Part shown: positions 1 through 63,916 of the stretch, piece after piece
How the letters are laid out: each line of letters starts with the position of its first letter
Position numbering within the stretch: position 1 is the stretch's first letter
From: Acidobacteriota bacterium
GTDB taxonomy: Bacteria > Acidobacteriota > Terriglobia > UBA7540
Direction: 5' to 3'
Length of the DNA stretch: 63,916 nucleotides
Assembly: GCA_021828285.1 (NCBI GenBank)
Contig: JAKASG010000005.1
Coordinates: 1 to 63,916, forward strand
Translations under genes and position numbers: made by a program
Notes under the pieces: model-generated
What the model was told of the DNA's origin: nothing
The model's database searches: none
The model's input: only the letters and a program-made list of their open reading frames with translations

Positions 1-155
1 TGCCGGCGGGGACGGAGATGGTGATGCCGGGAGACAACGTGAGTCTGGAGATCGAGCTGATCACGCCGATTGCGATGGAGAAGGGACTGCGGTTCGCGAT
101 ACGGGAAGGCGGACACACGGTCGGCGCTGGCAGCGTGACCGAAATTATCCAGTAA
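1..155 (+). CDS. tuf: Elongation factor Tu, C-terminal end (partial)
   Basis: The window opens inside this gene; reading from base 3 gives the last 50 residues of EF-Tu domain III, including the hallmark MPGDNV and the terminal [13 protein letters not shown], followed by TAA. EF-Tu is the GTPase that carries aminoacyl-tRNA to the ribosome. The 5' part lies outside the window. The order tuf, rpmG, trpT, secE, nusG, rplK, rplA is a widely conserved bacterial arrangement and supports the call. Confidence 0.97.
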
Positions 156-223
156 GCCGGCCAGCCTTCAGCCCATGGGAACGGCCCCGGGCTGACCGCT
201 GAACGCCGAAAGCTGAGAGAGCA

Positions 224-373
224 ATGCGAGAAATCATTACGCTTGAGTGCAGCGATTGCAAGAATCGCAATTACTCGAAGACGAAAAACAAGAAAAAGCA
301 GCAGGACCGGCTGGAGCTGAAAAAGTTCTGCCGGCATTGCCGTCACCACACGGTGCACAAGGAGGTCAAGTGA
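224..373 (+). CDS. rpmG: 50S ribosomal protein L33
   Basis: This 49-residue protein begins [17 protein letters not shown] and has two cysteine pairs (CSDC and CRHC). It is therefore the zinc-binding type of L33, a small protein of the large ribosomal subunit near the E site. The length matches the family. The ATG follows AGAGAGCA, a weak ribosome binding site. It sits 68 bases after tuf and 79 bases before tRNA-Trp, the usual position. Confidence 0.95.
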
Positions 374-452
374 CGAGTCGGAAGGGGCAAGCGGCGGTCA
401 AAAAGTTCCGCGCGCCTGCGCCGTGCTGCCGGCCGCTCGCCACTTTTTTTGC

Positions 453-528
453 AGGGGCGTCAGATTAACGGCTAATCTGCCGGTCTCCAAAACCGGTCAT
501 GGGGGTTCAAGTCCCTCCGCCCCTGCCA
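453..528 (+). tRNA. trpT: tRNA-Trp (anticodon CCA)
   Basis: A full cloverleaf is visible. The 7-bp acceptor stem is AGGGGCG with CGCCCCT. The D arm has stem AGATT/AATCT. The anticodon stem CCGGT/ACCGG encloses the loop CTCCAAA, with CCA as anticodon. The T arm GGGGGTTCAAGTCCCTC follows, then discriminator G and an encoded CCA end. It lies between rpmG and secE, where tRNA-Trp is found in many bacteria. Confidence 0.97.
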
Positions 529-584
529 GAGTCGCGGCCGGCAAGCGAGGCGGCATTTGAACGAGGGTCGGCAAGGAATCAGGG

Positions 585-815
585 ATGGCGACGGAAAGCG
601 ATACGTCAATAGGGCGGTGGCAGCGGTTCCGGCAATACGTCTCCGACGTGCGCACGGAGATGAGACGAGTGACCTGGCCGAGCCGGCAGGAGATTTATAG
701 CACGACGGTGATGGTGATCTTGACGACGTTTTTCTTCGGCCTCTACTTTTTCATCACGGATCAGGCTTTTTCGCATCTCGTGATCAAAATTCTGGCGTGG
801 GGGAAGTCAATCTAA
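585..815 (+). CDS. secE: Preprotein translocase subunit SecE
   Basis: SecE clamps and stabilises the SecY channel in the inner membrane. This is the short, single-span bacterial form: 76 residues, with the amphipathic helix DVRTEMRRVTWPSRQE at about 21-36, whose VTWPS motif is the SecE signature, followed by one transmembrane helix at about 41-58. The next gene, nusG, follows immediately; a GTG in the nusG frame overlaps the end of secE, but I favour the later nusG ATG. Confidence 0.95.
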   Translation: MATESDTSIGRWQRFRQYVSDVRTEMRRVTWPSRQEIYSTTVMVILTTFFFGLYFFITDQAFSHLVIKILAWGKSI

Positions 816-853
816 CGGATGCGCCCGGGACAGCTTCGGCGCAGGGTACGGAA

Positions 854-1378
854 ATGAATTGGTACATCATTCACGCGTATTCAGGATTTGAAAAGAAAGT
901 GGCGGAGACGCTGAAAAGCCGCGTTGCGGCCGAGGGATTCTCCGCGCAGTTCGGGCAGATCATGGTGCCGACGGAAAACGTCATCGAAATGCGCGGCGGA
1001 AAGAAAGTGGTGACTTCAAAGTTGTTCTATCCCGGCTACGTCCTGGTCGAGATGGCGATGAACGATGACACGTGGCACATGGTGCGGTCAACGCCGCGCG
1101 TGACGGGATTTGTCGGATCGGGCCAGAGGCCCACGCCGCTATCGGCGGAAGAGGTGGACCGGATTGTGCATCGAATTGAAGTGGCGGCGGAGAATCCGAA
1201 GCCGAAGCTCGAATTCGAAAAGGGCGAGACGGTGAAGATCAACGACGGGCCTTTCCGCGATTTCACGGGCGCGGTGGACGAAGTGAACAACGACCGGTCG
1301 ACTTTGCGCGTGATGGTTACCATCTTCGGGCGCGCCACGCCGGTCGAACTGGATTTTTATCAGGTGGAGAAGGCCTGA
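854..1378 (+). CDS. nusG: Transcription termination/antitermination protein NusG
   Basis: NusG binds the RNA polymerase clamp and links it to Rho or the ribosome. The 174-residue product starts [16 protein letters not shown], the classic opening of the NGN domain. It ends with a KOW domain ([19 protein letters not shown]). The ATG at 854 is chosen over an in-frame GTG 57 bases upstream because the GTG version adds a non-conserved 19-residue tail overlapping secE, while 854 is preceded by an AGGGTACGGAA-type ribosome binding site. Confidence 0.95.
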
Positions 1379-1432
1379 TGCAAGCGAGTTGATGCTCGCG
1401 GCGAGCATCGTCTCCCGAAGGGGCGAAAGACC

Positions 1433-1864
1433 ATGGCGAAGAAAGCGACCGCAGTCGTCAAATTGCAAATTCCGGCAGGGAAGGCGACGCCGGCCCAGCC
1501 CGTCGGCCCGGCGCTCGGACAGCATGGCGTGAACATCATGGAGTTCTGCAAGCAGTTCAACGCCAAGACCTCTGCGAAGGACCAGGAGGGGTTGATTATT
1601 CCCGTGGTTCTCACGGTCTATCAAGACCGGAGCTTTACTTTCGTTACCAAAACGCCGCCGGCCTCGATTCTGCTCAAGCGCGCCGCGGGTATCGCCAAGG
1701 GTTCGGGCGAGCCGAATAAGAACAAAGTCGGGACGGTGACCGAAAAGCAAGTGGAGGAAATCGCCAGGCAGAAAATGCCCGACCTCACCGCGACGGACCT
1801 CGCGGCGGCGGTCAAGACGGTCAAAGGGACGGCGCGGAGCATGGGTTTAACCGTCGAGCCGTAA
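1433..1864 (+). CDS. rplK: 50S ribosomal protein L11
   Basis: L11 is the base of the GTPase-associated centre of the large subunit. At 143 residues it has the usual length. The proline-rich N-terminal domain is recognisable ([35 protein letters not shown]), as is the C-terminal rRNA-binding domain ending [11 protein letters not shown]. It follows nusG by 54 bases and precedes rplA, the standard L11-L1 order. Confidence 0.97.
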
Positions 1865-1924
1865 GCGAAGGTTGCGCGGCGGTCTCACGCAAATTCATTT
1901 AGTGACACGCTTTTGGAGCGAGAT

Positions 1925-2611
1925 ATGGGAAAGAAGTTCAAGACAGCATTGAAACTCGTTGATAAGGCGTCTTACGGCCTCGGCCCCGCAATGGAGCTGG
2001 TGAAGCAAGCGGCTTTCGCGAAATTCGATGAAACGGTCGAGGTGGCGATGCACCTGGGCGTCGATCCGAAACACGCCGATCAGATGGTGCGTGGAACCGT
2101 GGTGCTGCCGCACGGCCTGGGGAAGACGAAGCGGGTGATCTGCATTGCTTCGGGCGATAAGGTGCGCGAGGCGCGCGAGGCGGGCGCCGATGAAGTGGGT
2201 GGCGACGATCTGGTGCAGAAAATTCAGGGAGGGTGGCTCGAGTTCGACGCAGTCGTTTCAACGCCGGACATGATGAAATCCGTCGGGCGGCTCGGAAAAA
2301 TTCTGGGGCCGCACGGCCTGATGCCGAATCCCAAAACCGGCACCGTCACGACAGACGTGGCGCGGGCGGTGAAAGAGCTGAAGGCCGGCAAGGTCGAGTT
2401 TCGGGTGGATAAAACCGGCATCATCCATTGCGCCGTAGGCAAAGTTTCCTTCGAGCCGCTGAAGCTCACGGAGAACGCGCAGGCGCTGATTTCGAGCGTT
2501 TTGAAGGCGAAGCCCGCGACGGCCAAAGGGAAGTACGTCAAGAGCGTCGTCGTTTCTTCCACGATGGGCCCGGGCGTGCCGATTGATCTCGTGACGATTG
2601 AAGCGGCCTGA
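1925..2611 (+). CDS. rplA: 50S ribosomal protein L1
   Basis: L1 forms the mobile stalk by the ribosomal E site, and in many bacteria represses its own L11-L1 mRNA. The product is 228 residues and contains the L1 signature segment [20 protein letters not shown] and the C-terminal [11 protein letters not shown] start at the ATG at 1925, which has GGAG 7 bases upstream, and not at an in-frame TTG four codons earlier. Confidence 0.97.
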
Positions 2612-2632
2612 AGACCTGAAAGGAGGGCCGAG

Positions 2633-3169
2633 ATGAAACGAGAAGAAAAGCAGAAGAAAGCGGAGGAATTGCGGGAGGAACTTTCTCGAGCGAAGACCAT
2701 CATCCTTTCGAGCTACCAGGGATTGACCGTTTCCGCGGATACGGAGCTTCGGCGCAAGGTGCGCGCATCGGGAGCGCGCTATCAGGTCGTAAAGAACACT
2801 TTGCTCAAGCGCGCGGCGGAAGGCACGGCGGCGGGGGCGGTTTCAAAGGACCTCAAGGGAACGACCGCGCTTGCTTACACGGCGGCGGAACCGGTGGGTC
2901 TTGCTAAAGTCCTGACGGACTACGCGAAGGACAATCCCGTTTTGGTTTTCAAGGCGGGGATGGTTGAGGGACGCGTGATCTCGCTCGCGGATTTACAGGC
3001 GATCGGCGCCCTGCCTCCGCGCGAGGACCTTTTGGCCAAGGCTTTGTACGTGATGAAGGCGCCCGGAAACCAGCTCGCAACGGCGATTGCGGGCGTAGCG
3101 CGCAAGCTTGCGGTGGTGATTCAGCAGGGCGTGAAGGAAAACAAGTTTCAAACAGCTTCTGGCAACTGA
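2633..3169 (+). CDS. rplJ: 50S ribosomal protein L10
   Basis: L10 anchors the L7/L12 dimers to the ribosome. The 178-residue protein has the N-terminal rRNA/L11 contact domain ([31 protein letters not shown]) and a C-terminal helix for L12 binding. A strong AAAGGAGG ribosome binding site precedes the ATG. Only 21 bases separate it from rplA, so there is no room for the long L10 leader found in enterics; the whole L11-L1-L10-L12 set is probably one transcript. Confidence 0.96.
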
Positions 3170-3237
3170 GCCCGGCGCGGGAAGCAGTCCCGCCGAAGGG
3201 AAGTTGATCCGGATTTTTCAGGAGGAGTGATACGACG

Positions 3238-3615
3238 ATGTCCGAGAAGATTGAGAAAATCGTGGAAGAAGTGAAAGGGCTGACGCTGCTCGAAGCGGCC
3301 GAGCTGGTCAAGAGATTGGAAGAGACGCTCGGGGTTTCGGCTGCTGCGGCCGCTCCGGTGGCCGGGCCCGCTGCTGCCGCGGCTGGACCGGCGGCGGAAG
3401 AGAAGACGGAATTTTCCGTCATCCTCACCGCAGTCGGCGGCAACAAGATCAACGTCATCAAGGCGGTCCGGGAAGTGACCAGTCTCGGGCTGAAAGAAGC
3501 GAAGGACCTGGTGGACGGCGCTCCGAAGCCCATCAAAGAGGGTGTAAACAAGGAAGAGGCCGAGACCATCAAGAAGAAGTTTACGGAAGCCGGCGCAACC
3601 GTTGAAGTGAAGTAG
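3238..3615 (+). CDS. rplL: 50S ribosomal protein L7/L12
   Basis: This is the multi-copy stalk protein that recruits translational GTPases. It has 125 residues: an N-terminal dimerisation domain, an Ala/Pro-rich hinge at about 35-58, and the highly conserved C-terminal domain ([38 protein letters not shown]). AGGAGTGATACGACG upstream of the ATG supplies the ribosome binding site. It lies 68 bases after rplJ and 211 bases before rpoB. Confidence 0.97.
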
Positions 3616-3826
3616 CGAACGAGCGGGCGCGCTCGCGCAAAGCTCTTCGGCTCCGCTGCCGCCGCAGGAGCCGGCGCGAGGCGCGCGGTTCTCCGGCGCG
3701 ATACAGGGAAGCCGTGGTTTTGGCTACGGCATCCTTGGAGGGGGCTCGCGCATCTAGTTTAAACAGAGGCCGCGGTGTCTCGAAGGGCCGAAACTTTTGT
3801 CGAAATCCAGGTAAGGAGCGAGAGGA
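3616..3826 (+). promoter_or_regulatory. rplL-rpoB intercistronic region with hairpins
   Basis: No gene is seen in these 211 bases. Two GC-rich inverted repeats are visible: CGAGCG/CGCTCG (3620-3635, 4-base loop) and GGCTCC/GGAGCC (3649-3672). Neither is followed by a T run, so neither is a standard intrinsic terminator. In E. coli the equivalent interval holds a partial attenuator and a processing site; a similar role here is inferred from position alone. The segment ends with the rpoB ribosome binding site (AGGAGCGAGAGGA). Confidence 0.35.
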
Positions 3827-8485
<4,659 letters not shown>

Positions 8486-8539
8486 CGGCCGGAAAGTTTT
8501 ATAAGCTTCACCCATTCTCGACCCTCGAAGGAGGCCACC

Positions 8540-11500
8540 TTGTTTCGCAGCAGCCCTTATGATCGAGTCAGCCTCATCGGTGAATTTGACGCCATTCGCA
8601 TCAGCCTGGCGTCGCCGGAAAAGATCCGTTCGTGGTCGCACGGCGAGGTCACCAAGCCGGAGACTATCAACTACCGGACTTTCAAGCCGGAACGGGACGG
8701 ACTTTTTTGCGCCAAGATTTTCGGACCCGTCGCCGACTGGGAGTGCTTGTGCGGAAAATACAAGCGGATGAAGCATCGCGGCGTGATTTGCGACCGCTGC
8801 GGGGTCGAAGTGACGCTTTCCAAAGTCCGCCGCGAGCGGCTGGGCCATATCGAGCTGGCTGCGCCTTGCTCGCACGTCTGGTTTTTCAAGGGTCTGCCGA
8901 GCCGCATCGGACACCTGCTGGACATCTCCTTGCGCGAGCTGGAGCAGATTCTCTACTTCGAGGCTTACGTGGTCATCGAGCCCGGCGAAGCTCCGGTGAA
9001 AGAGCGTGATGTCCTGAGTGAGGAACAATATCGCGAGCTCCATCAGAATTTCGCCGGCAAATTCCGGGCGGCGATGGGCGCGGAAGCCATCAAAGAGCTG
9101 CTGCGACGAGTGGATATTGAAGTGCTGGCCGTCGAACTCCGCGAGAAGATGAAGACGGACCCCTCCCAGCAGAAGCGGGCGAAATTTGCGAAGCGGCTCA
9201 AAGTCACCGAAGCTTTCCGCAAGTCGGGCAACAAACCCGAATGGATGATTCTGGACGTCATTCCGGTGATTCCTCCTGAGTTGCGGCCCCTGGTGCCGCT
9301 CGATGGCGGCCGGTTTGCAACCTCGGACTTGAACGATCTGTACCGGCGGGTGATCAATCGGAACAACCGCTTGAAGAAGCTCATCGAGCTGCACGCGCCC
9401 GAAGTCATCATTCGGAACGAAAAACGGATGCTGCAGGAAGCGGTGGACGCGCTGTTCGATAACGGCCGCCGCGGGCGCATCCTGCGCGGCGCCAACAACC
9501 GCCCGCTCAAATCGCTTTCAGACACGCTCAAAGGCAAGCAGGGCCGCTTCCGGCAAAACCTGCTCGGCAAGCGCGTGGATTACTCGGGCCGGTCGGTGAT
9601 CGTCGTCGGGCCGGAGCTCAAGCTCCATCAGTGCGGTTTGCCGAAAAAAATGGCGCTCGAGCTGTTCAAGCCTTTCATTTACCACCGCCTCGAGCAGGCC
9701 GGCCTCTGCGCAACCATCAAAGCCGCCAAGGAAATGGTCGAGCGGCAGGAGCCGGTGGTTTGGGACATCCTCGAAGAAGTGATCAAAGGCCATCCCGTTC
9801 TGTTGAACCGCGCTCCGACGCTCCACCGTCTGGGCATTCAAGCTTTCGAGCCGGTGCTTGTGGAAGGCAAGGCCATCAAGATTCATCCTCTGGTCTGCAC
9901 GGCTTTCAACGCGGACTTCGACGGCGACCAAATGGCGGTTCATATCCCGCTCTCGCCGGAAGCCCAGATCGAGGCGTCCGTCCTGATGCTTTCCTCGCGC
10001 AACATTCTATCTCCGGCGAACGGACAGCCGCTCGCCATTCCGACGCAGGACGTCGTGCTCGGCGTCTATTACCTGACCAAAGCGAGGCCCGGAGCGCGCG
10101 GCGAGGGCCGCTCCTTCGCCAACTCGGACAATGTGATGCTGGCGCTTGAAGCGGGCGAGATTGAAACACTCACGCCCATTCAATTGCGCTATAGCGGCCG
10201 CGTGATTGATTTGACCACCGCTTACGACGATCAGGATGTGCTGCACACCGAGCCGATGATGGTGAAAAACCAGTTCATCAAGACGACCGTGGGCCGCGTC
10301 ATCTTCAACGATCAACTGCCGGAAGGCATGCCTTACGTCAACGGCCTGCTGCGGAAAAAGGGCCTGGGAGCGCTGGTGAATTACTGCTACCTGCGCTTCG
10401 GGCTTGAAACCACCGTGAAGATGCTCGACCAGGTGAAGGCGCTCGGCTTTCTTTACGCGACCCGCTCCGGAATGTCGATCGGCATTGACGACCTGCTGGT
10501 GCCCTCGAAAAAGGCGGACTTGGTTCACGCGGCCGAGAAGGAAGTCATCGAGGTCGAAAAGCAATATCAGGAAGGCGCCATCACGCACGGCGAACGCTAC
10601 AACAAGGTCATCGCCATCTGGTCGAACGTCACCGACCTGGTTGCCGACGAAATGTTCCAGGCCATGGAGGCGCAGGATAAATCAGGGGAAATCAACCCGA
10701 TTTACGTCATGGCGGATTCCGGAGCGCGCGGCTCGAAGCAGCAAATCCGGCAGCTCTCCGGGATGCGCGGCCTGATGGCGAAGCCTTCCGGCGAGATCAT
10801 CGAGACCCCCATCACGGCGAACTTCCGCGAAGGATTGAACGTGCTGCAATACTTCATCTCGACGCACGGCGCCCGCAAAGGCCTGGCGGATACGGCGCTC
10901 AAGACGGCCGACTCGGGCTACCTGACGCGCCGCCTGGTGGACGTGGCGCAGGACGTGATCATTTCCGAATTCGACTGCGGAACGGTGGACGGCATATACG
11001 TTGAATCCATCGTGGAGGTGGGCGAAGTGGTCGAGCCGCTGCGCGACCGCATTGTGGGCCGGGTCTCGCTCGAACAGATCACGGACTACGAGGGCAACGT
11101 TATCGTCGAGGTCAACCAGGAAATCAACGAGGACCTCGCCAATGCCATCCAGGCCGCGGGAATCGAGCGCGTCAAGATCCGCTCGGTGCTGACGTGCGAG
11201 TCGCGCCGCGGGGTTTGCCAGCGCTGCTACGGACGGAACCTCGCCACCGGGCAACTGGTGGAAATGGGCGAAGCGGTGGGCGTGATTGCCGCGCAATCCA
11301 TCGGTGAACCGGGCACCCAGCTCACCATGCGGACGTTCCACATCGGCGGCACCGCCAGCCGCATCAGCGAGCAATCCACGCTCGAAGCGAAGAACGAAGG
11401 GTATTTGAAATTCCTGAATTTGCAAACGGTCACCAACCGCGAAGGGCACTTCGTGGTCATGAACCGCAACGGCACGGTCGCGATCGTTGACGAGAAGAAT

Positions 11501-12727
11501 CGCGAACGCGAACGTTACTCAGTGGTTTACGGCGCGAAAATCAGGTTCGCCGACGGCAGCCGGGTGAAGGTCGGCGACATCATTGTCGAGTGGGATCCCT
11601 ACACCTTCTCCATCCTCACGGAAGTGGGCGGCGAGGTGCAATTCAAGGACCTCGAGCCCGGCGTGACGCTGCAAGAGCAGGTGGACGAAGTGACGGGGCT
11701 TTCCCAGTGGGTGGTGAAGGAAGCGTCGGATGAAAAATATCAACCGCAGATTGTCATGCGGAATGACAGCAAGGGCGCGAAGAAGTATCTGATGCCTTCA
11801 CGAGCCCACCTGATGGTGCAGGAAGGCGATACCGTGAGTCCGGGGGACATTCTCGCAAAAATACCGCGCGAAACCACCAAGACGAAAGATATCACGGGCG
11901 GTCTGCCGCGCATCGTCGAACTTTTTGAGGCGCGCCGGCCGCACGAGCCCGCGGTCATTACGGAAGTTGACGGGGTGGTTAAATACGGTGAACTCGTGAA
12001 AGGGCAGCGCAAAGTCGTCGTCGTGCCCGACCACGGCGAGCCGAAAGAATACCTGCTGCCGCGCGGCATCCACGTCGCCGTGCAGGAGGGTGAACGCGTG
12101 AAGGCGGGCGAACCCATGATGGACGGGCCGCGCAATCCGCACGATATCCTCGCGGTGCTCGGCGAGAAGGAGCTGGAGAATTACCTGGTGGATGAGATTC
12201 AGGAAGTCTACCGGCTGCAGGGCGTCAACATCAATGACAAGCACATCGAAGTCATCGTCCGCCAGATGATGCGATGGGTGAAGGTCGAAGAGGCCGGCGA
12301 TACGCAATTTCTCCTCGACGAGCAGGTGGATAAATTCCACTTCCGCGAGGAGAACGCGCGCGTCAAAGCCGAGGACGGCAAGCCCGCGACCGGCCGGCCG
12401 TTGCTCCTCGGCATCACGAAGGCGTCGCTCGCGACCGACTCCTTCATCTCTGCAGCGTCCTTCCAGGAGACGACGCGCGTCCTTACGGATGCTGCCGTGC
12501 GCGGCGCGCTCGACCATCTCCGCGGCCTGAAAGAGAACGTGATTATGGGCCGGCTGATCCCGGCGGGCACCGGCCTCGAGCTCTATCGCAGCTTCCGCCT
12601 GCTCACTGAAGTTGAGGCGCCTGTGCCGGAGGCTGCGGCGGAAATCGAGCCGAGCGAAGCCGCCGTTGCGTCCGCGCCTTCTGTGTCGCCCGAGCTTGCG
12701 GACGAGGACGAAGCGCACGCATCATAA
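8540..12727 (+). CDS. rpoC: DNA-directed RNA polymerase subunit beta'
   Basis: The beta' subunit holds the catalytic Mg2+. The 1395-residue protein shows the N-terminal zinc site ([20 protein letters not shown], near residues 69-88), the catalytic [12 protein letters not shown] near residue 457, the bridge-helix/trigger-loop region ([20 protein letters not shown]), and a second zinc motif [11 protein letters not shown] near residue 886. The start is TTG, preceded by a strong GAAGGAGG ribosome binding site and giving the expected N terminus. It follows rpoB by 54 bases in the same operon. The C terminus ends in a low-complexity acidic/Ala tail. Confidence 0.98.
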
Positions 12728-12812
12728 GGAAGCTCACAGCGGTCAGCCGTCCGTAATCGGCAGGGATGAGTTCACGCGGGCCTGGCGTGCGCCGCGAGGC
12801 TGCTGAGGGCGG

Positions 12813-13118
12813 ATGGCTTTCCAATGCTGGAAATGCGGCGAGATGATTGAGATCGCTGCTGCGGCGAACCGCGTCGGCAAGCGCGATACTTGCCCGCGCT
12901 GCGACGCCGACCTCCATTCCTGCCGCAATTGCCGCCTTTACGATCCCACCAAGAACAATCAGTGCGCCGAGCCGCAGGCCGAATGGGTTCGCGAAAAAGA
13001 AGCCGCCAATTACTGCGATTATTTCTCGCCGAATCCCGCCGTGCAGGCGCGCGGCTCGAGCGCTCCTTCCAAAGCCGAAGACGCCAAAAAGAAATTCGAT
13101 TCGTTGTTTAAAAACTGA
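12813..13118 (+). CDS. Small conserved zinc-ribbon protein, function unknown
   Basis: The 101-residue product starts MAFQCWKCGEMIEIAA and contains three CxxC pairs (CWKC, CPRC, CRNC) plus two further cysteines, followed by EWVREKEAANYCDYF. The spacing suggests two structural zinc sites. I recall similar uncharacterised proteins from Acidobacteria but know of no assigned role. It lies 85 bases behind rpoC on the same strand and could be read from the end of that operon. The Lys-rich C-terminal tail is probably disordered. Confidence 0.8.
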   Translation: MAFQCWKCGEMIEIAAAANRVGKRDTCPRCDADLHSCRNCRLYDPTKNNQCAEPQAEWVREKEAANYCDYFSPNPAVQARGSSAPSKAEDAKKKFDSLFKN

Positions 13119-13144
13119 ATTTCGACTTGGAAGCGGCGATTCAG

Positions 13145-14596
13145 CTACGCGGCTTCGAATCCACCGGCGCGTTCGAAGGCGCGGGCGGCTTGGAGGAGGC
13201 GCGCTTCGTCGAAGTGTCTGGCGAGGAGCTGCATGCCGACGGGAAGCGGCGGGTTATCGCGCGTTGAGCCGCAAGGAATAGAGATGCCGGGAATGCCGGC
13301 GAGCGACGCCGTGACGGTATAAATATCGGCGAGATACATTTGGAGAGGATCGTCCATGCGCTCGCCCAATTTGAAGGCGGGAATCGGCGAGGTGGGCGTG
13401 AGGATGACGTCCACGTCGTCAAAGGCTTCTAGAAAATCGCGGGCGATAAGAGTGCGAACGCGCTGCGCCTTCAGGTAATACGCGTCGTAATAACCGGAGC
13501 TGAGCACGTAGGTGCCAAGCATGATGCGGCGCTTGACTTCCGGGCCGAAGCCGCCGTCGCGCGTTTTTTGATACATTTCACGCAAGCCGGAAAAGCCCGG
13601 CGCGCGATAGCCGAAGCGCACGCCGTCATAGCGGGCGAGATTGGAGCTCGCTTCCGCGGTGCAGATGATGTAATAGCAGGCAATCGCGAAATCGGTGTGG
13701 GGCAGACTGATGGGTTTGACCGCGCAGCCGAGCTTCCGGAAACGGTCAATTCCTCGCTCGATGTTGTCGCCGATGGCGGCGCTCAAGCCGTTGAAATATT
13801 CCTTGGGCACGCCGATTTTGAGGCCACGGACATCGGCTTCCATGGCGGCCGGATAATCGGGAACAGGAACGCCGGCGGAGGTCGAGTCTTTCGGGTCGCG
13901 CCCGGCAATCACGCCGAGCAGCCGCGCGACATCGCCGACCGAGCGGCCGAAAGGGCCGACGTGGTCGAGCGAAGAAGCGAAAGCGACCAGGCCGTAGCGC
14001 GAGACTCGGCCGTATGTGCCCATCATTCCCACGACGCCGCAGAGCGCGGCTGGCTGGCGAATCGAGCCGCCCGTGTCCGAGCCGAGCGCGATGGGCGCAA
14101 GCCGCGCGGCAACCGCAGCCGCCGAGCCGCCGCTCGATCCGCCGGGGACGCGTGTGAGATCGGAGGGATTGCGCGTGGGCGCGAAAGCGGAGTTTTCCGT
14201 CGAAGAACCCATGGCAAATTCGTCGCAATTCGTTTTGCCGAGGACGAGCGCACCCGCGGCCTCAACGCGCTCGACAGCCGTTGCGTCATAAGGCGCGATG
14301 AAATGCGCGAGCATCTTCGAGGCGCAGGTCGTCGGAAGGCCGCGCGTGAGAAGAACGTCCTTGACGGCGATGGGAACGCCGGCAAGCGGCGCGAGTGGCT
14401 CACCCCGCGCGATGGCCGCGTCCACCTTCTTTGCTTGCGCTAAGGCGCGCTCGGGCGAGAGCGAGAGATAGGCGCGCACGGCTGAATCTTCGCGCTCAAT
14501 GCGCTCGAAGTGGGCGCGCGCCAGTTCCTCGGCCGAAAACTGTTTCCGTCCGAGGCCGGAGTGAATCTCGGAAATGGTAAGTGCGCAAAGGTCCAC
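13145..14596 (-). CDS. gatA: Asp-tRNA(Asn)/Glu-tRNA(Gln) amidotransferase subunit A
   Basis: GatA is the amidase subunit that releases ammonia from glutamine for GatB to convert Glu-tRNA(Gln) or Asp-tRNA(Asn). The 483-residue protein has the amidase signature: catalytic lysine in GVPIAVKDVL, then GGSSGGSAAAVAAR and LGSDTGGSIRQPAALCG, giving the Ser-cisSer-Lys triad. The length is normal. It lies 80 bases downstream of gatC on the same strand; gatB is not in the window. The 80-base gap contains a TCATTCTGAGCGAAGCC motif of a type I recall as a dispersed repeat in related genomes. Confidence 0.96.
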   Translation of the reverse strand: MDLCALTISEIHSGLGRKQFSAEELARAHFERIEREDSAVRAYLSLSPERALAQAKKVDAAIARGEPLAPLAGVPIAVKDVLLTRGLPTTCASKMLAHFIAPYDATAVERVEAAGALVLGKTNCDEFAMGSSTENSAFAPTRNPSDLTRVPGGSSGGSAAAVAARLAPIALGSDTGGSIRQPAALCGVVGMMGTYGRVSRYGLVAFASSLDHVGPFGRSVGDVARLLGVIAGRDPKDSTSAGVPVPDYPAAMEADVRGLKIGVPKEYFNGLSAAIGDNIERGIDRFRKLGCAVKPISLPHTDFAIACYYIICTAEASSNLARYDGVRFGYRAPGFSGLREMYQKTRDGGFGPEVKRRIMLGTYVLSSGYYDAYYLKAQRVRTLIARDFLEAFDDVDVILTPTSPIPAFKLGERMDDPLQMYLADIYTVTASLAGIPGISIPCGSTRDNPPLPVGMQLLARHFDEARLLQAARAFERAGGFEAA

Positions 14597-14676
14597 AAAA
14601 TTCCTGCGAAAATGAATGAAGCCGATTGTTGGCTTCGCTCAGAATGACGCTGCCCTGATGGTTTTCGAGCAGCCGG

Positions 14677-14979
14677 CTAATCTTTTTCGATGACGCTCGG
14701 CACTTTGAAGCAGCCTGCGCCCTGGTCGGGCGCGTTCGCGAGGGCATCCGATTGCTCGATGCCGGGCTCGGGCGCGTCCGCTCGAAGCGCAGGATTTTCG
14801 GCGGCGGGATAGGTGACTTGAGCCATCGGCTCGACGCGCGCCGTATCGAGTTCATTGAGTTTTTCGATGTGGCCGAGGATCGCATCGAGCTGAGGCAGGA
14901 ACTTGCGCATCTCCTCTTCGCCCAGCTCGAGGTGCGCGAGGCCGGCAATGTAACGCACATCTTTTTCCGTCAAAGCCAT
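14677..14979 (-). CDS. gatC: Asp-tRNA(Asn)/Glu-tRNA(Gln) amidotransferase subunit C
   Basis: GatC is the small belt-like subunit that holds GatA and GatB together. From the ATG at 14979 the product is 100 residues and begins MALTEKDVRYIAGLAHLELG, the typical GatC opening. It continues with FLPQLDAILGHIEKLNELDT and the VEPMAQV motif. GGGAGCAGCG lies just upstream as ribosome binding site. The start overlaps the end of the upstream gene by 10 bases, which suggests translational coupling. Confidence 0.94.
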   Translation of the reverse strand: MALTEKDVRYIAGLAHLELGEEEMRKFLPQLDAILGHIEKLNELDTARVEPMAQVTYPAAENPALRADAPEPGIEQSDALANAPDQGAGCFKVPSVIEKD

Positions 14980-15359
14980 CGCTGCTCCCGGCGCGCAATC
15001 GTGCGCTGCAATTCCCGCGCGCTTCCTGAAAAATGGACTCGCAGAGACGTGACCCGAGGCTCGCCCAGAAAGCGGTTGACCGCCTCCCGAATTTCTCGCT
15101 CGAGCGATTGAAGCTGGACCGTCCAATTCGGGCAATCCGTTTCAAGCGTCAGAGTGCCGTCGGCGAATGCAATCGGCCGCGAATTTCCGGCAATCGCGCG
15201 CCCGACAATCGTGCCCCAGAACGCCGCAAAAAACCCTACGGCGCTCGCGTCCGAGCGCCGAACGTGCGGCTTCAGCACGGTCAGCATCAAATGGCTGATC
15301 TCTTCCATGCGATTCACGCTCTGCAACTTTGCAATGAGCCGTTCGGGAGTGTACCACAT
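14970..15359 (-). CDS. DUF721/DciA-like protein
   Basis: A basic protein of about 129 residues whose central part (FFAAFWGTIVGRAIAGNSRP, followed by GTLTLETDCPNWTVQLQSL) matches the DUF721 pattern: an aromatic-rich helix, then a strand-rich section ending before an RxNRFLG helix. DciA members load or help the replicative helicase. The start is uncertain: TTG at 15374, ATG at 15359 and ATG at 15308 are all possible and none has a good ribosome binding site. Its end overlaps gatC, so the two are probably co-transcribed. Confidence 0.7.
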   Translation of the reverse strand: MWYTPERLIAKLQSVNRMEEISHLMLTVLKPHVRRSDASAVGFFAAFWGTIVGRAIAGNSRPIAFADGTLTLETDCPNWTVQLQSLEREIREAVNRFLGEPRVTSLRVHFSGSARELQRTIARREQRWL

Positions 15360-15449
15360 ATCCGAGGCGCTCAAAAGCTCCGGGGCCGCGGGGCTGATGA
15401 TTCCAGATTCAAGAAGATAGGCGACGGACTTCGATTGCCGCTGGGGCGA

Positions 15450-16355
15450 TCAGGGAAAGCGAACCGGCTGAATGCTAAGCAGCTTCAGCCCCGCGCGCGT
15501 GAGTTGATAAATCGCCTCGTGAGCCTGCGGCGCGTCTCCCGCTGACGTCGAATTGATGAACTGTTGCTCATCCACGTAGCGGATCATCACCTTTTCGCCC
15601 AAAACCGAAATTTTACCCGCAAAGGCGTCGCGCCGTTCCCAGAGCCTTCTCAAGCTTTTCCCGTCGAAACTGTAAAGCGCCGCCGTCAAGCGCGGCTCGC
15701 TCATGCCAAACCGCCAGCCGTAAGCGATGAATCGCAAACTGCCGAAAGAGCTTCCGGCGAGAGGAATAAAGCGGAGATCGGTGCGAGGAACAAAGTTTAT
15801 GGTCGCAATCCGCCGGGTCGAGCCCTTGCCCGTTCGGTAAATCGCAATAACGTTGACGCGATCGTAGTTGCTCCATCCAAGCGTGTACCCCGCAACAATC
15901 AGCGTTTCGCCGTGCCATGGCTGCTCGAAGCTCGCTGCGCTGCCAGAGAGCGGATCCGTCAACAGCGAGAAATCCTGCTCCAGGTGCGAGCGCACTTCGA
16001 CGAAAGATACTGTCCTCGAGGCCGACCACTGATCGAGGTCGGCGAGCACCAGATGCTCGATTTTTCGAGCGGTCGGTTGGGCGTCATCGAGAGTTGCGCC
16101 CGGCAACTGCTGCGCGATCTGAAGAACCCGCGCGGACATCGCGGGCGGCTTGCCGCCGCGTTTCTTCCTGCGACGAGCGGAGGCATGGGCCGGTCCGAAA
16201 AACACGGTGAGCGCCACCGCGACGACGGCCAAAAGCCGGAGCTGCCGGCATCTCTTGGAATTGGATCGATTGTGGGAAACGCAAATTCTTCCGCTCCATC
16301 CCGGACGGGGGCTGAATTGCAGCTTGAGTGTGCTATCCACTTCGGTTTTCTCCAT
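15450..16355 (-). CDS. Hypothetical exported protein
   Basis: I do not recognise this 301-residue protein. A hydrophobic segment (LRLLAVVAVALTVFFGPAHA) near residues 39-58, preceded by basic residues, looks like a signal peptide or anchor. It is followed by a Lys/Arg-rich linker and a mostly beta-type domain with many aromatic residues (GETLIVAGYTLGWSNYDRVN). The chosen ATG overlaps the end of selA by 23 bases, suggesting coupling to it; the n-region is then unusually long, so the true start may be further in. No catalytic motif is evident. Confidence 0.6.
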   Translation of the reverse strand: MEKTEVDSTLKLQFSPRPGWSGRICVSHNRSNSKRCRQLRLLAVVAVALTVFFGPAHASARRRKKRGGKPPAMSARVLQIAQQLPGATLDDAQPTARKIEHLVLADLDQWSASRTVSFVEVRSHLEQDFSLLTDPLSGSAASFEQPWHGETLIVAGYTLGWSNYDRVNVIAIYRTGKGSTRRIATINFVPRTDLRFIPLAGSSFGSLRFIAYGWRFGMSEPRLTAALYSFDGKSLRRLWERRDAFAGKISVLGEKVMIRYVDEQQFINSTSAGDAPQAHEAIYQLTRAGLKLLSIQPVRFP

Positions 16356-17763
16356 GGCCGAGGCGCTCGAAAGCGAGCGCGAGGGCTTCATCCTGATCTT
16401 CAAAAACGGTGCGTAAGTCGAGGACCACGCGGTCCCGCTCAACGCGCGAAATCACGCGCGGAATATTCCGCCGGAGCGCGGCTTCAAGCTGCCGGGCGGA
16501 GAGCGTGGCGTGGGTGACGGCGATGAGGCGCGTGGGGAGCGATTGCCCAGGCGTTGAGCCGCCGCCTACGACGGACTCGCCCGGGGCAAGCTCCGCTTCG
16601 AAACTCGGGAGTGTCCGGATGCGCTGGGAGAGCTTCGCAGCGCGCGGTTCGATTTCATCCGTGGTCAAGCGGATCATGCGGAGCGCAGGGATGGCGCGGA
16701 AGTTTTCTTCAAGATAGAGCAGGAGGGTCGCTTCAAGCGCGGCGATGGTCAGTTTGTCCACGCGGAAGGCGCGGAACAGAGGGTTCTTCCGGATTCGGTC
16801 GAGAGGTTCCTTACGGCCCGCCAGCAAACCTGCCTGTGGTCCGCCGAGCATCTTATCGCCGCTGAACGTCACCACATCCACGCCCGCCTTGATGCTCTCG
16901 CCGACGGGCGGCTCGCCGGCAATGCCGAAAGGGGCGAGGTCGAGCAGGCATCCGCTGCCCAAATCCTCGATGAGCGGAAGATGCTTCTCACGCGCGAGGG
17001 CGACGAGATCGTCGAGGCGCGGCCGCTCCGTAAATCCGACGACGCGGAAGTTGCTGGGATGAACGCGCAGGAGTGCTCGCGTCCGCTCGTTGACGGCAGC
17101 CGCATAATCGCCGATCCGCGTGCGGTTCGTGGTGCCCACCTCGCGCAGCGCAGCGCCGCTTTTCGCGCAAATTTCCGGAATGCGAAAGGATCCTCCGATC
17201 TCGATCAGCTCGCCGCGGGAGACGATCACTTCGCCTGCTTCGGCGAGCGTATTCAAGGCGAGGTAAACCGCCGCAGCATTGTTATTGACGACCAGGGTGC
17301 GCTCCGCTCCCGCCCAGCGTGCGAACAAGCGGTCGGTGTGCACGTCTCGTTTCCCGCGCGCTCCTACATCCAAATCATATTCGAGGTTCGAGTAGCGCCC
17401 TGCAACTTCGGCTATGTGCTCGATCGCGCGGCGCGAGAGCGGAGCCCGCCCGAGATTCGTGTGAAGGATGACTCCTGTCGCATTGATGACCGGGCGGAGG
17501 GAAAACTCCGCCGCAGCATCCGAGGCGCGCAGGATTTCGAGCTCGAGCGCCTCCACGGACACGCGATCGTGAAGCCCCTGCGCCATGCGGATTCGCACGT
17601 CATGGAGCACTTGGCGGGTCGCCTCGACAACCAGGGGACGCCCCATCCGAGTGGTGAGGCTCGCGAGCGCGGGGCGCTGCAAGAGCTCATCCACGGAGGG
17701 AATTTCGCGCCACTTCGCTGTTGCCGGACTTTCGCACTTGGTTTCCGGGTGTTTCGTATTCAT
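16333..17763 (-). CDS. selA: L-seryl-tRNA(Sec) selenium transferase
   Basis: SelA is the PLP enzyme that converts Ser-tRNA(Sec) to Sec-tRNA(Sec) with selenophosphate. The 476-residue product has the N-terminal tRNA-binding region (IPSVDELLQRP), the conserved INATGVILHTNLGRAPLS, and the PLP lysine in VVTFSGDKMLGGPQAG near residue 303. The ATG at 17763 is used because the residues before it are not conserved. Its presence predicts selC, selD, selB and selenoproteins elsewhere; none is in this window and I saw no obvious in-frame UGA candidate. Confidence 0.93.
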   Translation of the reverse strand: MNTKHPETKCESPATAKWREIPSVDELLQRPALASLTTRMGRPLVVEATRQVLHDVRIRMAQGLHDRVSVEALELEILRASDAAAEFSLRPVINATGVILHTNLGRAPLSRRAIEHIAEVAGRYSNLEYDLDVGARGKRDVHTDRLFARWAGAERTLVVNNNAAAVYLALNTLAEAGEVIVSRGELIEIGGSFRIPEICAKSGAALREVGTTNRTRIGDYAAAVNERTRALLRVHPSNFRVVGFTERPRLDDLVALAREKHLPLIEDLGSGCLLDLAPFGIAGEPPVGESIKAGVDVVTFSGDKMLGGPQAGLLAGRKEPLDRIRKNPLFRAFRVDKLTIAALEATLLLYLEENFRAIPALRMIRLTTDEIEPRAAKLSQRIRTLPSFEAELAPGESVVGGGSTPGQSLPTRLIAVTHATLSARQLEAALRRNIPRVISRVERDRVVLDLRTVFEDQDEALALAFERLGHGENRSG

Positions 17764-17862
17764 CGCGCAGCCGGAGTCCCAGTTCCGCTCCCGCTCTACC
17801 GCCATTTCAACATAGACCGCGGGCGCGGTCAAACTTTTTGGGTTTTAAGGGTCGAGGCGGAA

Positions 17863-17868
17863 TATAAT
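17863..17868 (+). promoter_or_regulatory. Candidate -10 box (TATAAT)
   Basis: A perfect TATAAT lies 25 bases before the start codon of the small gene downstream, in the divergent gap behind selA. The -35 region is poor, so this rests on the -10 match and its position. Confidence 0.4.
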
Positions 17869-17892
17869 AGAATCCTTTCGGGAGGCTCGTGC

Positions 17893-18447
17893 ATGACGGC
17901 GGACGAAGATTTGACCAAGCTTGAAGAGAACCTTCGCCGGCTGAAGAGCGAGTACGAGTCCTACTTCGCCGGAGGCACGCCGCGCCCGCCGCAGGATACG
18001 CTTTACCGTGTCGAACGCGCCATCAAGCAGTTTTCGGGCGACGCGGCCAAACTCAATTTCGGACAACGGTTTCGGTTCAACGCTCTCGCGCAGAAGTACG
18101 CGGTGCACAGCGAGCTCTGGCGCCGGAAATTGCGCGATAAGGAAGAAGGGCGTGGACAATTCAGCGTGTTGCGCACGCCGGCTCCCGCAGCAAAACCTGA
18201 AGTGACGCGCGTGGTCTGTTCGGACCCCGAGCATGAACGCGAGAAGGTGGATCAACTGCTGAGCGCACTCATCGAGGCAAAGCGCCGCGTCGGCGAACGG
18301 GTTGACCAGGTGGATCCATTGAACTTTCAGAAATTCGTGCGGGAAAAAACGCAGCAACTGAAGCAGTCGCTCGGATGCCAGCGCGTTCAGTTCTCGGTTT
18401 CGATTGAAGAAGGCAAGGTCAGGTTTACCGCCGTCAAGAGTGATTGA
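17893..18447 (+). CDS. Hypothetical coiled-coil protein (possibly MXAN_5187 C-terminal domain family)
   Basis: The 184-residue product has charged helices at the N terminus (DLTKLEENLRRLKSEYESYF), a GGTPRPPQDTLYRVERAIKQ segment, and a conserved-looking LNFGQRFRFNALAQKYAVHS. The pattern recalls a domain first named from Myxococcus MXAN_5187, but I am unsure of that match and no biochemical role is known to me. A second helical domain ends the protein. The ATG is preceded by GGGAGGCTCGTGC and by a TATAAT box, so the gene has its own promoter. It stands 138 bases before purH. Confidence 0.72.
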   Translation: MTADEDLTKLEENLRRLKSEYESYFAGGTPRPPQDTLYRVERAIKQFSGDAAKLNFGQRFRFNALAQKYAVHSELWRRKLRDKEEGRGQFSVLRTPAPAAKPEVTRVVCSDPEHEREKVDQLLSALIEAKRRVGERVDQVDPLNFQKFVREKTQQLKQSLGCQRVQFSVSIEEGKVRFTAVKSD

Positions 18448-18585
18448 AGGCCGCGGTTCTCTCTGGGACAGCCTGCCAGGTTTGCGCTCGGCCGATAAGG
18501 CCGGACGAGGGGATTCGACTGCCCGGAGGACGCAGCCTGCTCTGCGCGACGCAATTCTAACACAATCTTCAGAAGGGAAGGTTCC

Positions 18586-20139
18586 ATGGGCAAAATTGAA
18601 CGAGCTTTGGTCAGTGTGAGCGATAAAGCAGGAGTCGTGGAATTCGCCGCCGGCCTCTCAGCGCTGGGAATTGAAATTCTTTCGACGGGAGGAACGGCCC
18701 GCTTGCTGCGCGAACACGGCGTGAAAGTCCGCGACGTGGCGGACGCGACCGGATTTCCCGAAATGCTCGACGGCAGAGTCAAGACGCTGCACCCCATGAT
18801 TCACGGCGGGATTTTGGGCATTCGAAAGAACACGGGACACCAGGCGGCCGCGCGCAAGCACGGCATCGGATGGATTGATCTGGTCGCGGTCAACCTTTAT
18901 CCCTTCGAGCAGACGGCGGCCAAGCCCAATGTGCCGTTCGAAGAATTGATCGAGAACATTGACATCGGCGGTCCAGCGATGATTCGCTCCGCGGCGAAAA
19001 ATTTCGAAGATGTGGCGGTGATCGTGGACCCTTCGGATTATGACGCCGCGCTCGAAGAGCTTCGGAAAAAGGACGGTGAGATTTCGCGCGAAACGCGCTG
19101 GCGGCTGGCTCGCAAAGCGTTCGCCTCTACCGCGGCCTATGATGCCGCGATTTCCACCACCCTGCAGAAAATCGCCGGTGACGCTCTTCCGCAAAATCTG
19201 CACCTGACTTTCCAAAAGATCGCGGACCTGCGCTATGGAGAAAATCCTCATCAGCAGGCGGCGCTCTACCGCGATCCTCGGTCCGGCGGAAGAGGAATTG
19301 CCTCGGCGCGGCAGGTGCAGGGCAAGGAGTTGTCATACAACAACCTCGTGGATTTGGAGGCCGCCTGGCGCGTGGCCCAGGAATTTGCAGAGCCCGTCAC
19401 CGCGATTATCAAACACACGAACCCTTGCGGCATCGCCACGGGAGCGACGCTTGCGGAGAGCTTTCCGCGGGCGCTCGCCGTTGACCCGGTTTCCGCATTC
19501 GGGTCGGTCGTCGCCTTCAATCGGCCGGTGGACGGCGCGACGGCCGAGGCCATGGCGAAATTGTTTGTCGAAGCAGTGGTCGCGCCCGGCTATGATGCCG
19601 CCGCGCTCGAACGCTTCGCCGCGAAGAAGAATTTGCGCGTGCTCGACATGTCGGCGACGGCGGGCGATGAATATGGGTGGCAACTGAAGAGTGTGGGCGG
19701 CGGGCTGCTCGTTCAGACTCCGGACACGATGGGCGCGCAGCCGGAAAACTGGAAATGCGCCACAAAGCGCCAGCCGACGGACGAGGAGCGCCGCGCACTC
19801 GCTTTTGCGTGGCGCGTGGTGAAGCACGTCAAATCGAACGCGATCGTCTTTGCGCGTGACGGCGAGTCCGTCGGCGTCGGCGCGGGGCAGATGAGCCGCG
19901 TGGATTCGGTCCGGATCGCGGCGATGAAAGCACGGGAATTAAAGCACGATCTGACAGGGGCGGTCGTCGCCTCGGATGCATTTTTCCCGTTTCCCGACGG
20001 CGTTGAGGAAGCGGCCCGCGCCGGCGCGACGGCCGTTGTTCAGCCGGGAGGATCAGTCCGTGACAGCGAAGTCATCGCCGCAGCGGATCGCCTCGGCCTC
20101 GCAATGATGCTGACCGGAATCCGCCACTTCAGGCATTAG
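18586..20139 (+). CDS. purH: Bifunctional AICAR formyltransferase/IMP cyclohydrolase
   Basis: PurH catalyses the last two steps of de novo IMP synthesis. The 517-residue protein has the N-terminal MGS-like cyclohydrolase domain (ALVSVSDKAGVVEFAAGLSA, EILSTGGTARLL, GRVKTLHPMIHGGIL) and the C-terminal transformylase domain with RYGENPHQQAALYRD and the KHTNPCG motif. Length is normal. AGAAGGGAAGG precedes the ATG. The 138-base leader contains no riboswitch that I recognise. Confidence 0.97.
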   Translation: MGKIERALVSVSDKAGVVEFAAGLSALGIEILSTGGTARLLREHGVKVRDVADATGFPEMLDGRVKTLHPMIHGGILGIRKNTGHQAAARKHGIGWIDLVAVNLYPFEQTAAKPNVPFEELIENIDIGGPAMIRSAAKNFEDVAVIVDPSDYDAALEELRKKDGEISRETRWRLARKAFASTAAYDAAISTTLQKIAGDALPQNLHLTFQKIADLRYGENPHQQAALYRDPRSGGRGIASARQVQGKELSYNNLVDLEAAWRVAQEFAEPVTAIIKHTNPCGIATGATLAESFPRALAVDPVSAFGSVVAFNRPVDGATAEAMAKLFVEAVVAPGYDAAALERFAAKKNLRVLDMSATAGDEYGWQLKSVGGGLLVQTPDTMGAQPENWKCATKRQPTDEERRALAFAWRVVKHVKSNAIVFARDGESVGVGAGQMSRVDSVRIAAMKARELKHDLTGAVVASDAFFPFPDGVEEAARAGATAVVQPGGSVRDSEVIAAADRLGLAMMLTGIRHFRH

Positions 20140-20299
20140 TGAAGCGCTCAGCCTTCGGCTTTCTGCGTAGGAGTCTCGTCCGCAGGGGCTGCCGCCGTGG
20201 ATTGGAGTGCGCCGCGGGCTGCCTTCGCCACGGCGCACGGCATCCCTCATCAATTTTTATTTTTGCCGAATGCTGAAAACCGATGGGTGAAAGCCCAGC

Positions 20300-21436
20300 C
20301 TACGCTCCCGGCGCGTAATAGCCCTGGCGGGTGACAATCTTGTACTTCACCTGCTTCCCCTTTTTGTTAACGATGCGCAGCGGGTTTCCGGCGGGGTCCA
20401 CGAGCTTTACCTCAAGTTTGTGGTACTTGCCGCTTTGCGCAGTGTGAGTGGGAATGAAGCCCAAGCTATATTCATGCCGAAGCGTATCGCCAATTTGCCG
20501 GTAAATGTCCGGCACCGCACCCGTGAACGCAGGGAAATAAGCCTGGCCGCCGGAGTAGCGGGCGATAAAGGAAAGCTGGTTGCGCGCCAGCGCGGCGGTC
20601 ATATCCGAGACGCCGTTTCGCATATAAACCCACTGGAGAATGCTGACCGGATATATCGGCGTGTCGGAGGTTTTGGCAATCTTAAGCATCTGGGGATAGG
20701 TAATCTTGCTGAACGTATCAATCCCGGTGCAAATCACAATGATCGCCTTGCGCCCTTGAATATTCTTCATGCGGTCTTCAGTGAAGGCCAGGGCGTCATA
20801 AAGATTCGTTTCGCTGAAGCCTGGAATGCGAAGCGAATCGAGCGCCGAGCGCACGGCCTGCGGATCGTGTGTGAAATCCTGGAGGATATGGGGTTTCATT
20901 CCAAAGGAAACGACCGCAACCCAATCGTGCGGGCGCATGAAGTTCAGGAACTCGTAAGCGTCCTGAAGCGCAAGATAAAGATAGCCCCACCATTTGTTGC
21001 TGAATTCCACGAGCAGCGTGACGGTGAGGGGCGCCGCGGCGGTCGAAAAATTCGTGATCGGCTGCTCAACGCCGTTATCGTAAATCCGGAAATTCGATTT
21101 CGCAAGATTCGTGATGGGATCACCGCTTCGGTCGGTGACGAGCACGTTGACGTTGACCAGGTTCGATTGAGTCCTGATGGTGTAGACCTGATTCGGATTG
21201 ATCTTCTGAACCTTTTCTTCTTTGGGCTTGGGCGGCGGAGCTTTCTTGGGAATATAAATCTCAGATCCCGGTTGCTCCTGGGGCTGCGGGCCCTGTCCGG
21301 ACGAAGGCTGCTGGTTTTGCTGGCTCTGATCCGGTTGCTGGGCGAAAGCCGCAACCGCCCCTCCGAATAAGGCGGCACTCAAACTTACCGCCAGGATCTT
21401 CGTGGTTACGCGCCGTTCTCTCGAAACGCCTCGCAT
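20300..21436 (-). CDS. VWFA-related secreted protein (acidobacterial type)
   Basis: After a signal peptide (TTKILAVSLSAALFGGAVAA) and a Gln/Pro-rich linker comes a short Ig/beta segment typical of the acidobacterial VWFA-related family (VNVLVTDRSGDPITNLAKSN, FRIYDNGVEQPI). A von Willebrand A-like fold follows (LTVTLLVEFSNKWWG, KAIIVICTGIDTFSKITYPQ). The usual DxSxS metal site is degenerate here (LLVEFSNKWW), so metal binding is doubtful. The start is the ATG at 21436, because GAGGAGGGCAGTG lies directly upstream; a TTG five codons earlier is in frame. Function unknown; probably periplasmic or cell-surface protein contacts. Confidence 0.85.
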   Translation of the reverse strand: MRGVSRERRVTTKILAVSLSAALFGGAVAAFAQQPDQSQQNQQPSSGQGPQPQEQPGSEIYIPKKAPPPKPKEEKVQKINPNQVYTIRTQSNLVNVNVLVTDRSGDPITNLAKSNFRIYDNGVEQPITNFSTAAAPLTVTLLVEFSNKWWGYLYLALQDAYEFLNFMRPHDWVAVVSFGMKPHILQDFTHDPQAVRSALDSLRIPGFSETNLYDALAFTEDRMKNIQGRKAIIVICTGIDTFSKITYPQMLKIAKTSDTPIYPVSILQWVYMRNGVSDMTAALARNQLSFIARYSGGQAYFPAFTGAVPDIYRQIGDTLRHEYSLGFIPTHTAQSGKYHKLEVKLVDPAGNPLRIVNKKGKQVKYKIVTRQGYYAPGA

Positions 21437-21606
21437 CACTGCCCTCCTCAATCCCGATACTTTTTATGATGCCATCCGCGCATCGCGAGGTCAATGCATC
21501 CTGCACACATGGCGATTTTTCGCCTGAGGGAGTCGAGGCGGGACCTGTGGCGTCAATCACGACGGACTCGATGAACGATTGAAGGAGTCTATTGTTGATT
21601 CAGCGC

Positions 21607-24600
21607 CTAAACCTTGGCAGGTTCAGCGGAGGCTTGATGGAGCGGAGTTTCAGCTTTGGTTTTCGAGCGCGGCTCGACCTTCCAAAAATTCAGCAGGCTA
21701 AATGACCAGTGATCGAGCAGGCGCTGGGCGTGGCGGCTCGACGTTTTGCTCGCGTGTTCGAGAACCAACTGATGGAGCGCGCGAGTGTCGTCGGGCTCAA
21801 TGATGCGCTCGATGCGGACAAGCTCGGGGTTGAGGCGGTGCGGGAAACGGCCTGCCGCGTCATAAACGAACGCGAGGCCGTTCGTCATGCCCGCGCCGAA
21901 GTTGCGTCCCGTTTCACCGAGAACCACAACCATGCCGCCCGTCATATATTCGCAGCAGTGGTCGCCGGCGCCTTCAATGACGGCAATCGCACCGGAGTTT
22001 CGGACGGCGAAACGCTCACCCGCGCGTCCCGCCGCAAAGAGCTTTCCGCCGGTCGCTCCGTAGAGCGCTGCGTTGCCAAGAATCACATTCGCTTCGGAAG
22101 AGAAGCGGCTCGCGCTTGGCGGGTGCAGCACGATTTCTCCGCCGCCGAGACCTTTGCCGACGTAATCGTTCGCCTCACCCTCAAGCACGAGGCGCAATCC
22201 ATCGGTCAGAAACGCGCCAAAACTCTGCCCCGCGCTTCCCACGAAGCGAAATTCCGCGCCGGCAAAATCGCGCGTGGGATCGCCAAAATCCGCTGAACGC
22301 GCGACCTCACCCGCCACGCGCGCACCGATGGTGCGATTGGTGTTCCGAATCGTATATTCGCGGACCAGGGCAGCGCCTTCTCGAAGCGAAGTCTGAATAT
22401 CCTCCGCCATGCGCTGCGCGAGCGGATCCACGGCGCGGGCGCGAGGAACCGCGTGGCCTTCATCTTTGCAATCTTCAGGCGTGGGCCGGTCCCGGCGGTC
22501 CGAAACCGGCCCGACAGCCGACGGGCGATACAGCAGCCCGAATACGTCAATCTTTCCTTCCCGTCCCGGCGTGGCAAAGTCCAGAGGTTCGAGCCACTCG
22601 GTGCGCCCGACGATGTCATCGAGCCGCTCGGCGCCGAATTGGGCGAGCAACTCGCGGACCTGTTCGGCGACGAACTGAAAATACCGAACCAGACGGTCGG
22701 GGTCTTTCGAGAACTTGCGGCGCAAATCCTCGCGCTGGGTCGCGATGCCGGCCGGACAGGTGTTCAAGTGGCACTGCCGCGCCATAACGCAGCCAAGGGC
22801 GACGAGCGCCGCCGTGCCGAAGCCGAATTCATCCGCGCCGAGCAGCGCCGCGATCACCACGTCGCGCCCGGTCTTGAGTCCGCCATCCGCGCGCAGCCGC
22901 ACGCGATTGCGCAAGCCGTTGGCGAGGAGCGCCTGATGCGCTTCCGCCAAACCCATTTCCCACGGCGACGCCGTATTCTTGATGGAGCCGAGCGGGGAAG
23001 CGCCCGTTCCGCCGTCGTGCCCGCTGATGAGGACGACGTCCGCGTTCGCCTTGGCCACGCCGCACGCGACCGTCCCTACGCCCGCCTGCGAAACCAGCTT
23101 GACGCCGATCCTCGCTCGCGGATTGATCTCCCGGAGGTCGTAAATGAGCTGCGCCAAATCCTCAATCGAGTAAATATCGTGGTGCGGCGGAGGCGAAATC
23201 AGCGCGATGCCTTCCACGGCACGGCGCACGCGGGCGATGAGCGGCGTCACTTTGTGGCCGGGCAATTGGCCGCCTTCGCCGGGCTTCGAGCCCTGCGCCA
23301 TCTTGATTTCAAGTTCCTGGGCGCGCGCGAGATATTGCGGCGTCACGCCGAAACGCCCGGAGGCGACCTGCTTGATTTTGTGCTCGGCGGATTCGCCTTC
23401 AAAAAGCTCGATGTAGACGTTCGCGTCTTCGCCGCCTTCGCCCGTGTTCGATTTGCCGCCCAGACGATTCATCGCGCGCGCGAGCGTGTGCTGTGTTTCC
23501 GGGCTGAGCGCGCCGAGCGACATTGCCTGCGTCGAAAACCTCTTCCAGATGGATTCCGCCGGCTCGACGCGATCGAGCGGAACGGGCTTGGCTGAACGGA
23601 AGCGCAGAAGGTCGCGAAGTGTGAGCGGCGGCCGCTCTTCGATTTCCTTCGAAAAACGCCGGTAGGCTTCCGCATCGTGTTCTTTCGCCGACTTTTGCAA
23701 AGTCCGGATCACTTCCGGCGTGAAAGCATGGCGCTCAAAGCCGTGCCGGTAGCGATAAAAACCCGCAAACGGAGGTTTCGTGGCGGGCTTGCGGAACGCC
23801 TCGCTGTGCCGGTCGAGCGCGTCGGCGGCAAGGTCCCGCAGCGTGCGTCCGCCGACCAGCGATTTGGTCTCCGGGAAAAAGCGCTCGACGACCGGGCGGT
23901 CGAGCCCGATGATTTCAAAAAATTTTCCGCCCTGATAGCTCGCGAGCGTTGAAATGCCCATTTTCGAAAGGATCTTCTTCAAGCCCGCTTCGATGCCCGC
24001 GCGATAATTCTCAAGCGCTTCAGCCACGGAAAGCTCGCCGAGCTCGCCGCGGCGCGCCATGTCGGCGACGAATTCGAGCGCGAGATAAGGATTCACCGCG
24101 GCGCCGCCATAGCCGATGAGGCAGGCGAATTGGTGCGCTTCCCAGGCCTCGGCGGTTTCGAGCGCGAGATCGGCCTTGTTGCCCACGCCTTCCGCAATCA
24201 GCCGCTCGACCGTCGCCGCGACGGCCAGCAGCATGGGCACGGCGGCGTGTTCGGAATCCACTCCCCGGTCGCTCAGAATCAGGATCGAGCTTCCTGCTTT
24301 CACCGCCGCGGCGCCTTCGTCTTCAATACGGGCCAAAGCGCGCAGCAAGCCGTCGGTTCCTTCCTTCGCGTCAAAAAGCGTTGAGATGGTCGCGGGCTTG
24401 AATTTCGGCTCGGCAATGCGCCGAAGGTCGCTCAGTTCCTCATCGAGAAGGACGGGCGACTCCACGCGAATCATGCGAGCGTGCTCGGGCGTTTCAACCA
24501 GCACGGAATGGCGCGGGCCGAGATACAAATTGAGCGACATGACCAGCGCTTCGCGCAGCGGATCAATCGCGGGATTGGTCACTTGCGCGAACATCTGGCG

Positions 24601-26184
24601 GAAATAATGGTAAATGGGGCGAGGACGGCTCGAGAGCGCCGCGAGCGGCGTGTCATCGCCCATCGAGCCGATGGGCTCCTTGCGCTCGCCGGCGAGAGGC
24701 TTGAGTAGTAACTCGAGATCTTCTTCCGTATAACCCGCGGCGTGGGCGACGGCGACGAAGCGCTCGCGGTCGCACGCGGCCAATCGTTCCGTCCACCCCG
24801 CGGCGCGTGCAAGCTGCGAATCCGCAGCCCGCCGGCGCGGAGCGAAGAGCATATTCCGCGTGATCCATTTGCGGTACTTTCGCCCGTGGGACACCTGCCG
24901 CTTCGATTGGTCGTTCTTGAAGATTTTGTGATGTTCGAGATCCACGAGCAGAATTTGCCCGGGCCCGAGACGGCCTTTTTCCGCCACGCGCTCCGGCTCG
25001 ATTTCGAGCACGCCGGCTTCCGATCCGAGCACGACCAGCCCGTCGTGCGTAATCGTATAGCGCGCCGGCCGAAGTCCGTTGCGGTCGAGCGCCGCCCCCA
25101 CGAGCGCCCCGTCGAGAAAGGCCATCGCCGCCGGCCCGTCCCACGGCTCCATGAGGCAGGAATGATAGTGATAAAACGCCTTCACGTCGGCGGGAATTTC
25201 GACCGAGCTTTCCCACGCTTCGGGGATCATCATCAGCAGCGCGTGATGGACCTCGCGGCCGGAGCGTGTCAGCAATTCAAGCGCGTTATCGAAGCTCGCT
25301 GAATCGCTCCCGCCCGCTTGGATGACGGGCTTGAGCCACTCGACGTCTTTGCCCCAGACCGGATGCTCGAGCACCGCTTCGCGCGCGCGCATCCAGTTGC
25401 GATTGCCGAGGAGCGTGTTGATTTCGCCGTTGTGCGCCACGAGACGGAACGGCTGCGCCAGGAACCAGCTCGGCGAAGTGTTTGTGCTGTAGCGCTGATG
25501 GTAGAGCGCCGCCGAAGTCTTGAATTCTGGGTCCTCAAGGTCCCGATAGTATCGGGCGAGCTGCGCGGGCGCGAGCAGCCCCTTATACACCACGTTGCGA
25601 GAGGAAAACGACGGGATATACCAATCCTCAAGACCCGCGTCCCGAAGCCGCCGCTCAATCTCCTTGCGGGCAAGATAAAGCTCCTGCTCGAATTCGCGCT
25701 CGCCGCCTTCGGGCTCTGCGAGGAGCAGGTGCCGTATGGCCGGCTGCGTCTCGCGGGCTTGCGGGCCCAAAGCCTCCGGCTCGACGGGCACCGGTCGCCA
25801 GCCGGCAACGAACAAGCCGCGCCGCTCCGCGACCTCCTGCGCGATGCCCATCGCCTGCGTGCGCGATGATTCATCCTGAGGGAGGAAGAACACTCCCGCG
25901 GCGATTTTCCATTGAGGATTGAATGCGGAATTCAGCCGCGCGGCTTCGCGGGCGAAAAAAGACGCGGGAAAATTAGCGGAAATTCCGGCGCCATCACCGC
26001 TTGCGCCGTCGGCGTCCACGCCGCCGCGGTGCGTGAGGCAGCCGAGACAGGCGAGCGCCTGCTCGACCACCCGGCGCGAAGCCGGCTGATCGAGCTGCGC
26101 GACGAAGCCGACCCCGCACGCGTCATGCTCTTCGCGTTTATAGAGTCCGCCCCGCCATTCACTTTCGCTTTCCTTCTGCGCCAT
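21607..26184 (-). CDS. gltB: Glutamate synthase large subunit
   Basis: GltB makes two glutamates from glutamine and 2-oxoglutarate. The 1525-residue protein has the Ntn-type glutaminase domain with its nucleophile cysteine at residue 23 (EEHDACGVGFVAQL), the central domain, the FMN-binding synthase domain (GEGGEDANVYIE, LISGHDGGTGASPLGSIKNT), the 3Fe-4S cluster motif C-x5-C-x4-C in CVMARQCHLNTC, and the C-terminal GXGXG beta-helix domain. The cysteine at 23 implies removal of a 22-residue propeptide. The small subunit gltD is not adjacent, so the electron-input partner must be encoded elsewhere or the enzyme may take electrons from ferredoxin. Confidence 0.97.
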   Translation of the reverse strand: MAQKESESEWRGGLYKREEHDACGVGFVAQLDQPASRRVVEQALACLGCLTHRGGVDADGASGDGAGISANFPASFFAREAARLNSAFNPQWKIAAGVFFLPQDESSRTQAMGIAQEVAERRGLFVAGWRPVPVEPEALGPQARETQPAIRHLLLAEPEGGEREFEQELYLARKEIERRLRDAGLEDWYIPSFSSRNVVYKGLLAPAQLARYYRDLEDPEFKTSAALYHQRYSTNTSPSWFLAQPFRLVAHNGEINTLLGNRNWMRAREAVLEHPVWGKDVEWLKPVIQAGGSDSASFDNALELLTRSGREVHHALLMMIPEAWESSVEIPADVKAFYHYHSCLMEPWDGPAAMAFLDGALVGAALDRNGLRPARYTITHDGLVVLGSEAGVLEIEPERVAEKGRLGPGQILLVDLEHHKIFKNDQSKRQVSHGRKYRKWITRNMLFAPRRRAADSQLARAAGWTERLAACDRERFVAVAHAAGYTEEDLELLLKPLAGERKEPIGSMGDDTPLAALSSRPRPIYHYFRQMFAQVTNPAIDPLREALVMSLNLYLGPRHSVLVETPEHARMIRVESPVLLDEELSDLRRIAEPKFKPATISTLFDAKEGTDGLLRALARIEDEGAAAVKAGSSILILSDRGVDSEHAAVPMLLAVAATVERLIAEGVGNKADLALETAEAWEAHQFACLIGYGGAAVNPYLALEFVADMARRGELGELSVAEALENYRAGIEAGLKKILSKMGISTLASYQGGKFFEIIGLDRPVVERFFPETKSLVGGRTLRDLAADALDRHSEAFRKPATKPPFAGFYRYRHGFERHAFTPEVIRTLQKSAKEHDAEAYRRFSKEIEERPPLTLRDLLRFRSAKPVPLDRVEPAESIWKRFSTQAMSLGALSPETQHTLARAMNRLGGKSNTGEGGEDANVYIELFEGESAEHKIKQVASGRFGVTPQYLARAQELEIKMAQGSKPGEGGQLPGHKVTPLIARVRRAVEGIALISPPPHHDIYSIEDLAQLIYDLREINPRARIGVKLVSQAGVGTVACGVAKANADVVLISGHDGGTGASPLGSIKNTASPWEMGLAEAHQALLANGLRNRVRLRADGGLKTGRDVVIAALLGADEFGFGTAALVALGCVMARQCHLNTCPAGIATQREDLRRKFSKDPDRLVRYFQFVAEQVRELLAQFGAERLDDIVGRTEWLEPLDFATPGREGKIDVFGLLYRPSAVGPVSDRRDRPTPEDCKDEGHAVPRARAVDPLAQRMAEDIQTSLREGAALVREYTIRNTNRTIGARVAGEVARSADFGDPTRDFAGAEFRFVGSAGQSFGAFLTDGLRLVLEGEANDYVGKGLGGGEIVLHPPSASRFSSEANVILGNAALYGATGGKLFAAGRAGERFAVRNSGAIAVIEGAGDHCCEYMTGGMVVVLGETGRNFGAGMTNGLAFVYDAAGRFPHRLNPELVRIERIIEPDDTRALHQLVLEHASKTSSRHAQRLLDHWSFSLLNFWKVEPRSKTKAETPLHQASAEPAKV

Positions 26185-26317
26185 GGTTTGTAAGGACGCG
26201 CACGCTTTGCGCGAAACTCTATTCTGACGGATGCGCTTGTCCGGGTTAAATCAATAGTTTTTATCATCGTCATAAACTCTGACGCCGCAAAGCCGGGCGA
26301 GGCATTCGGGGACGGAA

Positions 26318-27133
26318 TCATTTCCCCGCCTGGCTTCTGCGCTTAAAGAATCGAGCGAGCGGCGACGGTCCTTCGGCGCCGCGGTGGAAAACACCGCGCG
26401 GATCGTGCGTGAAGTGATAGACTTTCGCCACATCGAATTCAAAGCGCTTCAGCCAGGTAAATTGATGCGCGCAAGCGGCGGCGAGCGCGCCCGCAATCGG
26501 TCCCAGCCAGTATATCCACCAGCCGCGCCAGGCTACGGCGACGAGCGAGGGGCCGAAGCTGCGCGCCGGATTCGTGCTCGTCCCGGAAATCGGCGCCTCG
26601 AGCCACACCATGACGGCATAAAGAAATGGAAACATCAGCGGAGTAAACCGACGCAGCCGCGAATGGCCGATGAAGAAAAAGAGGCCTGTAACCATGATGA
26701 ACGTGGTCGCCAGCTCGCCGGCGAGCGCCGCGCCGTCGCCCGATGGTCCCGGAAACGTCGCGGCGAATTCGACGCTCCGCCCCATAGCTCCCCAAAGAAC
26801 CAGCGGCAATGCTCCTGTAGCGGCGCCCGCACATTGCGCGATCACATACCCGGCGGCGTCCCGTCCTCGCATCTTGCCTTTCACCCAAAAGGCCAGCGTC
26901 ACGGCGGGATTGATGTGCGCACCGCTTATTTTGCCGACGAGCGAGATCGCGATGAGCGCGCCGATGGTTCCAAAAAGAAAGCCGGTGACGAGGCGGCGCA
27001 GCGCCGCACCCGGCAGCCAGACGAGCATCGGACTGCCTTGTCCGAAATCAAAAATCACCACGGAAAGCCCCGCGGCAATCAGCAGCGCCGTTCCAGCGAA
27101 CTCGGAAAGGTAATGCGCCCACGGAATTCTCAT
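26318..27133 (-). CDS. MIP/aquaporin family channel
   Basis: A membrane channel of about 271 residues with six predicted helices and both signature loops, SGAHINPAVTLAFW and SGTSTNPARSFGPSLVA. Aquaporin-type channels pass water or small neutral solutes; the residues seen do not settle water versus glycerol. The ATG at 27133 has GAAGGGCCGA upstream and puts the first helix at the N terminus; earlier in-frame codons add a non-conserved tail. A charged C-terminal tail (FDVAKVYHFTHDPRGVFHRG) is unusual. It stands alone, 133 bases upstream of gltB. Confidence 0.88.
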   Translation of the reverse strand: MRIPWAHYLSEFAGTALLIAAGLSVVIFDFGQGSPMLVWLPGAALRRLVTGFLFGTIGALIAISLVGKISGAHINPAVTLAFWVKGKMRGRDAAGYVIAQCAGAATGALPLVLWGAMGRSVEFAATFPGPSGDGAALAGELATTFIMVTGLFFFIGHSRLRRFTPLMFPFLYAVMVWLEAPISGTSTNPARSFGPSLVAVAWRGWWIYWLGPIAGALAAACAHQFTWLKRFEFDVAKVYHFTHDPRGVFHRGAEGPSPLARFFKRRSQAGK

Positions 27134-27203
27134 TCGGCCCTTCGGAGCCGGCCGTTCTCCGGCCCCCTCAGCGCAATTATGATAAGATGAAAACGTGAGG
27201 CCG

Positions 27204-27589
27204 ATGCGGCAGATTTGGGCGCTGGCGCTGATAATGACCTTGGGCTTCATTCCAGGTCTTGTGAGTATCGCCGCAACGCTGACGGGCTCTTGCTGCGCTT
27301 GCGGCTGCTGTAGCGGCGGGGCGTGTTGCCGGATGAAAAGGGGAGATGCAAGGGGACCCGGCTATTGCCCGCGCCGCGCGAACCATCCTCGAAGCGCCGT
27401 GAGGTGCAGTTGCTCGATTTCGCAATCCTCCGTGATGATGCAGGCTCCTCTTACCCTTCGCTTTGACTTGCCCCGCGACGCGCAGGCTGCCGCTCTCCTT
27501 CGGGCGTTTTCCATCCGAACCTCGAAGTCACCGCAGGCGCCACGGGCTTTTCGTCTCCACTCGACCCTCCTCCAAGGACGTTCGCTTAA
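27204..27589 (+). pseudogene. Frameshifted small cysteine-rich secreted protein
   Basis: From ATG 27204 (or an in-frame GTG at 27195) the frame gives a signal peptide (MRQIWALALIMTLGFIPGLV), then a cysteine cluster (GSCCACGCCSGGACC) and a second one (CSCSIS). The frame does not stop until it has run 452 bases into the next gene, which is implausible. In a different frame, a Pro-rich ending (GFSSPLDPPPRTFA, then TAA at 27587-27589) looks like the natural C terminus of this kind of protein. The frame change falls at about 27465-27510. A one-base indel, either real or an assembly error, would explain it. Metal binding is plausible; function unknown. Confidence 0.45.
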
Positions 27590-27720
27590 TCAATCCGGCT
27601 TGCAGTGGCTTTGCCCGTCACGGCGGGCCGGCTTCTTCCGCCAACAATTCATTCGATTCTTGAGCTGCGCCGATTTCATGGGACGGCGCAGGCGGGAAAT
27701 TTTGTCCTTGGAGGCTCGGC

Positions 27721-29937
27721 ATGCGCATAGGCTCGGAGTATGCAACTCTGTCCATGGCGGCGCTCCTGCTTTCGGCAGGCATCGCCCTCGCTGCGGAAAA
27801 TTTTGGAAATGTTCGGGGAATCGTTCACGATCCCCAGCACCGGCCCATTGCGAACGCTCAAGTTACTTTGCGCGCCGCGGCATCTTCGTGGTCGCGAACC
27901 GCAAACTCGAATTCAAACGGCGAGTTCCTATTCCGCGAGGTCGCTCCGGGACAATACACCCTTTCCGTGGCGGCCCATGGATTCCGGCAGTTTTCGGAAT
28001 CCATCGCAGTCGGCGCGCGCGGCACGCCGATCCTTCATTGTCCGCTGCAAATCAAAGGCATCATGCAAACAGTCCGGGTTTCCGGCCGTCCTTCCGCGCT
28101 CGCGGCGGAGACTTCGACCACCCAAACCGTCGTGACCGGCCGGCTGATCACTCGCACGCCCGGCGCCGATAGGACAAACAGCCTGGCGATGATCACCGAT
28201 TACGTTCCCGGCGCCACCGTCGTTCACGACATGCTCCACGTCCGCGGCGGCCATCAGGAAAACTGGTTTTTCGACGGCATTCCGGTGCTCAATACGAATA
28301 TCGCGAGCAACGTCGGGTCGGTCATCAACCCGAACGACATTGAAGCGCTTCAAGTGCAGACCGGCGGCTATTCTCCCGAATATGGGGACCGCAGCTACGG
28401 ATTCTTCAACGTCATCACGCCCTCCGGATTCGGTGAAAATAACCAAGGAGAATTTGACTCGAGCTTCGGAAACTACGGCCAGACAGACGATTTTCTGAGC
28501 TTCGGCAGCCACAGCGACCGCTTCGCCTACTTCGCGAGTCTCGACGGCAATCGCTCGGATTTGGGCCTCGCGACGCCCACCTCGCAGGTTCTCCACGATA
28601 CGGAGAGCGGTCTCGGCGGATTCGCTTCACTGCTTTACAACCAGTCCCCGAAAAGCCAATTCCGGTTCGTCGCATCGGTTCGCGGCGACCATTATCAGAT
28701 ACCCAACACGCCCGCGCAGCAGGCGAGCGGAATTCGCGACCTCGATCTTGAGCGTGACGATATGCTCGGATTCACCTGGAGCCACGCCTGGGCTGGCGGC
28801 GCGGCGTTCACCGTTTCGCCTTTCTTCCATTTCAACCGCGCTGATTACCTCGGCGGATCTGCCGACACGCCTTTCATCCTGAACGACAATCGCCGGTCAA
28901 GCTACGTTGGCGCCCTGGCCGATCTCACCGTGCCTCACAGGAAAAACCGTTTCCAGGCGGGCATCGAGGTTTGGGGCCAGCACGATAATACGCTTTTCGA
29001 TTTGCGCGCCAATCCCGGAACACAGGCCATCAATCAAAGCTTTCATCCCTGGGGAAATTCAGATTCGCTTTATGTCGCGGATGCTTACCGCGCCGGCGCC
29101 CTCTTGACCTTGAACGCCGGTGTGCGCTTGACGCATTACGGCGGACTTCTTAGCGAAAACGCCGCCGACCCGCGCGCGGGCGCGAGTTTCAGGATTCCCC
29201 GTCTTGACTGGATATTGCGCAGTTACGTTGCGGATTATTACCAGCCGCCGCCGCTCGATACGGTCTCGGGTCCGTTATTGTCCTTCGCCGTCCATCAGGG
29301 ATTCGGCTTCATTCCGCTCCCCGGGGAGCGCGACAAACAGTGGGACGCCGGGCTTTCCATCCCCTTCGAGCGGTGGTATTTGAATTTCGATCATTTCCGC
29401 ACGAGCGCGGCCAATTTCCTTGATCACGATGAAATCGGCGCCTCGGACATCTTTCTGCCGCTCACCGACCTTGCCGCGCTCATCAGCGGCAATGAAGCGA
29501 GCTTGCGGTCGCCGAAAATTTTCGGCCGGTTCGGCGTCAGCGTCGCTTACTCGAATCAAGTGGCCAAAGGGCTCGGTCCAATCACCGGCGGCCTGATCGA
29601 ATTTTCTCCCACGAGTTACTTTTACCTCGACCACGATCAGCGCAATACGGTGAACGCTGTCGTCACGTCGTCGCTGCCGAAGCGGATTTGGGCGAGCGCG
29701 TCGGTTCACTACGGCTCGGGATTCCTTAGGGGCAACGGGCCTGCGCACTTGCCGCCCCATACGACCTTCGATCTTTCGCTCGCAAAATCCATTGGTGATA
29801 CGTGGAGGCTTTCCGCCGATGCGACAAACGTTACGAATGCTCGGTATCTGCTCGATACGAGCAACACATTCGGCGGCACGCATTACGTGAATCCGCGCGA
29901 GATTTACGGCGAAGTGCGCTACCGATTTCATTTCTAA
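27721..29937 (+). CDS. TonB-dependent outer-membrane receptor with CarboxypepD-reg domain
   Basis: The 738-residue protein has a signal peptide (ATLSMAALLLSAGIALAA), a carboxypeptidase-regulatory-like beta-sandwich (GNVRGIVHDPQHRPIANAQV), and a plug domain (VRGGHQENWFFDGIPVL, with INPNDIEALQVQTGGYSPEY). A barrel follows, ending in an aromatic residue (EVRYRFHF), as outer-membrane barrels do. GGAGG lies 5 bases before the ATG. This Oar-like design is abundant in Acidobacteria. The substrate cannot be read from sequence; the cysteine-rich gene just upstream hints at a metal link, which is speculation. Confidence 0.9.
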   Translation: MRIGSEYATLSMAALLLSAGIALAAENFGNVRGIVHDPQHRPIANAQVTLRAAASSWSRTANSNSNGEFLFREVAPGQYTLSVAAHGFRQFSESIAVGARGTPILHCPLQIKGIMQTVRVSGRPSALAAETSTTQTVVTGRLITRTPGADRTNSLAMITDYVPGATVVHDMLHVRGGHQENWFFDGIPVLNTNIASNVGSVINPNDIEALQVQTGGYSPEYGDRSYGFFNVITPSGFGENNQGEFDSSFGNYGQTDDFLSFGSHSDRFAYFASLDGNRSDLGLATPTSQVLHDTESGLGGFASLLYNQSPKSQFRFVASVRGDHYQIPNTPAQQASGIRDLDLERDDMLGFTWSHAWAGGAAFTVSPFFHFNRADYLGGSADTPFILNDNRRSSYVGALADLTVPHRKNRFQAGIEVWGQHDNTLFDLRANPGTQAINQSFHPWGNSDSLYVADAYRAGALLTLNAGVRLTHYGGLLSENAADPRAGASFRIPRLDWILRSYVADYYQPPPLDTVSGPLLSFAVHQGFGFIPLPGERDKQWDAGLSIPFERWYLNFDHFRTSAANFLDHDEIGASDIFLPLTDLAALISGNEASLRSPKIFGRFGVSVAYSNQVAKGLGPITGGLIEFSPTSYFYLDHDQRNTVNAVVTSSLPKRIWASASVHYGSGFLRGNGPAHLPPHTTFDLSLAKSIGDTWRLSADATNVTNARYLLDTSNTFGGTHYVNPREIYGEVRYRFHF

Positions 29938-29990
29938 TGTGGGGAGCGCCAAGGACGGCGTCCGTAAATCCCATCCTCAGGGGCGCCGAT

Positions 29991-30008
29991 GCCGAGCTGA
30001 AGCTCGGC
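29991..30008. repeat. Perfect hairpin GCCGAGCT-GA-AGCTCGGC
   Basis: An 8-bp perfect inverted repeat with a 2-base spacer lies 54 bases after the TonB receptor gene. No T run follows, so it is not a standard terminator; it may act as a 3' mRNA-stabilising hairpin or be a dispersed intergenic repeat. I recall similar GCCGAGCTGAAGCTCGGC strings from acidobacterial intergenic DNA but cannot verify this. Confidence 0.5.
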
Positions 30009-30029
30009 GCAACGATGCAGCGAGCGGGC

Positions 30030-30035
30030 TATAAT
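30030..30035 (+). promoter_or_regulatory. Candidate -10 box for a leaderless mRNA (TATAAT)
   Basis: A perfect TATAAT ends 7 bases before the ATG of the MmcQ/YjbR gene, so transcription would begin at or within a base or two of the start codon. No ribosome binding site is present upstream, consistent with a leaderless transcript. The -35 region is weak. Confidence 0.4.
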
Positions 30036-30042
30036 TGCGCGG

Positions 30043-30405
30043 ATGGATGCTGAAACCGTCAGGCGAATTTGTTTGTCGTTCCCTCACACCACGGAGAAAA
30101 TTCAATGGGGCGACAATCTGGTCTTCAAAGTGGGCGGCAAGATTTATGCCATTCTTGCGCTCGAGCCCGGCGATGCTTGGCTGACGCTCAAATCCACCGA
30201 GGAAGATTCCGCCGCGCTCGTTGAGCGGCCGGGCATCGTTCCCGCTCCTTATCTGGCGCGTGCGCATTGGATTGCCGTCGAATCGCCCGCAGCTTTAATG
30301 CCGGACGAGGTCAAGCGGCTGCTTCGGCGCTCTTACGATCGGGTGGTCGAAAAGCTGCCTCAAAAGCGCCGCGCACATTGGGGTGCGAAAACTTCGCGGC
30401 GGTAG
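30043..30405 (+). CDS. MmcQ/YjbR family protein
   Basis: A 120-residue single-domain protein with the family pattern: N-terminal helix ending ICLSFPHTTEKIQWGDNLVF, then KVGGKIYAILAL and a C-terminal region with RAHWIAVESPAALMPDEVKR. The fold is that of a double-stranded-DNA-binding-like protein, but the biological role of the family is poorly known. Its end lies 38 bases from the end of the converging yvcK-like gene. Confidence 0.88.
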   Translation: MDAETVRRICLSFPHTTEKIQWGDNLVFKVGGKIYAILALEPGDAWLTLKSTEEDSAALVERPGIVPAPYLARAHWIAVESPAALMPDEVKRLLRRSYDRVVEKLPQKRRAHWGAKTSRR

Positions 30406-30443
30406 AAAGTTTGCGCGGGCTTGAGTTTTCGGAACGGCCGGCC

Positions 30444-31481
30444 TCAACCAGCGGACCGCCGGGTGGGGGCTCGCACGGCGAGGGTGAGAACAAGGCGAGC
30501 GAGGGCTGCCGAATCATGCCGCGCGACGCGGTCTTCAACGAGCAACGGGGCAGTCGCAGGGGCAGGTCCGAGCTTCCGCACGGCCTCCAAATCATTGGCC
30601 ACGGGTTCCGCATGCTCGGTGGCGTAGCGGCGGCGCAGCGCGCGAGAGAGCGGCTTTGTGTTGAGGATGACGTAATCGAAAAGGTTCCCGCCGGCGTGCT
30701 CGGTCAGCGCACGAACGTGCGCGGAGGCAGTATAGGAGCGAGTCTCGCCGGGCTGGGTCATCAGGTTTCCAATGTAAATTTTGACCGCCTTGGCGCGCCG
30801 AATCTCTCGCGCAATCCCGCGAACCAGCAGGTTTGGAATCAGCGAAGTGTAAAGCGAGCCGGGACCGAGGGTGATCAAATCGGCTTCGGCGATTCGAGCA
30901 AGCGTTTCCGGCAGCGGGCGGCAATTGGCCGGAACGATGGCGAGCCGCGCAATCGGCGACCGCGTCTTATTGATGGGAGATTCTCCGGCCACATGGCGGC
31001 CGGTCGCGAGGCGTGCACGGAGGCGGACGTCGGAAAGCGTCGAAGGAAAAATTTCGCCCCGCACCGCCAGAATTTCGCTTGTCACTCTCACCGCTTTCGT
31101 GAAGTCGCCGGTCAGATGGGTGAGCGCGGTGAGCAGCAGGTTTCCGAAATTGTGTCCCCGCAGACCATATCCGGCGGCAAAGCGATAGTTCAGCAGGCGC
31201 GTAATGAGCTTCTCGTCTTCGGCGAGCGCTACGAGGCAGTTGCGAATGTCGCCGGGAGGCAAGATGCGGAAGTCGCGACGCAGGCGGCCTGAACTGCCGC
31301 CTTCATCCGTGACCGTAACAATGGCGGTCAGTTGCGAAATCAGCGGCTGCCCGGCCGAAGGTGAATCGGCGACGTGCCGCTTCAGCCCGCGCAAGAGCGC
31401 CGCGAGTCCTGTGCCGCCGCCGATCGCCACAACTCTCAGCTTACGGCTCGGGCTCGGCTCGCTCCCACTTTGCGGCGTCAT
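30444..31481 (-). CDS. YvcK/CofD-like gluconeogenesis factor
   Basis: The 345-residue protein starts with a Rossmann motif (RKLRVVAIGGGTGLAALLRG) and has VTVTDEGGSSGRLRRDF, LPPGDIRNCLVAL, YGLRGHNFGNLLLTAL and the LGPGSLYTSLIPNLLV motif of the YvcK branch. YvcK binds UDP-sugars and in Bacillus is needed for growth on gluconeogenic carbon sources and for normal cell-wall synthesis. It lacks the CofD lactyl-phospho context and stands with a TPR gene. The usual partners rapZ and whiA are not nearby. Confidence 0.9.
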   Translation of the reverse strand: MTPQSGSEPSPSRKLRVVAIGGGTGLAALLRGLKRHVADSPSAGQPLISQLTAIVTVTDEGGSSGRLRRDFRILPPGDIRNCLVALAEDEKLITRLLNYRFAAGYGLRGHNFGNLLLTALTHLTGDFTKAVRVTSEILAVRGEIFPSTLSDVRLRARLATGRHVAGESPINKTRSPIARLAIVPANCRPLPETLARIAEADLITLGPGSLYTSLIPNLLVRGIAREIRRAKAVKIYIGNLMTQPGETRSYTASAHVRALTEHAGGNLFDYVILNTKPLSRALRRRYATEHAEPVANDLEAVRKLGPAPATAPLLVEDRVARHDSAALARLVLTLAVRAPTRRSAG

Positions 31482-31514
31482 GTTCAGGGAAACCCGGTTG
31501 GGATCCTGCCGATG

Positions 31515-32174
31515 TTACAGCTTGAGCGAAGGCGCAAGACTGAAGAACCTTGGATCGTCAACCAGCGATTGAAAATCCTCATCATGGCGCGCCTGCCCCC
31601 AGTTGCCGGGCCGCAGGTGGATGGCCGTTTTCAAGCTATCGAGTGCAGCGTCGGAGTTGCCTGCGACGGCGAAGGCCGCCGCCAGGCCGTAATGAATGTG
31701 CTCTTTGCTTGGATCGATTTTCGCCGCTTTGCTCAAGCGTTCGATTGCGCCGTCAAGATTTCGCGTGTTCAGAGCCGCTACCCCCGTGACGTATAAGTCC
31801 TCTGCGCTCTTGGGAGTGGCGGTCTTCGCATTGATCTTTTGCCGGCACCAGCGCAGATGCATCAGAGCCCGGTCGGCAATGTCGCGCGCGGGATTCGTCC
31901 CCAACTTCTCAAACATTTCCGCGGAGGCTTCGTAATTGCCTTTTTGGAATTGCCGGGCCGCGGCAGTAAATTCTTTGAGCGCTGCAACATACTGGGCGTT
32001 CAGAACGGGCGTTTCCCGCCGGGAAGAAGCCCGGCTCTTGCCAATGTGATTCCGCTTCGAACCTGCTCGCCGCGCGCCGCCTGCGCTTCGCCCTTTTCGA
32101 TGGGCTACGCCCTTCGATCTGGTCGCTAACCGGCCACGCTGCACCCTCGACCGTCTGGAACCTAGATTGCTCAT
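31515..32174 (-). CDS. TPR-repeat protein with basic N terminus
   Basis: About 219 residues. The first 55 or so are strongly basic (SRRSRVQRGRLATRSKGVAH and onward) and probably disordered. The rest contains tetratricopeptide-like helical pairs (KEFTAAARQFQKGNYEASAE, LNTRNLDGAIERLSKAAKID, YGLAAAFAVAGNSDAALDSL). It ends with a FQSLVDDPRFFSL motif seen at the end of many TPR proteins. I start at the ATG at 32174, since an earlier in-frame start would lie inside an inverted repeat. It lies 33 bases upstream of the yvcK-like gene and is probably co-transcribed with it. Confidence 0.7.
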   Translation of the reverse strand: MSNLGSRRSRVQRGRLATRSKGVAHRKGRSAGGARRAGSKRNHIGKSRASSRRETPVLNAQYVAALKEFTAAARQFQKGNYEASAEMFEKLGTNPARDIADRALMHLRWCRQKINAKTATPKSAEDLYVTGVAALNTRNLDGAIERLSKAAKIDPSKEHIHYGLAAAFAVAGNSDAALDSLKTAIHLRPGNWGQARHDEDFQSLVDDPRFFSLAPSLKL

Positions 32175-32189
32175 AATGCCTGGCCTCTC

Positions 32190-32252
32190 GATATCTGTCT
32201 GTTTTTCAATAACATACCGACAGGATATCAAGTTCTCGACGAGCTATCCTGT
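32190..32252. promoter_or_regulatory. Cluster of related inverted repeats (TATCCTGT / ACAGGATA)
   Basis: The 282-base gap between the divergent TPR gene and exported-protein gene is AT-richer than its neighbours. It contains ACAGGATA (32220-32227) and its exact complement TATCCTGT (32245-32252), 17 bases apart. A third, imperfect copy, GATATCTGTC, begins at 32190. This looks like an operator array or a bent promoter. No matching regulator gene is adjacent, and nothing else is recognised up to the next gene. Confidence 0.35.
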
Positions 32253-32456
32253 AACCTTTTATACCAGATTTGCCATGACCAAGTCAAACACCAGATATGC
32301 CGCGCTGCAACTAAACGTCTCAATCAAAAATTGACGCAACCATGCCCTGCAACCGCTCATCTGAAGGAGAAAATGGCGCGACAAGGTTCGGCGAAAGTGA
32401 TTTAATGGAAAAGGGAGGCGCAGAGCGGTCACTTTGCGCCCGAAAAGTGGCAGGCA

Positions 32457-33428
32457 GTGCGGCGAGGCGAGGGAATCATATCGGCAGCGTTGGCGGTGGC
32501 CGTTGCGCTATGCCTGGCGGCGATCGCCCATTATTGGAGGATCGAGAAGGCCAAGGAAAGCGCGACGAAAGCGACGCTGACATTGAAAAGCGGCAGTTCC
32601 CAGGGCGAAGTTCCTGATCTCGAGGGCTACAGCAAACTTCAAACAATCTTGCTGCCCTTAAATTACCGTGCGGCGCTCTACCGTTCAACGGTTTCGAGCC
32701 TCGGTCTGGCGACAGGGCGCTTCGTGATTTTTGACCGTGCAAAGCAGCCGGTGGTCAAGCTCGATACGCTCGAAGGCGTCAAGGATCCCTGGACGCAGGT
32801 CTATGATTTCGCCGGCCGCAATGGTCTTCCGAATTACGCGACCGGCGGCTACCCCGTTTACACCCGGCAGCTCAGCGGGGACGGCAAACCCGACCTCATC
32901 GTGGGCCAATTCTCAGGCGGTAATCAGTGTTGCACAACCGCTACGATTATTGAGCTGGGCAAAACGTCGCCGCAAATTATCGGCCAGATTAACGACCTCA
33001 ATGGGTGGCCGTTCCAAGGGCTGGAAGTTCGGCAAGTCAAAGGACCCGGCTGGCAATTGATCGCCCATCGTCTGTATGGAACCTCCTGCGGCGCAGGAAC
33101 GGACTCCGCAGATGTCGTGAGAGTTTACAGTTTTGGCGCTTCAGGGTTTGCCGACCACACTTCGGAATTCGAGGGTTATCTCGAATCGGTCTTGAAGAGC
33201 GAGGTTGCCCAGTGGAAGCAAAGCAAAATGCGAACCATTGGATTGCTTCAAACGATTACGGCACAGTACTCGGTGCTCGGCTTCAGCCAGCAGGCGCAGA
33301 AATTCTTTCAATCGAATTCTTCCCCCTTCGATAACCAATGGGAAGCGGCGGGAACCAATCCTCACGATTGCTCTGCGGATCTCACCAGCTTCGGTACTCC
33401 TCCGGCCAGCTCGAACTCCACGCCCTGA
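32457..33428 (+). CDS. Hypothetical exported/anchored protein
   Basis: I do not recognise the family of this 323-residue protein. It begins with GTG and has an N-terminal hydrophobic helix (IISAALAVAVALCLAAIAHY) suited to a signal anchor. The body is beta-rich and contains one VCBS/FG-GAP-like segment (TRQLSGDGKPDLIVGQFSGG), followed by CC and C residues that may form disulfides. This suggests an extracytoplasmic beta-propeller-like fold. The C-terminal tail is Ser/Pro-rich. Confidence 0.62.
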   Translation: MRRGEGIISAALAVAVALCLAAIAHYWRIEKAKESATKATLTLKSGSSQGEVPDLEGYSKLQTILLPLNYRAALYRSTVSSLGLATGRFVIFDRAKQPVVKLDTLEGVKDPWTQVYDFAGRNGLPNYATGGYPVYTRQLSGDGKPDLIVGQFSGGNQCCTTATIIELGKTSPQIIGQINDLNGWPFQGLEVRQVKGPGWQLIAHRLYGTSCGAGTDSADVVRVYSFGASGFADHTSEFEGYLESVLKSEVAQWKQSKMRTIGLLQTITAQYSVLGFSQQAQKFFQSNSSPFDNQWEAAGTNPHDCSADLTSFGTPPASSNSTP

Positions 33429-33489
33429 AAACGCTTACGTGAGAAAAAGGCAAGCGGGGGCGACGCAACAATCCGCGCCTCGAGGCCTT

Positions 33490-34812
33490 TCAAACCACGG
33501 GCTCATCCCAGTTCTCGAGCACGGCTTTGACGCGCGCTACGAACTGATCGGCCACCGAACCGTCAATCAAGCGATGGTCGAAGGAAAGCATGAGGTAGAC
33601 CATGGGGCGGATGGCGATGGCATCGTTGCGGATGACCGGCCGCTTTTCAATCACGCCGACGCCCAGAATCGCGACCTGCGGCTGGTTGATGATCGGAGTT
33701 CCGAACAGGCTGCCGAAAACGCCGGGGTTTGTGAGGGTGAACGTGCCGTCCTTTACTTCGTCCACGCTCAGGCGCTTCGAGCGGGCGCGTTCGGCGAGAT
33801 CGTTCACCGCGCGCGCCACGCCGAGAAAATTCTTTTCGTCCGCGCGTTTGATGACGGGGACGATCAGCCCGGTTTCGAGCGCGACCGCGACGCCCAGGTT
33901 GACGTCGCGTTTGTAGATGATGTTGCTGCCGTCAATGGACGAGTTGAAAATCGGAAATTCCTTGATCGCCTCGACCGCCGCGCGCACCAGAAACGGCGTG
34001 AACGTCAGTTTAAAGCCGTTGCGAGCCAGGAATTCCGTGCTGAAGCGCTCACGCGTCTCTACAACTCGCGTCATTTCCACCTCGAACACTGTCGTGACGT
34101 GAGCGGAAGTTCGCTTGCTGAGCGCCATGTGCTCCGCAATCTGCCTGCGGATAGGCGTCATGGGGACGGTTTCGGCCGGCCCCTTGAAGGCGATTTCCGG
34201 AGCGCGCGCCGGCGCGGCAGCCTGCCGGGCTGGCGGCGTTTCGGCTCGAGCGGGCATTCCGGCAGCGGGAGGAGGCGCCGCCGAGAGCCGCTTCGGTTCG
34301 ACGTCGCGCTGCTCGATGAAAGCCAGAATATCCTTCTTGCTCACTCGGCCACTGAGACCTGTCCCGTGCACTTCACTGATATTCACATGCTGTTCTCGGG
34401 CAATTCGGCGCACGAGCGGCGAGGAGCGCACTTTTTCATCGGCGGCTGGGGAGGGAGCTGGCGCTGATGGTTCCGGCCTGGGCTCAGGAGCGGCAGGCGA
34501 CGGCGCGGTTTTTGCCGCGGGAACAGGAGCCGGGGACGGTTGCTCCTTGACGGGCGAGGGAATCGAAGCTTCGCCGCTGCCGTTGATGACTGCGACCACC
34601 GTGTTGACTGCAACGGTCTCATTTTCTTTCACGAGAATCTTGCTCAGCACGCCTTCGGCCGGCGAGGGGATTTCGGCATCCACTTTATCCGTCGAAATCT
34701 CGAAGAGCGGCTCGTCGCGTTCGACGCGCTCGCCGATTTTCTTCATCCACTTCGTGACGGTTCCTTCGGCAACACTTTCCCCCATCTGGGGCATAATCAC
34801 ATTAGTCGGCAT
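33490..34812 (-). CDS. 2-oxoacid dehydrogenase E2, dihydrolipoyl acyltransferase
   Basis: E2 is the core of the multienzyme complex and moves the acyl group from E1 to CoA. The 440-residue protein has one lipoyl domain with the lipoylated lysine at 43 (FEISTDKVDAEIPSPAEG), an Ala/Pro-rich linker, a peripheral subunit-binding domain (SSPLVRRIAREQHVNISEVH), and the acyltransferase domain ending with the catalytic histidine in LSFDHRLIDGS. The ATG at 34812 gives the standard MPTNVIMPQMGESVAEG opening. It lies directly behind E1 beta. Pyruvate and branched-chain substrates cannot be separated on sequence alone. Confidence 0.93.
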   Translation of the reverse strand: MPTNVIMPQMGESVAEGTVTKWMKKIGERVERDEPLFEISTDKVDAEIPSPAEGVLSKILVKENETVAVNTVVAVINGSGEASIPSPVKEQPSPAPVPAAKTAPSPAAPEPRPEPSAPAPSPAADEKVRSSPLVRRIAREQHVNISEVHGTGLSGRVSKKDILAFIEQRDVEPKRLSAAPPPAAGMPARAETPPARQAAAPARAPEIAFKGPAETVPMTPIRRQIAEHMALSKRTSAHVTTVFEVEMTRVVETRERFSTEFLARNGFKLTFTPFLVRAAVEAIKEFPIFNSSIDGSNIIYKRDVNLGVAVALETGLIVPVIKRADEKNFLGVARAVNDLAERARSKRLSVDEVKDGTFTLTNPGVFGSLFGTPIINQPQVAILGVGVIEKRPVIRNDAIAIRPMVYLMLSFDHRLIDGSVADQFVARVKAVLENWDEPVV

Positions 34813-34853
34813 GAGTCCCACTCCTGAACCTGCAACTTTGCTCCTGCCAGAAG

Positions 34854-35828
34854 TCAATACGCTGCGAGCTTTCGCGCCGCGTCCGCCAGCCTCTTCGCGT
34901 TCGGCAGGAAAAATTCTTCAAGCGGCGGCGAGAAGGGAACCGGCGTATCCGGCGACGTAATGCGCACGACGGGCCCGTCGAGATCCTCGAAAGCTTTCTC
35001 CGCGATCAGCGCCGCCAGTTCTCCCGCCATGCCACCCGTGCGCGTGTCTTCGTGGAGCAGAATCACCTTGCTGCATTTGCGCGCGCTCGTAAGCACCGTG
35101 TCCTCATCGTAGGGCAGGAGCGTCCGCAGGTCAACGACCTCGAGAGAAATGCCTTCCTTCACGAGCGTTTCCGCCGCTTCGAGCGCGGTCCAGACCATCG
35201 CGCCGTAAGTGATGACCGCGATGTCATCGCCTTCGCGCGCCACGCGCGCTTTGCCGAGCGGCACGATGTAATCATCCGCCGGAACTTCTTCTTTGATTCT
35301 GCGGTAAAGAAATTTGTGCTCGAAGAAGATGACGGGGTTGTCATCGCGAATCGAGGCTTTAATCAGCCCCTTCGCGTCATAGGCCGTCGCCGGCGCGGTG
35401 ACTTTGAGTCCCGGCGTGTGCACGAACCACATCTCGTTCGATTGCGAATGGAACGGCCCGCCGTGAACGCCCGCGCCCGCCGGCCCGCGAATCACGAGCG
35501 GCACCGCCGGACCCCAGCGGTAGCGCATCTTTGCGGCCATGTTGGCGATCTGATCGAACCCGCAGGCGATGAAATCCATGAACTGCATTTCCGCCACGGG
35601 CCTCATGCCCATGAGCGCCGCGCCCACGGCTGCGCCCACAATCGCGGATTCCGAAATGGGAGTGTCAATCACGCGCTCGGCGCCGAATTTTTCGAGCATC
35701 CCCGCCGTCACCTTGAACGCGCCGCCGTAGACTCCGATGTCTTCGCCCAGCAGGAACACCGCCGGATCGCGCTCCATTTCCTCCCAAATGCCCTGTCGAA
35801 TTGCGTCGAGATACGTCAGGATTGGCAT
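34854..35828 (-). CDS. 2-oxoacid dehydrogenase E1 component, beta subunit
   Basis: The 324-residue transketolase-like subunit has MPILTYLDAIRQGIWEEMER at the N terminus, followed by VFLLGEDIGVYGGAFKVT, and later PISESAIVGAAVGAALMGMR and VVDLRTLLPYDEDTV. With the alpha subunit it forms the thiamine-diphosphate active site that decarboxylates a 2-oxoacid and acylates E2. It is 12 bases from E1 alpha and 41 bases from the E2 start, so the three genes form a tight operon. Confidence 0.94.
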   Translation of the reverse strand: MPILTYLDAIRQGIWEEMERDPAVFLLGEDIGVYGGAFKVTAGMLEKFGAERVIDTPISESAIVGAAVGAALMGMRPVAEMQFMDFIACGFDQIANMAAKMRYRWGPAVPLVIRGPAGAGVHGGPFHSQSNEMWFVHTPGLKVTAPATAYDAKGLIKASIRDDNPVIFFEHKFLYRRIKEEVPADDYIVPLGKARVAREGDDIAVITYGAMVWTALEAAETLVKEGISLEVVDLRTLLPYDEDTVLTSARKCSKVILLHEDTRTGGMAGELAALIAEKAFEDLDGPVVRITSPDTPVPFSPPLEEFFLPNAKRLADAARKLAAY

Positions 35829-35840
35829 TGGAATCCAGCC

Positions 35841-36800
35841 CTAAGCCCACACCGGCCGCGCGGCGTCTTCGCCGGGCGGCAGCGGGCTTGAATCCGCGAA
35901 GGCCGCTTCCGCGCGAATTTCCGACTCGAGCCGTTCCTCGATGGACGTTTTTTCCTTCGGCGTCATCAGTTTTTTCGCCCGCAGGAATTTCTCGAAGAGC
36001 AGAATCGGATCGCGTTTGCGCCATTTCTCGAGCAGCGCTTTCGGCACGTAGCGAGCGTCATCGTGCTCCGCATGGCCTTTCATGCGCATCGTCCGGCACT
36101 CAATCAGAAACGGTCCGCGGCCTGAGCGAGCGTGCGCCGCGGCTTTCGCCATCGCGGCGTGCACGGCGAGAACGGCGTTTCCATCAACGCTCGCGGCGGG
36201 AATTCCATAGCCTTGTGCGCGCTCGGTGAGGCTGCGGATCGCCATCTGTTTTTCGGTGGGCGTCGAGTAAGCCCAGCCGTTGTTTTCCGCCACAATCACC
36301 ACGGCGAGTTTTTGCACGGCGGCAAAGTTCGCTCCTTCGTGGAACGATCCCGTGCTCGTTCCGCCGTCGCCGATGTAGGCCACGGCCACGCGCGGCTCCC
36401 TTCTCATGCGGGCCGCAAGGGCGATTCCGCAGCAGACCGGAAGGGTCTCGCCCAGCATGCTGATGGGAGCGAGCACCCCTCGCGCGAGGTCGCCGAAATG
36501 CGTGTTTGCGTCGCGGCCGCCCGTAGGGCCGTCCTTGCGCGCCATATATTGCAGGAAAACGTCGCGCGGCCGGAAACCGCGAATCAGCATCACGCCGACG
36601 TTGCGAATGAGGGGAGCGACAAAATCCTGAGCTTCGAGAGCGTAAGCGGTTCCGACGGAAATCGCTTCCTGTCCGAGCGAAGAGTAAACGCCGCCCACGA
36701 CTTTTCCCTGGCGATAGAAATTCACGAGTTGCTCGTCCACGCGGCGGTTGAGCCGCAGGAAGTAATAAAGCTCGTGGAGTTGGGCGCGCGATGGGTTCAT
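35841..36800 (-). CDS. 2-oxoacid dehydrogenase E1 component, alpha subunit
   Basis: The 319-residue protein carries the thiamine-diphosphate motif GDGGTSTGSFHEGANFAA ending in VIVAENN. Also present are SSLGQEAISVGTAYAL and the phosphorylation-loop-type MRMKGHAEHDDARYVP. The separate alpha/beta form is used by both pyruvate and branched-chain 2-oxoacid dehydrogenases. Acidobacteria are rich in iso-branched fatty acids, so a branched-chain role would fit, but this is inference. First gene of the E1-E2 set. Confidence 0.92.
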   Translation of the reverse strand: MNPSRAQLHELYYFLRLNRRVDEQLVNFYRQGKVVGGVYSSLGQEAISVGTAYALEAQDFVAPLIRNVGVMLIRGFRPRDVFLQYMARKDGPTGGRDANTHFGDLARGVLAPISMLGETLPVCCGIALAARMRREPRVAVAYIGDGGTSTGSFHEGANFAAVQKLAVVIVAENNGWAYSTPTEKQMAIRSLTERAQGYGIPAASVDGNAVLAVHAAMAKAAAHARSGRGPFLIECRTMRMKGHAEHDDARYVPKALLEKWRKRDPILLFEKFLRAKKLMTPKEKTSIEERLESEIRAEAAFADSSPLPPGEDAARPVWA

Positions 36801-36861
36801 GGGGAAGTTCAGGAATCAACGGGCGAATTCAAAACCTCGAAGGGATGGCCCGGCGCGCTGC

Positions 36862-37530
36862 TCACTTCCGGGTCTCCGCGATTGCCTCTCGCCTCATTTC
36901 AAGTCCAAAGATTTCGCCGAAGTGATAAAGCACGCGTTCGGTGGCTTCTTCGGTGTCCACGCGCCGGCCGAGCAATTTTTCAAGCGACGTCACGCCTTTG
37001 TCGCGCAGCCCGCACGGAACGATCCATTCGAAATATCGCAGGTCCGTATTGACGTTGAACGCAAAGCCGTGCGAAGTGACCCAGCGCGAGACGTGGACGC
37101 CCAGGGCAACCAGTTTGTCGCTGCCGGCGAAAACGCCGCGCGCTCCTTCGACGCGGCCGGCCTCGATGCCGTAATCGTGCGCCACGCGAAGGAACGCCTC
37201 TTCGAGCGAATTCATGTACCACCGGATATCGCGCCGATGCCGGGCCAGATCGAGGATGGGATAACCCACCACTTGGCCCGGTCCGTGGTAAGTGACGTCG
37301 CCGCCGCGATCGCTTTCAAAAACTTCAGCGCCGATCCGCGCCAGCCGTTCGGGCGTGAACAGCAGATTCTCGCGCCGCGCGTTGCGCCCCAGCGTGTAAA
37401 CGTGCGGGTGTTCGAGCAAGAGCAGCGTATCGGGGATTTCGTCCGCCTTGCGCGCGCGAACGCGGGCCCGCTGGATGTCGAGCGCCTCCTGATAACCCAC
37501 GCACCCGAGTTGTTCAACCTGGCAAAGCAT
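36862..37530 (-). CDS. lipB: Octanoyltransferase LipB
   Basis: LipB transfers octanoate from ACP to the lipoyl lysine of E2 proteins, the first step of endogenous lipoylation. The 222-residue protein has FESDRGGDVTYHGPGQVVGY, the catalytic lysine in SDKLVALGVHVSRWVTSHG, and the catalytic cysteine in WIVPCGLRDKGVTSLEK. It lies between the E1-E2 operon and lpd, so substrate, modifying enzyme and E3 are kept together. LipA is not in the window. Confidence 0.95.
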   Translation of the reverse strand: MLCQVEQLGCVGYQEALDIQRARVRARKADEIPDTLLLLEHPHVYTLGRNARRENLLFTPERLARIGAEVFESDRGGDVTYHGPGQVVGYPILDLARHRRDIRWYMNSLEEAFLRVAHDYGIEAGRVEGARGVFAGSDKLVALGVHVSRWVTSHGFAFNVNTDLRYFEWIVPCGLRDKGVTSLEKLLGRRVDTEEATERVLYHFGEIFGLEMRREAIAETRK

Positions 37531-37613
37531 AAAAGCGATCAGCCGCCGGTCTTCAACCCTCGCCTGATATCGAGGCGCGAATCCTGCTTAGGAATGAGAT
37601 TCGGCCGGGCCGA

Positions 37614-39023
37614 TTAAATGTGAATGGACATTCCGTGCGCGCCTTCGGCCGCTTCGAGCACCGCTTCGGTGAGCGTCGGATGCGGATGGATGGTGTGCGC
37701 GAGATCGTCCACCGTCCCTTCGAGCCGCATCACGACCACGGCCTCCGCAATCATTTCGGTGACGCGCGGCCCGATCATGTGAACGCCCAGGATTTCGCCG
37801 TACCGCTCCTCGCTCACGATTTTCACGAACCCTTCGCGCGCTCCGAGGATGTTCGCCTTGCTGTTGGCCGAAAACGGGAACTTGCCCACTTTCACTTTAT
37901 AACCTGCCTCCCGCGCCTTCTTTTCCGTTAAGCCCACGCTCGCGACTTCCGGCTCCGTGTAAGTGCAATTGGGAATCTGGTTGTAGTTGATGGGCTCGGC
38001 CGCCTGGCCCGCCGCGTGCGTGACGGCCACAATGCCTTCCATTTCGCCAACGTGCGCGAGCAACGGGCTCCCTGCCACGATATCGCCGATCGCGTAAACG
38101 CCGGGCTCGTCGGTCTGCATGGCCGGATTTGTTTTGACGAAGCCGCGGTCCAACTTGACTCTTGTCCGCTCGAGGCCGATGCCTTGAGTATTCGGCGCGC
38201 GGCCGACGGCAACGAGGAGAGTTTCCGCTTCGTAGGTCTGCGATTTGCCATCCGCGTGCGTAACGGCGACGGTGACGCCCTTCGGCGTTTTCGTCGCTTT
38301 CTCGACCCTCGCCTGCGTGTGGACGGGAATCCCTTGTTTCCGAAAAGCTTTTTCAAGTTCAATTGAAATTTCTTCGTCCTCGAGTGGAACCGCGTGAGGG
38401 AGCATTTCAAGCACCGTCACTTCGCAGCCGAAGCGATGGTAAATCGAAGCGAACTCGACGCCCACGGCCCCCGCGCCGATGATGATCATGGATTTCGGAA
38501 CTTCCTTGAGGTCCAGAATCTCCTTGTTCGTCAGGATAGCTTTGGCGTCTGCCTCAAGGCTGGGGAGCATTTTGGCTTCCGAGCCGGTGGCGAGAATGAT
38601 GTTCTTGGCCGTGACTTCACTCACCGTGCCCTTCGCGTCGGTTACGCTGATTTTGCCGGGGCCCGCAAGCCTTCCGACTCCGCGGATCCAGTCCACTTTG
38701 TTCTTCTTGAACAAGAACTCGATGCCCTTCGAAAGCTTGGTGACGATCTTTGTCTTGCGAGCTTGCACCGCCGCCCAATCCACCGAAAATTCCTTGCACT
38801 CGATGCCATATTCCTTCGAGTTTTTGAATTGGTCGTAGACCTCCGCATCGAATAGCAGAGCCTTGGTGGGGATGCAGCCCACGTGAAGGCACGTTCCCCC
38901 CAGTTTGTCGTCGCGCTCGATGACCACGGTTTTTTGTCCGAGCTGCCCCGCGCGGATAGCGGCTACGTACCCGCCCGGCCCGCTGCCGATGATTGCAATG
39001 TCGTACTTCGCCGCTTCCGCCAA
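37614..39023 (-). CDS. lpdA: Dihydrolipoyl dehydrogenase (E3)
   Basis: E3 reoxidises dihydrolipoyl groups and passes electrons through FAD to NAD+. The 469-residue protein shows the FAD motif IAIIGSGPGGYVAAIRAGQ, the redox pair C45/C50 in GGTCLHVGCIPTKALL, the NAD motif IIGAGAVGVEFASIYHRFG, the second FAD motif YAIGDIV, and the catalytic HTIHPHPTLTE at the C terminus. It is the most upstream gene of the minus-strand group that continues through lipB, E1 and E2. Confidence 0.97.
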   Translation of the reverse strand: MAEAAKYDIAIIGSGPGGYVAAIRAGQLGQKTVVIERDDKLGGTCLHVGCIPTKALLFDAEVYDQFKNSKEYGIECKEFSVDWAAVQARKTKIVTKLSKGIEFLFKKNKVDWIRGVGRLAGPGKISVTDAKGTVSEVTAKNIILATGSEAKMLPSLEADAKAILTNKEILDLKEVPKSMIIIGAGAVGVEFASIYHRFGCEVTVLEMLPHAVPLEDEEISIELEKAFRKQGIPVHTQARVEKATKTPKGVTVAVTHADGKSQTYEAETLLVAVGRAPNTQGIGLERTRVKLDRGFVKTNPAMQTDEPGVYAIGDIVAGSPLLAHVGEMEGIVAVTHAAGQAAEPINYNQIPNCTYTEPEVASVGLTEKKAREAGYKVKVGKFPFSANSKANILGAREGFVKIVSEERYGEILGVHMIGPRVTEMIAEAVVVMRLEGTVDDLAHTIHPHPTLTEAVLEAAEGAHGMSIHI

Positions 39024-39186
39024 TGCGCTACCTCCTGGTGATGAGCTTCTAATTTCGCTGACAATGATCGCTGAACGCGGGCTTCATCACGAAGCATCAT
39101 CTTAGCCCACCGCCCGTCTTGATAACAAGGCCGGATGGCTTGAGGAAAAGGCTGAGGAAAAGGTGCGCTCCCGGCGCGTGCTGCGA

Positions 39187-39192
39187 TATAAT
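39187..39192 (+). promoter_or_regulatory. Candidate -10 box (TATAAT) for the cytochrome bc operon
   Basis: A perfect TATAAT lies 39 bases before the Rieske ATG, in the 208-base divergent gap with lpdA. The -35 region is poor. The same gap has two near-identical GAGGAAAAGG copies in tandem (about 39141-39162), which may be a regulator site or chance. Confidence 0.42.
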
Positions 39193-39231
39193 AACCTAGG
39201 TTTACATTCAAGGGGTGATGGAGGGCGCACG

Positions 39232-39825
39232 ATGAATTCGGATCCCTTTCACGTCCGCTCGCAGTGGACCGAGAAGAGGGAAAAAGGTCAGCCTCCGGAG
39301 CCTGAATTTCCGGGCCGCCGGTCTTTCTTCATGGTCTTGCTGGGGGTGGGCGGAGCGTTTGTTGCTGCCTTGCTGAGCATCCCGCTTATTCGGTACACGA
39401 TTTACCCGCTCCTCGCAAATACCACCAAGACCTCCTGGTCGAGCTTGGGTCCGCTGGATAGTTTCTCTGCGATGACGCAGCCGATGCGAAAGACCGTAAA
39501 AATATTGCAGGTGGATGGATGGCGCGAGTCGGTATCGGAGAAGCCGGTCTATGTCACGAAAGGGACGCGGCCCGGAGCGCAAAACGGAATTGAAGTGCTT
39601 TCTTCGGTTTGCCCGCATCTCGGGTGCGAGGTTCCGTGGAATGAAAACCGGGGTCAGTTCGTGTGCCCCTGCCACAACAGCGTGTTTGCCGCCGACGGAT
39701 CTTACGTTTCCGGGCCCGCCCGGCGCGGAATGGATACGCTTCCGATCGAATCGCAGAATGGCGACCTGAAGGTTCGCTTTGAGTATTTCCGCGAACTGGT
39801 ACCGGATAAGGAAGTGATGGGATAG
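39232..39825 (+). CDS. Rieske iron-sulfur protein of a bc-type quinol oxidoreductase
   Basis: The 197-residue protein has an N-terminal membrane anchor (FFMVLLGVGGAFVAALLSIP) and a Rieske domain with both cluster boxes, CPHLGC and CPCHNS, that bind the 2Fe-2S centre by two Cys and two His. GGAGGGCGCACG precedes the ATG at 39232. It takes electrons from menaquinol at the membrane. The cytochrome b/c gene starts 12 bases after it, so the pair forms the whole visible complex. Confidence 0.95.
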   Translation: MNSDPFHVRSQWTEKREKGQPPEPEFPGRRSFFMVLLGVGGAFVAALLSIPLIRYTIYPLLANTTKTSWSSLGPLDSFSAMTQPMRKTVKILQVDGWRESVSEKPVYVTKGTRPGAQNGIEVLSSVCPHLGCEVPWNENRGQFVCPCHNSVFAADGSYVSGPARRGMDTLPIESQNGDLKVRFEYFRELVPDKEVMG

Positions 39826-39837
39826 GAATTCCCGCCT

Positions 39838-41316
39838 ATGGCGACGCCGACGGCTCCAGAGACCCAAACTAATTCTCCAAAACCGCGCGAGCACGGCAGG
39901 CTTATCGAATGGCTCGACCGGCGGACGGGCATTCGCGAGCTGCTTCACGAAGCGCTCGACGAACCGATCCCGGGCGGGGCGAGCTATGCCTATATTTTCG
40001 GCTCAGGCTTGCTCTTCATATTTATTTCCCAGGTGATCACCGGCATTTTCCTGGCCATGTATTACGTTCCTTCCGCCGACGACGCTCACACGACGGTCGC
40101 CTATATTACGAAAAGCGTTGCGACAGGATCCTTTTTGCGAAGCCTTCACGTTTACGGCGCAAGCGCCATGGTCATCGTTCTGGTTTTGCATCTCACCCAG
40201 ACTTTTATGTATGGTTCTTATAAGGGTCGGCGCGAGTTGCTCTGGCTTTCCGGCTGCGTCCTCTTCGCGCTGGTTCTGGGAATGGCTTTCACCGGCTATC
40301 TGCTTCCCTGGGATCAGAAAGCTTACTTTGCGACCGCCGTCGGGACGAATGTAATCAGCGAGGTCCCGTGGATTGGCGAGTCGCTCAAGGAATTATTGCG
40401 CGGCGGCACGCAACTCGGAACGTTGACCATTTCCCGCTTTTTCGTGCTGCACGTCTTCTTCATTCCCGCTCTGATTTTCACGTTTGTAGCCATCCACATC
40501 TTCCTTTTCCGCAAAGCAGGCGCGGCCGGGCCGGTGGATGAAGACCCTCAGGAACCCAAACAGAAAACGGAATTTTTCTATCCGCGCCAGCTTCTGATGG
40601 ACCTCGGCTTCACGCTGGTGCTCATCACCGTCCTGGGAGCTTTGGCGTATTTTTTCCCCGCGCCTCTCGGCCCGCCGGCAAATATGGGCAATACGCAATA
40701 CATTCCTCGTCCCGAGTGGTACTACCGCTCGGTTTTCCAGTGGCTCAAGCTTTGGCACGGCTCTGCAGAAATTCTCGGAATTCTGGTGATTCCTGCGATT
40801 GTGGCGCTCCTCTTCGTGGGATTGCCGTTCTATGATCGTAGCCGCGAGCGCCGCCCGTGGCGCAGGCCGGCGGCTGTCTGGGCTTTTGGCATTGTGTTTA
40901 CGGGCCTCGTCTATCTGGGCGGGCTGAGCTATTACCAGGACGACCATCGTCCGTCCATCCGGATGGAGCTTGCGAACGAACGCCTCGAAGAGCAGCAGTA
41001 TATGCGCGAGCCTTTCAAGCCGGCGATGAACGGGGCCTCATTGGCCGCAAGTGCGCCGGCGGCGGCGAACCCGCTCGTGGCTCAGGGAAAGAAAGTTTTT
41101 CAGTCGAACTCCTGCTTTGCGTGCCATGGCGAGGGCGGCGTGGGAACGTCCATTGCGCCGAAGCTCATCGGCATTGGGAGCAAGTTTAATCCGACCCAAT
41201 TGCAATATCTGCTGACCCATCCGACGCCGAAGATGAATGCCGGCGGAATGCCTCATTTCAAGTTCACGCCGCAGCAAATGAAAGCGCTGATCAGTTACCT
41301 CGATTCACTGAAGTGA
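39838..41316 (+). CDS. Cytochrome b/c fusion subunit of a bc-type complex
   Basis: The 492-residue protein begins as a cytochrome b: heme-ligand helices with SLHVYGASAMVIVLVLHLTQ and the later histidine pair, the MAFTGYLLPWDQKAYFAT loop, and a C-terminal b domain with PRPEWYYRSVFQWLK, where the PEWY motif marks the quinol-oxidising site. After the last helix it continues into a cytochrome c domain with a heme site CFACH near residue 425 and a methionine in the distal part (AGGMPHFKFT). Fusion of b and c domains replaces a separate cytochrome c1 and is known from several bacterial phyla. Confidence 0.93.
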   Translation: MATPTAPETQTNSPKPREHGRLIEWLDRRTGIRELLHEALDEPIPGGASYAYIFGSGLLFIFISQVITGIFLAMYYVPSADDAHTTVAYITKSVATGSFLRSLHVYGASAMVIVLVLHLTQTFMYGSYKGRRELLWLSGCVLFALVLGMAFTGYLLPWDQKAYFATAVGTNVISEVPWIGESLKELLRGGTQLGTLTISRFFVLHVFFIPALIFTFVAIHIFLFRKAGAAGPVDEDPQEPKQKTEFFYPRQLLMDLGFTLVLITVLGALAYFFPAPLGPPANMGNTQYIPRPEWYYRSVFQWLKLWHGSAEILGILVIPAIVALLFVGLPFYDRSRERRPWRRPAAVWAFGIVFTGLVYLGGLSYYQDDHRPSIRMELANERLEEQQYMREPFKPAMNGASLAASAPAAANPLVAQGKKVFQSNSCFACHGEGGVGTSIAPKLIGIGSKFNPTQLQYLLTHPTPKMNAGGMPHFKFTPQQMKALISYLDSLK

Positions 41317-41388
41317 GCTTCCCAAGACCCTTTGATCTGTTCGCCTTGAGGCCCACAAAGCCGGCCCCCGAGACGAGGGCGCTCGCGC

Positions 41389-42516
41389 TCATCGCAATCG
41401 TTCGCGTTCCAAGCGAATTCTTTGCCCGGTCACGCTGCGGTTGCGCTCGGCTTTTTTGAATGCGGAGAGGATAGCGTAATAGGCGGGCTTCGGCTTGTAG
41501 GCGGAACTGAAGGGAAGCGCGAAGCCGAATTTTTCGTGCGTATGATGCGGAATCCAGGAATAACGGTCGGTAAATCCCCACGTCTGGAACGCCGTGCACG
41601 CAGGTTCCTGCGCGCAGGCTTCGGCGACCCGGCCGTAGACTTTGGCCTGGCGCGCGAGTTCATTCGAGCTGAGGAGTTGGCCCTGCGCGTTTACAGGGAC
41701 GCGCACATCGAGCTCGGTAATTTGAACTTGAACGCCCAGTCCTCCGAAGCGCGCGATGTTGGCGGCGAGTTGTGACACGCCGGCTGCATTGAGGCCCAAA
41801 TGCGCCTGCAGCCCCACGCCGTCAATCGGCACGCCGCGAGCTTTGAAGTCCTTGACCATGGCATAAATGGCGTCAGACTTCGCGTTGATCCCCTCCGCGT
41901 CAAAGTCATTGTAAAAGAGCAGCGCCTTCGGATCGGCCGCGTGCGCCCATCGGAAAGCCTGCGCAATATAAGCCGTTCCGTCGCCCGCGAGACCGATTCC
42001 CGGCCGGTCGTACCAGATCGAATGCCGCAGGTGACCTTCACGATCGAAGGCCTCATTGACAACGTCCCAGGCAAATACCCGGCCCGCGTAATGCCCGGCG
42101 ACGCGCGTGATGTGCTGCCTCATGATCTCCCGTAATTGCGCGGGTGTGAAGTGGCCGCGGTAGAGCCAGGCGGGGTTAAACTTCGCCCAAAGCAGATTGT
42201 GCCCGCGAACCTTCATGCCGTGCGCTTGCGCAAACCGGACCAATTCGTCTCCCGGCCGGAAGTTGAATTGCCCGCGCGCCGGCTCGGTCGCCCGCCACTT
42301 CATCTGATTTTCCGGCTCGATCATGCTGTAATCGCGGATAAGCGTTGCAGTATAATTCGGGTCGCTGAAGTGCTGCGGAGCGGCCGCAGCGCCCGCAAGA
42401 ATGCCGATGCGCGCACCCGCGCTACGAAGCGACTGGCTTCCGCCCGCCGCCATCAAGCCGCCGGCTAACGCAAGCAGCATTACTGCAGCAGCGCTCCCGA
42501 CAATTCGCCGTGCCAT
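41389..42516 (-). CDS. GH10 endo-beta-1,4-xylanase-like glycosidase
   Basis: The 375-residue exported protein has a signal peptide (GSAAAVMLLALAGGLMAAGG) and a GH10 barrel. The acid/base glutamate is in WDVVNEAFDR and the nucleophile in VQITELDVRV; TEPARGQFNF and QTWGFTDRYSWIP are also typical. The conserved strand that usually reads HGHTLVWH is GHNLLWAKFNP here, so the second histidine is replaced. The enzyme would cut xylan chains outside the cytoplasm. It stands alone, 26 bases from the divergent radical SAM gene. Confidence 0.9.
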   Translation of the reverse strand: MARRIVGSAAAVMLLALAGGLMAAGGSQSLRSAGARIGILAGAAAAPQHFSDPNYTATLIRDYSMIEPENQMKWRATEPARGQFNFRPGDELVRFAQAHGMKVRGHNLLWAKFNPAWLYRGHFTPAQLREIMRQHITRVAGHYAGRVFAWDVVNEAFDREGHLRHSIWYDRPGIGLAGDGTAYIAQAFRWAHAADPKALLFYNDFDAEGINAKSDAIYAMVKDFKARGVPIDGVGLQAHLGLNAAGVSQLAANIARFGGLGVQVQITELDVRVPVNAQGQLLSSNELARQAKVYGRVAEACAQEPACTAFQTWGFTDRYSWIPHHTHEKFGFALPFSSAYKPKPAYYAILSAFKKAERNRSVTGQRIRLERERLR

Positions 42517-42542
42517 AATTTCCCTCCCATCATCGCTGCAAA

Positions 42543-43652
42543 ATGAAAAAATCCCCTGACCCGGAGCTTTCAGGGTATCCTAGTAAGGAGCGGTTGGAAA
42601 GCATTTCCCCCGCGGACATTGCCATGAAGTACTCCTACATCGCCAAGTGCGCGGTCAAGCATCTCTGGTCGGGCTTTAAGCTGCCCTACATGACGATGTT
42701 TGAGACGACGCTGATGTGCAATATGTTTTGCGAATACTGCATCTTTGGCGAGGAAGGGAAGTTCAACGACCTGAAGTCGCGTGCCGAACGCGAGCGCATT
42801 TTCAAGCGCATTGATGAGATGGTGGACCTTGGAGTTTTCGCGCTCAGCTTTTCGGGCGGCGAGCCACTGCTCAATCCCAATACCTGCGACTACATCGCTT
42901 ATGCGGCGGACAAAGGCATGTGGACTTCCATGCCGACGAATGGCTTGCTGATTCGCAAGTACGCCGACGGGATTGCGCGGCTCGACATGCTCGAAGTCTC
43001 CATTGACTCGCTCAATCCCGAGCGATTCGCCAAGCGCCGCGGAATCAACGGGCTTCCCAAAATCATTGAGAACCTGGAATTCGTGCTCACCAAGCGGAAG
43101 CCGTTTACGACCCAAATCAATGCCGCGGTCAATCTGGAAAATCTCAATGATTTGCCTGAGCTTGCCAATTTCGCCAAACAACACGACATCGTGCTGCATC
43201 CTGAGGCCGTTCACAATGTCATGAGGGCTGGCGAATTACTTCCTGATTGCGAATTGCACGGGGCGGAAATTGACCGCGTCGAGCAGGCCTTGCGCGCCCT
43301 GCGTACTGCTTTTCCGAAGAATGTGCGCTTCTATTCTCATTATTACGACTTCTATCGTAAGGGCGGTTTTGGGCCCCACTTCCCGTGCCGCCACCCTTCA
43401 AAACTTATTTCTATGAAGCCTGACGGCGCCATCCACCTCCCGTGCGCCTTTTACACCCTGTTCAAGTCCCAAACCCCTCTTAAAGAAATCTTCGCCTCGG
43501 AAGAAGCTCGCAAAATTATTTCCCAGGAAAAGACGCTTTGGGATTTTTGCAAAGGCTGCAAGATCGGCTGTCCGTACGAAGTAAGCGCCTTCACAAACAG
43601 TCCAATGCTCGCGGTTAAGTCTGCTTTGAACTTCCTAAGGCTCAGTGAGTAA
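42543..43652 (+). CDS. Radical SAM protein with C-terminal cysteine cluster
   Basis: The 369-residue protein has the 4Fe-4S/SAM motif C59-x3-C63-x2-C66 (CNMFCEYC), the GGEP motif (FALSFSGGEPLLN), and SIDSLNPERFAKRRG. A C-terminal set of five cysteines (CRHPS, CAFY, CKGCKIGC) probably binds an auxiliary cluster, in the manner of SPASM/Twitch domains. The layout recalls lipid-acting HpnH-like enzymes and peptide-modifying SPASM enzymes; neither is certain. It is followed by a sigma-54 promoter and a lipid/polyketide-type operon, so a role in that pathway is plausible, although it has its own transcription start. Confidence 0.85.
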   Translation: MKKSPDPELSGYPSKERLESISPADIAMKYSYIAKCAVKHLWSGFKLPYMTMFETTLMCNMFCEYCIFGEEGKFNDLKSRAERERIFKRIDEMVDLGVFALSFSGGEPLLNPNTCDYIAYAADKGMWTSMPTNGLLIRKYADGIARLDMLEVSIDSLNPERFAKRRGINGLPKIIENLEFVLTKRKPFTTQINAAVNLENLNDLPELANFAKQHDIVLHPEAVHNVMRAGELLPDCELHGAEIDRVEQALRALRTAFPKNVRFYSHYYDFYRKGGFGPHFPCRHPSKLISMKPDGAIHLPCAFYTLFKSQTPLKEIFASEEARKIISQEKTLWDFCKGCKIGCPYEVSAFTNSPMLAVKSALNFLRLSE

Positions 43653-43701
43653 TTACCGGTTTCCGCGGCATGGAGATATTCAAAAACTCTTCGTGCTGGA
43701 C

Positions 43702-43716
43702 GTATCAATTTGACAC
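43702..43716. promoter_or_regulatory. Upstream repeat 1 (GTATCAATTTGACAC)
   Basis: First of two identical 15-bp sites. Each is a near-palindrome, GTATCA-N3-TGACAC, with one mismatch between the arms. Start-to-start spacing to the second copy is 33 bp, about three helical turns, as expected for an activator oligomer bound on one face of DNA. It lies 115 bp upstream of the -24 element. An alternative is the relic end of an IS21-type element, whose ends also carry repeated motifs. Confidence 0.6.
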
Positions 43717-43734
43717 TAAACCGCTCGTAAGAAT

Positions 43735-43749
43735 GTATCAATTTGACAC
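43735..43749. promoter_or_regulatory. Upstream repeat 2 (GTATCAATTTGACAC)
   Basis: Second identical copy of the 15-bp site, 81 bp upstream of the sigma-54 -24 element and within the normal range for an enhancer-binding protein. The surrounding DNA is much richer in A and T than the flanking genes, which would help DNA bending. Confidence 0.6.
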
Positions 43750-43830
43750 AGTAAGACCATGTGTTCTATCATAATCTCCATTTTTATTTGTAAGTGTATT
43801 GTTTGCTATAGATTAATTGCAAATTTGGAA

Positions 43831-43846
43831 TGGCACGAGGATTGCA
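43831..43846 (+). promoter_or_regulatory. Sigma-54 promoter (TGGCAC-N5-TTGCA)
   Basis: The sequence TGGCACGAGGATTGCA is a full consensus match for sigma-54 (RpoN): GG and GC are separated by exactly 10 bases. Transcription would start about a dozen bases further on, some 35 bases before the GTG of the receiver gene. Sigma-54 promoters need an ATP-driven activator; two repeats upstream give possible sites, and an NtrC-type activator is encoded at 55.2-56.6 kb. Confidence 0.85.
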
Positions 43847-43890
43847 GTTCATCCATTGGGGGATTGTACTTACCCCCAGGTGAACCAAAC

Positions 43891-44286
43891 GTGGGCTCGA
43901 CAAGAGTATTGGTTGTTGATGACGACGCTGAAAGCCGTGAGCTGGTGGCGGAAGTTCTCGTGGCAAACGGCTACGTCGTGGATTCCGTGGAAAACGCGGC
44001 TGCGGCGCGTGCTGCCGTGGATCAGGACGGCGCCTACAACGTTGTGATTGCGGATGTGAAGATGCCGAAGGAAACAGGCTTGGAACTCATGCGGAATCTT
44101 CGCCAGCATAATTTCAAGCAGAGCATCATACTGATGTCCTCGTTTATGACAGGGCGAGAACGAGAGCTTGCGGAGCAGATGGGAGCGGAGGCGCTCTTGG
44201 AAAAGCCCTTCAGGCTTACCGAGCTTCTGCGCGCCGTCGAAGAGGCGGTTGCCAAACAAACGCAAGAGCTCGGCTTGGCGAACTGA
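43891..44286 (+). CDS. Stand-alone response regulator receiver protein
   Basis: The 131-residue protein is a single REC domain with no output domain. It has the acidic pocket (RVLVVDDDAE), the phospho-acceptor aspartate at residue 55 (VVIADVKMP), and the conserved lysine in LLEKPFR. The start is the GTG at 43891, which has AGGTGA 8 bases upstream; the longer upstream reading would run through the sigma-54 promoter. It is the first gene behind that promoter, so phosphorelay input may feed into the pathway by protein contact and not by DNA binding. Confidence 0.88.
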   Translation: MGSTRVLVVDDDAESRELVAEVLVANGYVVDSVENAAAARAAVDQDGAYNVVIADVKMPKETGLELMRNLRQHNFKQSIILMSSFMTGRERELAEQMGAEALLEKPFRLTELLRAVEEAVAKQTQELGLAN

Positions 44287-44338
44287 GGGTTTCAAGGCCG
44301 GACTCGACCGGCCAAAATTGCGGACGTAAGGAGCTACG

Positions 44339-44629
44339 ATGGAAGTTGCCGACAAGGTCATCGAAATCATCACGCGCGAGCAGCATCTTGAGCCGGGTAA
44401 AGTCACCATCGACTCGAGCTTCGAGGAGTTAGGCATTGATTCTCTCGATGGCGTGAACATCCTGTTTGCCGTCGAAGAAGAATTCAAGATTGACATCCCT
44501 GATGCCGTGGCTCAGAACATGAAGAGCGTGCGCCAGGTGGTGGACGCTCTGACCCGTGTGCTCGAAGGAAAGGACATCTCGGACCTGGTCGCCCTGAGCA
44601 AGGGAAGCGCGCCCGCGCCGGGCAATTAA
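44339..44629 (+). CDS. Acyl carrier protein
   Basis: A 96-residue acidic carrier protein with the phosphopantetheine-attachment serine at residue 35 in ELGIDSLDGVNILFAVEEEF. It differs from housekeeping AcpP in carrying a longer C-terminal tail (KDISDLVALSKGSAPAPGN) and DSLDGV in place of DSLDTV. It stands with a ketosynthase 28 bases downstream, so it is probably a dedicated carrier for this operon. Unlike housekeeping acpP, it is not next to fabD, fabG or fabF. Confidence 0.93.
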   Translation: MEVADKVIEIITREQHLEPGKVTIDSSFEELGIDSLDGVNILFAVEEEFKIDIPDAVAQNMKSVRQVVDALTRVLEGKDISDLVALSKGSAPAPGN

Positions 44630-44657
44630 ATCCATCGCCGCGGTTGAGGAGCCAAGG

Positions 44658-45890
44658 GTGCGCAGAGTCGTTATTACCGGTGTCGGTTTGATCGCTTCCA
44701 CGGGGAAGAACGCGGAAACTTTTTTCCGCAACCTGCTGGAGGCGCGTTCCGGTGTTCGGCGCATCTCGCAGTTCGATCCATCGCCTCTTTCGATTCAGAT
44801 TGCCGCCGAAGTGCCCGACTACAGCCCCACGGATTATTTTCCTGCGAAGCGCCTCGACCTTCTCGACCGGTTTTCGCAGTTTGCTTTAATCGCCGCGAAA
44901 GAAGCGGTGACTTCAAGTGGTCTTGAAGTTTCGGAAGCGGAGCGTCCTCGCTTCGGCGTGGTGATTGGGACGGGCATGGGCGGCGCAGGGACGTTCGAAA
45001 CGGGATATTACAACCTGTTCGCGCAGCAGGCGACGCGGCTCCATCCGTTCACGATTCCTAAAATCATGCACAACGCAGCGACTTCCCAGGTCTGCATGGA
45101 ATTTGGCGCGCAGGGTCCCTCGCTCGCGATCGCGACGGCTTGCTCGTCTTCGGGCCACGCGCTCGGCGAGGCGTTCCACTTCATCAAGCACGGTACGGCC
45201 GAAGTGATGCTGGCCGGCGGAAGTGACGCGCCGATTACTTACGGGATGCTTCGATGCTGGGAGTCCGTGCGCGTTCTGGCTTCGGGGAACGGCGATCCGC
45301 GGGCGGCCTGCCGTCCGTTTTCCGCCGACCGTGACGGAATGGTGATCGGCGAAGGCGCGGGCATTCTGGTGCTCGAGGAATACGAACACGCGAGGAAGCG
45401 CGGGGCAAAAATTTACGCGGAACTCGCGGGCTACGGCCTCAGTTCCGATGCCTGCCACATCACGCAGCCGAGCATTGACGGTCCCGCTCGCGCCATCCGC
45501 ATGGCCCTCGGCGAGGCGGAGGTTGCGCCCGAGCAAGTGGATTACATCAACGCGCACGGGACGGGAACGAAGCTCAACGACGCGACGGAGACGGCCGTCA
45601 TTAAGGAAGTCTTCAAGGAGCACGCGCGGCGCCTCTTCATCAGCTCGACCAAATCCATGCACGGACACACGATGGGCGCGACGGGCGCGATTGAAATGGT
45701 GGCAACTGTCCTCGCGCTCGACCGCGGGCTGATTCCGCCCACCGCGAATTACACGGCGCCCGATCCGGAATGCGATCTCGACTACGTGCCGAATACGGCC
45801 CGCGAAAAGCCCATCCGGATTGCGCTCTCCAATTCTTTCGCGTTCGGCGGTTTGAACGCCGTGCTGCTCGTGCGGCGCATGGAAGGTTAG
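44658..45890 (+). CDS. Beta-ketoacyl-ACP synthase, FabF-like
   Basis: The 410-residue condensing enzyme has the nucleophile cysteine in IATACSSSGHALGEAF and the two catalytic histidines in INAHGTGTKLND and SMHGHTMGATGA, so the Cys-His-His triad is intact and it should condense malonyl-ACP with an acyl chain. The start is GTG with GAGGAGCCAAG upstream. No ketoreductase or dehydratase gene follows; reduction either uses housekeeping enzymes or does not occur. Confidence 0.93.
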   Translation: MRRVVITGVGLIASTGKNAETFFRNLLEARSGVRRISQFDPSPLSIQIAAEVPDYSPTDYFPAKRLDLLDRFSQFALIAAKEAVTSSGLEVSEAERPRFGVVIGTGMGGAGTFETGYYNLFAQQATRLHPFTIPKIMHNAATSQVCMEFGAQGPSLAIATACSSSGHALGEAFHFIKHGTAEVMLAGGSDAPITYGMLRCWESVRVLASGNGDPRAACRPFSADRDGMVIGEGAGILVLEEYEHARKRGAKIYAELAGYGLSSDACHITQPSIDGPARAIRMALGEAEVAPEQVDYINAHGTGTKLNDATETAVIKEVFKEHARRLFISSTKSMHGHTMGATGAIEMVATVLALDRGLIPPTANYTAPDPECDLDYVPNTAREKPIRIALSNSFAFGGLNAVLLVRRMEG

Positions 45891-45930
45891 CAGGCGCGAT
45901 GTGACGGGCCGCCCGGGAGGCGGTGCAGAG

Positions 45931-47118
45931 ATGAAGATTCGCAGAGTCGCCATCTTGACTTTGAGTGTTGGCGCGGGACACTTGCGCGCGGCCGAAGCGG
46001 TCCATCGGGCCGTTTACGCGGGCGGCGATGATGTCGATGCGCGGACCATTGACCTGCTCAAGCACTCGAGCCGGTGGTTTCTCGCCGTCTATGTGACGAC
46101 GTACTGGCAGATGCTTCGCCGCGCGCCCTGGATGTGGCGCTGGTTGTTTATCCGACGCCAGAAGAAGATGCACCGCAAGACGGCGCCGTGGTGGATCTTC
46201 CGGCGGGGGTGCCGCGCGGCGCTCGAGCAGTTGAAAACGCTTGCGCCGCATCTTGTGATAGCGACGGAGGTGGGCGCCGCGGAATTCGCGGCCATGGCCC
46301 GGCGCGGAGGGTGGTTCGACGCGCCCATTATTGCGGTGCAAACCGATTTTTATACCGAGCCCCCCTGGGTGCAGCCGGAAATTGACGTTTACTGTGTGGC
46401 GAGCGAGGAAGCGAAGTCGCAACTGATTAGCTGGGGCGTTTCCTCGAACCGGGTTGTGACCTGCGGAATCCCCGTAGACTCCGCCTTTGCTCTGCGCTTC
46501 GATCGCGCCGAACTGTTCCAGGCTCTGGGTCTTGACGCCGGGCGGCCTGTGGTGCTCGTGATGGGCGGAGGGATGGGCCCGGCTCCGCTCGATCAGATCG
46601 TCGAGCGCTTGGCTTTCTGCCGGCAGCCGCTTCAGGTGCTGGCCGTCGCCGGCAACAACCGGGAATTGCGCGCGCGCCTCGAGGCGCTGCGTGGGCGGGT
46701 CATGCTCGACTTGCACGTTTTCGGATGGACCGACAAAATTCCTGAGCTGATGGCTGTGTCCAACCTCCTGATCACCAAGCCGGGTGGCGTGACGGCTGCC
46801 GAAGCCCTAGCTGTGGGATTGCCCATGGTCCTGACGCATCCTATTCCTGGGCCGGAAGAGCTGCACCTGCGTTACCTGGCCGAGCGTGCCGTGGCGGTCG
46901 AGGCAAAATCGCTTAATGAGATTCCAGGAGTGGTCTCCGCCTTGCTCGCTGACGGCGCTGCACTCAAGCGGATGACGCAGCAGGCCCGCGAAGCGGCCCG
47001 CCCCGATGCCGCTTTTGCTGTTGCTCAAATCGCTCGCGCCGTCCTCGAGAAAGGGACGTATATCGACCTGCTGGCTTCGCCTACCCTCCGGCCGGACGAG
47101 TCCATCTTTGTAATGTGA
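45931..47118 (+). CDS. GT28/MGDG-synthase-like glycosyltransferase
   Basis: The 395-residue protein has the MGDG-synthase N-terminal signature (ILTLSVGAGHLRAAEAVHRA), an internal FYTEPPWVQPEIDVYCVASE segment, and the C-terminal GT-B donor-binding motif (LITKPGGVTAAEALAVGLPM). Relatives transfer a sugar from a nucleotide sugar to diacylglycerol or another lipid. GGGAGGCGGTGCAGAG precedes the ATG at 45931. With the ACP and ketosynthase next to it, glycosylation of an acyl product is a reasonable inference, but the acceptor is unknown. Confidence 0.88.
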   Translation: MKIRRVAILTLSVGAGHLRAAEAVHRAVYAGGDDVDARTIDLLKHSSRWFLAVYVTTYWQMLRRAPWMWRWLFIRRQKKMHRKTAPWWIFRRGCRAALEQLKTLAPHLVIATEVGAAEFAAMARRGGWFDAPIIAVQTDFYTEPPWVQPEIDVYCVASEEAKSQLISWGVSSNRVVTCGIPVDSAFALRFDRAELFQALGLDAGRPVVLVMGGGMGPAPLDQIVERLAFCRQPLQVLAVAGNNRELRARLEALRGRVMLDLHVFGWTDKIPELMAVSNLLITKPGGVTAAEALAVGLPMVLTHPIPGPEELHLRYLAERAVAVEAKSLNEIPGVVSALLADGAALKRMTQQAREAARPDAAFAVAQIARAVLEKGTYIDLLASPTLRPDESIFVM

Positions 47119-47235
47119 CTTCGGGACAGAAATCAGTAGGCGGGAGACAGAAGGCTCGAGCGATGGCTAGGGGATGCGCCGCCCTTCTGCATCCTGACTC
47201 TTGGCTTCACGCAGGGCGCCTGGCCGGATTGAAAG

Positions 47236-48552
47236 ATGCTCAGTGAGATTCGCCAATTCGTCGAGCGCAAAGTGATCGGTGATTCGATTCCGTCGCTCGT
47301 GCGCTGGGGCAAAAGCGTGCCGCCAGGCCTTATGCGGCGGCTGCAGGCGGAGGAGTTCCGCAAGGTGATTCGATACGCGGCGGCGCGCCAGAAGTTTTTC
47401 CGGCACAAGCTCGGCGAGGCGGGCGTTGACCCGGGGAGTGTGCGCGGTCCTGAAGATTTGGGCGAAATTTTTACCACTCCTGAAGACTTGATCACGCTGC
47501 CTGCTGAGGATTTTCTCTGCCGTGAGCCGCAGGCGGTTTTTGAAACGACCGGCACGTCGGGAGGACCGAAACACGTCTACTTCAGCTACGAGGAGCTCGA
47601 CTTTGCGGCGCGCTATCAGGCGGCTGCGTTGTGGGAAAGCGGCGTGCGGCCCGGCGACCGCGCCTTGTGCACTTTCGACGCCGGCTACTGGATCAGCAGT
47701 TGGGTCACGTTCCTTGCCGCAAAGCAGATAGGAGTTTTCTGCTCGGCGATTGGCAAGCCTGCGCCCGCGGAAGTTTTCGAGCGCCTTCGGCTCTATCGTT
47801 ATAACGTCCTCCTTGCCGACCCGACCTGGCTGGTTAGCTTGAGCGAAATCGCCGAATCGCAGGGCGCTCTGCCGATGAAATTCATTTTCGCCGCGGGCGA
47901 CCGCATGACCAGCGCCTATCGCGACTACGTGCAGAAGGTGTGGCATGCGCCCGTGATTTTGGGCTACGGCTCGACGGAAATGGGCGGCGGGGCGGGAATG
48001 GAATGCCGCGCACGGTCGGGATACCACCTCGACGATTACAACATGCTCTTTGAAATCCTCAACCCGGACCCGGAGGGTTACGGGGAACTCGTGATGACGA
48101 CGCTCTCCCGGCGCACGATGCCGCTCATCCGCTATCGGGTCCGCGATGTGGCGCGCTGGATTCCGGAGCCTTGCCCCTGCGGAGCGCCTCTGCGGCGCAT
48201 CAGCCCCATCCGCGGCCGGCGCGACGAAATGGTTGTGATGGGTGCGGGCAATATGCATCCCGAAATCTTTGAGAACGTGATGCGGGGCGTGGAGGGGATC
48301 GAGGAAAACTGGCAGGTTGCCGTCCGCCAGGAAGGCGTCCACGACATTCTGGAGTTCCGGCTCCAGCTTTCGAACGGCCGCGAGCCCGAGGCGGTCGAAC
48401 GCCGCGTGCGCGAGAATCTCGAAAAGCGATATCCGGAGATTTGGGCGAACCACACGTGCGGAATGTACCGGATGGCTTTCCGGTTTCTTCCGCCAGGAAG
48501 CCTGCCTTTGGGCCGCAAGCCTAAGCGATTGGTGGATGAGCGAGCGGGCTAA
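47236..48552 (+). CDS. Adenylate-forming enzyme, PaaK/CapK family
   Basis: The 438-residue protein has the nucleotide-binding loop TTGTSGGPKHVYFSYEEL, the motif ILGYGSTEMGGGAG, and a C-terminal lid (RGRRDEMVVMGAGNMHPEIF). PaaK relatives make aryl-CoA thioesters; CapK-type members occur in surface-polysaccharide loci. A CPCGAPLRRI segment, probably metal-binding, is common in this family. It could load an acid onto CoA or onto the ACP encoded upstream. The 117-base gap before it has no clear promoter, and GGATTGAAAG may be its ribosome binding site. Confidence 0.88.
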   Translation: MLSEIRQFVERKVIGDSIPSLVRWGKSVPPGLMRRLQAEEFRKVIRYAAARQKFFRHKLGEAGVDPGSVRGPEDLGEIFTTPEDLITLPAEDFLCREPQAVFETTGTSGGPKHVYFSYEELDFAARYQAAALWESGVRPGDRALCTFDAGYWISSWVTFLAAKQIGVFCSAIGKPAPAEVFERLRLYRYNVLLADPTWLVSLSEIAESQGALPMKFIFAAGDRMTSAYRDYVQKVWHAPVILGYGSTEMGGGAGMECRARSGYHLDDYNMLFEILNPDPEGYGELVMTTLSRRTMPLIRYRVRDVARWIPEPCPCGAPLRRISPIRGRRDEMVVMGAGNMHPEIFENVMRGVEGIEENWQVAVRQEGVHDILEFRLQLSNGREPEAVERRVRENLEKRYPEIWANHTCGMYRMAFRFLPPGSLPLGRKPKRLVDERAG

Positions 48553-48561
48553 AACAAGGGT

Positions 48562-48635
48562 GGCGAGTGTGCGGGAGGAGGTAAGAGGGTGGTTCCCATG
48601 ATCCCCTACGAGGTGCCCTCGCCGCCACACTCGCC
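48562..48635. repeat. Intergenic inverted repeat GGCGAGTGTG / CACACTCGCC
   Basis: A perfect 10-bp inverted repeat (48562-48571 with 48626-48635) encloses 54 bases that also contain smaller complementary purine and pyrimidine runs. It lies in the 154-base gap between the adenylate-forming enzyme and the HAD phosphatase gene. As RNA it would form a long branched hairpin; no T run follows directly. It might tune expression of the last two genes. Confidence 0.45.
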
Positions 48636-48706
48636 GATTGATTGTCATTCTAGCGCAGGGACCGGGCGGATGTGAAGAAGTTTTTTCTTTTTTTGTGAAA
48701 GAAATT

Positions 48707-49474
48707 ATGGCGGGTAATCGGACCAATCCAACACGGCCTGCCGTCTTCTGCGATTTCGACGGCACCATTACTCAGGGGGATGTGACGGACCGCATTCTCG
48801 AGGAATTGGCTGCGCCCGATTGGCGCGCCCTGGAGGACGAATGGGTGCGTGGGAGAATCGGTTCACGCGAATGTCTGGAACGACAGATGGCGCTCGTGGA
48901 CGCGTCGGAAGACCAGATCAATGCGCTGATTGACGCGGTTCCGATTGATCCGGGCTTCGCCGGGTTTTACCGGTTCACTCGCGCGCGCCGCATCCCGCTC
49001 TACGTTGTCAGTGACGGCTTCGATTACATCATTCGCCGCGTGCTGAGGCGTTCGGGCATGGAAGGGCCGCTCGAGAACGGCTCGCACCTGTTTTCGAGCG
49101 CGCTCCAGGTACAGAACCGGCGACTGAGCGCATCGTTTCCAGCGCCGCCCTGCGAGCACGGCTGCGCCACGTGTAAGGCGGAAGTGATTGAACGCATCGG
49201 CCGGGCATATGATCCGGTGATCTTTGTCGGAGACGGCCTTTCCGACCGTTACGCCATCGGCCTGGCAGAAATCGTTTTCGCAAAGAACCAACTGCTCGAT
49301 TACTGCCGCAATCACGATCTCGCGTGCAGGCCGTTTGAAACTTTCGCTGATATCCAGGCGGCGCTCAGCGATTCGGCGACCTCGCGCGAGATGGAAACCG
49401 GAAAACATCTCACGCCAAGGAGCCAAGGCGCAGAGCCGGGTGGAGTGGCCCGGCGTTATTCGGGTGAAAAATGA
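48707..49474 (+). CDS. HAD-IB phosphatase, MtnX-like
   Basis: The 255-residue protein has the HAD nucleophile motif FCDFDGTITQGDVTD, motif II in LYVVSDGFDYIIRR, and motif IV in VIFVGDGLSDRYAI. A cysteine-rich stretch (PPCEHGCATCKAEVI) is typical of the MtnX branch and may bind zinc. MtnX acts in methionine salvage, but no other salvage genes are here, so the substrate is probably different. The ATG at 48707 puts the HAD motif near the N terminus; its ribosome binding site is weak. Its stop overlaps the next start as ATGA. Confidence 0.87.
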   Translation: MAGNRTNPTRPAVFCDFDGTITQGDVTDRILEELAAPDWRALEDEWVRGRIGSRECLERQMALVDASEDQINALIDAVPIDPGFAGFYRFTRARRIPLYVVSDGFDYIIRRVLRRSGMEGPLENGSHLFSSALQVQNRRLSASFPAPPCEHGCATCKAEVIERIGRAYDPVIFVGDGLSDRYAIGLAEIVFAKNQLLDYCRNHDLACRPFETFADIQAALSDSATSREMETGKHLTPRSQGAEPGGVARRYSGEK

Positions 49475-50862
49475 GCTTAACTGACAACGTGACCAGAACG
49501 GCGGAATTGCTCGAGCTCGAGCGGGAATACTGTTCGCGGGGAGATACGGTCCACTATCTCGAGCCGCCCAAAGTGTTCGTTCGCTCGGAAGGAAGTTATC
49601 TTTACGACGAACAGGGCACGCCTTACCTGGACCTGCAGATGTGGTATTCGGCCGCAAGCTTTGGCTATGGAAACGGGCGGCTCAACGACGCCCTCAAGCG
49701 TCAATTGGATCGGCTCCCCCAGCTTGCATGTCAGTACTTGCACGCGGAGAAGATCGAAGTCGCGGCGCGCATCGCGCAGTATTGCGAAAAGCGATTCGGC
49801 GTAAAAGGCCGCGTCCACTTCAACGTCGGCGGTTCGCAGGCGATTGAAGATTCGCTTAAAATCGTGCGCAACTATACGGGAAGGAATTTGATGTTCGCTT
49901 TCATGGGCGGCTATCACGGACGCACGCTCGGCGCCACGGCCATTACGTCGAGCTACCGCTATCGCCGCCGCTACGGGCACTTCGGCGAACGGGCGCAATT
50001 CGTTTTCTATCCGTATTGCTACCGCTGTATCTACGACAAGAAAGTCGAAACCTGCGGGCTTTATTGCGAAGAGCAGTTCGAGAAATTGTTCGATTCCGAA
50101 TATTACGGCGTCTGGGATTCGAAGGCGAAAGCATCGGAATACGGCGCGTTCTATATTGAAGCGGTGCAGGGAACCGGCGGTTACGTCATCCCGCCGCGCG
50201 ATTATTTCAAACGGCTCGCGGAAACCTGCCGGAAACACAAAATCCTCGTCGTCGCCGATGAAATCCAGATGGGTTTTTATCGCACAGGGAAATTCTGGGC
50301 GATCGAGCACTTCGATATCGTTCCCGACATCATCGTCTTCGGCAAGGCGCTGACGAACGGACTGAATCCGCTTTCGGGACTGTGGGCGCGCGAGGAGCTG
50401 ATCACGCCGGAACTGTTCCCGCCCGGCTCGACGCACTCGACTTTTTCATCGAACACGCTCGGGACGGCCGTGGCGCTCGAAGCGCTGAAAATGATGGAAG
50501 AGAGTGATTACGAGCAGGTCGTGGCGGAAAAGGGCGCCTATCTGCTCGAAGGATTGCGCCGCCTTCAGAAAAAGCATCCCAAGCGCATCGGCAACGTCGA
50601 AGGGCTCGGCCTCGCGTTGCGCCTGGAAGTGACCCAGCCCGACGGTTATTTGCCCGACCGCGAACTTACCGACCGAATTTTCGCCGCAGGCCTCGCGGGC
50701 GATCTCGACGCGCGCGGCCGGAAAATGGGCCTGGTGCTCGACGTGGGCGGATATTTCAAGAACGTGTTTACGCTCGCACCCTCCTTCACCATCACGAAGG
50801 AAGAGATGGATCTCGCCATCGAACTGCTCGACCAGCTCTTCACGCGCTCTGCTTCCGCATGA
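49471..50862 (+). CDS. Class-III PLP aminotransferase
   Basis: The 463-residue protein has the PLP lysine in DIIVFGKALTNGLNPLSG, the preceding ILVVADEIQMGFYRTGKFWA, and VHFNVGGSQAIEDSLK for cofactor phosphate binding. The class-III fold aminates omega-amino acids, acetylornithine, aldehydes or ketones. An unusual insertion with several cysteines and tyrosines (YPYCYRCIYDKKVETCGLYC) lies near residues 186-206. ATGA overlap with the phosphatase gene shows translational coupling, so the two enzymes likely act on consecutive intermediates. Confidence 0.92.
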   Translation: MSLTDNVTRTAELLELEREYCSRGDTVHYLEPPKVFVRSEGSYLYDEQGTPYLDLQMWYSAASFGYGNGRLNDALKRQLDRLPQLACQYLHAEKIEVAARIAQYCEKRFGVKGRVHFNVGGSQAIEDSLKIVRNYTGRNLMFAFMGGYHGRTLGATAITSSYRYRRRYGHFGERAQFVFYPYCYRCIYDKKVETCGLYCEEQFEKLFDSEYYGVWDSKAKASEYGAFYIEAVQGTGGYVIPPRDYFKRLAETCRKHKILVVADEIQMGFYRTGKFWAIEHFDIVPDIIVFGKALTNGLNPLSGLWAREELITPELFPPGSTHSTFSSNTLGTAVALEALKMMEESDYEQVVAEKGAYLLEGLRRLQKKHPKRIGNVEGLGLALRLEVTQPDGYLPDRELTDRIFAAGLAGDLDARGRKMGLVLDVGGYFKNVFTLAPSFTITKEEMDLAIELLDQLFTRSASA

Positions 50863-50893
50863 GTATTCAAGAAACCTGCCGAAACTGACGATT

Positions 50894-50957
50894 CCTCCCG
50901 TGAGCCGGGCCAGGCGCTGGGCTAGACGCCCGGCGGAAAGCGCTGACCGGCGGGAGG
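50894..50957 (+). ncRNA. Structured 5' UTR that pairs with the ribosome binding site
   Basis: CCTCCCG (50894-50900) is complementary to CGGGAGG (50951-50957), which contains the Shine-Dalgarno of the SBBP gene. Inside, GCCGG (50904-50908) can pair with CCGGC (50947-50951). An 8-bp hairpin CGCTGGGC/GCCCGGCG (50915-50935, loop TAGAC) sits in the centre, leaving GGAAAGCGCTGA single-stranded. This architecture would block ribosome access unless opened, as in a translational riboswitch or thermosensor. I match it to no known riboswitch class. Confidence 0.5.
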
Positions 50958-50963
50958 ATCGCC

Positions 50964-53900
50964 ATGGATCGGCGGAGATGGCTCGCTGCGGCGAGCGTAC
51001 TGCTCGCAGCGCGAGGGCTCAGCGCGAGGAGTTCGCCCGCGCCCGCGCAGATTGCGCGCGAATACGGGCGTCTGCCGCTTGCCTTCACGCCGAATCACGG
51101 CGTGACCGACCCACGCGTCAAGTTTTTCGCCCTTGGCCATGGATACACAATTTTTCTCAGCCGAAACGGCGCCGTGCTCCGATTCGCCGCCGGCAAGAGA
51201 TTCGATGCATCGAGCCCAGGAATGGAAGGCGGGAGCCCCGTCGGCGCGCTCCGAACCGTGAAAATCGGCCGAGCGGCCAAGTCGGCGCGCCTTACCACTC
51301 ATCGCTTGCCGCTTGCTCCAATCGCCCTGCAACTGACCCTCGCGGGGGCGAACCCAATCGCGCAGATTAAGGGCGTTCAGAAGCTGCCCGGGCGAACGAA
51401 TTATTTGGTCGGCAACGACCCTTCCAAGTGGCGCACAAACTTGCCGGCTTATGCGAAGGTTCATTACGCGAACGTCTACCCCGGCATTGATTTGGATTTT
51501 CACGGCAGTCGTTCAGCAAACGGAAGTCTGGAATTCGATTTTGTCGTCGCGCCCGGCGCAAACCCGAATGCCATTACGTTTGCAATAGCACCTCTCACGA
51601 TGCGAGGCGTGAAGCGGGGGCAGGGAATCGAAAGCCGTCCGTCAGACCCCAAAGGGCTCGAACCCGAGACGAATCATCAGCCATTCCGAATGAGAATTGA
51701 CGCTGATGGCGATTTGGTGATCGAGACCGCGGAAGGTAAAATTCGAATCCTCAAGCCTCTCGCGTATCAAGATGCAGAAGCCGTTCGGAATAGCGAAGGC
51801 CGTCGTGCCCGCAAACTTCGCCTTGGAGAGGAGGCGCCGGGAATCCCCGATTCAAAGCGAATTCCCGCTCGATTCGTTCAATTCAAACATGGCAAAGTCC
51901 GATTTGAAATCGGGAAATACGATCCCACAAAGTCTCTCGTGATCGATCCGGTCCTCTCGTACTCGACCTTTCTCGGCGGGAGCGACATGGATTACGCGAC
52001 GGCAATCGCCGCGGACGGCTCCGGCAATGTTTATGTCGCGGGCTATACCGGTTCACTCGATTTTCCGATCGCCGGCGCAGTCGAGGGGCAGGGCACGGGC
52101 GGAGTTTGCAGCAACGCGCTCAGCACGTCGCCCTGTTTCGACGCCTTCATTGCAAAGCTGAATGCCACTGGAACAGCGCTCGTTTACTCAACGTATTTGG
52201 GCGGCTCGGCGGACAATGAGGCGACGGGAATTGCTGTGGACGGCGCCGGAAACGCTTACGTCGCGGGATTCACGGACTCTTCGGATTTTCCCGCCGTGAA
52301 CGCGTTTGAAACGTCGCTCGGCGCGGGGACCTGCGCGGACTCGTCGCCCTATCCGTGCTACGACGCTTTTGCCGCGAAGCTCGACGCCGCGGGCTCGGCG
52401 CTCAGCTACTCAACACTGCTCGGTGGCAGCCTCGACGACTACGGAACTGCGATTGCCGTTGATAAATTCGGAAACGCCTACGTCGCGGGCCTCACCGACT
52501 CGACGGATCTACCGACGACGGCCGGGGCGTTTCAACAGGTTTATCAGGGAGGGAATTACGATGGGTTCGTCGTGAAGTTGGGGCCCTCCGGCGGCGCGCC
52601 GATTTATGCGACCTACCTGGGCGGGAGCGGGGAAGATCACGCAAATGCGATCGCCGTGGACTCCGCGGGCGATGCCTTCGTCACCGGCCAGACGAACTCG
52701 GATAATTTCCCGGCCGTCAACGCTTTTGAGAATTCGTACACGGGCGGCGCGTGCGGTTGCTTCGACGCATTTGTCACGGAAGTCAATCCCACGGGCACTG
52801 GACTCGTTTATTCAACTTACCTCGGCGGAGGGGGAGGGAATTACGGGAACGCCATCGCCATTGATGCCGCGGATGAAGCTTTCGTCGCGGGGTGGACGAC
52901 ATCTTCCGACTTTCCAGTAACGGCAGGCGCATTCCAAACTCACTACAGCGGCACCTACGACGCGTTCGTGGCGAAGCTTGCCGCGGGCGGCGGCTCACTC
53001 GTTTACTCAACGTTTTTTGGCGGAATCAATCCGGATGAAGCCGCGGGCATCGGACTCGACGCCTCGGGCGAAGCGACGATAACCGGATGGGTAGATGGCG
53101 CGGGCTTGCCCTCTGTGAATGCCATCCAATCGAGCGCCGGCAGCTACTACAATGCGTTTATTGCGCGATTCACTGCTTCCGGCTCGGGACTTGTGTGTGC
53201 AACCGTGCTGGGCGGCAGCGGAAACAATTTTGGAACGGCGATTGCCGTGGATTCCGCGGGGAACGCGGACGTTGCGGGCGCAACGTTTTCGACCGATCTT
53301 CCCATCACGCCCGAGGCTTTCCAGAGGATATACGGTGGCGGCGGCTATGACGGTTTCGTCGCCCAAATTGCACCGGGGAACGCCGCGGCACTAGCTGTCG
53401 CGCCAGGCTCGCTCATTTTCCCCGGGCAAGCCGTGGGGACAACGAGCACGGCGGCCGTGCTCAAGTTGATGGACGCAGGAAGCGCTCCGCTCGATTTGAA
53501 TGGAGTGAGCGTGACCGGCGACTTCGCGCTCACCTCGAAAACCGGGGCTTGCGGGAGTTCGCTTGGCGCCGGCGCCGCTTGCGCGATCGGCGTTAAATTT
53601 ACGCCCACCACTCCCGGGTTGCGGACCGGGCAGCTCCAGTTTTCCGACAATGCCGCGGGCAGTCCGCAGAGCGTTCAGCTCTCCGGTCTAGCGACGAGCG
53701 GCGATGCGATCCTATCCGTGCACAGCTTGAGTTTCGGTTCCGTTACGGTAGGCGCAGTCAGCGCGGGCCAGAGCGTGACGCTGACGAATGCCGGACCCGG
53801 CGTGCTCGACATTTCAAGCATCATCGCGACGGGCGACTTCTCTGGAGCCAACGATTGCGCCAGCTCGCTGGCCGCAAACGCCAGTTGCACGATCAACGTC

Positions 53901-55139
53901 GAGTTCGCGCCGACCGCTGATGGGGTGAGCGTGGGCGGCTTGGAGATTAATGACACAGCGCCGGGCAGCCCGCAGTCGGTCGCGCTTTCGGGAACCGGAG
54001 TCTCTCCTTCGGTCAGTCTATCGCCGGCGAGCCTCAGTTTCGGCGATCAGGGCGTCTCGACAGCCAGCGCCGCGCAGACGGTCACGCTGGCAAACACCGG
54101 CACGGGCATCCTGAATATTTCAAAGATCTCCGTCACGGGCAATTTCTCGGAGACGACTGCCTGCCCGGCGAGCCTTGCTTCCGGAGCGAGTTGCACGATC
54201 GGCGTGAAGTTCACGCCGTTAGCCGCAGGTGCAACATCGGGAGCGCTCGCGATTACGGATAACGCGGCGGGCAGCCCGCAATCCGTCGCGCTTTCGGGAA
54301 CGGGCGTGACAGCTTTCGCTCTAGCGGCCGAAAGCCCTTCGGTAACGATTCTCCGGGGAAGCAATACGGCTTCGTTCACTCTCTCGGCCTCAAGCGCTTA
54401 CGGCTTTACCGGCGCGATTGGTCTTGCCTGTTCGAACGCTGGAGCCTCAAGCTGTTCCTTCAATCCCTTGAGCATTGCTCCCGGCGCTTCGAGCACGCTG
54501 ACCATCCAAGGTCTTTCCTCAGTTGGAGCGAGCAGCGTGAGCTTCACGGTGAGCGGAACGAATGGGTCACAAACTGTTACGCTTCCGATCGAAATTCAAT
54601 TTGCCGATTTCACGATCGCGGCCCAGCCTGGCGCCATGACGGTCGCAGCCGGGCAAATTGCCGGCGCCACCCTGACGCTCGCATCAGTGAATGGGTTCAG
54701 CCAATCGGTTTCCCTCGCTTGCAGCGGGGAGCCTGCGCAATCGACTTGCAGCATATCGCCCGCCGCGGTCACTCCGACCGCAAGCGGAGCGGCCGCAACA
54801 CTCACTGTGACGACGAAGGCCTCTTCGTCCGTGCCGCCGTTTGGCCGGCGCCATTCCGCGCCCCTCGGAAGTCCTTGGGTGTGGGTATGGGTCCCCGCGG
54901 CCCTCGCGATCATGGGATCTCTTTCGAGGGCGAGGCGCGCTCGAAGCTTCGGGCGTGGCCGTGCTGCGCGCGCGCTCACGCTTGCTTTGCTTGCTGCGGC
55001 TCTCGCCGGATGCGGCGGCGGCGGAGCAGCTCCGGATCCTAAAACTCCGGGAACTCCCGCGGGGACCTACACCCTCACCGTGAACGCTACGTCGGGAACG
55101 CTCGCGCACTGCGCAACCATCACGCTGACGGTGGATTGA
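50964..55139 (+). CDS. Large secreted SBBP-repeat/choice-of-anchor D protein
   Basis: A 1391-residue exported protein. After a signal peptide (RRWLAAASVLLAARGLSARS) and a conserved N-terminal region typical of acidobacterial SBBP proteins, about eight SBBP beta-propeller repeats run from about residue 330 to 800 (YSTFLGGSDMDYATAIAADG; units contain GNVYVAGYT). Three choice-of-anchor-D/ASH-like domains follow (SLSFGDQGVSTASAAQTVTL), then Ig-like segments. Near residues 1310-1349 are a hydrophobic stretch (WVWVWVPAALAIMGSL), a basic stretch and a lipobox-like LAAALAGC, followed by a final short beta segment. Such proteins are presumed surface or matrix components. Confidence 0.88.
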   Translation: MDRRRWLAAASVLLAARGLSARSSPAPAQIAREYGRLPLAFTPNHGVTDPRVKFFALGHGYTIFLSRNGAVLRFAAGKRFDASSPGMEGGSPVGALRTVKIGRAAKSARLTTHRLPLAPIALQLTLAGANPIAQIKGVQKLPGRTNYLVGNDPSKWRTNLPAYAKVHYANVYPGIDLDFHGSRSANGSLEFDFVVAPGANPNAITFAIAPLTMRGVKRGQGIESRPSDPKGLEPETNHQPFRMRIDADGDLVIETAEGKIRILKPLAYQDAEAVRNSEGRRARKLRLGEEAPGIPDSKRIPARFVQFKHGKVRFEIGKYDPTKSLVIDPVLSYSTFLGGSDMDYATAIAADGSGNVYVAGYTGSLDFPIAGAVEGQGTGGVCSNALSTSPCFDAFIAKLNATGTALVYSTYLGGSADNEATGIAVDGAGNAYVAGFTDSSDFPAVNAFETSLGAGTCADSSPYPCYDAFAAKLDAAGSALSYSTLLGGSLDDYGTAIAVDKFGNAYVAGLTDSTDLPTTAGAFQQVYQGGNYDGFVVKLGPSGGAPIYATYLGGSGEDHANAIAVDSAGDAFVTGQTNSDNFPAVNAFENSYTGGACGCFDAFVTEVNPTGTGLVYSTYLGGGGGNYGNAIAIDAADEAFVAGWTTSSDFPVTAGAFQTHYSGTYDAFVAKLAAGGGSLVYSTFFGGINPDEAAGIGLDASGEATITGWVDGAGLPSVNAIQSSAGSYYNAFIARFTASGSGLVCATVLGGSGNNFGTAIAVDSAGNADVAGATFSTDLPITPEAFQRIYGGGGYDGFVAQIAPGNAAALAVAPGSLIFPGQAVGTTSTAAVLKLMDAGSAPLDLNGVSVTGDFALTSKTGACGSSLGAGAACAIGVKFTPTTPGLRTGQLQFSDNAAGSPQSVQLSGLATSGDAILSVHSLSFGSVTVGAVSAGQSVTLTNAGPGVLDISSIIATGDFSGANDCASSLAANASCTINVEFAPTADGVSVGGLEINDTAPGSPQSVALSGTGVSPSVSLSPASLSFGDQGVSTASAAQTVTLANTGTGILNISKISVTGNFSETTACPASLASGASCTIGVKFTPLAAGATSGALAITDNAAGSPQSVALSGTGVTAFALAAESPSVTILRGSNTASFTLSASSAYGFTGAIGLACSNAGASSCSFNPLSIAPGASSTLTIQGLSSVGASSVSFTVSGTNGSQTVTLPIEIQFADFTIAAQPGAMTVAAGQIAGATLTLASVNGFSQSVSLACSGEPAQSTCSISPAAVTPTASGAAATLTVTTKASSSVPPFGRRHSAPLGSPWVWVWVPAALAIMGSLSRARRARSFGRGRAARALTLALLAAALAGCGGGGAAPDPKTPGTPAGTYTLTVNATSGTLAHCATITLTVD

Positions 55140-55207
55140 ACGGGCAGGGATTACGGCGCACTCGGAGCGCGGGGCCTATAAACGTTCTAGCGCCCCCACG
55201 GGCAGTT

Positions 55208-56572
55208 TCAATGCCGCACGCTCCATCGCTCGAGCATGCGGTAAAGCGTCCTGCGGCTGATCCCGAGCACCTGGGCAGCGTCGCTCTTATTGTCGCGCGT
55301 GGCTTTGAGAACGTGGAAAAGATAGCGCCTCTCCAGCTCTTCAAGGGACGGCAAGTCGGAATAAAGCGGCGCAACCGCGTCGGCCGGCGCTGCCGCTCCG
55401 CGGACTTTTGCGGGAAGATCATCGAGCGCAATGACCCCCGTGCGATTGAGAGCTGCCGCAGACTCAATCGCATGTTCGAGCTCGCGGACATTCCCCGGCC
55501 AGGAGTATGCCTCAAGAGCGGAAAGAGCTTCCTGGGAAACCCCGAGCTTCCGCCCGGCCTCCTGGCCCAGGCGGCCGAGCGTATGCTCGATGAGCAGCGG
55601 AATATCCTCGCCGCGTTCGCGCAGCGGGGGGAGATCAATTTCAATGACGCGCAACCGGTAATAGAGGTCTTCACGAAACTTCCCCTGGGCCACCAGCTCG
55701 GCGAGATTGCGATTCGACGCGGCGATCACACGAACGTCAATCTTGACAGGCTGCGCGCTGCCGACAGGGCGCACTTCCTGCTCTTCCAGCGCGCGAAGCA
55801 GCTTCACCTGAAGCCCAGGGCTCATCTCGGAAACCTCGTCGAGAAAAACCGTGCCGGCGCTCGCGTCGCCGAAAATGCCACTGGTGGTCGCAGTCGCTCC
55901 GGTGAAGGAACCGCGAACGTGGCCGAAGAGCTCGGATTCGAGCAGCGATTCCGTGAATGCGCCGCAGTTGACAGCAAGAAACTTCCGCCCGGCGCGAGGG
56001 CTGTTCGCTTGGATGGCGCGGGCCACGAGCTCCTTGCCAGTTCCGCTCTCGCCATAAATCAGCACGGTCGAGCGGGTCGCCGAGACCATAGCGATTTTTT
56101 TGTAGATTTCAAGCATGGGTCCGCTTCGCCCGACCAGCATCGAAAGCGATGGGGCAGCGCGGGGAGGCGGTTCGGGCGGTTGCTGGCGGACCAAGTCCCG
56201 ATGATCGAGTGCCCGGCGCACATGGAGCAGGACATCCTCGATCTTGAAGGGCTTTGAAAGATAATCGAACGCGCCGGCCTTCACGGCTTCGACGGCGGTT
56301 TCGAGCGAGCCGAAGGCGGTGATAAGAATGACTTCCGAATCCGGCTGGACGTTTTTGTACGCTCGCAAGACGTCAAGGCCGCTCTGGTCCACGCCGAGGC
56401 GCATGTCGCTGATGATGACCTGGAAGCGCTCCTGCTTGCTGATGGCGAGCGCCTGCTCGGCGTCAGCCGCCGTGGTGACGCGGTAACCCTCCTCGCCCAG
56501 GATCTCGAGCAGGAGTTCTCTCGTATCCGAATCGTCATCTACGACCAGAATGTGCGCGTTCGAGGTGGACAT
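55208..56572 (-). CDS. NtrC-family sigma-54 response regulator
   Basis: The 454-residue activator has an N-terminal receiver with phospho-acceptor aspartate at 56 (QVIISDMRLG), an AAA+ domain with Walker A GESGTGKELVARAIQ, the sigma-54 contact loop as GSFTGAT where GAFTGA is usual, Walker B TVFLDEVSEM, and a C-terminal Fis-type helix-turn-helix (SDAAQVLGISRRTLYRML). It drives transcription from -24/-12 promoters by ATP hydrolysis. It lies 27 bases behind its kinase on the same strand. The only sigma-54 promoter I found in the window is the one at 43.83 kb, a candidate target. Confidence 0.94.
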   Translation of the reverse strand: MSTSNAHILVVDDDSDTRELLLEILGEEGYRVTTAADAEQALAISKQERFQVIISDMRLGVDQSGLDVLRAYKNVQPDSEVILITAFGSLETAVEAVKAGAFDYLSKPFKIEDVLLHVRRALDHRDLVRQQPPEPPPRAAPSLSMLVGRSGPMLEIYKKIAMVSATRSTVLIYGESGTGKELVARAIQANSPRAGRKFLAVNCGAFTESLLESELFGHVRGSFTGATATTSGIFGDASAGTVFLDEVSEMSPGLQVKLLRALEEQEVRPVGSAQPVKIDVRVIAASNRNLAELVAQGKFREDLYYRLRVIEIDLPPLRERGEDIPLLIEHTLGRLGQEAGRKLGVSQEALSALEAYSWPGNVRELEHAIESAAALNRTGVIALDDLPAKVRGAAAPADAVAPLYSDLPSLEELERRYLFHVLKATRDNKSDAAQVLGISRRTLYRMLERWSVRH

Positions 56573-56599
56573 AAAACCCTGGGCGGCTGCTGCATTCCG

Positions 56600-58195
56600 C
56601 TAGACCGGCGAGTGCGCAGGCGCTTCGCGCGCTGCTTCAGCTTCGACGGTGTGTGGAGGGCCTTCGAGCGGCAGCAGAAGCGTGAAGCACGTGCCCCGTC
56701 CCGGCTCGCTCTCGGCGCGAATCGTTCCCCCATGCTGGCGGATGATCTGTTCGCATATTGCAAGGCCGAGGCCCGCGCCCGCGCCGATTCGTTTGGTGGT
56801 GAACATCGGCTCGAAGATTCGCGCCAAGGCATCGGGCGGAATGCCGACGCCCGAGTCCTCAATCTCAATCCGCACCTGGCTCGGACGTTCGAGCGATGGG
56901 CCGCGCACACGCGCAATCAGCCGGCCGCCTTGCGGCAACGCGTCGAGCGCATTGTTGATGAGGTTCAAAAAAACCTGCTGGAGATAACCGGGGTCGCCTT
57001 CGATGCGCGGGCACGATTTGTCCCATTCCGTTTCCACGCGGATTTTGCGGCGCTGAAGCGTGGGCGAGGAAAGCAGCAGCGATTCCTCGAGCAGGCGACG
57101 GAGGTCCACAGGCTCGAACCGGAGGTCGAATTGGCGCGTCCAGGAAAGAAGTTGCTTGACGGTGCGGACGATGCTCTCGATCTGGCGCTCGATGATCTGG
57201 AGCCGGCGGGCCGAAGAGGCGTCGCCGCTTTTCTGCCGGCCCAGCAGTTGAACGTGCCCGGAGATGGAATTGAGTGGCGTGCCGATCTCGTGCGCGAGGC
57301 TCGCCGCGAGCTGGCCCGCAATGGCAAGCCGCTCCGAGCGCGCCAGCGTCTTCTGCGTCTCGAACAGCTCCTGGTTGATTCGCCTCAGCTCCTCGTTGCG
57401 GCGCGCGAGTTCCGCTGTTGCGTCCTCGACCTTGCGATTCAGCTCCGTGCTGAAATTCTCAATGCGCTCGAGCATTCGATTGAGGTGTCCGGCAAGCTGG
57501 CCGACTTCGTCGCCGCTCGAAACTCGCGCGCGCCGGTCAAGCTCGCCTTGCTGCGCGCGTTCCATTACGCGGATCATTTCTTTCACCGGCCTGCGAATTT
57601 CACGCAGGAAGAAAACGTGAATCACCAGAATCACCGCGCCCAGGCTGAGCAGCAGCAGGACCAGGTCCTGGCCGACCAGTTGCCAGGTCACGGCGTTGAG
57701 CGGCGACTTTGAAACTTTCAGGATCAGCGAGCCCACTTTCCGTCCGTTGCTGTGGATCGCCGTGCTGATGATCCAATACCGCCCGCCGGGAGTTTCAATA
57801 CTCATTTGATTCGCGTTGGGTTTGAAGTAAGCGTTTGCGTGCCGAACGTTCGGAAGCGCGTCCAGCTCGACGAGTTCGCTTTTGGGATTGGTGGTGGCGA
57901 GCAGTTGTTTCTGCGGAACCTGTGCGTAGACGGACGCCTGCTTTACCCCCGGAAACGCGCGCTGGGCGTCGCGCAGCGAATGCAAAAGGGTTTGCGGAGT
58001 TTGGAGCTGGCCGTTGTTGACCAGTTGATGCGCCGTCAGCTCAGCCTGGACCAGAGCCTTGCGATAGATTTCCGCCTCAATGGGATCGCGCGTAAGCCAA
58101 AGGGCAAAATACGTCGAGACGGCGGCCACCAGCATGACGGTGAGGCCTGTCAAAAGGATGATTTTGGCTTGCAGACTGAGGCGCGAAACCCGCAT
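56600..58195 (-). CDS. Sensor histidine kinase
   Basis: The 531-residue membrane kinase has one transmembrane helix near the N terminus (IILLTGLTVMLVAAVSTYFA), an extracytoplasmic sensor of about 140 residues with no motif I recognise, and a second helix (LVLLLLSLGAVILVIHVFFL). HAMP and a coiled coil follow, then the H box with phospho-histidine in ASLAHEIGTPLNSISGH, the N box LINNALDALPQGG, and the G boxes DSGVGIPP and GAGLGLAICEQ. It probably phosphorylates the adjacent NtrC-type regulator. The stand-alone receiver in the sigma-54 operon is a possible second partner. Confidence 0.94.
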   Translation of the reverse strand: MRVSRLSLQAKIILLTGLTVMLVAAVSTYFALWLTRDPIEAEIYRKALVQAELTAHQLVNNGQLQTPQTLLHSLRDAQRAFPGVKQASVYAQVPQKQLLATTNPKSELVELDALPNVRHANAYFKPNANQMSIETPGGRYWIISTAIHSNGRKVGSLILKVSKSPLNAVTWQLVGQDLVLLLLSLGAVILVIHVFFLREIRRPVKEMIRVMERAQQGELDRRARVSSGDEVGQLAGHLNRMLERIENFSTELNRKVEDATAELARRNEELRRINQELFETQKTLARSERLAIAGQLAASLAHEIGTPLNSISGHVQLLGRQKSGDASSARRLQIIERQIESIVRTVKQLLSWTRQFDLRFEPVDLRRLLEESLLLSSPTLQRRKIRVETEWDKSCPRIEGDPGYLQQVFLNLINNALDALPQGGRLIARVRGPSLERPSQVRIEIEDSGVGIPPDALARIFEPMFTTKRIGAGAGLGLAICEQIIRQHGGTIRAESEPGRGTCFTLLLPLEGPPHTVEAEAAREAPAHSPV

Positions 58196-58318
58196 AGTTC
58201 TTCACCCTGAGACTATCACCTGCGTTTGAAGTACGCAACGCCGCCGGCATTCGGAAAGACCCGCACTCGCCACCTTCTCATGACGCACAAAGCCCTTTTC
58301 TCGATGTCCGCTGCCCTC

Positions 58319-58324
58319 TATAAT
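58319..58324 (+). promoter_or_regulatory. Candidate -10 box (TATAAT)
   Basis: A perfect TATAAT lies 62 bases before the membrane-protein ATG, within the 190-base divergent gap to the histidine kinase. The -35 match is weak. Confidence 0.38.
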
Positions 58325-58385
58325 TCTCGCGTCCTCCGCCGCGTTCGAATGAAGAGTTTCGGCCCGGGAGAGTGGACGAGTGACC

Positions 58386-59960
58386 ATGAAGTCTTCCGAG
58401 TCAAAACACTGGCATTGGGGCGCGTCCTTTTTTGTTCTGGCCGCGGCAAGCCTCTACCTTCAGGCTTTCCTCCTGCCCGGCACGCCGATTTATCAGGGAG
58501 ACAGTTCTCCGATTTTTCTTCTCGACGCGATGCGGATGCTGCACGGAGAAATCATCTATAAGAATTTTTTTGAGCTGACGCTTCCCGGCGCGCCGGCGAT
58601 CTACTTCCTGCTGCTCAAATGGTTTGGAATTCACATGTGGATTCCGAGCGCGGTATTCGTGGCGCTTGGGGTGGCGCTCGCGTTCCTTGGTTGGAAGATT
58701 TCGTCCGCGCTCTTCGAGCAACCGCTGGCTCATCTCGCGAGCCTTCTCTTTCTGGCCTTTGCATTTTCAACCGAGCGCGACCCGACCCACCATTGGTTTA
58801 GCGGATTGGCCGTTCTCGGCGCTTTGGCGTTTGTGGCCCGAGGGTGGGCGCCAAAACGCATGATTGGCGCGGGCGCATGCCTCGGTCTCGCAACACTATT
58901 CACCCAGAGCACGGGCGTCCTGGCGGTTTTGGGCTTCGTTGCATATTTTGCATGGGATGGTCGCAACCACGCGAGCGTGGCGCGGAAAACCCTTGAGAAT
59001 CTGGGCGAGCTTGCGGCGGGCTTTGCATTGATTACGCTCCCGGCAGCCGTTTGGCTGATTCACTCGGCAGGCTTCGCACGGCTTCTTTATTGCACCCTGC
59101 TCTTTCCACTCAAATATTTTCATCTGTGGTTCTGGAATACGCCGCGTGCGATGACCGCGGAGATTCCAAGCCGCCGTGCATTTCTTGAAGTCCCTGCATT
59201 GGTGATCTGGGCGTCCATGTACGCCGTCGTTGGATTCGCCTACGTCGCCTGGCCGGCGCAGATTTGCCTTGAAAAAGGAAAGGCGTGGGCTGAGGGCGAA
59301 CGCTACGTAGCGCTCCTCGGTTTTGTAGGCTTTTTCGAGCTCGTGAGCGTGCTGTTCAGCCCCTCCTGGCTGCGCGTTTCTTCCATATCACTTCCCGCTT
59401 TGGTAATTTTGGTCTGGAGGGTCCGGCAATCGCGTTTCGCCGGGGTTGCAATCGGATTTCTCACCCTTGCGGCGGCCGCAATGCTGGTTGCCCGCCCCGC
59501 GATCGTCCAGACCTCTTCTCAAGGAACGCTGCAGTTTCCGGCAGGCAGGGCCGCACTGCTCTCGCGCAGCCGATTTGAAAAACTGCGTTGGCTTCTCGCG
59601 CGCACTGCGCCCGGCGATTTTATTTTTCAAGCGAGCGATTGCGACCTTTACTTTCCGCTCGAGCTGAGAGATCCTGCTCCCGTCCCTTTCGTTACGGCGA
59701 GCGGTTACTCGAGGCCTGCACAAATTCGCGCGACAGCTCGCGCGCTGCGCACACGCAAAATTCAGTACGTTCTCTGGTCGGTATGGCTTGACGTGCCTCG
59801 GCACCGTGCCGATCCGCACTTTGATGCCGCGGTGCTTGCGCCGCTGCGCGACGCTTTGCGAAAGCGCTATCATCTAGTCAGGAGTTTTGGTCCGCCGGAC
59901 TACGACCAAGTCTGGAAGCTCAATGGATCCGGCGCCGCCGCCCCGCACGCGCGACGCTAG
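58386..59960 (+). CDS. Multipass membrane protein, GT-C glycosyltransferase-like
   Basis: A 524-residue protein with about ten predicted transmembrane helices. Early in the sequence a loop reads YQGDSSPIFLLDAMRMLHGE, followed by FFELTLPGAPAIYFLLLKWF. An acidic first loop and this FFELTxPGxP pattern are seen in GT-C (ArnT/PMT-like) membrane glycosyltransferases of bacterial surface loci. The C-terminal 130 residues form a soluble domain (GDFIFQASDCDLYFPLELRD). I cannot assign donor or acceptor. A GTG two codons upstream is an equal start choice. Confidence 0.68.
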   Translation: MKSSESKHWHWGASFFVLAAASLYLQAFLLPGTPIYQGDSSPIFLLDAMRMLHGEIIYKNFFELTLPGAPAIYFLLLKWFGIHMWIPSAVFVALGVALAFLGWKISSALFEQPLAHLASLLFLAFAFSTERDPTHHWFSGLAVLGALAFVARGWAPKRMIGAGACLGLATLFTQSTGVLAVLGFVAYFAWDGRNHASVARKTLENLGELAAGFALITLPAAVWLIHSAGFARLLYCTLLFPLKYFHLWFWNTPRAMTAEIPSRRAFLEVPALVIWASMYAVVGFAYVAWPAQICLEKGKAWAEGERYVALLGFVGFFELVSVLFSPSWLRVSSISLPALVILVWRVRQSRFAGVAIGFLTLAAAAMLVARPAIVQTSSQGTLQFPAGRAALLSRSRFEKLRWLLARTAPGDFIFQASDCDLYFPLELRDPAPVPFVTASGYSRPAQIRATARALRTRKIQYVLWSVWLDVPRHRADPHFDAAVLAPLRDALRKRYHLVRSFGPPDYDQVWKLNGSGAAAPHARR

Positions 59961-60016
59961 CGGGCGGAGTTAGAATCGAACCATTCGAGTGGCGCGCGAA
60001 GAAGGATTGATCCGCT

Positions 60017-61747
60017 ATGGAAAACCGGACCATCGCTGAAGTTTTCGAAGAAATCGCGAATCTGTTAAAAATAGTTCAGGACGACAAGAAGTGGCCTTTC
60101 AAGGCCGCGGCTTACGACCGCGCACGGCGCTCCATCGAGAGTTACCCGGAACGCCTGGAAGAAGTGGCGCGCGATCCCAATCGCAAGCTCACGGACATTC
60201 CGGGCATCGGTGAAGATTTGGCTGCGAAAATCAAGGAGCTCATCGAGACCGGGCAATCCAAATATCACCAGGAGCAATTGCAGAAAGTCCCGCACGGCTT
60301 GCTTGAAATGCTCCGTTTACAAACCGTCGGCCCGCAGAAAGCCCGGCTCTTCTTTCACGAGCTTGGAATCAAGGACGTGGACGAGCTGGAAGCGGCGGCC
60401 AAGGAAGGCAAACTCCGCGAACTGCCGAAAATGGACGAAAAGTCCGAGGAGAACATCCTTAAAGCCATCGAGCTGTATCGCCGGGCTTCCGGCCGTTTTC
60501 GTCTCGACACGGCCTATGAAACCGCGGAGGAATTGGCCGGTTACCTGAAGGAGCTTAATGAAGTTGAGCGTGTTGAGCCCGCAGGATCGCTGCGGCGCGG
60601 TCGCGAGACGGTAGGCGATCTCGATTTACTGGTTACGGGGCGCGATCACGCGAAGATTGCCGGACGCTTCGTCCGCCATCCTTCTGTTGAAGCCATTCTG
60701 GCGCAGGGCGAAGATAAAGTCAGCGTGCGGCTCAAAAATGGAATGCAAGTAGATGTTCGGCTGCTCGATAAAGAGGCTTATGGCGCGGCCCTGATGTATT
60801 TCACCGGTTCGAAGGAACACAACATCGCGCTGCGCGATCGGGCCAAGAAGCGCGGTTGGAAGCTTTCAGAGTATGCGCTTTTCCACGGCGAGAAGGTTCT
60901 GGCGCGCAGGACGGAAGAGGATGTCTATAAAAAGCTCGGCCTGCCGTGGATTCCTCCCGAACTGCGCGAGAATCTGGGTGAAATCGAAGCCGCTGAACGC
61001 AATGAATTGCCGAAGCTCGTTGAGCTTGGCGACATCCAGGGCGATCTGCAGATGCACACGACTGCCTCGGATGGCAAGACCCGCGTCGAGGAAATGGCCG
61101 AAGCGGCGAAACGCCTGGGCTATAAATACATTCTCATCACCGACCATTCAAAAGCCGTGACCATCGCGAACGGCCTGGACGAAAAGCGCGCCGTCGAAAA
61201 TATCCGACGAATTCACGATGCTCGTAAGAAAGTAAAAGGCATTGAAATTTGGGCGGGCGCGGAAGTGGATATTTTGGGTGACGGCCGGCTCGATTATTCG
61301 GACGCGGTGCTCAAGCAATTCGATATCGTGCTCGCGAGCATCCACTCGCGGATGACGATGCCCAGCGAAGAGATGACCGAGCGGATCATCAAAGCGCTTG
61401 CCAACCCCTACGTCCGCATTCTCGGCCATCCCACGGGACGGCAAATCCTGAAGCGCGACCCGTTCAATTTCGACGTCGAGAAGGTGTTTGCGGCGGCGAA
61501 ACAGCAGGGTGTGATTCTGGAGCTGAACGGCAATCCTGAGCGACTCGATCTTTCCGATCGCCTCGTCAAGCTCGCAAAAGAGCGCGGCATGAAGATCATC
61601 ATCTCGACCGACGCCCACCATCCCGATCACCTGAATCTCATGCGCTACGGCGTGATCACTGCGCGCCGCGGCTGGCTCACCCCAAAGGATGTTCTCAATA
61701 CGCTTCCACCCGCAAAGCTGCTTGGCGTCCTGCGGCCGCTGCCGTGA
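60017..61747 (+). CDS. polX: DNA polymerase/3'-5' exonuclease PolX
   Basis: The 576-residue family-X polymerase has helix-hairpin-helix segments (LTDIPGIGEDLAAKIKELIE), a nucleotidyltransferase site (EPAGSLRRGRETVGDLDLLV, with DLD as metal ligands), and a C-terminal PHP domain (DLQMHTTASDGKTRVEEMAE, ILITDHSKAV, IISTDAHHPDHL) that gives 3'-5' exonuclease activity. The role is gap filling in base-excision repair. Length matches bacterial PolX. The gene stands alone between the membrane protein and the convergent small exported protein. Confidence 0.96.
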   Translation: MENRTIAEVFEEIANLLKIVQDDKKWPFKAAAYDRARRSIESYPERLEEVARDPNRKLTDIPGIGEDLAAKIKELIETGQSKYHQEQLQKVPHGLLEMLRLQTVGPQKARLFFHELGIKDVDELEAAAKEGKLRELPKMDEKSEENILKAIELYRRASGRFRLDTAYETAEELAGYLKELNEVERVEPAGSLRRGRETVGDLDLLVTGRDHAKIAGRFVRHPSVEAILAQGEDKVSVRLKNGMQVDVRLLDKEAYGAALMYFTGSKEHNIALRDRAKKRGWKLSEYALFHGEKVLARRTEEDVYKKLGLPWIPPELRENLGEIEAAERNELPKLVELGDIQGDLQMHTTASDGKTRVEEMAEAAKRLGYKYILITDHSKAVTIANGLDEKRAVENIRRIHDARKKVKGIEIWAGAEVDILGDGRLDYSDAVLKQFDIVLASIHSRMTMPSEEMTERIIKALANPYVRILGHPTGRQILKRDPFNFDVEKVFAAAKQQGVILELNGNPERLDLSDRLVKLAKERGMKIIISTDAHHPDHLNLMRYGVITARRGWLTPKDVLNTLPPAKLLGVLRPLP

Positions 61748-61806
61748 CCGCAAGACCGGCGCTTCACTTCCGCGCACCTTGCCCCGCTTGAAATAGGAGG
61801 GAAGAT

Positions 61807-62217
61807 TTACTTCTTCTGCGGAATGAGTCGAAGATTCACGACCACGATATTGCGAGGCTCGAGGAAGCTCACTTTGAACGGTTTTGAAATGGCGCCGCCG
61901 AATTTCGCTTGAAGTTCAAAACTATCACTCATCGGCAGTCCATCGAACTCATACGACCCTCCGGCCATGCTGTAAATTGCAGCCGTCTTTCCGGTCGTCA
62001 AATTGGTGAGGTCGACTTCAGCGCCGGTAACTGCTTTACCCGCTGCATTGAAGACGGTTCCCTGAATTGTCCGCGTGGGCGCCGGGTGGTGCTTTGCCCA
62101 CAATGGCGGAGTGAGCAGCAAAATTGCTGCGGCAAGGGCCGCTTTCGCCCCCCTTTTGCGGCCGAACGCCCTCTGACTGCCAGAGTGCCGCGTGGGACCG
62201 CCGTCAAAATCAGGCAT
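61807..62217 (-). CDS. Small exported protein with CarboxypepD-like domain
   Basis: The 136-residue protein has a signal peptide (AKAALAAAILLLTPPLWAKH) followed by one carboxypeptidase-regulatory-like beta-sandwich (TIQGTVFNAAGKAVTGAEVD, IYSMAGGSYEFDGLPMSDSF). Such stand-alone domains are common in Acidobacteria and are probably periplasmic. The chosen ATG overlaps the end of the upstream LysW-like gene by 8 bases (ATGCCTGA), so the two are coupled. No function is known. Confidence 0.75.
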   Translation of the reverse strand: MPDFDGGPTRHSGSQRAFGRKRGAKAALAAAILLLTPPLWAKHHPAPTRTIQGTVFNAAGKAVTGAEVDLTNLTTGKTAAIYSMAGGSYEFDGLPMSDSFELQAKFGGAISKPFKVSFLEPRNIVVVNLRLIPQKK

Positions 62218-62383
62218 AGCCTTCATCCTCTTCATCTTCATTGGGAGGCACGGCATCCAGCTCGAGCGGATTCGTGCTGACGACTTCGAGTTCCGCGCCA
62301 CACTCCGGGCAATCAAACGTCTGCCCTTCGTCGACGTCGTCATCCACTTCGATATTGGCTTCGCATTCCGGACAAATCGCCAC
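62210..62383 (-). CDS. LysW-like small zinc-ribbon protein
   Basis: This 57-residue protein has one zinc-ribbon with C4-x2-C7 (ICPECEAN) and C25-x2-C28 (DCPECGAELEVV), then TNPLELDAVPPNEDEEDEGYA. Family and length match LysW, the amino-group carrier used in the alternative lysine/arginine route. However, LysW ends in EDWGE, whose last glutamate is modified; here the end is EDEGYA, so carrier function is doubtful. GTG is the only possible start, as an in-frame TGA lies two codons before it. No lysX, lysZ or lysY neighbours are seen. Confidence 0.8.
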   Translation of the reverse strand: MAICPECEANIEVDDDVDEGQTFDCPECGAELEVVSTNPLELDAVPPNEDEEDEGYA

Positions 62384-62586
62384 CGATCACCGTGCAGGGA
62401 AGTCTCCCGGCTCATTCTGAGTTTAGTCATTCGGCCTATGGATGTCCAGCGAAAGGCGGGAGGTGGAAGACCGGAAACTTGCGCAGGCAGCGGCCGGGAC
62501 GCGCCCGCGATTTCTCGCTTGGCGAGGGGCCGCCTGCCGCGCTACTCTAAGTATTTTCAGTTACGTCCTGAACGCCGAGGTGAGCC

Positions 62587-63765
62587 ATGAAGAACGATCT
62601 TCAATTCGCGACTCTAGCGGTGCATGCGGGTGAAGAGCCCTGCCCGGTAACGGGCGCGCTGGATACGCCGATTTACCAGGCGACGACATTCGCTTACCCC
62701 AACTCCGATGAAATGGCGGCAGTTTACGGCGGCGAAAAGCCCGGCTATATGTACACGCGGTACGGGAATCCCACGATTCACGCTCTCGAAGAAAAGCTGG
62801 CCGCGCTCGAAGGCGGCGAATCCGCGCTTGCGACGGCCTCGGGCATGGCGGCGATTTCCACGGCCATTCTCGGCTATGTGAAAGCGGGCGACCACGTTGT
62901 CGCCGCGCGGTCGCTGTACGGCGCCGCGTACAACTTTCTCAACAGGATTCTGCCGCGCTTTGGCGCTTCGACGACGTTCATTCCTTCATCGAACACTGCG
63001 GATTTTGAAAAAGCGATCCGGCCGAACACGCGGCTGATATATTTTGAAACGCCGAGCAATCCCGTCCTCGACATCGTGGACCTGGAGGCCATGGGACGCC
63101 TGGGCCACGCGCGCGGCATCCCGACCATGGTGGACAACACTTTCGCATCGCCGGCGCTCCAGCAGCCGTTGCGCATGGGCGTAACGGTCTCCGTCCATTC
63201 CGCGACCAAATATCTTTGCGGGCACGGCGACGCAATGGCCGGGGCGATCATCGGCTCGAAGGACTACATCGAGTCGCTTTCGCGCGAAATTCATCGCGAC
63301 TTCGGCGGCGTCATCAGCCCCTTCAACGCCTGGCTGGTTCTGCGCGGCGTTCATACCCTGCATCTTCGCATGCCGGCGCATTGCTCGAACGCCCAGAAAA
63401 TCGCGGAATTTCTCGCCCGGCATCCGAAAGTCGAGCGGGTCAACTATCCGGGCCTTCCGCAGCACCCCGGCCACGCCGTCGCAAGAAAACAGATGACGGC
63501 TTTCGGCGCGATGATCAGTTTTGAAGTCAAGGGAGGGTATGAAAGCGGGAAGAAAGTGATGGATCGCGTCAAACTCTTCGCTCGCGCCGCAAGCCTCGGC
63601 GATACGCGATCGCTTATCGTTCACTCCGCCTCGACGAGCCACGCGGCCGTCCCCCGCGACCAGCGGATTGCGATGGGCGTCACGGACGGCCTGGTCCGAT
63701 TGTCCGTCGGCGTCGAAGCAGGGGAGGACTTGCTCGCCGACCTCGAAAAGGCCCTCGCCTTTTGA
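62587..63765 (+). CDS. Cys/Met-metabolism PLP enzyme (cystathionine gamma-synthase/lyase family)
   Basis: The 392-residue protein has the fold-type-I PLP motif with lysine in VSVHSATKYLCGHGDAMAGA, the tyrosine/arginine pair in YMYTRYGNPTIHALEEK, and the C-terminal SLGDTRSLIVHSASTSHA typical of MetB, MetC, MetZ and methionine gamma-lyase. The exact reaction cannot be fixed. The conserved cysteine that marks methionine gamma-lyases appears absent at the usual place (LYGAAYNF), which favours a synthase or cystathionine lyase. GAGGTGAGCC precedes the ATG. It has no pathway neighbours here. Confidence 0.92.
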   Translation: MKNDLQFATLAVHAGEEPCPVTGALDTPIYQATTFAYPNSDEMAAVYGGEKPGYMYTRYGNPTIHALEEKLAALEGGESALATASGMAAISTAILGYVKAGDHVVAARSLYGAAYNFLNRILPRFGASTTFIPSSNTADFEKAIRPNTRLIYFETPSNPVLDIVDLEAMGRLGHARGIPTMVDNTFASPALQQPLRMGVTVSVHSATKYLCGHGDAMAGAIIGSKDYIESLSREIHRDFGGVISPFNAWLVLRGVHTLHLRMPAHCSNAQKIAEFLARHPKVERVNYPGLPQHPGHAVARKQMTAFGAMISFEVKGGYESGKKVMDRVKLFARAASLGDTRSLIVHSASTSHAAVPRDQRIAMGVTDGLVRLSVGVEAGEDLLADLEKALAF

Positions 63766-63791
63766 ACGCGGCAATACGGGCCGGCGTCAGC

Positions 63792-63916
63792 TAGTGTTTA
63801 GTTGCATTAGTAAGCGTTATATGTCAGACTGCCGGCATGAGCAAACAAGCGGCAGTCATTTCCCTTGATGCGGAGGAAGCGAAAATTCTCCGGCAGTGGA
63901 TGCGGGCCGGAACCAC
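63792..63916 (+). mobile_element. Left end of an IS630-type insertion sequence (partial)
   Basis: The element begins shortly after the PLP-enzyme gene. A TA dinucleotide at 63792, followed by GTGTTTAGTTGCATTAG, is a plausible end, because IS630 elements insert at TA. The DNA here has lower GC than its neighbours. The right end is beyond the window, so the element length and terminal repeats cannot be confirmed. Confidence 0.5.
63837..63916 (+). CDS. IS630-family transposase, N-terminal start (partial)
   Basis: The 26 complete visible codons begin MSKQAAVISLDAEEAKILRQ and continue WMRAGTT. This matches the start of the helix-turn-helix region of IS630-type DDE transposases, where a hydrophobic leader is followed by a (V/L)RxGTT-like segment. 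The catalytic domain lies outside the window. The gene may be intact or truncated. Confidence 0.65.
   Translation, partial: MSKQAAVISLDAEEAKILRQWMRAGT

Follow-up and report, generated by a model that had tools for sequence, protein, structure and literature searches.

The question raised by this locus was whether two identical 15-bp repeats in front of a sigma-54 promoter are the sites of an enhancer-binding protein, as was favored by the original prediction, or the remnant of a mobile element. The window, that is, the whole analyzed stretch of 63,916 nucleotides from an uncultured Acidobacteriota bacterium, was compared with 34 relatives of the same family, giving 35 genomes together with the source genome. 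Based on the sequence comparisons, the two repeats very probably represent the upstream activating sequence of the sigma-54 promoter and are bound by the activator encoded at 55208-56572.

The paired sites, the promoter and the operon

The 15-mer GTATCAATTTGACAC was found in two exact copies, at 43702-43716 and 43735-43749, separated by the predicted 33 bp from start to start. Pattern searches over the entire source genome (2.97 Mb, 92.7% complete) recovered no other exact copies; three more places matched with two mismatches, and the wider form TGTNNCANNNTGNNACA was present in the genome only at 43734. The repeats had been described as the near-palindrome GTATCA-N3-TGACAC. They are palindromic indeed, but the true length is 17 bp, TGTATCA-ATT-TGACACA. 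The proximal predicted activator site TGTATCAATTTGACACA (43734-43750, plus strand) pairs six of the seven arm positions. It scored 19.6 bits with a matrix trained without the window's own genus, when the shuffle maximum was 14.8, and it was the top-scoring place across the whole window. The distal predicted activator site CGTATCAATTTGACACT (43701-43717, plus strand) is an exact repeat of the proximal one within the 15-mer core, lacks the flanking T and A of the 17-bp palindrome and scored 11.4 bits with the family matrix.

The -24/-12 element TGGCACGAGGATTGCA occupies positions 43831-43846 on the plus strand and fits TGGCACG-N4-TTGCW perfectly, as one of only three exact matches in the genome. 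A consensus match alone proves nothing, because 25 genome positions matched with at most one mismatch, compared with 42 for the reversed control pattern; it is the position and the conservation that decide. The element lies upstream of a gene, a GG-N10-GC element was found at the same place in the family, and a sigma-54 gene (rpoN) is present in the source genome (PF04963 match, E 3.4e-58). The predicted consensus element was thus confirmed in the sequence. The 17-mers precede the -24 element by 97 bp (proximal) and 130 bp (distal), measured from start to start. The distances given originally, 81 and 115 bp, are gaps, of which the first was right and the second amounts to 114 bases.

The sites are flanked by a radical-SAM protein gene (42543-43652; PF04055, synteny) and by the first gene of the operon, which encodes a single-domain, CheY-like response regulator (43891-44286; PF00072) and likely starts with GTG at 43891. 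These and all the following operon genes are located on the plus strand. The response-regulator gene is followed by the genes of an acyl carrier protein, ACP (44339-44629; PF00550, the same order in relatives), a FabF-type beta-ketoacyl-ACP synthase II (44658-45890; NCBIfam TIGR03150, above the cut-off), a glycosyltransferase resembling MGDG synthase and diglucosyl-diacylglycerol synthase (45901-47118; PF06925, NCBIfam NF010135 below the cut-off), a PaaK-like AMP-dependent ligase (47236-48552; PF00501, NCBIfam NF045666 and FlxY below the cut-offs), an MtnX-like HAD-IB phosphatase (48638-49474; NCBIfam TIGR01489, above the cut-off) and a class-III aminotransferase (49471-50862; PF00202, synteny), the last operon gene kept throughout the family. 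The operon probably yields a lipid, glycosylated or amino-modified, or a lipid-like compound. The next gene (50964-55139), directly after the operon, encodes a large protein of the SBBP beta-propeller and ASPM/choice-of-anchor-D type, in which a putative anchoring domain forms the C terminus; a similar protein follows the operon in the g11 and g13 relatives.

Conservation and spacing in relatives

Orthologues of the response-regulator gene were present in 34 of the 36 other genomes of the family, and the response regulator/ACP/FabF operon with a -24/-12 promoter and a related 17-bp palindrome was found in most family genomes. The commonest form of the palindrome was TGTGGCA-N3-TGCCACA. Of the 35 genomes, 30 had a palindrome of at least 15 bits in front of the orthologous operon, against an expectation of 0.1, and 24 reached a -24/-12 score of at least 8, against an expectation of 1.1. 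When matrices were trained without the genus being scored, every genus had at least one member with a site at p ≤ 0.01. In the weakest genus, g7, one member out of three reached this level. The exact sequence TGTGGCANNNTGCCACA was detected in 11 of 39 genomes, mostly as a single copy at the operon locus, with no matches to the reversed control. The exact paired 15-mer was found in no other species, because the site has diverged by lineage; that of the window is a lineage variant of TGTGGCA-N3-TGCCACA. The original prediction had named the loss of the repeats beside a retained promoter as evidence against regulation. The comparison with relatives revealed the opposite, as both the promoter and the sites were kept. 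This agrees with what is expected of an upstream activating sequence of an NtrC-type activator, namely palindromic, often paired sites about 80-250 bp upstream that are retained in orthologous loci.

The response-regulator gene was absent from one relative, G062 (L119, 6409-6650). There, the next gene after the site and the promoter is that of the ACP, and the -24 element precedes it by 98 bp. Such an arrangement suggests that the promoter serves the biosynthetic genes, although it may be a misassembly. Outside the family, the genomes G052 and G059, which belong to another family, have kept the response regulator, and no site of the TGTGGCA-N3-TGCCACA kind was found before the operon. Repeated TGTCC-type words (TGTCCCATTTTGTCC) were observed there before a TGGAAG-N5-ATGCT element (L237, about 7350-7500, and the matching part of L238), possibly a diverged enhancer of that lineage.

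No wide regulon was seen in the family. The family motif was nearly unique per genome and usually located at the operon locus. Three genomes carried additional exact copies of the family consensus (L039, L047, L049, L050 and L044/L120), none of which had a convincing promoter at the usual distance. For the source genome, too, the pattern searches point to a single target promoter and not to a wide regulon.

Across the family, the spacing between the site and the promoter follows the DNA helix. The distances from the site start to the -24 element clustered near 91, 102, 113 and 124 bp, and the Rayleigh test for a period of 11 bp gave a p of about 4e-7 (n = 32 genomes). After near-duplicates within genera were thinned, p was 1.6e-4 (n = 20), with periods from 10 to 11.5 bp tried and some of the thinned values still related by descent. 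The distances in the window, 97 and 130 bp, are about half a turn off the phase of most relatives, and its two sites are three helical turns from each other. A second, distal palindrome about 260 bp upstream of the -24 element was observed in several relatives (G002, G034, G009, G016 and others). It lies about 147 bp (14 turns) farther upstream than the proximal one, as against the 33-bp pair of the window.

The conservation bears directly on two other explanations of the repeats. IS21-family ends carry multiple terminal repeats, and the original prediction had allowed that the pair was the remnant end of an IS21-type element lying beside the promoter by chance. However, the 15-mer has no further exact copy in the genome, the IstB-family matches were weak and partial, of a type that turned up in 13 of 14 control genomes too, and throughout the family the site has been inherited in front of the orthologous operon, in helical register. 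Since the genome (92.7% complete) yielded neither another element end that matched the repeats nor a convincing IstB gene, the assignment to an IS21-family end was rejected, and such an origin is hardly credible. A chance duplication beside a chance -24/-12 match would agree with the finding that one-mismatch matches to the promoter consensus are no commoner in the genome than those to the reversed control, yet it leaves unexplained two exact, genome-unique 15-mers 33 bp apart and the conservation of the sites and the promoter across the family. A coincidence of this kind is extremely improbable. The layout of an enhancer-binding protein, as originally proposed, was strongly supported by the conservation and the helical register in the family, and also by the linkage and covariation described below.

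The candidate activator and its recognition residue

The NtrC-type sigma-54 activator proposed to bind both sites is encoded at 55208-56572 on the minus strand and consists of a PF00072 receiver, a PF00158 AAA+ domain and a PF02954 Fis-type HTH. The adjoining gene (56600-58195, minus strand) encodes a HAMP-containing sensor histidine kinase, the proposed partner of the activator (PF00672, PF00512, PF02518). The combination of a receiver, a sigma-54 AAA+ domain, a Fis HTH and an adjoining kinase is that of an NtrC-type two-component activator. Orthologues of the activator with 63-70% identity occur through the family, as do orthologues of the kinase, and the two genes adjoin in all relatives for which both were available. 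In ten relatives, the activator gene, the radical-SAM gene, the site with the promoter and the response-regulator operon follow in sequence on one strand, with the kinase gene coming first wherever the contig extends far enough; the radical-SAM gene lies between the activator gene and the promoter in many relatives. In the window, the kinase-activator pair is located at the opposite end of the cluster, the activator gene being 11 kb from the sites.

In nine relatives, another copy of the palindrome, which is missing from the window, precedes the kinase gene by 41-53 bp. Its presence there suggests autoregulation by the activator, possibly of a sigma-70 promoter. These kinase-gene palindromes (L086, L091, L094, L097, L101, L104, L246, L247 and L250) showed no obvious -24/-12 element.

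The recognition helix of the activator starts with Ser439-Arg440, and residue 439, which follows Gly-Ile in the HTH, varies within the family. It is Asn or Asp in the 21 genomes with a best site that lacks T at ±4, and Ser or Thr in the 11 genomes with T there; the window belongs to the Ser/T variant. Hence, residue 439 predicted the ±4 base of the best site in 32 of 32 genomes (Fisher p 8e-9). It was the only variable column of the activator that separated the ±4 trait perfectly, and it ranked first. Because the covariation was noticed in the data before testing, the column ranking and the structural match outweigh the Fisher p. In an activator tree built without the HTH, both traits changed four times. 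Independent pairs agreed with the association, four on all branches and two on the well-supported ones, which is too few for a sign test. In a wider set of sites, two exceptions were recorded in Asn/Asp genomes and three among the weaker sites of Ser genomes. As a natural case of a regulator and its site, the covariation is unusually clear.

The structural match comes from the Fis nucleoid protein. Residue 439 aligned with Fis Asn84, and the invariant Arg440 with Fis Arg85. Crystal structures of Fis bound to DNA show Arg85 in contact with the G at ±7 and Asn84 in contact with ±4, where it disfavors thymine through a methyl clash (PMC4784862). Position 2 of the 17-mer corresponds to -7, the most conserved base, and position 5 to -4. 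The likeness to Fis is claimed for the contact position only, as the thymine preference does not have the same strand sense as in Fis. We proposed, with a confidence slightly better than even, that residue 439 may be a natural specificity switch of NtrC-type activators, in which Asn or Asp goes with G-C and Ser or Thr with T-A at ±4, and that this code flipped about four times in one family while the single main target promoter was kept.

The palindromes could instead be bound by another regulator, whether a second NtrC-type protein or one encoded by some other gene. The source genome has genes for at least four further proteins that resemble the activator, and the activator gene does not adjoin the sites in the window. 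Against this stand the linkage of the activator and the operon in ten relatives, the motif before the kinase gene in nine, and the covariation of the recognition helix of the 55208-56572 protein with the site, a test that covered this protein alone. Binding by another regulator is therefore considered quite unlikely, and the protein at 55208-56572, the regulator which the original prediction had pointed to, is the best candidate.

Proposed mechanism and comparison with known systems

The sites, the promoter, their conservation, the linkage and the covariation are results of the computational analysis. By analogy with the protein family, the following sequence of events is proposed, including the binding as a dimer, phosphorylation, oligomerization, looping and an activating rather than a repressing role. 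The membrane kinase (56600-58195) would phosphorylate the activator (55208-56572), which would bind each 17-bp palindrome as a dimer via the Fis-type HTH, with Arg440 reading the G at ±7 and Ser439 accommodating T-A at ±4. The activator would then form an AAA+ oligomer, loop over about 100 bp and drive open-complex formation by the sigma-54 RNA polymerase at 43831-43846. The transcribed operon would comprise the genes of the response regulator, ACP, FabF, glycosyltransferase, AMP ligase, HAD phosphatase and aminotransferase. Judging from the relatives, the activator and its landing site probably changed together during evolution.

A candidate activator, a site and a target promoter can now be named for an operon of uncultured Acidobacteriota that had not been described before. 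Few studies have addressed sigma-54 control in this phylum. The activator and the kinase offer a handle on when the lipid-type product is made. Further, the natural Asn, Asp, Ser and Thr series, each with its own enhancer, makes the DNA-recognition rules of NtrC-type activators testable by swaps.

Systems of this kind have been described before. In the literature searched, no precedent was found for the lineage, the target or the clear residue-base covariation, and the motif letters together with sigma54 gave no match (most subscription journals lie outside that search). NtrC/AtoC/ZraR-type systems share the receiver, the AAA+ domain with sigma-54 interaction, the Fis-type HTH, the adjoining histidine kinase and the pairs of palindromic sites roughly 100 bp upstream of a -24/-12 promoter. 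The activator was not assigned to AtoC, NtrC or ZraR proper, as the NCBIfam scores (417 of 714, 403 of 559 and 385 of 760 bits, respectively) were below the cut-offs. In contrast to those systems, the site here is TGTGGCA-N3-TGCCACA or its TGTATCA variant, and the target is an ACP/FabF/glycosyltransferase/aminotransferase operon. Fis itself, with a 15-bp core site, is alike in its homologous HTH, the A/T-rich center of the site and the contacts of the recognition-helix Arg with the G at ±7 and of the preceding residue with ±4. However, Fis is not a sigma-54 activator; here, the residue before the Arg varies (Asn, Asp, Ser, Thr) with the ±4 base.

Comparative genomics has served to reconstruct one-operon sigma-54 regulons, both in Clostridiales (PMC6615313) and in Desulfovibrio (PMC4641369), and according to the excerpts of these reports, 65% of the activators have a single target operon. 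The same excerpts describe motifs of the TGT...ACA type, multiple sites, distances of 100-250 bp from the promoter and activator genes near the target, all of which resemble the present case. The differences are the lineage, here Acidobacteriota, the two-component architecture, when theirs are mostly one-component, the other target genes and the residue-base covariation, which was observed here and is not reported in the excerpts for those regulons (PMC6615313, PMC4641369).
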